From Branchiostoma floridae (Eukaryota; Chordata; Leptocardii; Amphioxiformes; Branchiostomatidae): a DNA stretch of 64,000 nt. The notes under the pieces are model-generated. The model saw nothing but the letters and a program-made list of their open reading frames with translations, ran no database searches and was not told the origin of the DNA. Shown piece after piece: positions 1 to 64,000 of this stretch; the first letter of the stretch is position 1, and each line of letters begins with the position of its first letter. The DNA lies in the NCBI RefSeq assembly GCF_000003815.2, contig NC_049979.1:11633381-11697380 (forward strand), read 5' to 3'. A program made the position numbers and the translations under genes.

Positions 1-960
1 CGACCTTGACCCTGACACAGAGGAGGTCAAGGGCCTCTTCTAGTCTGATGTGCCTGGGCCAATCTGATTGGTTCTGCTAATACATGCATTTCATCTGGCT
101 TCCAATACTTCATGCATTTTTGCCTGAGTTACACTACAACCTAGGATAGAGCACAATGTTTGTAATTAGATAAGTCAAGCTGATGTTCAGTTTTGTCTGG
201 ATGTGTCAAAGTGATGTATTTTGTGGACAAAATATGCAAGATTTCTTAATATTGTGTTTGCTCATGATATGTTATGATTATGCTAACAATGCAATACGGA
301 TTCATAACTTTTGCCTTTACATGCAATGCCGTTACATCCAGGGATCAAATTATCCGACCTCATAGAGATGTTAAAGTATAGAATTTTGAATTCTATATGT
401 GCAAACAGTACCTTGGGTCCAATTGAGAACCTACAGTTGTGAGTACAATGTACATGTTGTATGTGGCATGTTTAGGGGTAGGGGTGTGTATTCACTAGAC
501 ATGATGATAGCTATCAGGCCAGAACAACTGCCTGCACTTATAAGCTTGCAGAAATGGAGATCCTGTAAAGATTATCAAGATTGAGGTTTGAAATGTTTTG
601 CTTGAAAACAATGCAGACATAAAAAGTAGGATATGCAATGTTAGTGTACTGGTTTCTACAGTATGGTTGTTTTGCAGTTAGTTAAATTGTTTGAATGCAT
701 TTGGATCATGACAACAATACATGGAATTTTAAGGAATGAAGGAAAGTATTGTCACCATGAGTGTAACATTATCAGCATACTAAGTAAAAGAGTGAATCTG
801 TGGACCAAATTACATGCATATTAACTGCCTGGATTTTGCATGTCTAAATAATACAACTATCTACTTTGGGATCATATGGTCTTTGTACACACGATTGTAT
901 TCATTCATTTCATTCAGACACCTGTACTGCCTAGTGGTACATGTAGGCATTGAGGTTGCT
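1..960. other. Intergenic DNA with no recognised gene
   Basis: This AT-rich stretch precedes the foldback element and the 3' end of the minus-strand AlkD-like gene. Short open frames exist, but none shows a protein family signature, codon bias or splice sites. It may hold part of the 3' UTR of the AlkD-like gene, but I see no clear polyadenylation signal for that strand. Confidence 0.5.
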
Positions 961-970
961 CTAAACACCA

Positions 971-1084
971 AACCTGGGTATTATCCTATTTCTACTGGGG
1001 CTCCTTGCACTCGCTGCCCTAAAAGTTTTTTTTAGGGCAGCGAGTGCAAGGAACCCCGGTAGAAATAGGATAGTATCCAGGTTA
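971..1084. mobile_element. Foldback MITE with a 10-bp target duplication
   Basis: Nearly the whole element is an inverted repeat. One arm starts AACCTGGGTATTATCC and the other ends with its near-perfect complement GGATAGTATCCAGGTT; the arms meet around the T-run near position 1027. The element is flanked by identical 10-bp direct repeats, CTAAACACCA, at 961-970 and 1085-1094. A 9-10-bp duplication suggests a Mutator-like (MULE) transposase source, but the element has no coding capacity, so the superfamily is inferred. The few mismatches between arms imply a fairly young insertion. Confidence 0.85.
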
Positions 1085-1176
1085 CTAAACACCAGGCTAT
1101 CCCCATGTAATGGTCTTTTTGCAGCCTTCACTGCTCATTATACCGCAGCCAAAAAGCCTACGAAATAGGTAAATCA

Positions 1177-3466
1177 CTATGCATGTTTGAGTGCTTCGCG
1201 CTGACTGAGCTTCGCCAGCCTGGCCTTGTTGTCCTGTACAAACGTTTTGACGTCCTGGGGGTGAAGTTTGTGGTGCTCCCGCAGAGCCCAGCCGATGGCT
1301 TTCTGGATGAAGAACTCCTTCTCGTGGCAGCACTGCAGACACATCCTGAACAGGAACATCCAATTTAGTGCAGTCATACACCAGATCTTACATGCACTAT
1401 GTTTTTATAGGCTGTTTTCAGCCACTTGAAGTTTGGTGGGTCAATAGAGTTGCAAATAGAGCCAGTTAACAGCGTTCATGGCAGCTATGAATAAAGTCAG
1501 GGCTGATTACACAGGCCATGTACTGGCGTGCTTTCAAACATGAATGCTTACTTATCTTACACTGTGCACTTAACAAATCTGTATGTAAGGAAAGAATAAA
1601 AGCCTGGCCCAGTTGATATGAAAAAGATGACAAACCTAGTCTGTACCTGCACCTGTACAAAAATTGGGCCAAAGTGAATTTTATTTATGGTCCCCTGGAT
1701 AATGTTTTTCCATTAACACAAGAACTCTTGTCTATAGTGACCACCTGTCTACATTGACCAGATTTTATTGGTCTCCAGAGTGGTCTTCTTGGGCAGGTTT
1801 GACTATATGGTTTAAGAAAGAAAGCATATGAAATGGCCTCATGTATAAAGGCATAGTACATAAGGAAATTGACCCACCTGAAGAGCCTGTCCTGGTCGGT
1901 GTTGTGTTTAGCCTTGAGCTGGTGCAGGATGGCGGTTCTCCTGAGCCACATGTCATCATCTCCCACCCACTCCTCCATCACAGGAACCATGCTGGTTGGG
2001 TACCTCAGCACAAACTTACCAACAACTGGAAGGAAACACAAGGTTGTGTTTTTGAGGGGGCATCACACTGAATAAGCGCGTTCTAAACTGAATTTGTGTC
2101 GCCCTTGCCTTGATGGGAATATCATGCAAAACGTACAAAGATGACAAAGAGTAAAAAGTCTAAGCGTAAAAAGTTTATCAATGAAATTCATTGAGCTCTG
2201 TCAAATTGCTCTGCTGCAACAATGACTTCAGCTTCAGTAAGTTACGGAAGGTATCAGTCGAAGTGTTGCAAGCTCCTTTCCCAGATTACCATGTTCCACC
2301 CACTCCTAGGTTACCACAGGATGCTACAAGGAGACTAAATCAGGATTACCTGATTTTTTTTGTTTCATTTTCTTTCGTGATCAGAATTAGATCTACCACC
2401 TCAAGAAATACTGATATCTATGGACAAACAGGAGGATGTTTGTCAAGCTGTAGAGAGAAATAAGATGCCATCCACTCCAGAGGAGAATCAGGGTCTGGAG
2501 GAGAATAGTGACCATTGTGCAGTTAGAATTCTTCCTCCTCACCGTTGACAGCCAGCATGTCCACAGTGTCCCACCAGCTCTTGGTGGTGATGAGTTCCTT
2601 CACACAGTCCAGCGAGGCCTTACACCTCTCCTCGTCTTCAGCCAGGACCTGCCAGTGCCTGGTCGCCAGGTCTGTGCCGCACATCTGGAACTCTCGCTGA
2701 GGCTGTTGCCATAGCAACAGCAGCAGCTGATGATGACTCTTCACATCTAGCGATTTGAAGTCAGTGAGAACCTGCAGGCAACAGACACATGCAGCAGACA
2801 GAATGTTGCATCCCTGTCACAGTTTTGGTAAAGCAAGGGATTAGATAAAATGTCCTTTGGGCATGTGAGATAACAGTGTACATGATCATTCTTACCCGGG
2901 CCATTTTGCGGGTATCAGTTCAACTTCCTTACTTTAAGAAGACAATTATTATAATAAGTAACTTCTCTAAGCAGAAAAATCTTGACCACATAGAATGGAC
3001 ATGATATGAATTTCAGTGTCTTTGGCTTGAGGTTGTCTTTGATAGTTCTCAAATATCTCTCTAAAGTTAAATTGCCAAGCCAAATTCCAGCCACCCTCAG
3101 CAGCCTATTGTTGGGTTCGAAGGCTTCTTTGAAGGCAGTGGGAAGGAAAATGACCCTTAATATTTCTAAGTAACATTTAGTGAAAAGGCTTTTATCTAAC
3201 ATTTGTACCTGTTTGTCTATGGCTCTTCTTTCTGGGGCCGACAGACCGTAGAATTCAAACTGGTCACGCATGTACCTCTTCATCTGTATCGCCTTTGCAC
3301 TGTCAGCCGCTTTACTGTAAGCCTTTCTCAGTTTGTTGACGATCGTGTCTGCAATGTTACCATTACTTTTACATTTTCGCAACTTTGTCTGAGACCCGGA
3401 AGTAACACTCACCCACGTCTGTTGGCGTAAAGCTTTAGTTTTTGTACATTTCTTCACTTTTGGCAT
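1177..3466 (-). CDS. DNA alkylation repair protein, AlkD-like
   Basis: Four exons on the minus strand encode 267 aa: 3466-3209, 2771-2543, 2025-1878 and 1345-1177. All introns are GT-AG and the phases join without a break. The family (HEAT-repeat DNA glycosylases such as AlkD) excises positively charged alkylated bases. Recognisable pieces are MKRYMRDQFEFYGLSAPERR in exon 1, SWWDTVD at about residues 151-157, MWLRRTAI at about 188-195 and the C-terminal KAIGWALRE motif. These supply the Trp (153), Asp (157) and Arg (191 or 192) matching the catalytic Trp109, Asp113 and Arg148 of Bacillus AlkD as I recall them. The start is the first Met of a basic leader (MPKVKKCTKTK) that could be a nuclear signal. 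Divergent from the phosphatase gene with 418 bp between start codons. Activity itself is inferred. Confidence 0.9.
1688..1805. repeat. Dispersed repeat of the GTGACCACCTGTC family
   Basis: This intron segment resembles other copies in the window (near 8070-8145, 9755-9832, 12150-12245, 38688-38745 and 41935-42058). Shared words include GTGACCACCTGTCTACA, CCAGATTTTATTGGT and TTCTTGGGCAG. The better preserved copies have inverted ends of the form AAACCTGTC...GACAGGTTT, so this is probably a degraded non-autonomous DNA transposon family. The ends here are not sharp. Confidence 0.6.
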
Positions 3467-3884
3467 GCTTCTGAGAACACGGAATAACTCTATTAGACAG
3501 TAATATAATAGACTGTACCAAATATTGCTTTATAGGACGAAACAAAGCGTAACATTCAACGTGAACAACCAGCCCATGTTCAGGGCCCATGCGTGTTCCC
3601 GCCAAATGTCAAAGGTCATAAGTTGTTACGTCACTAATATTTGCGGCTCTTTTGGAGTACTTTACGATCAACATTTCGCGGGCAGATGAACTGATGTAGT
3701 ATATCCGTATACTCGACTTCCCCATACAGATATATTTAACCTCAGGGACGTGCGGTCTACTTTTAGGTAACGAATGTTCAAGGGCGGACATATTTACTTC
3801 TCAACCCAGTTCATGTTCTAGGCGCGTGACCAGATTGTGTTTGAAGAATTGAAGTAACGGTACCAGAGTCAACTGATCGGTACA
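3467..3884. promoter_or_regulatory. Divergent promoter region between the AlkD-like gene and ACP7
   Basis: Only 418 bp separate the start codons of two genes transcribed away from each other. I see no convincing TATA box. A shared or overlapping bidirectional promoter is inferred from spacing alone. Confidence 0.55.
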
Positions 3885-6800
3885 ATGGGGTCCGACTTCT
3901 CATGGCAGGCGCCGATCTTCATGGCAATTCTCGCCGCTGTTGTTGTCTCTGCAAGCCCCGTTATCAAACGGGACATTTACGGGGGGTGGCCACAACAGGT
4001 GCACCTGTCCTACGCAGGTGGGTATTTTTAATCTCCAAGCAGATCCTACGGTGCCATAATATAAGATAGTATCAAAGTTGGCCAGGGAGTGTAGCCGGCT
4101 AAAGGGAGTCAAACGGGAAGTTTGATACTATACATTACGCACCGTGGATCTGGTTGGAGATTAGGTATTTTAACTTTTTTTGCTAAGGCACAACCCGCCG
4201 TACGTGCAACTTTTTTAATCTCCAAGCAGATCCTACGGTAGCATAAATTAGTATCAAAAGCTGGCAGAGGAGTGAAGCCGGCTTAGGAGTGTGCTTTGCT
4301 GCATGGCAAATGTAACGTTACACCTCTTGGCTGACTACACTCTTTGGCCAGTTTGGTACTATCTTATGCCATTGTAGGATCTGCTTGGAGATTACAACTT
4401 TTTAACCTCCTTGTTATGTGCAAAAACGTGGGAATTTTTGTGGACATTGCACCTTACCGGACTTTGGGACCCCCCCCCCGTTACCATTTTAAATGCAAGC
4501 ACCCGCGAAAAAATGTTCAAGTCAAAACCCTCAGAAACGCTATTTCCTGCATTTTAAGGGCAAATTTTGCTGCTAGACTAAGCTAACTTAAATGGCAGCC
4601 AATACGAATAAGGAAACCGTACGTAAGTAAGTACGGCCAGCATACGGTAACGAAACACACTCCTAGGCCGGCTTCTCTCCTCTTTTCAAACAATGTTACA
4701 GTATCTGCTTGTGAGGTAAATATTTGCATTCCTGCATCTCCTCTTGTCCTTCATACCAACATGAATAATTTGTGGGAAAGGAAATAGGAAGAAGAACTCG
4801 GAGTGGCTCTCAGATATCAGCTTTTGTTCACTCTAATTGAGTTTGTTGTAATTGGAGCATACTCTAGCAGTATGATGAACTTTTCAGGTGGACTTCTTGC
4901 AATGGCAGTCAAAGATAGCTTACTCAGCCTAGCGACCATAAACACAGGGATGGTTACCCAGGGCTGTCAAAGTATTCATACATATAGTACCATATAGATA
5001 TAGTACTAACTTTATGGAAGTTTTTTGGGAGTTTTCGGAATACATACAAGGTAGGAAAGCCTGTTTGTTTCCCTTGTGAGCCAGGCTCAGCCAGCGAGAT
5101 GATGGTGACCTGGAGCACAGCCAACCAGACGGACTCAGTCGTGGAGTACGGGGAGGGCGGGCTGATGAAGACGCCCCGGGGGTCCAGCGTGGAGTTTGAG
5201 GATGGAGGAGATGAACATCGCGTACAGCACATCCACAGGGTCACGCTGACTGGGCTCACTCCCGGGCACACGTACAGTGAGTGGCTGTATTATAATCACT
5301 GTGTAATTCCCCCAATCTGTGTTACCATAATGCATTGTACTACAAAACCAATGCTCTTTCTTTGGTAAGTCTTGTCTAAGAGCTAATGAGAATTCTAAAA
5401 AAAGTTTCAACCATCAACTGTCGAACATCTCAATGCAGGCAAGCTAAGGTACATATTGACAAAGATTTTAAAAGAAGTCATGGTAGTTAGAGGGAGGAAC
5501 CTTTTCAAAAATAAATCTGATTGCTTGAGTCAGACTTCTTTAAATTTCATCTTCACTGTTTGTTGTCATGATGTTTCACTACAATTGTTATTTTGTTATT
5601 CATGTTGAAAGTAACAATTTCTTGTGAACAAAAACAGTGGAAGTAAATGACCGCCTGCCTTTAGCTGAGCACTGAAACATGGTGATGATGATATATAAGA
5701 ATTTTTTGTGATTTTGTCAGTGTACCACTGTGGCAGTATGGAGGGAGGCTGGAGTGACTTGTTCGTCTTCACCGCCATGAAGGAGGGAACTGACTGGAGC
5801 CCATCCTTCGCTGCCTTCGGAGACATGGGCAACGAGAACGCCCAGTCTCTGAGCCGGCTGCAGGGAGACACACAGAGGGGCATGTATGACTTCATCCTGC
5901 ATGTTGGTAAGTGATGTCAGAGTGAATTAATGGTATGTATTGAATTGTATATTTATAATCAAATAATCTTGCTTGATCTATATCTATATTTGAACTACCG
6001 GTAGGCATTTTTAGCAGGCTCTACAGTCTGGGCATCTTTGGCTTACAATTGTCATGCAATAAAGTTCTTCTTCTTCTCTGCTTGTTTCAGGTGACTTTGC
6101 ATATGACATGGACTCTGTAAGTTATTTTGCATACTTATGTATGGATTTTACTATACATATATAAAAATCATATGTCTTTTCCTGTAATTGGCTGCTATTA
6201 TGTATCAGCAACACTTCCTAGGCTGCCATATATTGCCTAATATTTCAAGCCAAATGGAATCAAAAACACTTGACTGCATTGTTTTTTCAGGAGAATGCCC
6301 GTGTGGGCGATGCCTTCATGAACCAGATCCAGTCCATAGCGGCCTATGTGCCCTACATGACATGTGTGGGGAACCATGAGAATGCTTAGTGAGTCCTCTG
6401 TTACTTGTTCTGCTCTGCATAGCATAAGCTGATACATCCGCTGATTCATGGGTGTGATTGTGTATTGTGCTGATGGATTTTTAAAAATATGTCCTTATAT
6501 TATGGCATATTCATTCAACATTGTTGTTAAAGGAAATTGCAATAAGGTCAAACTTGAATGAAATTCTCTGGAGACTGCAAGCCTGTCATTTTGAAGGAAA
6601 GAGATTTTATACATAGAGGCCAACATTTTCAGTGTATGATACGATCCTTCTTATTAAATTGGTTCGGCCACAACTTAATTTGGCCATGCTGTATTCCCTC
6701 AGCTGGACTAAGATATTTTCTTCTTGTCCCTGCAGTAACTTCTCCAACTATGTGAGCAGGTTCTCCATGCCTGGTGGGGTGCAGAATCTGTGGTACAGGT

Positions 6801-9800
6801 AAGGCCAGACCTGTCCTTGGTGCTGAATTCTTCTCCATTTGAGTGAATATCAGCTGTAGGGGATTGGGAGAAGAGGGTAGAGAGGGGGTAGCTGGGTTTG
6901 ATCCCCTATTTTCATCTGTCATGTTGAACGTTGTGAATGCAAAATGTGTGGTATGGATTGCCCTGGACCTGTCCTTGGTGCTGAATTCGTCTGCATTTGA
7001 ATATCTACAGTATTATACATGGTAGAGGACAGTGGACATGGCCAGTGCAGGGGAACATTGGTAGATTCTGTTTTCCTGTTCTCATTGATCAAAGTTGTAA
7101 AGGCATGATCTGTAGTACCTGTAGGACGAGACCTGTCCTTGGTGCTGAACTTTCTTAAACTGTGTGTATTTGAGTGTATTTTTCTGTGTATTGTGTTTTT
7201 ACTTCCTTTCTTTTTCATTTTTGGAGTGAATGTTACATGCATATAATACATACTTTTATTTCCATTTCTAGCTTCAATGTTGGTCCTGCCCATATCATTG
7301 GTTTCTCCACTGAGGTGTACTTCTATGTCCAGTATGGGCTCAAGCAGATGACAGAGCAGTACAAGTGGCTGGAGCAGGATCTCATGGTTTGTACTGCATT
7401 TGCCTTACTGTGTTGTTTTATTGGTATGGCTGCCAAACTACATGTATCCAAAAGCTAATTACTAAGGCTAGATGATCTGTTCAAAACTGATGAATACACT
7501 GGGGAATTCCCCTTTTTTTGAGATGACAGTGAAGCAATTCAACCCGACTCATGGCCCACTAGCAAAATTACTAACAATAGTCCCATAGCACCTTGCTTGT
7601 CAAATCTGTGTTGTCCATTGCCATATAGAGTTATATATGCATGGGTAAGAAACTGAGGCACCAGAGTAAGGACTAAGGGTGGATCGAGATACCAGAAGCA
7701 TTAAAGGAGACTCATTTGGACTATTGTTAGTTGTGTTGTTTGAAAGGATCCTAACAACCAGGATCTTGCTTAGAGAACTTATTGTTGTAAGATGTCAAAT
7801 GGTCTTGCTGTGTATGTGTCTGCCATCTTATGTTCAGTACCATTTGCTTACTTTGCACTCAGCTTACTGTCCTACACTTAACAGTTATCAGAGTCACTCT
7901 TTTGCATGGCCTGATTGGAGCTGACATTTCTGCTTCAGGAAGCTGCTAAACCAGAGAACAGGAAGGAGCGTCCCTGGATCATCACCATGGGCCACCGCCC
8001 CATGTACTGTTCCAACAACGATCACGACGACTGCACCAGACACGAGAGTGTTGTAAGTCTTTTTACCAGTCACAGTCAGACCTTTCTGTAGTGGCCACTC
8101 AAGGGACTTGTAGAAGATGGTCACAGGTAGCCACTGTTACAGACAGGATTCTTTGAACTTGTCTGTCATGGAAATAAAACAGCAGCTGAACGGATGCTGA
8201 AGACTGTGAGTCTTGGTCTTTTTGCTCCATGGTCATGCACACATAGTAATGATTAGCATGTTGTAAGTACAATAGGATCATTCCACAAACTCAATGTGAT
8301 ATATAGGACATTCGGTGATGACAATCAACAAAGCATTTTATAACACAGAAACGGTCTGTTTACTTGTCACTATGTCTGTGTACATGTAGGTGCGTAAAGG
8401 ACATGTTGGCTACCCTGGGGTGGAGGATCTCTTCTACAAGTATGGTGAGTCATACCCTTTCTTTACAACTTGTTGACTTTACTCAATTAAAGAGGCACAT
8501 TTTGAGAAGTACAAAATATAAAGGTTATGTACTGGAAGTATTAAAAAAGACAGCAATGATAAGTGTACAAATGTACATGATATTAAAGTTTATGTTAAAA
8601 ATGGAAAGTATAAAACTGAACATTGTTTTCCTTTGAGCTATCAGGTGTGGACCTGGAAATCTGGGCACATGAGCACACATACGAGAGACTGTGGCCTGTC
8701 TATGATTACAAGGTAAGGAGATGTCATCCTTGGTCTTCTCTGTTAAATTGTGATGAGTAAGAAAGTAAAGAAATTGTCAAGGAAGTACAACTGCTGCAGG
8801 TTCCACACTAAAATATAATTTCATATTCATTTCAGCTTACATAAAACAATAGTCCCAATCTGAGATTTCTCTGTTGCCAGCTTAAATGCCAGCATTGATA
8901 TATCATATGTGTACAGAGAACCAGGACATTCTCTGTTATTGCATACACAGCTTTTTACCTTTGGTATTTGAGAAATGTTTTTGCTTTCGATGTCCAGGTG
9001 TACAACGGCAGCATGGCCACCCCCTACACCAATCCCAAGGCTCCTGTGCACATCATCACTGGCTCTGCTGTATGTACACGTTTACTTCTTAGTATCTTGT
9101 CTATCAGTCTTCAACCACACCAAGTTAGTTTGTTTTGGACTTTGAAAATAAATAGCTGAACAGAAAGATAAACACAAAATAGTGGGGGGGGGAATTGGGG
9201 AGGGGCAAATTCACCGTTGCAGGGAGTAAATTATTTTAGTCAAGTCTTCATGCCAACCCCTTATTGTTATATCCTTTTGGTAATTGATTACAATTATCTG
9301 TGTTGGCTAACCAATCAATGTGGCCGGGAAGTGATCATGATCTTAGAAACAAACTGGAGCTAGAATAGGATGGATACTACATGTGGTAGGAAACATAACA
9401 CTGAAGCTATTATTGCAAATCCTGGAATGAATGGAGTAATCGGTGTGCTTGTAATTCTTGTTCAGGGCTGCAGGGAGCGTCACGATGGTTGGATCGCTAA
9501 TCCTCCAGTCTGGAGTGCCCTCAGGAACTCTGACTATGGCTACACCAAGTTCAAGCTGCACAACTCAACACACCTGTACCTGGAACAGGTGTCAGATGAC
9601 AAGGTAGGTTCAAGCTGCACAACTCTTCACACCTGTACCTGGAACAGGTGTCAAGTAATGCAGTAAGATACTGGTACCTGTACCCATGCTCCTAAAATGT
9701 CACCAATTTTTGTTGGTCACGGATAATTTTCTTTATTGACACGACCTTTAAGAAACCTACCTGTAGAGACCACCTGTCCACATACACCAGATTTCATTGG

Positions 9801-9934
9801 TGCCTCTAGTGGTATTCTTGGGCAGATTTACTGAATCCTTTCACTTTCATTCTGTTTTCTCTTTCCAGGATGGACAGGTGATTGACTCTATCTGGGTCAT
9901 CAAGGACCAGCACGGTCCCTACAGCCGTACCTGA
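3885..9934 (+). CDS. ACP7: Purple acid phosphatase, ACP7-like (secreted metallophosphatase)
   Basis: Thirteen exons encode 441 aa, close to human ACP7: 3885-4017, 5085-5276, 5721-5906, 6091-6116 (26-nt microexon), 6291-6388, 6736-6798, 7272-7386, 7939-8052, 8390-8444, 8645-8712, 8998-9069, 9466-9603 and 9869-9934. All introns are GT-AG and phases are consistent. A hydrophobic signal peptide (FMAILAAVVVSAS) follows the start Met. The five metallophosphatase blocks are present: GDMG (Asp143), GDFAYD (Asp172, Tyr175), GNHE (Asn207, His208), TMGHRP (His290) and WAHEHTYERLWP (His336, His338). These bind the dinuclear Fe-metal centre that hydrolyses phosphate monoesters. The first intron holds two MITEs, and exons 6 and 12 have tandem copies of their 3' edges in the following introns. 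Orthology to ACP7 rather than another animal purple phosphatase is from memory of the family. Confidence 0.95.
4029..4163. mobile_element. MITE, TAATCTCC...GGAGATTA ends, in ACP7 intron 1
   Basis: The inverted ends are TAATCTCCAAGCAGATCC and the complement of GGATCTGGTTGGAGATTA. It is flanked by the perfect 8-bp direct repeat GGTATTTT (4021-4028 and 4164-4171). The insertion lies only three bases past the exon 1 donor GT, so the target duplication supplies donor positions +4 to +6. The length of 135 bp and lack of coding mark it as non-autonomous. An 8-bp duplication suggests hAT, but the sister copy next door has 9. Confidence 0.85.
4216..4394. mobile_element. Second MITE of the same family
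   Basis: The ends TAATCTCCAAGCAGATCCTA and TAGGATCTGCTTGGAGATTA are perfect inverted repeats. The flanks carry CAACTTTTT at 4207-4215 and 4395-4403, a 9-bp duplication. It is longer than the neighbouring copy (179 against 135 bp), has fewer mismatches in its ends, and encodes nothing. Diverged relatives lie at 29411-29586. Confidence 0.85.
6775..7165 (+). repeat. Degenerate tandem triplication seeded on ACP7 exon 6 edge
   Basis: Exon 6 ends near 6798 with GCAGAATCTGTGGTACAG followed by the donor and ACCTGTCCTTGGTGCTGAA. Similar blocks recur around 6930-7015 (GCAAAATGTGTGGTATG, then the same ACCTGTCCTTGGTGCTGAA word) and 7090-7165. Spacing is about 160 bp. The true donor is in the first copy only; the later copies have lost the GTAAGG. 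Confidence 0.75.
8070..8145. repeat. Dispersed repeat fragment, GTGGCCACT family
   Basis: In ACP7 intron 8. The words CAGACCTTTCTGTAGTGGCC and GGTAGCCACTGTTACAGACA form imperfect inverted ends like those of the copies at 38688-38745 and 41935-42058. Confidence 0.5.
9549..9660 (+). repeat. Tandem duplication across the exon 12 donor of ACP7
   Basis: The last 50-odd bases of exon 12, starting GTTCAAGCTGCACAACTC and including ACACCTGTACCTGGAACAGG, are repeated right after the donor with a 59-bp period. Few differences separate the copies, so the event is recent. The second copy lacks a good donor (GTGTCAAGTAATG). Confidence 0.9.
9755..9832. repeat. Dispersed repeat fragment, related to 1688-1805
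   Basis: The words GACCACCTGTCCACATA, CCAGATTTCATTGGT and ATTCTTGGGCAG match the copy at 1740-1800 in the same order and orientation. Confidence 0.65.
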
Positions 9935-10563
9935 CAGGACAACACCTGTAGATACACCTGGAACACCTGACAGCAAATGTGAAAAATATATACATGCTGC
10001 TGTATCTGCAAGGTGGTAGGTATGGTCTACTTGAAAGGAAGGACTTTTAAAATAAGTCACAAATCTGTCACAAACAAACCAGTACTACTTAGTTTCAATC
10101 CCAACAGAATACCTTATGAGTTGGCAGGTACTTGTTTTAAACTGATACTATTTTATTAATTGTGGTGATGTACATTTTTCTTTTGATTTTTTAAAAGAGT
10201 TTTATTTCATCTCTTAAAGGTTAATGTTGCGCTTCAGAATGTGATATCATCCGTCTGCTTCTCAATCCTCAGTACTGAATATGTTTTATCAGTGAAATCT
10301 ACTGAGTATGTTTTATCAGTGAAATTTTAAAATTTTGAAATGAAGAATTAGCATACCTGATGACTATGATGTAATGTGTCAAACCGAACACAATCAGGTT
10401 TCTATCCGGTTTCAATATGTTTTAACATGTGCCAAACCTATTGTCAACCTATTATCGGTTTCAATATGTTTCAATGTGCCAGATCTATTGTCAACCAAGT
10501 GGTAACTGTTATTTCTTTGGAGAATTCAGGTCTATCTCCAGTCTACAAAGGTGCCAATTGTAA

Positions 10564-10569
10564 AATAAA
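10564..10569 (+). terminator. Candidate polyadenylation signal of ACP7
   Basis: AATAAA lies about 630 bp after the ACP7 stop codon, followed by a GT-rich stretch. The 3' UTR also holds a short direct repeat (CTGAATATGTTTTATCAGTG near 10273-10325). Confidence 0.5.
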
Positions 10570-12690
10570 TGTTGCACTTTGTTGAAATTAAAGCCAGGGC
10601 TCATTGCTGCTCAATATGGTATTGTCTTTATTGTAAATTAAATAAGGGGTTAGTCACACAAACATTCAATTCTACACATTGCTATAAACATGTTTTCATG
10701 AGGCATAAACAGTTTTCTTCTAGAATCCAATTTAAAATGCAGTCCTGCATTTATCTTGTTTCCCCCAGAAAAGGGTGTTGTAACAGCTGTTTTTTCATAA
10801 AGATTTACTTTTGGCATCACCCTGGAAATTGGCTTTCAATAGGCCTTTCTTAATGTAGACACAAATACATTATAAGACAATGAAGTTCTCCACCTTTTTA
10901 TTGACATTTTTTCATCTGTCTTCAAACTTGGTGTTGAATTTCATCCATCACAACATATTCCATTATTATCCAACCTCTGATACATATAGTTGCTCCTGTG
11001 GTTGCTTCTCTGCAGAATAATTTGGCGGATCCTGTTTCTATCAAAAAGTATGGCCTTTCGGTCATGCATCATTTCAGATACTGAATATTTCTCAGAAACA
11101 GTGTAATGGGGTTTGTACTTCTGAATGCTTGGAACTGTGGGACTCAATCAGCACTCTTGCTTGATACATACGCCGGGCATGATTGAAATGCTGGTCTCCA
11201 ATCTACTATCATACTACTACAATGCTAATCCCTGTACACCTTACAGTATACATGTAGGTGCAGTTGTTGCTGTTGTGTATATTCTTATGTTATATATAAT
11301 GTATACATTTTATCAAAATTTCAAACAGCACAAAATGGACCAAATAAATCATTATACGTGACAGTATATAATACATGGAGAACACTGATAACACAAATGA
11401 ACAATTATCTCAAGAAACATAAACTTCAGAAACATGGTTGAGTAAATAAACCTGATCATCAGGAATATATACACGCCAGTCAACCTTGACATTCTAACAT
11501 AAGATTGTATCAATTACAACCAATTATGTCACTGTATCACCAACACAATATGCAATAATCATCAATGTTTTGGTTTGGAAACATTTCAGTACAACAAATA
11601 TGCAAATTACACTTCTCCAGCACAGACCATCTGTTGTACAGATCTACATACATTGTACAGTTTTTAAAATCATTGTCTTTTTCTTCATTACTTAGAAAAT
11701 TCAAGTCTATCTACTCACATATGTACATCAAATTCATCTATCAGATCCGGTAAATTTGATTTTGGCATTTCATAATGGTTTTGGCACACACAAAAAATAT
11801 GTTCTTACTCACACATAGGCTCTCAAAGGATTTCAAACTATAAAACTAGGAACATGGTATGGTTTTCATTGTCACTTTCCACGTTCAGCATAATCAATTT
11901 ACTATCCAAGAGCCAATCAACCAACAAACAAACAAATGTAGAGGTAGTGGTACAATAAGTCAATTGGTTTCTTCTGTTGACCTTAAACTATTACCCGCAT
12001 GTCTGACAGAAGTACATCCAAGAGCTGAGTCAAACCCACAAGCCAGTTTTCTGGCTTTCATGGACACCTTATAACCAGGATTTTAAATACTGTCAGATCT
12101 GTACAAAATACCACCTCTATGTATATTATAAGGAACACCTGGAAACTTTTTGGTGGTCCCCTACTTACTTGGTGGTCCCCTAGATACATTGCACTTTTCC
12201 CATTAATACAAGAATTATGAATCCTGTCTACACTGACTTCCTGACCACTAAAATAACGCATTGATTGTCTCTTTATGACCTATTTTTTCTCATCTGCAAA
12301 CATCAATAGTCAGAAACAGAAAATAAAACATTAAGCACCACAGTACTAAAACTGTTCATAGGACAACAGAGGGAAATAAGTTAACAAAAAGTAGAACATA
12401 TTCAAATACATATGATTATATAATTTATATTGCTTCCAGTTTAGAAGACAGAACATTTAACTTATTATCATTAAAGTAGTCAGTATAAAATTACATCTCA
12501 TACCATATGACACTTTACAGTATTCCTTTTTCCTGCTTTTTTTCCCCATTGCAACATGTTGATCACAACTGTTTGCTTTGTGATCTTTTGAAAGATTTAT
12601 GTACATGAATTCCTAACATTCAGGCAAAATGCAATTATAGCTTTTGAATATTGAATGTTTGGCTTTGTAGTTTTTTCATTTTGGGGATCT
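10570..12690. other. Convergent interval between ACP7 and TMEM179B
   Basis: AT-rich DNA with no recognised coding exon. Part of it is probably the long 3' UTR of the minus-strand TMEM179B gene. A minus-strand AATAAA (plus-strand TTTATT at 10897-10902) is one candidate end. A fragment of the dispersed GTGACC family sits at 12150-12245, with the word TGGTCCCCTAGATACATTGC echoing 1688-1715. Confidence 0.4.
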
Positions 12691-13165
12691 TGTATCTGGT
12701 ATTTACTGTGTGGGATTCTGTAGGATCCAGAGTCTCTATTTTGTGGGATCCTTCAGTATTTTTTATCTTTAATTTGCAGGATTCGGTAATATACCAAGTC
12801 TCTATTCTGTGGGATCCTGCATGGTCTGAAGTTTTTACTCTGCTGGATTCTATAGGATCCAGAGTGTCTGTGTTGTGGATTCTGCAGACCTACCTGTAGG
12901 ATCTGTAGTCTTTACCTAGTGGAATCCTTAGATCCTGAGTTCTTACTCCATTGGATCCTAATTATTACAATCTGCAGTCTTTATGTGCTAGGATCCTTTT
13001 GGATCCATAGTCTTTACTCTGTGGGATTCTGCAGGGTCCAGAGTCTGTATTTTGTGGGCTCTTCAGATCCAGTATCCTTACTGCATGGTATCCTGTACAA
13101 TCTGCAGTCTTGTAGAATAGTGCTGGATCCATAGTCCTTACTCCACAGGATCCTGTACAATCTGC
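12690..13165. repeat. Degenerate tandem repeat running into the last TMEM179B exon
   Basis: About ten diverged units of roughly 45-50 bp, each with words such as TGGGATTCTGTAGGATCC, CAGAGTCT and TTTACTCTGTGGGATCCT. The array reaches the stop codon at 13138-13140, and the final codons (QIVQDPVE) come from sequence matching the unit, AGGATCCTGTACAATCTGCA. Confidence 0.75.
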
Positions 13166-15703
13166 AGTCTGCGTCTCTCCCCCCAGATGAGTGGCCTTCT
13201 CTCGTCGCCTGCCTCAGTCTCCGGTGGCGCGAGGTCATACTCTCGTTTTCTGGACACGACGAAACACTGGACGGTCACCATGGAGGTGGTCAGGGCCCAG
13301 ACCAGGAACAACACCCAGCCAAAACTCTGCAGAAGAAAAACACTACTGATTACAAGACATCTGTACCTGTGTGTTTTAACTGGTACAATGGTCTAGGGGT
13401 TTCCATATTTGCCTCGTATTTGGAAAGTAAGGAGACATGCCAAAGATGAATGGCACATACTGCTTTTTATAGCCTTTGCAGTGACAACAAAGAGTATAGG
13501 AGTTAAAGACACCCAGCCATATTCTAGCAAGTACCAATAGAATGATTCGAATTTGAGCACCTGAAAAAATGTTAGGGTATTGCATGTTTAGCCATTTTGA
13601 TCCTCACCTGTGCTGCCTGCATGTTCCTGAAGAATGCCAACATGGTGGAGTGCCCGCTGGAAGCATCATACTCAGAAGCAGCCACCTCACAGCTGTGGCG
13701 GGACAGGAAACATTTGTTAGTTTTGTCAGACCAGAAAGAGGAACAAACTTGACTTCTCTATATGTCATCTGTATAAAGAACACCTGTACATCACCTCACC
13801 TGTCTGTGCTCCGTCCCTCCTGCAGGTGTCTGCACTTGTACGTTACCTCCCCTGTCTACAGAACACCTGTACATTACCCCACCTGTCTACAGAACACCTG
13901 TACGTTACCCCACCTGTCTACAGAACACCTGTACATTACCCCACCTGTCTACAGAACACCTGTACATTACCCCACCTGTCTGCAGAACACCTGTATGTTA
14001 CCCCACCTGTCTACAGAACACCTGTACATTACCCCACCTGTCTACAGAACACCTGTACATTACCCCACCTGTCTACAGAACACCTGTACATTACCCCACC
14101 TGTCTGCAGAACACCTGTAAGTTACCCCACCTGTCTACAGAACACCTGTACATTACCCCACCTGTCTACAGAACACCTGTACATTACCCCACCTGTCTAC
14201 AGAACACCTGTACATTACCCCACCTGTCTACAGAACACCTGTACATTACCCCACCTGTCTGCAGAACACCTGTAAGTTACCCCACCTGTCTACAGAACAC
14301 CTGTACATTACCCCACCTGTCTACAGAACACCTGTATGTCACCTCACCTGTCTATAGAATGCCTGTACATCACCTCACCTGTCTACAGAACACCTGTACA
14401 TTACCCCACCTGTCTGTGCTCCGTCCCTCCTGCAGATGTCTGCACCAGTCCTGGTACCCGGTTGTCAGGGTAACGGCTGCCACCAGGCTAGCCAGGCAGC
14501 CCAGCAGACACACCACCATCTGGGCAGACTGCCACCTGTCAATCATAGTTAACCATGTATCACTAACACAATCCACCTGTCAGCCAAAAATCATTTGTCA
14601 ATAGGTATAGGTCTTCTTCTTGTCCTTTTCATCCTAACGGACGATCAGTTCAGATGGACTCGGTGATGTGCGACCAGACCGGCACAGAAAATGCAGAGGT
14701 CCAGACCTGAACCTGGACATAATTGTCTTGTAAATGGGCGATACTCAAAACAATGGTCCATTTCACTACAAATGAATCTGTTTGGTGGAGTATCCCACTC
14801 CCACAATGCACCGATACCCACCCCTACTTGTCAATCATACAAAACCACCTGTTAATTAAGCATGCATAACCACCTGTAAATAATATGGAAACACCTGTCA
14901 ATCATCCCAAACCAGCTGTCAATCATGCAAGCTACCTGTCAATCGTAAAAAAACTCCCTGTTAATCATAAAACCATCTTCTCAATAATAAAGAAACATCT
15001 GTCAGTCCAATAAAAGTCCCTGTGTTATTGTGAGGGTACAGTGTGTGTAAGATGTTCTATAGTGTGTGCACCATCTAGGTCTATAGAATCTGATATTTAC
15101 CAGACTTCGTAGTGGACAGAGGCGATGCAGCTGACCAGCATGAGGAGCAGTGCTGCAGCGGAGGTCACCAGGGCCTGGTACAGGCAGTAACTACACACAC
15201 TGTCACTGCCGTATACCTGTATAACATATCATACACAAACTGTCATATACCTGTATAACAACAATACAAACACTGTCACACACCTGTATGACATTGCAAG
15301 AGTAGCGAAGAACAGAATAGAATGTAATAGATAAGGATAATGTTATAGTAAAGTCATTCTACGCCTTATGTTTTGCCTGGCGTAAGAAGTACATGTAGTA
15401 TAGAATAGAATAGAATACTGGTAGAATAGAACAGAATACTGGTAGAATAGAACAGAATACTGGTAGAATAGAATAGAATAGAATAGAACAGGAATGGAAT
15501 GGAATAGAATAGAAAATGGAATATTTTCTATGTTTGAGTTGACTGACCTGAGACTGGGAGTCCAGGTTGAAGTCCCCGAACAGCAGACATCTCTGCCCGG
15601 CGTCGTTCCTGCTGATGGTGAGGATACAGGCGACGATGATGCCACACACCACACACAGGGCCTGCACAACTCCCAGCACCTTAGCAAAGTGGGGACATGC
15701 CAT
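13138..15703 (-). CDS. TMEM179B: Four-pass membrane protein, TMEM179/TMEM179B family
   Basis: Five coding exons on the minus strand give 223 aa, near the family's usual 219-233: 15703-15548, 15216-15101, 14535-14410, 13692-13608 and 13326-13138. All introns are GT-AG with matching phases. Four hydrophobic segments are visible: VVQALCVVCGIIVACILTI, ALVTSAAALLLMLVSCIA, MVVCLLGCLASLVAAVTL and WVLFLVWALTTSMVTVQCFV. The block QRCLLFGDFN after segment 1 matches RCLLF/RCPLY of TMEM179 proteins, and FFRNMQAAQSFGWVLFLVWA matches the segment-4 entry of TMEM179B. The first ATG follows a good acceptor (CCCCCCTCCTAACAG), implying a 5' UTR exon upstream. Function of the family is not established. The introns are packed with repeats copied from the exon edges. 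The B assignment over the 179 paralogue is tentative. Confidence 0.85.
13775..14434 (-). repeat. 31-bp minisatellite copied from the exon 3 donor of TMEM179B
   Basis: About 17-18 copies of a 31-bp unit (plus-strand CCCCACCTGTCTACAGAACA then CCTGTACATTA). Read on the gene strand, every unit contains GTAGACAG followed by GTGGGG, the same junction as the real donor of exon 3 at 14410/14409. The array is bracketed by two copies of the exon edge itself (GCTCCGTCCCTCCTGCAG at about 14419-14436 and 13809-13826), the outer one with its own GTGAGG donor. Confidence 0.92.
14530..15010 (-). repeat. Degenerate repeats copied from the exon 3 acceptor of TMEM179B
   Basis: The acceptor edge of exon 3 reads CCACCTGTCAATCATAG on the plus strand at 14533-14549. 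Variants (CCACCTGTTAATTA, ACACCTGTCAATCATCC, CAGCTGTCAATCATG, CTACCTGTCAATCG) recur through 14565-15010 in the upstream intron, spaced roughly 20-30 bp. Confidence 0.75.
15191..15297 (-). repeat. Triplicated exon 2 acceptor of TMEM179B
   Basis: The block ACACACTGTCACTGCCGTAT then ACCTGTATAACA spans the acceptor at 15216/15217. Two further copies follow: ACACAAACTGTCATATACCT from about 15233, and ACAAACACTGTCACACACCT from about 15266. The period is about 33-40 bp. Confidence 0.75.
15400..15500. repeat. Simple tandem repeat, AGAATAGAACAGAATACTGGT
   Basis: A unit of about 21 bp repeated three to four times, breaking down into plain AGAAT/AATAG pentamers, in TMEM179B intron 1. Confidence 0.85.
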
Positions 15704-17058
15704 CCTGTTAGGAGGGGGGACAGGGTTAGAAATTTGGTCATTCATCTCTGCAGTGGTGAATTATTGCAGCCAGTAGATAACCCAGTTTTGAGTAATGAGG
15801 CTGTTTTACGTGCTTGAGGCACTGACCTCCTCGAACACGGGACCCTTAACGAAAGATGGAATGCAATCCCTTACAACATTGTCCGACCCAAGCCGACCCT
15901 GCGATCGAACCCAGGCCCACAAACCCATGGAATTGTTATAGGGAATAAGCTTGTTGACACTTCCGAGTGTGCATGAGCAGTGACAGGAATTGTGAGTGAC
16001 ATGCTGGTGAAATGTCAAGGGTGAGGGCCCCTGAGACATAAACAAAGCACTCTGAATACTGTTATGCAAATATAGAAGATGGTCAAGACATGAAGTGTTC
16101 AAAAGCCAGACTGTTGGGGACCTAAGTTAACGTTAACTGTTACAGGTAATTGATCCCATCATCAGCTGTTGTATAATCTAAAACAAACATTAGACCATTA
16201 GACCAAAAATCATTTTACAGTCGTTTGTTTTGGCTTTTTCATGCATCACACAACAAAACGATTCATAATGCACATTGGCAGTCGTGAAAGCTATTATTGT
16301 TTTTGTTGCCATTTACGTTATTCTATCAACCAAGAAGGAACCGGAGAACTGACCTGCAAAACCTTACGTCATCAGCAACTTGTGAAGTGTACCGAGGATT
16401 TTGACCCTGCCTTGCGTCGTATGTTCACCTTTTGACACCTGTGATGGCACCTGTCAAAATGACGTCACCCATCCATCGAGTTTACCTTGACGGTGGCCTA
16501 GTGGTCCTTCTAGCACATGACACAATTTTTTTCGCGAAACATTTTACACGGCTTGCGGAACAAAGCGCCGGTCCAGCTGGGTGACCACCGGCCGTCCAAT
16601 GTTTTGGCGGAAAGATTCACTTCCGGGTCTTCAGGTCAGGATATCAAAACACACACTTTCCTAACAGCGCCTCTATGCGGAGATAAATAGACATACAGTT
16701 ATTGTAAACACCTTACAATGTTACAGTCTCTGGCTGAAAACCATGCCATTTGAAACGACTAATTTGCTGAGAATCAAACAGAAACGACCCATGTCAATGG
16801 CTCCTTAATCCTTTCGCTATTAAAACGATGGTAGCCAAGAAAACAGATGGATAAAAAGAGACGTCTAGCGGCGATAATGCTTCATTACAGGTGCGCTTTT
16901 ACTCTTGATCGCTTAGCGGCGCTTTTGATCCATCAACCTTTGACCTTCATGATCCCACAGCCCCACAGTCATGCATCGTGGAATAACGTTATGATTTCGT
17001 TCATAAGATGGACAAATGCGTGAAATTCGACTCTTTGTGATTGGTTGACCTTCAAGCT
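15704..17058. promoter_or_regulatory. Divergent intergenic region, TMEM179B and FIBP
   Basis: The two start codons point away from each other with 1355 bp between. The minus-strand 5' UTR exon of TMEM179B should lie here, since its ATG follows an acceptor site. A dispersed repeat sits at about 15800-15925 (TTTTACGTGCTTGAGG...CTCCTCGAACACGGGACC), related to 34760-34935. Downstream sequence (16500-17050) is richer in CpG and is the likely promoter. Confidence 0.5.
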
Positions 17059-20000
17059 ATGACATCAGTGAACGTTTTCGTGACCAACAATACTTACATT
17101 GACTTTGACGTCTTCGGCCATTGGCTGAACGGGCTAACAGGTGAGTAAACAATCATATAAGAAGGGGGAGGGGGAGGGGCGCAACGTAACCGCTATGTTG
17201 TACCTGAATTATTTGGAGCACAGAAAAATGATTGATTGTACACCATTTTGTATATTGTATTGTCGTCTTTTTACTGAATGTAATCATGACTTCGTGACCA
17301 TGCTGATATATTGAACACTAGCAGTCAATTTAGACAACTACATGTGACTTTATATTTGATGATTTAGTACACCGATATTTCAAATGTTCTATCAAACACA
17401 CAGCTGATGATATGCCCAATACAAAAGTAACAACTGGATAAGTTTTATAGACTTCTATACTTTTCTTAGATACATTTCAGACAGCATCCACTGTCTTTCA
17501 TCAGTGACTGGATAGCATCTGAAACAGCAGATATTTAAACCAAACTTTGAATTGGCATGTAAATGAAGTGAAGAAAAATGTTATTTTGATTTTTTGTTTG
17601 AATGAATTTTGAAATCCTCCCCTAACCAGTCCATGAAGCAGTGCAGGCGCGGCTGCAGAGCGGGATCCTGCAGTCGACGGGCGCCTCCCCGGACATGCTC
17701 CAGAGCGACACGCTCGACAACTACCGCACATTCTCGCTGCTGGAGCGCTTCCTGCAGTCACCGCCCAAACTGGCCACGCAGGTCCTGCTGCAGATTCCCG
17801 CAGCTGTGCAGAGGACACTGATAGAGAAGTAAGGCACATGTGCACATACGGGGACGCACATATGCATGTACACATGCACACACACACATATACATGTACA
17901 CACACAGACTCACATCCACACTTCAAACCTGCAGCTGTGCAGAGGACTTTGATAAAGAAGTTACTTGAAGGCATAGTGTGTCATATGCAGAGGTACAGAC
18001 ACAGACATACACGCACACACATTTGATACCTACAACTGTGCAGAGGACGCTGATAGAGATGTAAGGCACATATACACACACACACACACACATAGACACA
18101 CACATGCATGTACAGGCACAGATACACACATGCATGTGAACATTTTTATTAGAATACCTACAGCTGTAAACAGGATGCTGATATAGAGGCATATTGACAC
18201 ATACATTTTGTATAAACACACACAAACATCCACACACACACACACACATAGACATACAAGCACATACAAGCACACACAAGCATACACACACACACACAGT
18301 GGTGCTTATTTCCAAACTAGACACTGCGTTCATTATGACGTCATTGGTGCAAACATGTATTATCATTGTTATTAAATGTAATTGGAAAATTTTATATTTT
18401 GAACTCATACAATCTTTGAATAGAAGATGTCAGTGTGAGATTGTAACAGTGTTGTTTGTCAAACTCTGATTGGAATGTGTACTCCTAGATACTACGACTT
18501 TGACAGCGCGGTTATCCGCGAAATCCTCGGCAAGAAGCTGACCAATCGGCACAGGAAGGACGTAGATGATGTCAGCGAGAGAACCAACATCCGTCTGCGC
18601 AGCTGCAGGAGACAGGTAGGGGGCGTTGTTTTGTTTTGTTTTTGTTTGAATTGATTGACCGATTACTACTTTTAGGCATGGCACACCTGTTTTGTACAGC
18701 ACAATCTGGATAAGACATGACTGTAAGGTTTGGTTCACTCACAATGATAAGTGTTGCAGGATCTGTAATTAATAATAACATGCACGAGGTTTGGCTCTCC
18801 ATAAACATGAGACCTCCAGCTTTCCCTCCAATCCTCATAAGCCATTCTTACCAAACTGTTTCTTCTGTGGCTCCTCCAGTATGACAACTGCAAGAACATC
18901 TTCAAGACAGTGGAAGACATGGAGGGTTCTCTGGTCAACAACATCAGCGGCCACTTCCTGCTACCGGAGAAGCTGGCCAAGTCAGTAACACATAACAGTG
19001 GTCACTTTTACTTAAGTTTAAGGATTCAAAATGTATCAAGTCCTGATAGGCTTGTTGGTTCTTATTAGATATAAAGAAAATCAGGCCGAGCTGGGTTGTC
19101 AACATGAAACAGTCTTAGGGGAAAATATGTACCTTGTACCTTAAATAATACCTTGCAATTGGTGCACACAGTTTAAAGGGAGTAATGCTGAAAGTGAGAT
19201 GCAAGTTTTCCTCTCGACCACTTTCTAAATTAACTTTAGAAAGGCTGAGGATCAGGGAAATATGTTTGTGCATTACTGTTACAAGACAAGTGAAAGACGA
19301 CAATTTTGCTTCCAACACATTTGTATTTTAGTACTTGTTGTTTCCCCAGAAGGTACGCCGCCATCGTGTTCTTCAGTAATAACCGGTTTGAGACAGGGAA
19401 GAAGAAGCTGCAGTATCTGTCGTTTGACGACTTCGCGTACTGTGCCGACCTCATGATCCACAACTGGACGTTTGGGGCGGCAGGCAAGTCAATACACTGC
19501 TCTCTTTGGATTTAAACACTCACTCACTATCCTCTGAGGAGGGTTAGACGTGCTTGCACGCAAATGTTGGGGCTCACCAGCAGCCTCTGTTTTTAGGGCT
19601 GGCACTGTGTAGGTTGGGGAGATGAAGATCTTCCCTTGTGTTTTCAGTGGTCCTTCCCTCTATGGTCATTGTGATGATCTTCTACTATGTACTACTAGTA
19701 CTATGAATTTTATGGTGGAGAAGTCACTGCTTTGTGAAAATAATTACCATTACAGGCATTTCAGGATTTGCATTACTTCCATATCCATTGATTTACCAAG
19801 CTGATAAACTATTTCATAGTTTACTATTTCATAGTTTGGGTTGATTTTCCAACTCCTGTTGTTTTTCCTCCCACCAGACTCCCAGGCAGACGACATGGAT
19901 GTGGAGATGGACCGAGTCTTCCTGCAGGAGCTCAGGGATCTTAAGGTGCTCACGGGAGAGAAGGACGTCTACGAGAAGCACAAAGGGTGAGACAGGAAGC

Positions 20001-21964
20001 TATACGCACTGACAATCACACAGCAGTCAGCAACAAAAGCTGTCTCTTCCTTATGTTTCATTATTTTTTTTAGGAGATTAGGATAGTCTGACACAGCGCA
20101 GTGTACCAATGTCTAATAGCCTCCACATGCCCCAAGAATTCTTTGGTCAAAATCTATAAACTGCAGAAGTTTGACTACCAAATCAGTTGTTGTCATCTGC
20201 AGAGAGTTTGTTGATAAGCACTAAGAAAGTATGGAACGATAGTCTCTGTGTTGATCAGACTGTGGAGTCACATGACCTGTCTGCCCCCTCCCCAGCCTGG
20301 TGTGTTCCGCCCTGAGAGGCAAGATCCCAGACCCGACGTACGCTGACATTGAGAGCAACTTCAAGGTCAGACATCTCTTCTTTTGTTTTCTGATGTACAA
20401 TGTACTTCAGGTCATGAGTCTGTATTTTGGGTGGGGACAAATTAAGGTTGTTTATTTTTCTTACACTTGGGTAACTGACCTGTCAGTTAAACTGTTAAAC
20501 TGCTATAAGTTGCAGAGATGAGAAAAATCTTTGTGTTGCGAAAGATTTGACCCAAAAAAAGCATTTTTCTTCAAAAGTTCCTTATGGGATATTTAAAAAG
20601 TGAAAGTAGTAAGTTTCTCAAGGATTCAGAGTAGTGTGTAGTTGATCTTTGACTTGTTCATATAATGAATTTGTTTATGTGAACATATTTACATATTTAA
20701 AGCTCAGATGATAAAGACTTTGTGTAAATATCATTTTCCGTGGGTGTTAGGCTAAGTACAAAATTTGAAGAGCGGCACAGTGTCCTAGGGGCAATAAATT
20801 TGGAAGGTTTAAGGGATTCATACCCAGTTCAAACATGGTTCATACCCCAGCCAGACCATACCAGAAACTTTTAAAATCTAAAATACTGTAGGAAAGACCG
20901 TAAGTTGAAATAACAATACTTGATTTTCTGTATCTGTAACGCTGTTCTCTGAACCTTGACTGCGTCTCTCCCCCAACAGAACCTGTCGCGGTGCATCGTG
21001 AGTGTCGCCTCCGGTCTGATCCACAGCAAGGAGCTGAAGGACTTCTTTGTGGACCTGGTGGAGAAGGTGAGTGAGCAACACTTGTTCCTTTCAAACTCCT
21101 GTAAATTCATGTATCTCTAATCTTATCATAGCACAGTAAAAACAGGTGTTATAAATGCAACAATCAACATGTTGAAGATGTCAGTCCAAAAACAAGGTGT
21201 TGTACTCCTTCCCCATTTGTGACTGCTCAAATCAGTCATCTCTGAACACAGTGAAGTTTACTTTGTACTTGTTGATGATGCATAACGTGGTGCCTTATTG
21301 ACTTGCTGGACTACTATCATAAAGTTAATATATCTCACACTACAGATACAGTATTCTATATACAGTACTGTATTCTAAATACAGATGTATGTATATCTGT
21401 TGAGTTTGTTTCTGTGTTTGTTTGTGCAGTTCATCGAGCCCTGCAGAAACGCCAGGTGGAGTAAGAGGGACGTTGAGGCGTTCCTGAAGGCGTACGAGGC
21501 GGCAATCCAGCAGATTCCACAGCTGAAACGGTGCGTTAAGTTCGTTTTCAGTCTCTGACTCTCTTGTAACATATTATTTTTATTGTTATTATTAATGAAG
21601 TAAAGTCGTCATGTTAGAAACGTTCAAAACGTTTTATTCCCTTATAACTTTTTTGTCTGCATGTTCGGAGAGTACTAGCCGTCTTCCTAGTACATGTAGT
21701 TTTTGTCTGAACTCCAAATTTCACTGATATGACCGCAGCATCCGCAGTTGCTTTCATTTCTAATATGTGACATGAAACATTAACAAATGTTGTGAAAGAT
21801 AAAGATGATTTTTAGTACTTCAGTTGAACCATTTAAAAAGAGCTGTTTTGAGCCATTGTGCATGAAATTATTTTTACTGCAGGTACCAGCCACACTTGCT
21901 GACCGTGTGGACCCGCTACATGACCACGCTCAAGAAATGCATTCTGCAACTGTATCACAGCTGA
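17059..21964 (+). CDS. FIBP: Acidic FGF intracellular-binding protein
   Basis: Ten exons encode 363 aa, matching human FIBP (357-364 aa): 17059-17140, 17630-17828, 18489-18615, 18880-18980, 19350-19483, 19878-19986, 20296-20365, 20980-21066, 21430-21530 and 21883-21964. Landmarks I recognise include [82 protein letters not shown] and [19 protein letters not shown] binds intracellular FGF1 and is linked to mitogenic signalling; its biochemical role is unclear. Intron 5 uses a GC donor (AG/GCAAGT), required to keep the frame. The stop codon opens a 30-bp minisatellite, and intron 2 carries decayed copies of the exon 2 donor edge. Head-to-head with TMEM179B. Confidence 0.96.
17800..18300 (+). 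repeat. Decayed copies of FIBP exon 2 edge with CA repeats
   Basis: The exon 2 end GCAGCTGTGCAGAGGACACT then GATAGAGAA/GTAAGGCACA is followed by related blocks near 17931, 18031 and 18158. Each is trailed by CA-rich microsatellite. The copy at 18031 keeps ATGTAAGGCACATA; the others have lost the donor. Spacing is about 100-125 bp. Confidence 0.8.
19484..19877 (+). other. GC-AG intron in FIBP
   Basis: Exon 5 ends GGGGCGGCAG and the intron begins GCAAGTC, the consensus for GC donors. The only nearby GT (19488) would shift the frame and lose the conserved [12 protein letters not shown] segment of exon 6. The acceptor is CTCCCACCAG. Confidence 0.85.
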
Positions 21965-22690
21965 CACCTGGAACAGCAGCTGTAATATAGGGGGCACCTG
22001 GAACAGCAGCTGTAATATAGGGGATGCCTGGAACAGCAGCTGTAATATAGGGGACACCTGGAACAGCAGCTGTAATATAGGGGACACCTGGAACAGCAGC
22101 TGTAATATAGGGGACACCTGGAACAGCAGCTGTAATATAGGGGGCACCTGGAACAGCAGCTATAATATAGGGGGCACCTGGAACAGTAGCTGTAATTTAG
22201 GGGACACCTGGAACAGCAGCTGTAATATAGGGGACACCTGGAACAGCAGCTGTAATATAGGGGACACCTGGAACAGCAGCTGTAATATAGGGGACACCTG
22301 GAACAGCAGCTGTAATATAGGGGACACCTGGAACAGCAGCTGTAATATAGGGGACACCTGGAACAGCAGCTGTAATATAGGGGGCACCTGGAACAGCAGC
22401 TGTAATATAGGGGACACCTGGAACAGCAGCTGTAATATAGGGGACAGCTGGAACAGCAGCTGTAATATAGGGGACAGCTGGAACAGCAGCTGTAATATAG
22501 GGGGCACCTGGAACAGCAGCTGTAATATAGGGGGCACCTGGAACAACAGCTATAATATAGGGGGCACCTGGAACAGTAGCTGTAATTTAGGGGACACCTG
22601 GAACAGCAGCTGTAATATAGGGGACACATGGAACAATAGCTGTTATATAGGGGACACCTAGAACAACAGCTGTAAACTGATATAGGGGAC
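21950..22690 (+). repeat. 30-bp minisatellite starting at the FIBP stop codon
   Basis: About 24 copies of CACCTGGAACAGCAGCTGTA plus ATATAGGGGA, with a strict 30-bp period. It begins immediately after the stop TGA at 21962-21964, whose context CTGTATCACAGCTGACACCTGG overlaps the unit. Copies differ by few substitutions, so the array is young. It is probably transcribed in the 3' UTR. Confidence 0.95.
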
Positions 22691-23700
22691 ATTGAACATC
22701 AGCTATGCCACAGCTGACATGGCTGCAGTACCACACCTGACAACTGGAAGTGCAGCTGTATCGCAGCTGGAACAGCAGCTATGATGCAGCTGAGTACATT
22801 TTGAGCAGCAGCTGTATCACAGCTGCAGGCAGTACCACACCTGATATCTGGAAAGTGCATCTGTATCACAGCTGTGCCTAGAAGAGCTAATGTGTTATAG
22901 GGGACACATGACATTGAAGCTATAATGTAGGTGATAGCTGGTACCTGTAACAGTTGCTGTGCTTTACCTGATAACTGGGACTACAGTTGTACGAAACCTG
23001 TGACCATGAATAGCAGCCGTTTCGCAGCTGAGACCAGAAACAAAATCGTAGCTGGAACAGCAGCTGTAATGTAGGGAACACTTTGAACTGAAGCTATGCC
23101 ACAACTGATGCCAGGAATAACAGCTGTTGTACAGCATGGAACCTGGATGAGAAGATATATCACAGCTGACACCTGGGATAGTAGGTGTGGTGCAGCTGAC
23201 ACATGGAATAGCAGTTTTGTACAGTTGGAACTCTACCTACGAATAGCTGGAACTGCAGATGTAGTGTAGGCAACACTTAGAATAGCAGCTGTATAGCAGC
23301 TAAACAAGGAACAGCAGTTGTATCTCAGCTGGCACCTGGAATGGCAGCTGAATTTTAGCTGGAGCCATGAACAGCAGCTGTAATACAGCAGACACTTGAA
23401 ACAGCAACTGTATTACAGCTAACACCTGAAATAGCAGCTGTATCACAACTGACAATTGGACACCAACTGTATTATAGCAGGCACCTGGAATAGCAGCTTA
23501 TCACAACTGACAAATAGTTCTAACAGCAGCTACATTGCAGCTGTCACCTGCAGTTGCAGCTGTATTACAGCTGACAACTAGAACAGCAGCTGTAATACAA
23601 GAAACATTTGGAATGGTCTATCATAGATGCACCTTAGCTGTAACTGAATTATGGAACAGCAGATATGTCATTGTTGACACCCAGAACAGCAGCTGTCATA
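22690..23700 (+). repeat. Older degenerate part of the same satellite
   Basis: Diverged units continue for a further kilobase, with words such as GCAGCTGTATCACAGCTGAC, ACCTGGAATAGCAGCTG and AACAGCAGCTGTAATACA. Several keep TGTATCACAGCTG, the exact sequence of the FIBP terminal codons. Confidence 0.8.
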
Positions 23701-24255
23701 TAGCTATCATCTAGAACTGAAATACCACACATGTACATGGAGAGAAGGCACTTGTGTTTCATCCCCTGCTTCACCTTTTGTAAATACTGTATCATCTGTC
23801 CCAGTACATAGAGCAGTGTGTAAACAAGTGTGAGCTGTAGGTTTGGTCCCATCCTTTACTCCTATCAGTTGTGTTATCATGTTTCTTGTGTGAATAACAG
23901 ATTGTACATACTGTGACTAGTACAGACGCCCAACTATAGGTAGCATTATGTGGGATGAACATTCCATTTACAGTTCTTGTTGCAAGAACGAAGAAACTGT
24001 TACAATTCAGAGATGTTTCAGCATTTTATCTTGTGATGTTGTGTCAGTCAATTGTCATGATTATTTACCATTGAGTTTTTTGATATCGTAATGTTTCCTA
24101 TGGGTACAGGGATGTGTTGTGGTGATTTGATATGGTTTTATGGTGACCTTTTCATCACCACAAATATGCTTGTTCCGTCTTCTGCCTGCCTAACCCCTTG
24201 TTTCAAGAAACTGCACACAACTACCGTGAACGGTTCGTTTTCTCCCTAACGGGAA

Positions 24256-24261
24256 AATAAA
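24256..24261 (+). terminator. Candidate polyadenylation signal of FIBP
   Basis: AATAAA about 2.3 kb after the stop, in the context GGGAAAATAAAGCTCTGAAT, typical of a transcript end. If used, the whole satellite lies in the 3' UTR. Confidence 0.55.
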
Positions 24262-24751
24262 GCTCTGAATCTTGAAGGTATTTCCAGTGTTGGCGAGCGC
24301 TGGAGAATTGAAAGGAAGGTTAACCAAGTCATCCCTTCTTACGATTGGTTGCTGCTGAATTTACAGTCTGCAATGGTACTGTAAATGTCTTTGGTGATTT
24401 GATTTGTTGGTAAAGGATTCTACAGGTGAATTCAGAAACCTGATCAAAATAAACAAGTTGCCTGTAAAAACACTGGCATTTGTGGGCAGTCAGGTAGAAC
24501 TGTAACCTTGGACATCTGACGTCAGGGGTCAGCAGTGCCATGTCTGTAATTATCCTCTGGGTGAAATGCACGGCGATACATATGTCACTATAATCCTGGA
24601 AAAATGCCTCAAAGGAAAGGGTGGCTCCTGTTCAAAAACTTCTTGCATGGGTGTATATCGCAATTGGTAAGCCCAATGCACTGGAATGAGGCCCAAAACA
24701 GCATCAGACTGGTTCTACCAGTTTGTGGGTGACAGCTGAACTCTTAGCAAG

Positions 24752-27700
24752 ATGGCTGCAATAAGGAAATCAGCTGATCTAAAGACGTGTGAGACAAACG
24801 AAACAAGAGAAAAGTGAGTATACTATCACGTACGTTACAAAAATGTACTACGTTTTAAGAGGGTCTGCATACCATTTTCCATGTGGCATGTCCTTAGCCA
24901 TACGTGTCATCGTGCATATTTGCCTGCTTGGTCCAGAGTATACATTATGTTTCAACGACGCCCTTTCCTATTAGGCCTTCACACTGAAATCGAATTAGCA
25001 GGAATCAAGCAGAACCAGGCGTAACTGAGAAAGAGAAGAACACTGATAGGTAAAAAAATGTACAAAGGACGGAAAATTAATTTCATACTTGTGGTATTTG
25101 GAAGTTACGTATAGGTATACATTGTTGAATATGACTTATGCAAATGAGGACTTAAGTAGACTGTGGTACCATTGACCTGCAAGTTAACATACAGTTTATC
25201 TTTGAACTTAATCTATCCAAGGAATTTTATATAATCTATCACACCGCATTGCAGCTTTAAAAAACTGAATTGCACCGGCGTATACACATGACTGTCATTT
25301 CCAGAACATTAAAAAAAAACTTTTAAAATCGACACGATAGTTAACGTTACACAGTTGAAAAACTAATGATAATTCAAAATCAACGAGTACACGTGATTAC
25401 ATTTAACTTCTCTTTTTCCACACAGTTTGGTTGACAGAAGGTCTCTACTCGCCAGTCATACAAGTCAGTCCATCAACAGTGAAGTCAATCTAAGCTGGCT
25501 CTGGCCAGTTCAGCTGGCAGGTTCCCCTGCTGTCAGGGACGTTTTTCAACAAGAAGCCACACAAGGGAGTTTGCCGGCCCGACACAGCACCGTTTCGTTC
25601 CTAGGAGACGCCAGAGCTGGTAAGACAAGTCTGGAAAAACACCTGCTCGATAAGTCCTTTGATTCTGCTGAAGTAGCGACTAAAGGACTTGAGTTCGATT
25701 TGGTACAAACAGATGTAACGGAAGTGGGTGAAGGGTGGAAAACAGTTCACGAAGGGCCCTACAGCAGATATGACACTGGACGCGCACAGTATGTTGCCAA
25801 AGAAATTTTGAGAGAGGCTGAGCTAGTGGGCAATCCATATCCAACACCAGCCGTGACGGCGTTGTTGAACTACGCACTAACACTTGCCGTAATTGCCATG
25901 ATTACGGGGTCAGTAGGTTTTCAGCTGGGGTTTGGTGTTGTTCTTTTATTAACAACCGGGATTTTCAAGCTGTTCGGTCAGAGCTACAATGTAGCTAGGG
26001 AATACGGTGTCAATGTAACTATAGCACACGTCTCAATCAACTTCTTGCTAAGTGTCTTTCGAGATATCTTCTCTGTATTTGGAAGCAAACAGTCGACTGG
26101 GTTCCCCTTCCTCCAATACGTTATGTTTGTTCCAACTATAGTCTTAATCGCGTTTGTTGTCTCGGCGCCATTTTCTGTTGGCGGCAGACCCGGCATAGCC
26201 CTGGCCTTTTGCCTAATGCGCGCACCTTCTCAGCTATCTTTTCAGGACTTAGCTTCAGGTCTTCACTTAATCGTTAGTGGATCAGAGTGTCTTTTAGCTG
26301 CCGCCAATCTAGGTGGCATCGTAGCATCGTCTAGAGGGTGTTTGATGCCAGTATCACTGGTGTTGCTACTGATAGCTGTTGCTCAGGGCGGCGCCAGTGA
26401 GATGCTGGGGTACCTGCTGATTTTGGTTGGTGGCTTTGTATCAGGGGCAACAGGTTATATGACCTATCACAACATACGAAGACTTTGCAGTTCCTTTCGA
26501 CGTGGCCTGCAATTACAAATCTTCATGGGTCCAATAGGGTTTGTCTATGGCATTGGATTATGTTGGCTATTCGGCTGGCAGATGGATTTGCCATCAACGT
26601 GGAAAGATGCTTATTATATAGTGCCGAACTTAGTGGCCATTTTCCTCATTGTACAAGTAGAAAAGCAGAGAGTGTATTGGGCATCTCAGGAACTTAGAAG
26701 CTATCCTGTCCTTCTTGTTAGTAGGAGCGTCAAAACCTTTAAGGACGTAAAAGATTTTCCTCTCAAGTTTACTCTGATTGACTTTGCTGGAGATACTGTC
26801 TATCACTGCACACACCACCTGTTTCTATCAAATCTAGCAATTCACCTGATTGTCTTTAACATGGAAAGATTAGAACAACAGCCAGGTTATATCAGACGTA
26901 TTTGCTACTGGGTTCAGTCAGCTATCGTCCACGTGCAAAATCCCAGTCCTCATATTTTCATTGTTGGAACACACTCGAGCAGTCTGTCGGTAGAGAGGAG
27001 AACGTTTCTATCCCGTAAGGTAAGCAAGGCATTGCTGAGCAATAACAAGTTTACTCAGTCTATTGTGGGAAAACCAGGTATCAAGAAGGATATTGTGTTT
27101 TGCGTTGAAAACTCCATACCTCTTCATCAAGATGACCAAGCCCGTCTCCTTCGAAAAACCATCATGGAAGTCGTCGCTTCGTCCTTCCAATCCAAGAGGC
27201 GCATCCCTATCAAGTGGCTCAAAGTCAGTGACTTCATCAACAAGTACAAATCCAGTTCCACAGACACGTGTATCCTGGACAAACGTACCTTGTCTGACAA
27301 GCTGCGAAATGAAGGTGTTGTTGAGGTAGAAGATGAGACAGAAGAGTTTGAGGAGATGCTAAAGTTTTACGACAAAATTGGAGAAGTCAAGGTTATGGGT
27401 GATGTTGTAGTCTTGAATCTAAAAGCTTTGGTGCAGCTTGTCATAGAGCTTGTGGAGCTTGACTGTGATGATCATGAGCTTGGAATCGTTCACGTCAGTA
27501 CTTTGCGCAAAGTATGGGATTTTTTGACAGTGGAGAATTCCATTTCCACCATCGCACTGTTCGAGAGATATGACATTCTCTGCCCGATCTCAAAAGAGCA
27601 GTATCTTGTGCCGTTGCTTCTGGAGACAATTGAGGAGACCAACGCCGAGAAAAGTAAGCAAAAGAAAACGGATCATGGGGCTTCGGCATTCTGGGACGCT

Positions 27701-28913
27701 ACGGGATCTGACACTGTCCTCTACTTCAAGTTCTACAAGTTCTATCCAGAAGCCATCTTTCTCCGCCTGCTTGCCCGATGTTTGTCAATATCACAGAAAA
27801 CCCACGATCAAGGTCGTGGTCTTGACCGAGATGTCTACAGAAATGTGGGCAGATTCTACCAGGGACATGAGTTCTACTACAAAGTGGAGCTTGTATGTCA
27901 ATCTGTGGAGCAGAACATGATCCAGGTCATTGTCAAGTGTGCTCCAGACAGAAGTCCTCATTCTCTACTGTCCAGACTTCACAAGGACTTACAGCAGATC
28001 CGAGACAGGGACTTCCCTTACCTGAACTACACAGTGGGACTCCCATGTCCAGCATGCAGTCCCGGCTGTAGCAGCGAAGGAGAGAGTGAGGTCGCCCCTC
28101 CACACATCCTGAGGATAGCAGGACATGACGAAGAGCTCCCACGACCCGGAGAGAAAGTAACTCTGATGTGCCGAGGAAAAGCCTTTGAGGTGGACCTGGG
28201 GGAACACGTGAGTACCTAGCGCCTTGTTCCGTTATGATAGAATCGAAAAGTCTTAATTTGGGGAGATGCGTGGGCTTCAAACATGACAAATTGTGGAGAA
28301 AAGTCAAAAGAAGACCATTTGTATTTCAAACCACGAATGAGGTGGAATAACCTGCCAAGCAACATTTCCTTCCAACAGCAACCGGCACTGGATGCTGTCC
28401 AACCAATGAAGACTGGAGAAAGCAGCAGAACGTCTGAACAGAAAGGTATGTTGCTATTTTCCACTTCTGCAATTTTGCTTAGTTTGCTACCAGAATTGCA
28501 AATCAACTAGGCTATCTACAGATTTGAGAGAGGGACATATTTGACATCACAGTATGTCTTCTCAAGATGAATGTTAACGTTAGAAAACAAACAAGTTGTT
28601 GTTCCCCTACGCAGGTGGCGTTGGTCTCGTGGACTCCACGACCATCCGACACCTGTCCATTCTCCTGGACCCGCCCGCACCCATCTTTGGGAACAACTGG
28701 AGGGCGCTGGCTGACGAACTGGGGCTGTGCTTCCAGGACATTTGCTACATCGAGGCAAAGCACAACCCTACAGAGATGGTTCTAGACATGTATAGTAAGA
28801 ATACACCAACAGCTAACACGAACCAAATCCACAGGGCTTTGTTAGACATAGACAGACCGGATGCCGCAGAAATTACCCAACCTACCTCTGTCCAATCGCC
28901 AGCAACACAATGA
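24752..28913 (+). CDS. Roco-type GTPase with membrane block inside the G domain and C-terminal death domain
   Basis: Four exons give 1069 aa: 24752-24813, 25426-28207, 28379-28445 and 28615-28913, all GT-AG. A short first exon (MAAIRKSADLKTC) joins a 2.8-kb exon. The P-loop GDARAGKTS is at about residues 81-89, followed by a switch-I-like KGLEF. The expected G3 appears only at about 473 as LIDFAGDTVYHCTHHLFLSN, then IVGTHSS at about 533-539, in Roc style. Between them, residues 165-430 form six to eight hydrophobic segments (for example ALTLAVIAMITGSVGF, VPTIVLIAFVVSAPF, LVLLLIAVAQ, YLLILVGGFVSGA, IVPNLVAIFLIVQV). A COR-like region follows (VWDFLTVENSISTIALFERY), then a GLPCPACSPGC cysteine motif, and a death domain from the last exon (LSILLDPPAPIFGNNWRALA, DELGLCFQDICYIE). 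The order resembles the C-terminal half of DAPK1. Roc-COR and death calls are by eye; the role as membrane-bound innate or cell-death signalling is inferred. Confidence 0.85.
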
Positions 28914-29640
28914 GCAGACTGTAAATCAAAATATTGTAGTGTAGATGTGGGTCTTTGTGTGTATTTGTAGGTCAATCTGTCTGTAAACAGCATACCTCGA
29001 GACGTCGTGGATGGATATATATGATCTATGTTTGCAAAATGAAGAAACGATTAGATTTTTGCCCCTCTTGTGGCTTTCCATGGTACTGCAACAGGATTTC
29101 CGGGTAGATGTTTCGTGTTCAGGACATGACTTTTTGGTGGTAGATAGCTAGGTAAAAGACATATGCTTGAGCCCTCTAACAACTTTCTTTTGAATTACAG
29201 CGGCACTTCAATTGCACTGAGACTTTTTCAGTCAGAGATGAATGAGTTTTCAAGGTTTTTTACATGTAGGTACCTTGACGGGATCAATGCTATGGTATAA
29301 CAAATGTGCAAGTTAGGGCTTATGAGGCATAATTCAGTATAGGCCTTGTGTTGTATAAGTCAGACGAACTAGATATGGCACATCTATCCTGGCCTGGATC
29401 GTCAGACAGGATTAACTTAATCTCCAAACAGATGTTGGGGTGAAAGATTGTCATATTTTCTGACTGCTTTGCTGCTCTGACCGCTAACAATGCATCTCAT
29501 GCATGTTTGAGTGCGTAACTGTTAGAGAAGCCTGATAGTGAGAACAAATTACTACATTGTGCCCAAATATCTGCTTGGAGATATTATTATCAGTCAAACA
29601 GCTGCCGAGTGGCTTCTGTCTGTTCTTTGCTTATGAAACA
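28914..29640. other. 3' flank of the Roco gene with a diverged MITE
   Basis: No coding exon is recognised. A diverged copy of the TAATCTCC MITE family lies at about 29411-29586, with ends TTAATCTCCAAACAGAT and ATCTGCTTGGAGATA; no target duplication is evident. Confidence 0.5.
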
Positions 29641-29649
29641 CAGCAATAA

Positions 29650-30550
29650 CAAAACTCCGAAAGGGAGACTTCTCCCAGGACAAATGGAATGATTGTGATT
29701 TTGCTACATGTGACCAGTGCTACATCGTACATACTTTTAGGGAGGATATATTAGAGTCATTGACCGACTATAACCGGACAAGCTTGATTGAACTTTTTCG
29801 AGATGCCGAACTGTGGAAACTTCCATGACATGTCAGACACTGACCGACGGTAACCGGACAAGTTTCAGATTAGTCGACCGGCGTGACAGAACCACCCAAC
29901 ATTGAACAAAGCTGTGGATACCTGTAGGCGGTACCTGCTTAACGAAGTGTGTAATGCCGACCTATCAGACGAACACCGTGCATTTTAAACAGTAAACCGC
30001 AAACCGCAGTGAAACGCAAACCGAGAACAACTCCAGCCGAATTCAACATACATTCCACCACATCATGGCATTATGAGAGTGAAATTCGAAGTGATGTCGT
30101 ATACGACAAATATTATCCGAAGAACATTCAACAATTCTATACATTCTTTTTTATATGTCCATATTTCGTCCCATTTCGTACTTAGCACTTTGTAACAAGA
30201 TATTGATCTACAACGGCACTTTATGAAATGTAACTCTACCTGAATCGATTATGATACCCGCCAGATACTTAAACTCAATAATCTGGTGACACGTTACTCA
30301 AAGAAGCCAGCAAATTTAGAGGGATCAGACCAAATATGACACTTCAAAGTGTTGTGCTTTATTCTAAAGTTCAGCCACACGTTCAAGTCATCAGGTAATT
30401 ACCGCTGGGTTCGTTGACCGGGCGCGATAAGAGGGGTTGGACAGAGCGTCACATAATTTGGGGCATATTTATAGATCATGATTACACACAATGATCTCAT
30501 CCATTGTACAAAAATATCTGAATATGACGAAATATAAGAATCTCCACCTT
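29650..30550 (+). promoter_or_regulatory. Upstream block of proline-rich gene unit 1
   Basis: This block recurs upstream of the other two units (32730-33620 and 35620-37100). Its most conserved word is TTGACCGAC(n)(n)TAACCGGACAA, seen twice here (near 29759 and 29841), followed by GTCGACCGGCGTGACAGA and GAACAAAGCTGTGGATACC. Closer to the gene, GGTTGGACAGAGCGTCACA and ATGATCTCAT are shared by all three. Conservation between copies reflects duplication, so regulatory function is inferred. Confidence 0.55.
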
Positions 30551-30559
30551 CATGAAGAG

Positions 30560-30567
30560 TATAAAAG
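30560..30567 (+). promoter_or_regulatory. TATA box of proline-rich gene 1
   Basis: TATAAAAG in GAAGAGTATAAAAGAGCC, the same position as in unit 3. A non-coding first exon runs from about 30590 to a GTATGC donor after 30775; the acceptor is TTTTTTCAG at 31056. Confidence 0.75.
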
Positions 30568-31063
30568 AGCCAACCCGAAGACACATTTCTCAGAGGAGCG
30601 GTCACAAAGTGACAAGCAGCCACTGCAATCAGCTTTGACATCGCCAAGTTTACCGGCCTCAGAGGCTCAGTGCTTCCGCACAGGACCTGATACAACCGAC
30701 TAACAAACTACACTTCGCCAGAAGTTGGTCGACTGAGACTCCCCAAACAATAGTCAAACGGACAGCAAATAAAGGTATGCCGGAAAGTAACTTTGGAAGT
30801 CTTACTGAAACATCATGCTCTTGCATTACTCTGAAAAATGCTGGTGCTTTACATTACATTACAAATGTTGTAAAGCTCATTGTAGAGAGTGGGACACATT
30901 ACAAATTTAATCGGTGACACTATCGTCAGCAAGGTGGGTGAATAATCTAGTCCCTGAAATTGAACACCCGGTGAAGTCTGTACCACTAGTACATGTCTAT
31001 CTCAAAACATGAAGTTTAATCTCTGGAAGGTAACATGGAAACATCCCTTTTTTCAGTTACAAG

Positions 31064-31546
31064 ATGTCAATGCAACAAGCCAGCCCCCGCCAATCGGCTC
31101 CTTCCCCGCGGCAACCGCCCGGCCCATACGTAACCTACCAGTCCGGTCGACAACACACAGCTTACCCGCCGACGGCTGGCACCCAAGGCGGCGGGGCCTC
31201 CAGCAGCAGCGGATTCAGCACTTCCAGCCCCGGACAACCGGCTCCCTACCCGAAGCAACAACCCGGGCCGTATACGGTCTACCAGCCCAGCGGACAACAT
31301 CCAGCTTATCCTCCAACGACTGGCCCCCAGAACAGCAAGGGATCCAGTGGCAGCGGATTCAACACAGTAGCCGTGCCAGTCGGACCGGGGGTGACTCCGG
31401 GACCCTGCGTGGAGGAGCAGCGTCAGAGCAAATGTACTGGAACTCGCTGCGCCATCGCAGTAGTCGTGGGTATCTGTGTGGCGGCGGCGTGTTCCATACC
31501 TGCTATAATAAGAGCTGTCAATGCGGCAAATGCCCTTGGCTGGTAA
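31064..31546 (+). CDS. Proline-rich tail-anchored membrane protein, copy 1
   Basis: A single coding exon encodes 160 aa, with the ATG seven bases after the acceptor of a 5' UTR intron. No family is recognised. The N-terminal 100 residues are rich in Pro, Gln, Gly, Ser and Tyr and contain a duplicated segment of about 45 aa: PRQPPGPYVTYQSGRQHTAY at about 15-34 and PKQQPGPYTVYQPSGQHPAY at about 63-82. A Cys-containing linker leads to a C-terminal hydrophobic segment, CAIAVVVGICVAAACSIPAI, at about 129-148, with only a short tail. There is no signal peptide, so a cytosolic N-terminus and tail anchor are inferred. The stop lies inside GGTAAGT, which looks like a donor, so an alternative spliced C-terminus is possible. 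Paralogue of the gene at 37829; the copy at 34241 is broken. Confidence 0.8.
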   Translation: MSMQQASPRQSAPSPRQPPGPYVTYQSGRQHTAYPPTAGTQGGGASSSSGFSTSSPGQPAPYPKQQPGPYTVYQPSGQHPAYPPTTGPQNSKGSSGSGFNTVAVPVGPGVTPGPCVEEQRQSKCTGTRCAIAVVVGICVAAACSIPAIIRAVNAANALGW

Positions 31547-32263
31547 GTTTCTTGAGGTAAAACATCCTAACACGAACTGCTGCCATGCTGAATGTAGCTT
31601 ATTCGAAAAACGCACGAATCAGTGTTTATCGGATATAATAGTTATGTTACTAATTTTCTTAAGTCAGATTGCTCTTACGTATGAAATCAAGTCATTTCAA
31701 ATGGAAGACATCCATACCTTCACGCGTCCTTTATACTGCAAGATAAGGTATATATGTTATATATAAAAGTTAGAATTAGGACTACGAAATCGTGTAAATA
31801 TGCTGCTTTTAATGCCGTGTCGTAGACAGCTCTTCGTATTTATACAAAAATGGTTTTCTAAAGCTATCTATAATTTTTATGTTACCTTCACAGAAGGGAA
31901 CATGTCTGTTTTTGCTTTGTTTCTTCTTCTTCCTCTTCTTCTTCTTCTCCGCACAAATAAGGTCAACGACCAGACGGCTGTCACTATGGTAACCGGTAAA
32001 GTAGCAGGCAACATGTGGTGTTCGGTTACATAATGTAGCAAATGTCAGATCTAGAGGGGCTCGGGTCACTACATTTAGAAATGTGTTCAAATAAGAATGA
32101 ACAAAACAGTTGCCAGTGTTAGACTACAACATGTGAAGGTAACATTCTGTATTTGCTTGCAAATATTACCTTTCTAGTTAAAGAATGCTTCAGGATGGGT
32201 ATGGTAAAAATATCATGACTACGCACCACATCAAAGTTCTTCTGTACAAATATACAAGTGACA

Positions 32264-32269
32264 AATAAA
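32264..32269 (+). terminator. Polyadenylation signal of proline-rich gene 1
   Basis: AATAAA in a block (TTCTGTACAAATATACA...AATAAATAA) that recurs after gene 3 at 39084-39089, supporting a shared 3' UTR of about 0.7-0.9 kb. Confidence 0.6.
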
Positions 32270-32729
32270 TAATGCTGAAAATAATTTTTGTCCCATTACT
32301 TTCATTTCGTGACAATAGATACAGTATTTTGATAAGATACCTGTAAGTAAGTTCTGAAAATTCCAAGGATGTGAGAGGGAGATTGGCATGTACATGTTTT
32401 AATCCCCTGTATTTGTTTATATCAATCATAGTCAATCACACCCCTAGCTTTGAAAACTCTCTTCCTTCCCTTCATTTCTTCCTTGCTTTATGACAACAAA
32501 CTAGCTGTTCCTGACCTATTAAAAATTTGCGTCTAAGTTATTTTTCTAACCTTTGGAGTATTTCGGTAACTCATATAGTGATGTAGCATCCTTAACATGC
32601 AAACTGCATTGGGATGCATGATTTCGCAGACTAGCATCAATATTTGCCATTTTCCTCGTATCAAATCGGCTCAAACAAATCACAATTAAAATGGATTGTA
32701 CTAGCCTTTTTTCTTGTACCAAAGCTTTA

Positions 32730-34237
32730 GTTTTCAGTCTGCACTTGACCTGTCAAGCACGTATCGAAACTCCGAACGCACTCAGAACACAAATGATATG
32801 ATTGTGTTCTTTTCTCTATGGATCCGTATAACTAGTAGTACTTGGTCTTTGCCAATGATCTATATTGTGAGTACTTGTGAGTTATTGACCAACAGTAACC
32901 GGACAAGCTTATTTAAAGTCCAAGCATTAGGCAAGGCAGTGGAAACGTACATAAATTGTCAGCCACTGATCATGACTGACAGTAACCAGACAAGATTCAA
33001 ATTGGTCGATCGCCGTGACAGAGCCACCCAACAATTGAATAAAGCTGTGGATGCCTGCAGACGCTACCTGTGGTCCATGGGTTTAATGAAGTGTATAATG
33101 CCGACCTATCAGACGAACAACGTACGCTAGACAGTGGACCCATTCAAAGAAATGTAACGTCAACTGGGTTCACTACATTATGGCAGTGGAAGTTATGTCT
33201 TATAGGCCTAAGCTCAACACAAGAACAGTGAAATTCATTCTTATGTATCTATTTTCCTTCTTAATGTATTTTCTACGTCCATGTTTTGTTACCTTTTGTA
33301 TCCAGATCTGTAATAACAGCTCTAATATTATTTGAAGTACGTACATGTACCTGAAGCATATTTACCAACAGTATTCCCATTAGCTCATGTAGAATTGTTA
33401 CTTCAAAGTAGCGTGCTTCGGATTCAGAGTTCAGGTACACGCTTGTAACGTCACCACGTAATTACGGTTGGGTTCAACAGTTTTCTGGCTGAGTTCGTTG
33501 CCCGGACGCCAAGAGGGGTTGGGCAGAGCGTCACAACTTTGGGCTATTTTTTAGATTGTAATTATACACCATGATCTCATTCATCGGCCCAAAATATTTG
33601 AATACGACAAAAATAGAAATTTCTTACCCCAAGAGGAAAGAGCCAACCTGACTACACACTTCTCAGAGGACAGTCACAAAGCGACAAACAGCCGCTGCAA
33701 TCAGCCCTGACATCCCCGAGTTCACACTCTGTCCTTTTCCACACAGGACCTGACAGAAGGATTTGGTCGACTGAGACTCTTCGAATAAGCGTCAAACGAT
33801 CTACAGATAATCAAAAGGTATGCTAGAATGTAACTTTGCTATGTCAAGGAAATAGGCTGTATGCTGTATGGATACAGATACAGAAATCTTAGCATTGTAG
33901 TCAATGTCTACCGATGCAGTAGAAGCCGCTTAATTGCACACCCCATTTGCCAGCGTATTTCGAGTAATTATCCGCATGGTGCAATAATCCAGCTGAACTG
34001 CACCGGTTCGTGATATGGGGATTCCGTGCAATTAGCAGAAGTGTGCGGTAATCTGTTGTGCAATTAACTGGCTTCTACTGTATCAGGAATATGGCATTTT
34101 GATTTGTACAATATGTGACAAACCGCGACACAGGATTTTTATCATGGAAAACATTGCACGGCTAGTTTTAGTATTTTTAATCTTAAATCTTAATTATGTG
34201 AAAAAGTAATATGAATAACTACACTTTTTTTGGTTAG
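32730..34237 (+). repeat. Unit 2 upstream block, first exon and intron, without TATA box
   Basis: It aligns along its length with the upstream blocks of units 1 and 3. The conserved TAACCGGACAAG word occurs at about 32891 and TAACCAGACAAG at about 32977. Where the others have TATAAAAGAGCC this copy reads AAGAGGAAAGAGCC (about 33631-33644). The first-exon donor (GGTATGC after 33817) and the acceptor (GGTTAG before 34238) remain. Confidence 0.75.
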
Positions 34238-34240
34238 AAG

Positions 34241-34659
34241 ATGTCAATGCAACCAGCACGTACAGGTGACAGCGAAAAGAATCACCTCGTTGGTGAGGGC
34301 GGAGGATTCAACAGTGGCGGTGCTCTGGATGGCAGTCCTCACCCGGCGCGCCGGCTACCTACCCACGGCAACTGCCCGGGCCGTTTGCGATCTACCAGCC
34401 CCGCCAACAACATCCAGCTTATCCTCCAACGGCTGGCGTTCAGTACGACAATGGCAACGATGGTAGCGGATTCAGCAAAGAAGCTGTGTCCAGAACTGGG
34501 GCGACTCCAGGAAATGACACAGGGGAACAACATACAGACGGATGTATTAGAATTCGCGGCATTGTCGCAACAGTCGTATTTCTCTTTGTAGTAGCATTTA
34601 TTATACCTATAGTAATAAATATCCAGAAGTTCAAATCCCAACCTTCAAGCATTCCCTGA
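34241..34659 (+). pseudogene. Proline-rich tail-anchored protein, copy 2, frameshifted
   Basis: The start MSMQPARTGDSEKN is homologous to the other copies, but one net frameshift near 34340-34360 takes the reading frame off the family sequence. Past that point another frame keeps the family pattern: PGPFAIYQPRQQHPAYPPT, then a hydrophobic segment IVATVVFLFVVAFIIPIVI and a stop at 34657-34659. One break plus the missing TATA box suggests a recent pseudogene, or an assembly error if expression is found. The conserved 3' UTR of copies 1 and 3 is absent. Confidence 0.75.
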
Positions 34660-34759
34660 GGCACAAACATCGAAAGGCCATAATAAACTCTGACTGAATT
34701 ATTTTCTAACTCAAAAAGTGTAATTGGAAAGGCGAGCTGTCATTCAGGTGACATCAATA

Positions 34760-34935
34760 CGACAGTAACTGCCCCAGGTGCGGCCATGGGACTGTAGGTT
34801 TTGAACCACTCACACCCGGGAGGACCCCAGCCTACTCTTTTCGATAAGTGTGGTGGGATCTTTTACGTGCTCGAGGTGTGGCTCTCCTCAAACAAGGACC
34901 TCCATTTAACGTTCTATCCGAGGGACGGCCCTAAC
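34760..34935. repeat. Dispersed repeat related to 15800-15925
   Basis: Shared order of words: TTTTACGTGCTCGAGG, CTCCTCAAACAAGGACCT, TTAACG and ATCCGAGGGACGG. Encodes nothing visible. Downstream, 35170-35340 is a diverged tandem repeat of about 60 bp (GTTAATTTGGTTTT...). Confidence 0.6.
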
Positions 34936-35925
34936 TGAAGCTAGGTGCTCATTTTCACCTAAGTGAAATTAGGAAAGTCGTGTTAAGTGCATTTCCCAAT
35001 TTTGCAAGTTTTATCCCTATTATGAGCAATGTATTTTTAATATGAAAGTTATTCTGTAAAAATATACAAACCGTTCGAAAATAAAATGTGCTGATAAATT
35101 ATTTCTGTTTGCCCCATTCTTTCTGTTATGTTCCTGCCTTATATTACGTTAAGGTTAAACTGTTGGTTAATTCGTTTGGCAATATAATTTTATGTTATCT
35201 AAGTTGATCCGGTTTTGTACGATCTTTATGTTTATATTACTTAAGTTAATTTGGTTTTATAAAACCTTATGTATAATTATGTTATTGAAGTTAATTTGGT
35301 TTTGTTGAACTTAATGTATGACTTATGTTCGGGGTTCTACCCCCAGGGGGCTTTGAAAAACGCCGTCAGGTGATATGCTTCAAAGAGTAAACAAACAAAC
35401 TTTCGTCTCGGGATATCTAATTTTGCAAAGATACCGGGAAGTGCATTCTGAGAATGCTACAATGCACTGTGGAGGGACAATGACGTGTCTTTAGTCCCTT
35501 ACATTTGTTCAGGCTCATCATGGAACCGATCACATTGAAATTTTCTCTCCTGTTATATGTAATGTCTTAACTTGTGTCCACAAAATAGCTCTTTACCTTT
35601 AGTGTGTTATAACAACTCAAGTCTTCAAAATTGAGTCTGCACTTGCTTTAAAAAAAATTGCAACTTTTCGGAACTCCAAACGGATGGTGCCTCGTAGCCC
35701 AAGGAAGACAAATAAGATGATTGTGATACTGTCCATGGAACTAGTTGTACGTTGTACATCGTTTCTGTAATGGTATAACGTTACATGTATTGGAGCACGT
35801 GTCCGTCATTGACCGACCATAGCCAGACAAGCTGGATTTCGAGCCGCCCACACCAAGAGGTGTCTCAAGCACTTGAAACAGGAAGGGTTAGCGACTCCTA
35901 TCTGTACCCTGCAACAGAAACCTAT

Positions 35926-36026
35926 TCTCCAAGCAGAGGTTGGGTCGCGGGGATAAGTAGTTGCGGGAGTCAGTAAAATCCCGGCCACTAGCCTACTACT
36001 CCCCGCGCCCAACCTCTGCTTGGAGA
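35926..36026. mobile_element. Short foldback element, TCTCCAAGCAGAGGTTGGG ends
   Basis: About 100 bp with inverted arms of some 30 bp: TCTCCAAGCAGAGGTTGGGT and GCCCAACCTCTGCTTGGAGA. No target duplication is clear. The terminal word resembles the TAATCTCC MITE family. A lone end of the same type occurs near 50945. Confidence 0.75.
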
Positions 36027-36042
36027 CAACATTGTTACGACC

Positions 36043-36440
36043 AACATTGGACAAGGCTGTGGAAACTCCCATGGCTTGTCAGTCATTGACCGACAATAAC
36101 CGGACAACAAAATTTTCCAGGCAGGAAACATTGGACAAGGCTGTGGAAACTTCCATGACTTGTCAGTCATTGACCGACAGTAACCGGACAACAAAATTTT
36201 CCAGGCAGGCAACATTGGACAAGGCTGTGGAAACTTCCATGACTTGTCAGTCATTGACCGAACATAACCGGACAACAAAATTTTCCAGGCAGGCAATATT
36301 GGACAAGGCTGTGGAAACTTCCATGTCTTGTCAGTCATTGACCGAACATAACCGGACAAAAAATTTTCCAGCCAGGCAATATTGGACAAGGCTGTGGAAA
36401 CTTCCATGACATGTCAACCACTGACCGACAGTAACCGGAC
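36043..36440 (+). repeat. 84-bp tandem repeat upstream of proline-rich gene 3
   Basis: Copies start at 36043, 36127, 36211, 36295 and 36378, so the period is 84 bp with one single-base loss. The unit contains TTGGACAAGGCTGTGGAAAC, TGTCAGTCATTGACCGA and TAACCGGACAACAAAATTTT. It amplifies the same upstream word that occurs once or twice before genes 1 and 2. Confidence 0.92.
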
Positions 36441-37103
36441 AAGACTCAAATTAGTTGACCGCCGTGACACAACCACCCAACATTGAACAAGCTGTGGATA
36501 CCTGCAGGCGCAAACTGTGGTCAATGGGTTTAACGAAGTGTATGAAACGAATACCGTACGTCAGACAGTGAACTCATTTACCATCAAGAATATTCAACGT
36601 TATCTGGGTTCTATTGTCATAATACCGCATCATTGCGGCATTACGGGAGTGGGAAGTGCATCCTATACACCTAATAAAACCCAAGACCATTCAACTGTGA
36701 AATTCCTTCTGTTTTTCATCGGTCTATGTTCCGTGGGCTTCCGATCCCTATGTAACATCGTCATTAATTCGATCTATAACTACCAGAATCACATGGGCCA
36801 GCTACATTATCTGCAATATTTGGGTAGCACATCATTAAAGGTAAAACGAAAAGACATGATACCGTCAGCTTATGTACAAGGTTTGGTAAAATATGACCTC
36901 TAACGTTATGTCACTTCAAAATATCGCTCTCCTATCCAGAGTTCAGGAACACGCTTACGTCATCAGGTAATTATACAGTTGGGTTCAATGCCCGGACGCC
37001 AAAAGGGGTTGGGCAGAGCGTCACAAATTTGGTCCTTTTTTAGATCATAATTAGACATCATGATCTCATTGAATATGCCAGAAATTTTTACCACAGAGAA
37101 GAA

Positions 37104-37111
37104 TATAAAAG
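37104..37111 (+). promoter_or_regulatory. TATA box of proline-rich gene 3
   Basis: TATAAAAG in GAATATAAAAGAGCC, aligned with the TATA box of copy 1. The first exon ends at 37316 before GTATGC, and the acceptor ends at 37821. Confidence 0.75.
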
Positions 37112-37828
37112 AGCCAACCTGACTACACATTTCTTAGAGGACAGTTGCAAGGCGGCAATCGACCACTGCCTATCAGCTTTGACTTGGCAGATTCTCACTC
37201 ATTCATTCAGTACTTCTACAGACCACCTGATTGAAGAATCCGGAAGTATATTGCATCGCCAGAACGGTTGGTCGACTGAGATTCTCGAACAAGCGTCAAA
37301 CGGTCAGCAAGTAAAGGTATGCTGGAATGTAACTTTTTAAAATGTCATTTCATGTCAAGGAAATCTCAACGTAACACACACATATTATACTCTAAAGTCA
37401 TTATCTCAATTTAATCATGACAAGCATGTTGATGTTTCACGCTACAAAATTAAGTTGCCGTCATGTGTCGAGAGACACTATTAACGTTACAGACTTTGTG
37501 AAAAATAAGTATCAAAGCAGGCGAGGCGGGTAATCGAGTCCCTATCTATATCCCGGTAACCATTTCATTCGCCCAGATATTGATTAATGTCTTAAACTTA
37601 TTGTGATTGACCCACCATTGTCAGGTAAATGTTTATCAGGGACGGTGAGCAGCAATTTGATTTGTAAAATATGCTAGAAACGTGACCGGTAGTTTTTAGA
37701 TAATGGGGAGTGAAGTTTGTGCTAGCACTCCCTCTGTCTATCAGTCAGTCTAAAAGACTATAGGACTAGTACCTGAAAAAAGATTAATCTTAAAGGCAAC
37801 GTAAACATCATCACTTTTCAGTTACAAG

Positions 37829-38212
37829 ATGTCAGTGCAACTAGCACCTATGGGTGACAGCGGAAAGGGTCATGGCGGAGGTTACATTAGTGGCGGTACC
37901 GGCCAGTATTCCAGCCCCCGACAACCGGCTCCCTACCCGCAGCAACCGCCCGGCCAATATGCGACCTACCAGCCCGGCCAACAACATCCAGCTTATCCTC
38001 CAACACCTGGCCCCCAGAGCAACAAGGGCTCCAGCGGCAGCGAATTCAGCACGGTAGCTGTCCCTGTGGGGACAGGGGTGACTTCGGGGCCGGTGACAGA
38101 GGAGCAACGCCCAAGCAGATGTACTAAAGCTCGCTGCGTCATCGCAGTAGTCGTATGTGCCTGTCTAGGGGCAATACCTGGTATAATAAGGCTTGTCAAG
38201 TTATACCAGTAA
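37829..38212 (+). CDS. Proline-rich tail-anchored membrane protein, copy 3
   Basis: A single coding exon encodes 127 aa, again seven bases after a TTTTCAG acceptor. It has one copy of the proline-rich segment (PRQPAPYPQQPPGQYATYQP, about 30-49), where copy 1 has two. The linker TVAVPVGTGVTSGP and the Cys/Arg stretch RCTKARC lead into the C-terminal hydrophobic segment CVIAVVVCACLGAIPGII at about 103-120. No family is recognised and no signal peptide is present. TATA promoter, 5' UTR intron and 3' UTR all match copy 1, so both are probably expressed. Function is unknown. Confidence 0.8.
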   Translation: MSVQLAPMGDSGKGHGGGYISGGTGQYSSPRQPAPYPQQPPGQYATYQPGQQHPAYPPTPGPQSNKGSSGSEFSTVAVPVGTGVTSGPVTEEQRPSRCTKARCVIAVVVCACLGAIPGIIRLVKLYQ

Positions 38213-38687
38213 GACTTGCCCCAATTCAGCCCTGCTTATTGAAACATCGAAACGCCAACTGCTGACACGCTCAAATGTAGTTCTGTGGCTGTCTAAAAAA
38301 CTTTTAGCGGACAGTATGCTAACGCTACTCATTCTCCACAGCTAGATTTTGCAGTAAATATTTGCTGATTTTAATGACGTCGATAGTATGTATTCAAACA
38401 TGGTATTCTAAAGCAATTCAGAATTTTGTAGAATGTCGGTTGAATATGGTCAAAATATTTTTCTTCATGACTATAAGCACTATTTTCATATCAAAGTTTT
38501 TCTGTACGTGTAACTTGAAAATCACGACAATATTCGAAACTCCTACCGGAGAATGTCGGTCGTGGAGGCTACTCTCAAGACAAATGAGATACGTAATGAT
38601 ATATTGTTATGAACGCCATGAAAGGTTACGGAGTGCGGGAGTGACTACTAGTATTTGTGTGTATGGCTCCCCTTTAATATAGTCAAA

Positions 38688-38745
38688 CCTGTCTGCAGTG
38701 ACCACTTAAGGTACTAGAGACAAGTGGTCACAGTAGACAATGTGA
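38688..38745. mobile_element. Short inverted-repeat element, AACCTGTC...GACA
   Basis: CAAACCTGTCTGCAGTGACC and its imperfect complement GGTCACAGTAGACAATGTG flank a short centre. It belongs to the GTGACC family. It lies within a 3' UTR block of unit 3 that is itself duplicated (38370-38510 against 38930-39080). Confidence 0.55.
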
Positions 38746-39083
38746 AAAGTCATAGGTGTGTAGGTATTCTCTATAGCTAAACTTAAGCCAAAATTTTTAT
38801 GTATGAAATCAACCCCTTTTAAGGTGTGAATTCTATACAAACCTCCATGTGCACTTTTTACTGCTCACTATATAACCAGAATATATAACTTAAGCTATAA
38901 TCAAGAATTAGGACTCTGGCATTGTGTTCTTATCCAGACTTTTACTGGCAGCTCTTTGTATTCATAGAAACATAGTTTCTGAGGCAACTTGGAATTCTGA
39001 AGAATGCTTCAAGTTGAGTATGGTCAAAATGTTTTCTTCCTAACTACATTGGATATATTAATGTACAAATATACAGGTGTAAA

Positions 39084-39089
39084 AATAAA
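39084..39089 (+). terminator. Polyadenylation signal of proline-rich gene 3
   Basis: AATAAA in the same sequence context as the signal after gene 1 at 32264. Confidence 0.55.
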
Positions 39090-40009
39090 TAACACTGGTA
39101 TGGAAAGAGCAATTTCTCTTTGGTCCCATTACTTTCAAGTCATACCAACAGACACATTATTTTGAAAGATATCATGAAGTAGATCCTGAAGATAACAAGA
39201 TTCACTGTGGGGTTAGATGAAATGGCTATTCATTTTCTATTAGTTCAAACTCACCATCCTACTTATTCAAACATCATTGAACCTAACTGTCTATCACACG
39301 GAAAGCTTTCTTTCCTTGTTATATGTTATATTTTTATGACCACAAACTAGTCAAAGCAATCTTTTGAAACAAGTTATCTTACATTATCAGCTTCCTTGGT
39401 CCCAAAACTACTAATCTACAGAGTCAGCATTTATATACAATTGTTGCATCTCATCCAACATTGTTGGGGAACATCTTACATTTGAACATTACTTACAGCA
39501 CTGTGTGCACAGAATAAATTGCCTTTACTTAGTTACTAAACTTTTCACGAAGAACAGACATAAACATATACATAATGTGTCATGTAATTTCAAACAGTAC
39601 ATTTGACTTCAGACAATTTCACTGGACTCTTTTTTACTGTAAATCTACACAAAGTATGGACAAAGTATGGAGGCCAACGAACTCCGATCAGTAATGCTGG
39701 ACAGAAACGTGTGGAGACACTGGTGTCACCTCCCAAAAGAGGATGATCTGAAATGAACTGAACTGTAAACATTGACACTTGCAGCTTGAGGTTTTTACAG
39801 AGCCTTGGTGAAAAGATTCCAAACAAAGCAGTCAAACATGGCAGACCATCTTAAACCATATTGTTTTGTGACGAGGTAAGAAATAACACACAAATACAAT
39901 CAGATGGATTACCAATGATTTGCTACATTAGAATCTACACAACAACAGACACCTGCAACATGAAGTCCTGAGGGAGTTACTAGTAGGTTACAAACTAGCT
40001 ACAGATATG
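39090..40009. other. Interval between proline-rich gene 3 and SDCCAG8
   Basis: AT-rich with no recognised exon. It should hold the 3' UTR of the minus-strand SDCCAG8 gene; I did not find an unambiguous signal for its end. Confidence 0.4.
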
Positions 40010-43000
40010 TCACAAATCCACGGGACCATTGTCGATGTCCAGGGCTGGTCGGGGACGACCCGTGCCCATGAAAGAGTCGGGGTTGGTCATCTGGCTGCGG
40101 AGGAATTCCACCTCCTGGCACAGCGACTGGCGGTCCTGCATTAGGCCGTTCTGTTTGGTCAGCAACTCCAGAACCTGAGATGTATCAAAAACACACTCTA
40201 GCTCATCATTGCATAGCTAAAAAAAAGGAAAGTGACCTTGGAGGGGAAAGGAGATTTATTTTTGATGTTGCAGTTGAAACAATTCTGAAGTACTGGTACA
40301 GCAGTAATGCATTGGAATATTCATGGTGTCATGGGGCAGAGAGACCACTGCCATAACTGGAAAAAGAAAACCACCACAAAGTTTCAAAATTTACAAAATT
40401 TATACTTGGATATACTGTACTGTATCTAGTTCATCAGCTAACATAAATCTGTAATTAGCTATTTTTCCTCGACACAAAAATAAACTGCATAATGCTAGTT
40501 CACCTTTATCCATGGGGTAACCTATATCAATTGATTTTAAAAACGGTGTATTTAGAGATATCAAGTCGACAGATGGTAGAAACAAACTGCAATATTTTCT
40601 AAACCAAACTGCAATATTTTCTAAATCAAACTGCAATATTTTCTAAATCAAACTCTACAATGTTTACAATATTTGCTGGTTGAAACCACTATTCATAAAC
40701 TTCATCATAACAAGTTACATAAGAAGTATGCTGCATCACCTGCTGGGCGCTGTTCTGTGCATGCTGGTCCATCTGCTTCAGCCTTGTCTTCATGCGCTGG
40801 TGCAGGCGGCCGTGTTCCACACACTGCTGCTCCAGGCCCTTCTCACGCTCGCTCGCCTTCGCCAGCCGCAAGGACAGATCCTCGTTCAGCTGAGACAACC
40901 GCCCAACATCAGACCTGCAGATGAGACAATGTTACTAACATGCAAGCCTGATTAAATCATGCTCCTGCCAACATGTTGAAGATTCTACCTGAGACATAAA
41001 GTGACAACTGGGGTGGGGTTGTGTGGCGTAAGGGCAGGGTGTTTGGCACATAACCCAGAGGTTACCAATGCTGGTGTGGCAGTTGGGCAGTTATACAGGG
41101 CAAACAACACAAAAAGCTGCAGGATCTGTAAGTACTGGCTCAGCACTGACAGAAGTGGCGTGGGATAGCGTGAAAGAGACGATGAAACCTTGAGGCAGGC
41201 CACTTTATGTTCAGTTGAGGAGACCTCATAAAGTATCAAGTAGGTAAACAACGCAGAACCCCGTGCATAAAAAACTAGTCCATAAATACATGTACCCACC
41301 TGTACCTCTCCCCCAGCTCCTCCAGTTTGGTGGTGAGGTCCCTGCACTCGTCCCTAAGGCGCGAGATCAGGTCCTTCTGGGTGGTCACCAGGGTGTCCAA
41401 GTCTACTGAGGACTGGGCTGGGGGACAACATTCAACAGATGAATATAGTAAATGTAGTAGACTGGTTTATTCAAAACAACAAGACTTACATGCCTCCTGG
41501 CAGCTCTTTGGAACACATGTTTTTGATCATGCATATAGCCATGTATAGGAAGAGCATTCTGCATGTAGCTCTGCCCTATTTAGCAAATTCTCAGGCAATA
41601 GACACACTTTACCTTGCTGCCTCTCCTTTTGCTCCATCTCGGCTATGAGCTGTTTTTCTCTCCTCTGAGCGTGCTCGATGGCCTCCTTCAGGTCATCACT
41701 CCGGCCACGCTCTATACTCTCCTTCTCCATACGAGCAAGGTTTGCCTGGAGAAATGGCAGCACAAGTCAAGTTAGCAGGATATGATTTATGGTATGCACA
41801 AAAATAACACAAATATCTTTAGAGCCATCCATTGCTTGTGAAAGTGCTGATATGATTCTTCACAATGCTGTGCTGTGAAAATTATGCTGTGCAAATTGCT
41901 AGGTTTAAGTGTAGGTTTAATAGTATGTACATCCAAACCTGTACCACTGATCACCTGGACATTGTGGCCACTTTTTAGAGGTCCTTTGGAGAACCCTGTC
42001 TGTAGTGGCCACATTTGCTTCAAAATCCCATAAGGGGTCAGTATAGACAGGTTTGTCTGTACACACATTAAATAAGTGGTTGTATTAATCAGTGGGGTAA
42101 CCAACATCAGTTTTTAAAAACAGGGTAATAGTATGTAGGGGATCTAGGGATATCAAGCATGTCAAGTTGTTGTAGTCTGAAATCAATATCAATAAATACC
42201 CAGTTTTCAAAAACAACAGATATAGGTTACCCCCTGGATTAAGGCAAACTAGCGTTAGACATAGCCACCCCGATGATATGAATGAACCTGGTTCTGCTGG
42301 CCTTCCTTTAACACACAAGGCCCCCTATCCCCGGGAGTCTGAACCACAGGGAGGTTGGGGAGGGAAGCATGGTGGGGAAAACACACATTCATATTGTGAG
42401 AATTTATTGTTGCTTTAAAAAAAAATGATCACAAAATGAGGCTTTCATTTTTTCATACCTTTGAGTAAAGTGTACTTTCATTTTCAAGCTGCCCTTTATC
42501 ATATTAGCATATATATTATACTAGCAGTTTAAAACTAATGATTCAGAAATAAAATGTAACATACATGGTGATGAATCGGAACTTCCATTTATAACCACCG
42601 ATTGACAGAACAATTGTGACCAACAGGAACGCTTGAAATGCTACAATGCTACAAATGCTATTACTGAGTTCATTGACAACACATCTGGTATGTGACATAA
42701 GACTGACCTCTCTCTGCAGTGCATTCATGGCCTCAGTTAGGTGCACCCCTTCCTCCCTGCTGTCCATGGCTTCCTTCTCCGCCTGGCGTAGTCTCCGCCG
42801 CAACTCTGCAACCTCGTCCGACAGCCGAGAATGCTCCTGGACATAAGGCGTGAGAAGTTATGAAACTGATATTTTTGTTGCGGCTACACAAAAGTCCAAT
42901 TGACACATACATGTCAATCAATCTCCTATATATCAACTCCTCAATCAAGCAGCTTAGCCCACATCAATCGCGTCACAGATATCCAACCTTGTACAAACAA

Positions 43001-46000
43001 ACAAACAAATCAGCTACCACAAGGACTGTTACAGATACTCTTACTTTCCAAGAACAGTCGTAGACTGGAACTCTCTACCATATTCAACCTCTCAAATACT
43101 AGATCCTGTAAAGTTCAGGGAGGAGGTCTCCCAACACCTGAGGAACTGGAAATAACCGCACAGTGCCACTTCCTGACAGTTTGACCCCAACTAAAGGGGT
43201 GTTTATCCAGACCAAGATAGCCTGGATGTGTACTTGATTCAATCGTGATGTTCAAAAATTCAAGGGAAACCTCCACTAAAATACGCAAAAGGATATACTA
43301 ACACATCCCCTCCATGCTAGTAGTTCATGTTAAAGACATATTTGAATCATAAAGCCCCCTGACCTGGTCTGTTTCTTTTCTCTCCCTCTCCAGCTTCTGC
43401 TTGAGCCTGGTCATCTCCTCCTCTGCCTCATGTTTGGCCCTCACAGCCCTGGACAGGTCACTCTGTACCCCATCAGACATCTGCGGAGAGCAACAGTTGT
43501 GCTACTAAACTTGATCTTTGATTTAGGCCATGATGATTTGATTATATGGAATTATATGGTTCATCTTATGGGAACCCCCAAATAAAAAATTTGCCCCCAA
43601 AATGTTCATTATGAAATCTAGGTGATCAGATAGGTAGAACAAGAACAACAGGCTCTTTTGCTATCATTCTGAGCCAAGGTAACATTGAAGATTAATAAAC
43701 TTGGGTGATAAAGAGGCTTTGACCACTCTACGTAAGAGTGTTACTTGAAGATAACAATCAAAAAGGTATCCAAAGTCATGGAAGTCCTGACCATGTCTAC
43801 ATCTGCCCCCTGCGTGGAGAGGTGTCCTTTAGTCTCGTCCAGCTCAGACCGCAGAGAAGCCTTGTCCCTGGCAGCCTGCTCCAGCTCAGCCTGGAGGGAG
43901 AGCTGGGACTTCTCCAAGGACGACATCTGTCATGAAATTCATATGGATGTAATGTAGATTGGACTTATTCCTCAAGCTACCGACATCTTTCACACAGCAG
44001 TCATCCCTCAGTAAGACGTACTAGTAATACTACACTGCTGCCACATCAGGCACAAGGAAGACACTGAAATACTTCTGAGGGCGACTGTGGTGTGATAGAT
44101 GTCAGTTAGCTGAGAAATTAGTCCACTCCACTACATGAAATTCATTATGTAGTTAGAAGAAAATGAATTTAATTTTTGAATTACACGTAGTTTACAGCAT
44201 AGGTTGTTCAGAACATACATTGTACATTGACATATTCAAGAGAAGCTTTATGACAGATCATACACAAACAACAGTGCAGGAAAATGTGCATTCAAAAGCC
44301 AAAAATAAAGACAAAACTTTCAGGACAACAACCATGTACACACTCCTAAATCTGCAACCTCTGCAATCTGCAGTTATTTAAGACATAACAGAATTCTAGA
44401 GGTGATTCCATATAAAAACATTAAAAAAGTCAGAACCAATAAATATGTAATGACCTTGTTCTTGAGCTGTTCCACCTGCTGCTGGTACTCCCTCTGGACA
44501 GCCTCCCTCTCTCCCTTAACCCTCCTGTTTGTGTCATTGATGATGTCCTCTAGCCTCTTCCTCTGATTTGCCAACTCCTCAGTCACCTGCGCTCTCTGCA
44601 CCAGAGCCTAGAGAGACCATGAGATGTGGGAAGTTGAAGTTGACATATCAGATGCAAAGTACAATCACAGATGGTGGCATCTTATCTATTCTCATACACT
44701 AAAATCTGCATTACATGCTTTACATATTGTAATTGTGAAGCCATCTATATCAGACAAGCAGCGCCGTCTCCAGCTTTAGTTGGGAGCCCATCTGCTTTGT
44801 TATATCGATCATCTTAGGCCTTAATTAATACATTTTCACAAATTTTGCGACATGAAGTTCAGAATTTTTGGATGGACAGAGTGAAACTTTTTTCTGTCCC
44901 AACAAGCAAATTTCTGTCGCGGGACGGAAGGACGGGTCCCGTTAACAGCACTGCAGATGAGTGAATCTGAGCCTGAATATGATGAATTCCAGACTACAGT
45001 TGAGTTACGTGAAGGCTTGTATTGATTCTCTCCCTTCACCTCTGTCTTCTCCAGGTGAGCCTGCTCCACCAGCGCGACACTCTGCTTCACCTGCTCGTAC
45101 GCCTCGTCCTCTCTCTGCTTCATCTCCGACATCAGCGAGCGCGTCTGGGACAGGGCGTCCATCAACTCATCCCTCTCTCTAACATAACAACCAGGATGGC
45201 AATGATTACAGTTTTCTATTTCTCATCAATCAATCAATCAAGCAAGCAAGCAATCAATCAAGCAAGCAAGCAATAAATTCCATTTTCCAGGCTTTGGTTT
45301 AAGTTTTTATTTGTCAGTAGAAATAAACATCTAGAAACAGCCAAGTAACAATCTCCAAATTAAGGCGCCAACCTGAGTACCTGACAGTACAGGCACCTGT
45401 TGATCACACCTGATGCATACCTCTCTCACCTAAACATAACACCTAATGAAGAATCTGATGTTTACCTGGTGACCCTCTGTAGGTTCTGTTCCAGGGTGCC
45501 CACCTGAGTACCAGACAGCACGGCCTCCTGTTGTGCACACCTGATGCACACCCCGCCCACCTGCCGCGCCTCCCCCACACCTGTACCCAGCAGGCCCAGG
45601 GACTCTTGCTGTCTGACCTTGGCCTGAAGGGCATTGCACTCCTCCTCTTTCCTGCCAAGTTCTGACCTGGGAAAACAGTAAAAACTTCAGTCCATGCTAC
45701 AGACTGTCTTTAGACATTTTGCAATCAATGAATTTTGTAGTAGGGAAACATAATATACAAGTAGCAATCAGCTACAGCTATAGCAATATCTAAAACAGAA
45801 TGTATATACTTTCAGAAATCAGAAACCAGGGTGAATCTCATGCATGAATAGGAAGATCCATACTTTGTGGTTTTCAGAAGAGCCTCTAGTTGTCCAGTCT
45901 TTGCTGTATACAGTGCCTTCAGTCTCTCCTGAATGGTAAAAGAAGTTAACCAAAGTCAAAACTATTCTATGTCAGATGTTGAGTGGATAATGTATCAATC

Positions 46001-49000
46001 ATACACAATTTTGTCAACAAAGGGAATACCATATACGTGTAGTATGCACTAACACAAAACTAACCAGTTCTCTCTGCCATTTCTGGAACAGGTCCTTGTC
46101 CTTCATGTCTGCTGCTCTAGCCTGGTTCTCTGCTGCAGGAAGTGAACTGTCCACACCAGTACTAGCTGCAGGTACATTCTCCTGGGTCTGCTGATACAGA
46201 ACATCCATACAACCTTTCACACAGATCTGGTGGTGTACTAGAATCTCATCAGAACAAAGACCAAGCTCATCCAGTTCCTATCAGAACTGGTGGTTATAGT
46301 ATCTATCCAAGCTTTACAATGACTCTCATACCATTTTGAAAGTTCCTTCCAAAACTGACATCATAGAATCTGTCAGATAAGAAAAAAATATGCTTTCTGA
46401 CTACATTGTATATGATAAACAATTTCCTTTTCTTAAGGACTAGTAGGAGAGTATTCATGGCTGTTGAATACACTTATAAATAACACACACTTAACCTTTT
46501 ATTTACGAAACATTGTGAATATGGGCCATGCTAGATGTGTAAAGCACTGTCCAATCGTGATTGCTACTTCTAACAGGACACACCTGTGGGATTCCCAGCT
46601 CCTCATCAAGGGTAGCAGCCACGTGCCGACCCTTCTGGCTCTCGTGCAGTTTCTGATTCTCCTCTACAACTTCTTTCACTCTGCCCTTCAGCAGTGACAG
46701 TTCCTCCTGGAGAGGCGAGATTTATCAGTGATCAATTCTCAACAGAAAAATGTCATTTGCACAGCAGAGCATCAACATATTGTGCATCTATATTAAAGAT
46801 AAACAAATGTGCATACAAAGTTGAGCTGTAAGCAGAGTTGACTGTCAGCATTCTAGCTTATTGTTTGGTCTCCTATCTCCAATAAAAACATACTAGTAAT
46901 GCTTGACAGCAATGACAGATAGTTTTAAGTATACTTGTACCACTAGTTACAGTATATTGGTTGAATCTGATATCTGTAGTACCAGTAGATTGTACCTTTT
47001 TTATGCTTGTCAGGTGAATTCTGCTCCCCAGGGCAAGGGGATACATTGTCAGGGCAAGGGACACAGTACCCTTATTCCCCTCTTTAGAGGAAAATCTGAT
47101 GTCTGTACCTTCACATATCTGTTCTCTGCTTCCAGCTGCTGGATGTAGCCATCCTGGGTGGTCAGGAGCGGCACCAGCTCCTCCGCTGGGGGCAGGTCAT
47201 GACCTCTGTCCCCCAGGTGCCTGATGGGAGAAGCTGGGACAAAGTGAGGGTCCCCAAACTTCTCAGGGGATGATGGGAAGAGAGGTTGTCTGGATGGTGA
47301 TCTTCCTCTTCCAGGAGATGTCTAGAGAAAACATACAGATATATACTGTGACTGAAAATGAAATGTCAATCATAATAGAAAGTTAGAAGAAATGGAAAGG
47401 CACACAAGAAACTTGTGCTTGTACAGTCCTCAAATATTAGCCTCTGAACATTAACCAGATTTTAAGAGCATTTGAAAGCATACTTCCCTAGTTTATTGAA
47501 CATGTTACCTGAAAAGCAAAGCCATTGGAAGTGAGACATTGCTAAAATCTCTCTGAAGACTTACTGGAGGTCTGGCACCTGTCCTACTTCTCGATGAGCT
47601 TCCATGGGGTTTCTGTAGAATGTTTCGTAGTCGGTCCACTAGACAAGAGTATACAAAAAATGTCTGAGAGGAGACACATTCAAGACATATTGACTCCTAG
47701 GCTATGTCTTGATTGACTCATTGAGGTGGTGCATACAGTTGAAGTGTGCATCATTGGTGTTTATGCCAAGTGAATTTAAGTGACTTGTCTATGACATCAC
47801 CTATATGACATTTATTTGTGATTTAGCATAGTATACATACATGTTTTGAGAATGCAGTGCTGCATCTCTGTCCTAAACTTTGGGCTATATATCTATGTCT
47901 AGGTTTGTATATAAGCAATTACTAGCTGTAGCTTTACATGCATGAATTGGCCAATTACTTACTGGGAGGTTTCCTGTGATCATTACCTCATGGAGGAAGA
48001 AAACAAAGTAGGAAATTGGTGTGCCAAAAAGTTAGTATTTCATTGTAGCAGCTGTAAAAAAAACAATCATAATGGTTCTAAGTCCTGAAAGAAACCTACA
48101 ATATGATTTTTATACTAAATTATATGACAAGGTGATCATGTAATCAACATCATTGCTATAACTATGATGGGTGAACTTTTTGTTTTTCCTTCTTTGTGAC
48201 ATTGGAAAATGGCAGCTTTCAACCAACCAATCATTTTACCATAATCATTTCTAACACTAGTAACAGTAACAGATTCACAATCATAATTCAAAGAACTGAT
48301 GTTTGGCATAGCCCTACCTGCAGTCTGATAGACTTGTTCCTGCTTGGCTAAAGCCTCTGGGGAAATGTCCATGTGTGCAGGGCCAGCCCCACTCCTGGGT
48401 GGGGAGGTCTGGCCTGGGTAGGGTGCACTGAGAGCGTGGTGTAGCTCATTGTGGGTCTCATTTGCACGATCTGTAAGAGGAATATTTGAAAGTAAACTCT
48501 TCTGTATGGACGTTAGTGTAACACACAGTTTAAGTTGCACTGCGTGCAATCACACATGGTTTGCTTGGAGTAAGCTTAGGTATCAGTAATGACATGTTTT
48601 CTTGTCATTCGGAAGTCAATGCAAAACAGTCTCTGTAATACCGAGTAGTCTCTGTTCTAAACCAAATGCTTACATGACAACAACCATGTTACCTCACCAG
48701 GGCTAGGTGATTTTGTCCTGCTGGGCGATAACTTTCGCTTAATTGTAGACATGACTTTCTTCCACTTTGCCATCACAGCATGTGGCCTATCTAACGTTAC
48801 ATGTACAATACTTAGCCTTTTGACACATTAACATGCTAAATGGGGCGTGTCTTCAAAGCAACGTCCACACACAACGTCCACACCAGAGTCAGGCTGTGGC
48901 CAGTTTTGAGGTGATCCACACAGAGAAGCCGCGTAGATTATTAACGGTAAGAGGCAACAATAAACATATATAGGCGCGAACATGACAAAGCAGCAACAAA

Positions 49001-49380
49001 AGAAAAGGTGTCAAGTTCATCGTTTGTGTGAAGGACAATAGAAGCTGAAGTATGTCGATCTGTTCTTTTCTTCTTCTCTTGATGAAAGAAACTGAATAGC
49101 TTTGTTCAAGTACCGTATCAGCTGTAACAGATCCGCTTGATACTGAAGAGAATTGATAGCTGTAAACAGATTTGCTCAGTCAGTTCTACGACAAAAGCAG
49201 GTCACGCTCTGAGCGTGATAACAACGAGCGTTAAAATTTAATCAGATTTTGTTGTTGTGCTGGGTGACATGGGGAGGGAGGGGGGCAAGGACACTTCAGC
49301 TTCAGTGTGTAGAACTCACCTCGGACTGCTCTTTGGTACTCCACAAGGGAGTCACTGACATCCCTGTCATATGCCTGCAT
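40010..49380 (-). CDS. SDCCAG8: Centrosomal coiled-coil protein SDCCAG8
   Basis: Seventeen exons on the minus strand encode 759 aa (human 713): 49380-49320, 48470-48318, 47638-47565, 47321-47109, 46706-46584, 46190-46065, 45928-45864, 45666-45466, 45178-45040, 44607-44455, 43926-43792, 43480-43364, 42836-42708, 41745-41613, 41417-41300, 40914-40740 and 40174-40010. Introns are GT-AG and phases agree throughout. Diagnostic blocks are the N-terminal LVEYQRAVR, GGVCIRCAQQEAVLSGTQ, ERDELMDALSQTRS, the C-terminal LEQQCVEHGRLHQRMKTRLK and LLTKQNGLMQDRQSL. Most of the protein is predicted coiled coil; the N-terminal third is Ser/Pro-rich and disordered. The human protein sits at centrosomes and the ciliary transition region and is a ciliopathy gene. 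An alternative donor 9 nt upstream exists at exon 11; homology favours 43792. Head-to-head with CEP170. Confidence 0.95.
41935..42058. mobile_element. Inverted-repeat element of the GTGACC family
   Basis: In SDCCAG8 intron 13. The ends CCAAACCTGTACCACTGATC and AGTATAGACAGGTTTG are imperfect inverted repeats, with GTGGCCAC words inside. It encodes nothing. Confidence 0.6.
42085..42242. mobile_element. MITE with GGGGTAACC ends
   Basis: The element is about 158 bp. The 5' end TTAATCAGTGGGGTAACC and the 3' end GGTTACCCCCTGGATTAA are inverted repeats, with matching inner words CATCAGTTTTTAAAAAC and GTTTTCAAAAACAACAGAT. A related single end lies at about 40506-40550 (ATGGGGTAACCTATATCAAT). No target duplication is certain. 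Confidence 0.75.
42985..43215 (+). mobile_element. 3' fragment of a LINE ORF2
   Basis: One frame reads YHKDCYRYSYFPRTVVDWNS followed by LP, then ILDPVKFREEVSQHLRNWK and a stop. The pattern FPRT...DWNxLP near the stop is typical of the reverse-transcriptase C-terminus of CR1/L2-like non-LTR elements. Only the extreme 3' end is present, as expected for 5' truncation. It lies in an SDCCAG8 intron, on the opposite strand to the gene. Confidence 0.75.
45225..45272. repeat. ATCA/AGCA tetranucleotide microsatellite
   Basis: Runs of ATCA and AGCA alternate in an SDCCAG8 intron. Confidence 0.9.
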
Positions 49381-49860
49381 AGCTAACTAAGAACGGAATG
49401 CATCACCAAGGGTGAAAGCTAGATGTTGGCCTAGAAATTGGACAAAGAAGGAGAAATTTGAACGGAACAGACACTTCCGGATTGTGTTGCATTTCGCGCG
49501 CAGGTCTTTTGCGCATAACATGAATCAAATGGACCAATCAGAGAGCAGCAATGGCAACTAGCGGTACACCGCAGAAAAATATCAGGAAATCGTAAAAAAT
49601 GTCAATATTGTTCTAATAACTCAAAAGTTCCCAAACAATCAGGATCATATACTTTAAATACAATATCATTGGTTTTCTATTGACGAATAAACCCTAGTAA
49701 TAGATCAATTGAATATATAGATAGCTATTTTTGCGTGTTGTTGCTATTATGGCTTTCCGCTAGCGAAATTCCTGCATTTTCCCCCGGTAGTTGCCAGTTG
49801 TCATCAAATCAAGAGACAAATTTCTCCCCGCAAGTAGCGCCTAGCTTTCCACACGAGGTG
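49381..49860. promoter_or_regulatory. Divergent promoter region of SDCCAG8 and CEP170
   Basis: This lies directly upstream of the SDCCAG8 start. A GCGCGCAGG CpG-rich patch lies near 49496-49505. On the plus strand a putative CEP170 5' UTR exon ends CCACACGAG before GTGAGTATG at about 49859. Its partner acceptor would be TTGTTCTACAG at about 53840. No TATA box is evident on either strand. Bidirectionality is inferred from arrangement. Confidence 0.5.
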
Positions 49861-52800
49861 AGTATGATACCTACGATCTCTCTTCTTCTATCTCGATTAT
49901 TGAACTAACGTTCAGGTGTTTCTGTGACGGAAATGACACAGAACAAGTGGCAGTGATGGGTGGTTCCGGTGGGGATGAGGATGACAACATGACAGGAGGG
50001 GAGGATGTTGGACATGTCGTCCTGATCCTGACGATCGCTTCCCGACAGCAGGAACTAGCTACGGCTTCTCGTGATCTTCCGGTGCCCCCAGTATGCCTGG
50101 AGGCAACCGAAGCGCAGCCGCGCCCGTTTATACAACATAAGCTACAATTTAGTATGACATGACAGCTGTCATATCAGTCGTTAACCCTGTAGCAAAATTA
50201 TGACTCCCGGAGTATAAACCTTAATTTGATGTGTATGCTGCAGTAGAAAAGACTGTTAATGGGTATGTTATTGTTGTTTACCCCCAAGTTCATCCTCAAG
50301 CTTCAAGTTTAAGTGTATACGTGCAGCTTTGTTCCTACGTCATGAAGTAATAATCCAATTCTCCAGGACCACATTCATTCATATTCCAGTCTGTGATCAT
50401 CCTGTCAGTGAGTTTCCCAGCCAGCCTGCCCATGTTGTGCACTCCATGTGAATTATTTATAGAGCATGACGTAGCAGTTGATGTCTGGCCAGGCAGGGTG
50501 ATGTGGCACATCCACTGCCCAGTTTCATTAAACCGGCATGTTAGCATTCAATCCATAGGCCAGACATCATACTGGAGTGGAGAGGTCTCATATGGACAGC
50601 AGAATCCTGGTAGTTGGAAGACTCATTTTTTGTCTTGGTGGGTTGTCGCCCAGTTTTAGGGACACCTGTTTGACTGGGAGACGACAGGTGATAAAACATC
50701 ACTGATGTTTGATGGTCTCCTTTTTGGCTCTCTACCTCATTACGATTCTCACATACTGTACATATTAATTTACAGCTGATTACTCTCAAAGCAAAGGTTT
50801 GGCTTTAGTTTTTTTAGGACATTGTGTTTATAGGCGATTTTGTCGGGCTTCTATTTTGTACCGTTTTTGTCTGCCAGCCAAATGTTCTGATACAAAAAAA
50901 TTCCCCATCGATAAGTACTAGTAATACTAAAAAAATGTGGAGCCAAACCTCTGCTTGGAGAGTAATCTTGTGTAAATTAATGTACTACAGTATGTGAGAA
51001 TCGTATCCATTAATATCAATATGATTTACAGAATTTAATTGTGTGCTGGACTGCTTTTGGTAAAAGTATCAATCAATGATGAAAGTGGATGCTGTCGGAA
51101 GGGTCTGACGTTTTTTTAAAAATCAGCCTAGTTTCTTGATGAACTTTGTATTGTGTCTCTTAATACTTTGATGTCTAACATTCATCACTGTACCTGCTTA
51201 AGTCTTGGTAGTGTGATTTTCCTTAATGTTGTTAGTTTGAAGTGCAGTTGGCAACAAATCTACATGTTTTAATAATGTGTTGTCCCACTCTTGTTGAACC
51301 TAATTAGGAATGACAAATTATATGAGAGCCTTCGCAGACATCCACTGAAATTGACAGAAAGGCCCTGTGTGTAAAAGAAATGTTAGATTTCATTCAGCAG
51401 TCTGGAAACCACATGGCAAAGGGTCAGTGGGGTGAACTGTACACTGTACACACATTGGTGGGATGTATTCAGTCAATGATTGAGTTTTAACAAGGTCACA
51501 TTTTTGTGGGCACTTCAGCACAAGTGGGCAAGCTTTATTGGTGAGAGAAACAAACTCACTTGTGTCTCCCACTTATGCATGAAATTTAGCTGTCACACCT
51601 GCTGCTGCCACCAATCATGTGCACATTAGCTTGAGTATTTCGTCTCCGTTGCGTTTCATTTTTATGATAGCCTTGGGAGTTGTTTTTGAAATTACTGCAC
51701 CTCATTTGGTACCAATATTGATCTGTGCTGATGTTCATGGTATATTTGCTAGTGGCTCAGATTCAAAGATGATTTCTTATTTATGTGTTCTAAAGAAATG
51801 TATTATTGACAATATTGTTATATTGCTAGAGATGGTCTTTGCCCCATAATCTGGCCTGCACAGAATACATAATAATATTAACTTAATATAATTATGCATT
51901 CCCGTGCTGGCCAGATAGCAACAAAGTATTAGACTATTAATAGATTTTGTAGCCTTTTTACATATACAGCTATTAATTGCCTCTATACATCTTAAATTGT
52001 AAAAGAGCTGAAAGTTTATGGTTGCCTTATACATTGTACATATCCTATTCTGAGTGATAGCAACATAAACATTAAAGCAGGTGATGAACCACACCATCCC
52101 AAGCAAGCACATGTACATAACGAATGAAAATGTCACAAATGATTTCCTTGCTGGGTGTGAAAATTCTGCTCTGATCAGAACCTAAAATGGCATGCCAATG
52201 TCATATTACTTTTAAGGGTAAATGTCAAATGACATTCCCTGTTTTGGTGATGTATTGAACCATCCTCCAGTTGTTATCTTTCTGTCTACATGTGTAAAGC
52301 ACAGATTAGTCTTCATCAAGTGCTGACTTATTTTCAGTTTCTGCCTTTTACAAATGGCTTATTCAGTTATTGACTCATCCCATAGATCATTGTTTACATG
52401 TAAGTCTTTCCAATTGAGAATTTGAGATATTGATTTCTATACACATTGACAATACATTATAATCAGGGAAAAGCTCTGTTTTCAGCTCTAGAGATATGAT
52501 TCGGCCATAGTTTGTTAAGAAAAGAACAACCAAACAATACCAATGTCTGCGTGCTGTGCTGAAAAAAATGAGATGATATTGCAGATTGGATTAAATTGTA
52601 ATGCAGAGCATGATGTCGTTTCTATAATGCATACAGGGGCTGTCTGGTGGTTGTAAAATACAAGAGAGCAATCTCAGTAATGAATGTTTTATGAGGGTGA
52701 TGATCAGTTTTCTTTTAACCATTTTTAACACACAAAAAATTAAGGTTTCTGAATCTTTTTACAATTAAGTCTACCAAATGAAATTTGTCATTCCTCATTT

Positions 52801-53840
52801 GAATTTGAAACGAAATTGATGAATAAACATGGCACTGATGCTGATTGTTTTCAGTTCAAAGACAGTAGGGTATACTGTTGGGACTAGGCAGGATTCATGC
52901 CTTAATTGCTGAAAATGCCATGTGGCAGCCCATTGTAAGATCATGTGATACATCATCTAATAGATACTTGCAGATTCTTGTCAGTGGTATTGATTATTCT
53001 GCTAACTGCTCATCAGTCTCAATACTAATACGGGGTTCTTCGTATGAAGAAGTTAGAAAAAAACTGACCTAGAGTAGACACACAATATATACCTTTTTTA
53101 TTAGGATGTAAGCTTTTTCAGCGTTCAATTGATTATCTGCTGCAATGGCTTAAAGTTATGTCCTGTAATATCAGAAGATGCCCGTAACTACATGAACCCT
53201 ATGGAATTGTTCTTGTGAAATCCCAAGGGGTCCACTCTATCACATGACTAGTGAATCTTGTGAATCAATCCCCTCTGCCCAGATTTGGCTATTAAGTATT
53301 ATTGTGCTTACACAAGGACACCTTGCCAAGGAGGTTAATTGCAATTTATGAAAGACCACTTTGTTTTGGCAGACGCAAATTGGTAGATCAACATGATAAA
53401 TGGAGGATGAACTCTTTGACCTGGCCAAAAAAACTGAGGGAAAACTGGCAAAATTGCATGTCATAGCCTTCACTTATAAGCCATTCAAGTTCACCTCCAT
53501 TATTAGTCCATATCTATCCAAGAAGGTCACCTTTGTTCAAGCTAAGCTGCAGTGTATCAAAATCCATCCCCTTCAGAGTGAGATGTCAGATTGGAATCAT
53601 TGGATGCACGGAAAAGGTTATTTGGGATCTGTATGAAGCTCTAGAAGGCTATCAAGAAAGTCTTTTTACATTATCCTCATCATTGTTTTTACATGATTGT
53701 TTTTCCTTGAGAATGAGTGAAGCGTTACTGGTAGAAAAGTTCCTCCTCCAATACTCATTCATTCTTTCTATCATGCCATTTCTGACCAATTTTGTCTCCG
53801 ACCAGAAAGTTACAAATAGTTGACTGCTCTTGTTCTACAG
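49861..53840 (+). other. Probable first intron of CEP170
   Basis: About 4 kb without a supported coding exon. Open frames at 49947-50162 (plus) and 50335-50547 (minus) were examined and not accepted. The rest is AT-rich single-copy-looking DNA. Exon 2 would begin at about 53841, with upstream ATGs before the CEP170 start. Confidence 0.45.
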
Positions 53841-53941
53841 ATGTAATGTGTACACAGCCATCACCGCCTAACATTACAGTACATCGGCCAGCATGATGCA
53901 GCAGTAGGGACTGGACACAGTAACCAGCTGTGCCGACAGCC

Positions 53942-64000
<10,059 letters not shown>

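Follow-up and report, generated by a model that had tools for sequence, protein, structure and literature searches.

A Branchiostoma floridae Roco-like gene with a hydrophobic, probably multi-pass membrane block inside its Roc domain and a terminal Death domain

Main Finding

We analysed a 64,000-nucleotide stretch of the Branchiostoma floridae genome (hereafter, the window) and found in it one gene that encodes, in this order, the first half of a Roc domain, a linker, a hydrophobic block, the second half of the Roc domain, a COR region, and a Death domain. Judging from sequence, we consider it reasonably probable that the product is a membrane-anchored, probably polytopic Roco-Death signalling protein, and that it belongs to an amphioxus family of at least 12 loci.

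Gene Model

The predicted gene lies on the + strand and has four exons encoding 1069 aa in total, as derived from frame phases and splice signals (Table 1). The coding part of its second exon (25426–28207, 927 codons plus 1 nt) sits inside the longest open frame in the window (25397–28219, + strand, 940 aa), confirming the original prediction of a single 2.8-kb exon with a frame unbroken through the insertion. In an alignment of nine copies, the exon 2 donor was GT and the exon 4 acceptor was AG in every copy; the exon 3 donor was GT in five copies, the window copy included, and GC in four (L002, L005, L007, and L013). The AG preceding exon 2 was read in the window copy only. Counterparts of exon 1 with a similar ATG, frame, and GT donor were detected upstream of other copies, for example MAATRNSAGDKARKTYETTDK in L014, to which the exon 1 stretches of L013 and L017 were near-identical.

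Table 1. Exons, motifs, and domains of the gene; positions are those of the window.
Feature	Position	Strand	Evidence or remark
Exon 1	24752..24813	+	ATG; MAAIRKSADLKTCETNETRE.., phase 2; adds only about 20 residues
Exon 2: split Roc, hydrophobic block, and COR	25426..28207	+	GT donor at 28208, AG at 25424-25425
G1/P-loop GDARAGKTS, residues 60-68	25604..25630	+	Invariant in the 8 rows of alignment A1 except residue 62
Switch I T-K-G, residues 85-87	25679..25687	+	T85 and G87 invariant in A1
Linker with W104 and model helix	25727..25849	+	Layout matched in soluble-insert Roc-COR genes, correspondence by eye
Hydrophobic, probably multi-pass membrane block, residues 142-412	25850..26662	+	Hydrophobicity, charge, dN/dS
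Beta2-beta3 of G domain, residues 432-452	26720..26782	+	Model secondary structure
G3 motif DFAGD, residues 452-456	26780..26794	+	D[FY]AGD in 11/11 listed copies
G4 position THSS, residues 515-518	26969..26980	+	THxD without the Asp
COR-A and COR-B, residues 594-879	27206..28063	+	Pfam; model superposes on Roc-COR structures
Exon 3 (67 nt), linker	28379..28445	+	AG acceptor in 9/9 aligned copies
Exon 4, Death domain and stop	28615..28913	+	Pfam Death 6.5e-12

A Split Roc Domain

The Pfam Roc profile matched the window exon with an E-value of 6.9e-12 (46.1 bits, cut-off 27) in two stretches, the best of which covered residues 435–516, and the Death profile (PF00531) matched the last exon at 6.5e-12 (45.9 bits, cut-off 22.6). 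A Ras-type match over the P-loop half (residues 58–97) reached 20.9 bits and remained below its cut-off of 21.6, as did the matches to COR-B (26.8 bits, cut-off 27) and COR-A (18.5 bits, cut-off 35.3). Profile searches, suggested earlier as a check on all three domains, thus recovered Roc and Death but left both parts of COR under their thresholds. The COR region is positioned directly after Roc, the arrangement by which Roco proteins are recognised, and Roc was detected at E <= 0.1 in all eight members of the family alignment A1. Compared with PDB, the eight-member family profile matched the Roc-COR chain 4wnr at 5.5e-11, with two aligned stretches of which that on the P-loop half scored best, and LRRK2 from 1.6e-10 in the second Roc half only. 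The single window protein matched 4wnr at residues 35–89 and 438–492.

Between the end of the P-loop (residue 68) and the start of DFAGD (residue 452) lie 383 residues, where about 385 had been predicted. The same spacing was 35–67 residues (mode 39) in 71 of 79 prokaryotic Roc loci, a set fetched from the best 80 of 284 confirmed matches and biased by its retrieval with a short-spaced Roc query; the other eight loci did not fit the motif pattern. Short spacing was also seen in six ordinary Roc genes of the amphioxus genome (12 stretches fetched). An uninterrupted Roc with short spacing, a usual but not definitional Roco trait, is therefore absent from the window protein. Among the Roc domains that we examined, the split is unusual, in agreement with the original view that known Roc domains lack such a membrane block, and the Pfam matches and the spacing together support a single Roc domain into which a hydrophobic block is inserted and which is followed by COR and Death.

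In a structure model, both Roc halves joined into one G domain with the block placed between switch I and beta2, a more precise location than the one first given and one at which related amphioxus genes have soluble sequence. Bringing the halves together is what the earlier proposal called for, but the alignment behind the model was guided by Roc relatives without an interruption and so leaned towards that outcome. The model superposed on Roc-COR structures. Foldseek TM-scores, normalised by the query, were 0.22–0.34 in the 32 best rows. About three fifths of the block had a pLDDT under 50, and the block folded alone had a mean pLDDT of 42. The model is compatible with the two Roc halves forming one Ras-like G domain from which the block is looped out between switch I and beta2.

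Composition and Topology of the Hydrophobic Block

The 271 residues of the block were 7.4% charged, compared to about 25% in the flanks, and held seven hydrophobic 19-mers (KD >= 1.5), compared to one across the other 657 residues. Among the eight family members, each block held 5–8 such 19-mers, with one in the rest of each protein; 6.5–12.6% of block residues were charged, and hydrophobicity averaged over the members had eight peaks. The predicted size (some 265 residues) and number of hydrophobic segments (six to eight) were thus close to what was measured, but a home-made, uncalibrated topology script counted one to four helices, disagreed between copies, and gave an odd number, three, as its best solution for the window copy.

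This ambiguity, together with the soluble inserts at the same site in three related genes, speaks for a soluble helical domain of high hydrophobicity, or for a block associated with the membrane without crossing it, in either case an elaborated form of those inserts. We consider such a block quite improbable, as the contrast in 19-mers between block and remainder recurs in each of the eight members and the blocks are so poor in charged residues.

No relative of the block was found in Pfam (best match E 2.1), and exon 2 had no NCBIfam match at E <= 10. A motif, CLMxxPSQ (residues 262–269, positions 26210–26233), was exact in the window, L005, and C17 copies and almost so in other close copies; it is kept though the block otherwise evolves fast.

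Selection and the Integrity of the Open Frame

Six close paralogues were open through the block, at 70–73% identity. Over the seven close copies (21 pairs), the mean dN/dS of the block was 0.37, which indicates purifying selection, with means of 0.13 for the P-loop half, 0.17 for G3–G5, and 0.27 for COR. Among the seven regions compared, constraint was strongest in the P-loop half, and dN was highest in the block (0.305). Constraint varied inside the block: residues 371–400 were strongly constrained, and residues 281–340 had the highest dN/dS (0.55–0.68). When a 1020-nt stretch was shuffled by mononucleotides, 0 of 2000 shuffles stayed open. No in-frame GT-AG pair (donor codons 86–145, acceptor codons 405–448) was conserved in all seven close copies.

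These observations bear on whether the fusion is only apparent, arising from a retained intron, a pseudogene, or an assembly join. Decay does exist in the family, as a C2 copy in two frames and a frame shift near the COR end of L007 attest, but the open paralogues, the dN/dS below 1, and the lack of a conserved in-frame splice pair make such an artefact very improbable. A retained intron or assembly join in particular is rejected on the basis of the open paralogues, the dN/dS, and the shuffles, and the earlier statement that the frame is not an annotation join holds.

The mean dS between close copies in exon 2 was 0.375 in COR and 0.815 in the block. The lower value in COR might reflect gene conversion between the copies.

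The Family in the Amphioxus Genome

At least 12 family loci were identified in the genome (513 Mb): the window gene, a tandem array of six on C15, and single loci on C8, C2, C12, C17, and C18. A single open frame ran through the block in eight of them (the window, L002–L007, and L009). L008 was masked at about query residues 76–238. The C17 and C18 loci carried the Roc halves on separate pieces, so that the pairing of these halves is inferred, and C18 was partly masked. A Death exon was detected by tblastn downstream of nine of the 11 other family loci and found no match in the examined DNA of C12 and C18. A search for a second copy within the window gave, apart from the gene itself, nothing with E below 0.4.

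In a Roc2-COR tree, a 100/99 branch separated all 11 family rows from eight other amphioxus and 12 prokaryotic rows; the tree was rooted at its midpoint, left out L008 and the soluble-insert group, and came with a program warning of long branches. Three of 10 block comparisons stood out, namely those of the window block with the N-terminal part of the C17 block (z 6.7, 0 of 300 shuffles as high), with C18 (z 4.1), and with C12 (z 3.4; one of 300 shuffles as high in each of the latter two). The values were 1.4 for C12–C17, 1.7 for C12–C18, and 2.2 for C17–C18 (10–32 of 300 shuffles as high), and four comparisons of C-terminal parts gave z from -0.8 to 1.2, none standing out. By these comparisons, one homologous block is likely shared across the family in its N-terminal part.

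Between the tandem copies, a weak Death-like stretch was noted in L014 (about 6590–6718), L017 (about 4953–5060), and L013 (about 1837–1730, - strand), with 39–50% identity over 36–43 residues in a short frame flanked by stops. It may be the remnant of a Death exon, or an alternative one.

Nucleotide-Binding Motifs

In an alignment that included 36 prokaryotic Roc sequences (A2), T85 was invariant and G87 was present in 90% or more. The G4 Asp was missing in seven of the 11 family copies read, the window copy included, and present in L006, C12, C17, and C18; the motif read THTD in L006 and THRD in L009, C17, and C18. All 11 copies had Asp at the position of Ras Gln61. These two substitutions may have altered the GTP cycle or abolished it. 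In the window copy, G4 without its Asp may weaken GTP switching, and normal GTP binding is not assured.

The same two features favour a membrane-anchored pseudo-GTPase scaffold, in which the block would serve for anchoring only and Roc-COR, devoid of normal nucleotide cycling in this clade, would be a platform for dimerisation and Death presentation. Such a scaffold seems rather unlikely to us: the P-loop half is the region under the strongest constraint, and four copies retain the G4 Asp.

Comparison with Known Proteins

The window protein shares Roc and COR, the G1 and G3 motifs, and a predicted Roc-COR fold with Roco proteins such as LRRK1/2, DAPK1, MFHAS1, and prokaryotic Roco. It differs from them in the insertion of about 344 residues in Roc (88–431), which includes the hydrophobic block, in having DFAGD in place of DFGGQ or DFAGR, and in lacking the Asp of G4 THxD, which is usual but not definitional. 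DAPK1 has the layout kinase-ankyrin-Roc-COR-Death and resembles the window protein in having Roc-COR and then a C-terminal Death domain. The window exon differs in the hydrophobic block inside Roc and in the lack of a Pfam match to kinase or ankyrin at E <= 1, a threshold at which LRR was not matched either. A C7 locus (L100), considered as a Roc with G3 only, was set aside: a masked (N) stretch covers its P-loop region, and it reads as LRR-Roc. Among viral contigs, 30 stretches fitted one of two peptide patterns and none was confirmed as a relative.

Three amphioxus Roc-COR genes with soluble inserts (L112 on C10, L113 on C18, and L114 on C6) carry an insertion after switch I at the position seen in the window family, with which they share a W and a helix-like stretch there. 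Their inserts, unlike those of the window family, are soluble and spread over several exons, with about 155 residues in L112 by exon reading. Using the C17 copy as a query, COR similarity was detected at E-values of 3e-12 (C10), 2.5e-11 (C18), and 1.9e-6 (C6); the window copy had no match to the three loci at E <= 0.001. L114 has a Death exon upstream of Roc (2.7e-10) that presumably belongs to the same gene.

Kidins220/ARMS are examples of KAP P-loop NTPases. Transmembrane segments inserted within a P-loop NTPase domain are named for KAP proteins in the title of a 2004 paper by Aravind. Such proteins resemble the window protein in having transmembrane segments, predicted only in the latter, inside a P-loop NTPase domain, and differ from it in having no Roc-COR; the window exon had no Pfam match to the KAP family at E <= 1. 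KAP is called an ATPase in an excerpt of one paper (PMC8195603).

ROC/COR domains are described in putative TLRs and MyD88-like proteins of Aplysia in excerpts of a second paper (PMC9334734), where they are combined, as in the window protein, with immune receptor or adaptor domains, including Death in a figure legend; unlike for the window protein, these excerpts mention no membrane block inside ROC. In brown algae, one ROC domain has a non-conserved sequence inserted, according to a further excerpt (PMC11378527). Among the open-licence literature matches listed, no paper described a Roc domain with a membrane block within it, by title and start of abstract. The parts of the window protein are known, their arrangement is a variant of the Roco family not described for Roc among those matches, and the KAP ATPases are a precedent in principle.

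Proposed Mechanism and Significance

For the membrane-anchored Roco-Death protein that we favour, the G domain, COR, and Death would be on the cytosolic side. With both Roc halves, COR, and Death cytosolic, the block would have an even number of membrane crossings. COR dimerises Roco proteins and would do the same here at the membrane, with the block fixing the location of the protein. From its position at the switch I–beta2 junction, the block could influence or sense the nucleotide-bound state. A change in the Roc-COR dimer would then cluster the Death domains, and these clusters would recruit death-domain adaptors, leading to immune or apoptotic signalling. Of the membrane-anchored switch originally proposed, Roc-COR-Death with a hydrophobic block inside Roc stands up well; the switch itself is weakened by a G4 position (THSS) without Asp. 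Against the favoured reading also count the Asp at the Gln61 position, the failure to find a Pfam relative for the block, the odd helix number given by the topology script, the scores and alignment bias of the structure model, the seven block comparisons that did not stand out, and the C12 and C18 loci without a Death-exon match. We infer membrane anchoring and signalling to death adaptors from the protein sequence.

A more far-reaching version, which we regard as unlikely, would make the protein a receptor, GTPase, and adaptor in one chain. A fast-evolving multi-pass membrane sensor would be wired into the switch I–beta2 junction, membrane events would shift the interswitch, Roc-COR dimers would nucleate Death assemblies, and the tandem-expanded family would act as innate-immune or cell-death receptors. 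The interswitch of Arf couples nucleotide to membrane; here, the same coupling would run in the reverse direction, from membrane to nucleotide.

If the membrane-anchored Roco-Death architecture is real at the protein level, a Ras-like G domain can tolerate a multi-pass membrane domain beside its switch, a design known from KAP ATPases would be extended to a GTPase, and the protein would offer a direct physical test of the idea that membrane modules can act as drivers of a small-GTPase switch. The comparison suggests a stepwise route from an ordinary Roc via a Roc with a soluble insert to a Roc with a membrane insert. Receptor families would be expected to show a tandem cluster of this kind, with its greatest variability in the membrane block, and a protein laid out in this way could pass a membrane signal on directly as cell-death or immune signalling.

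Other Features of the Window

Elsewhere in the window, an open frame at 2915–3529 (- strand) had a partial match of 41 residues to a DNA alkylation repair profile (PF08713, 8.2e-8). A Pro/Gly/Ser-rich open frame of 170 aa at 31034–31546 (+ strand) had a hydrophobic stretch near its end and no Pfam match at E <= 0.1. Long open frames of short tandem protein repeats (TEHLYITPPV.. and a second string of 10 protein letters not shown) were found at 13777–14604 and 21924–22698, and are perhaps minisatellite DNA.
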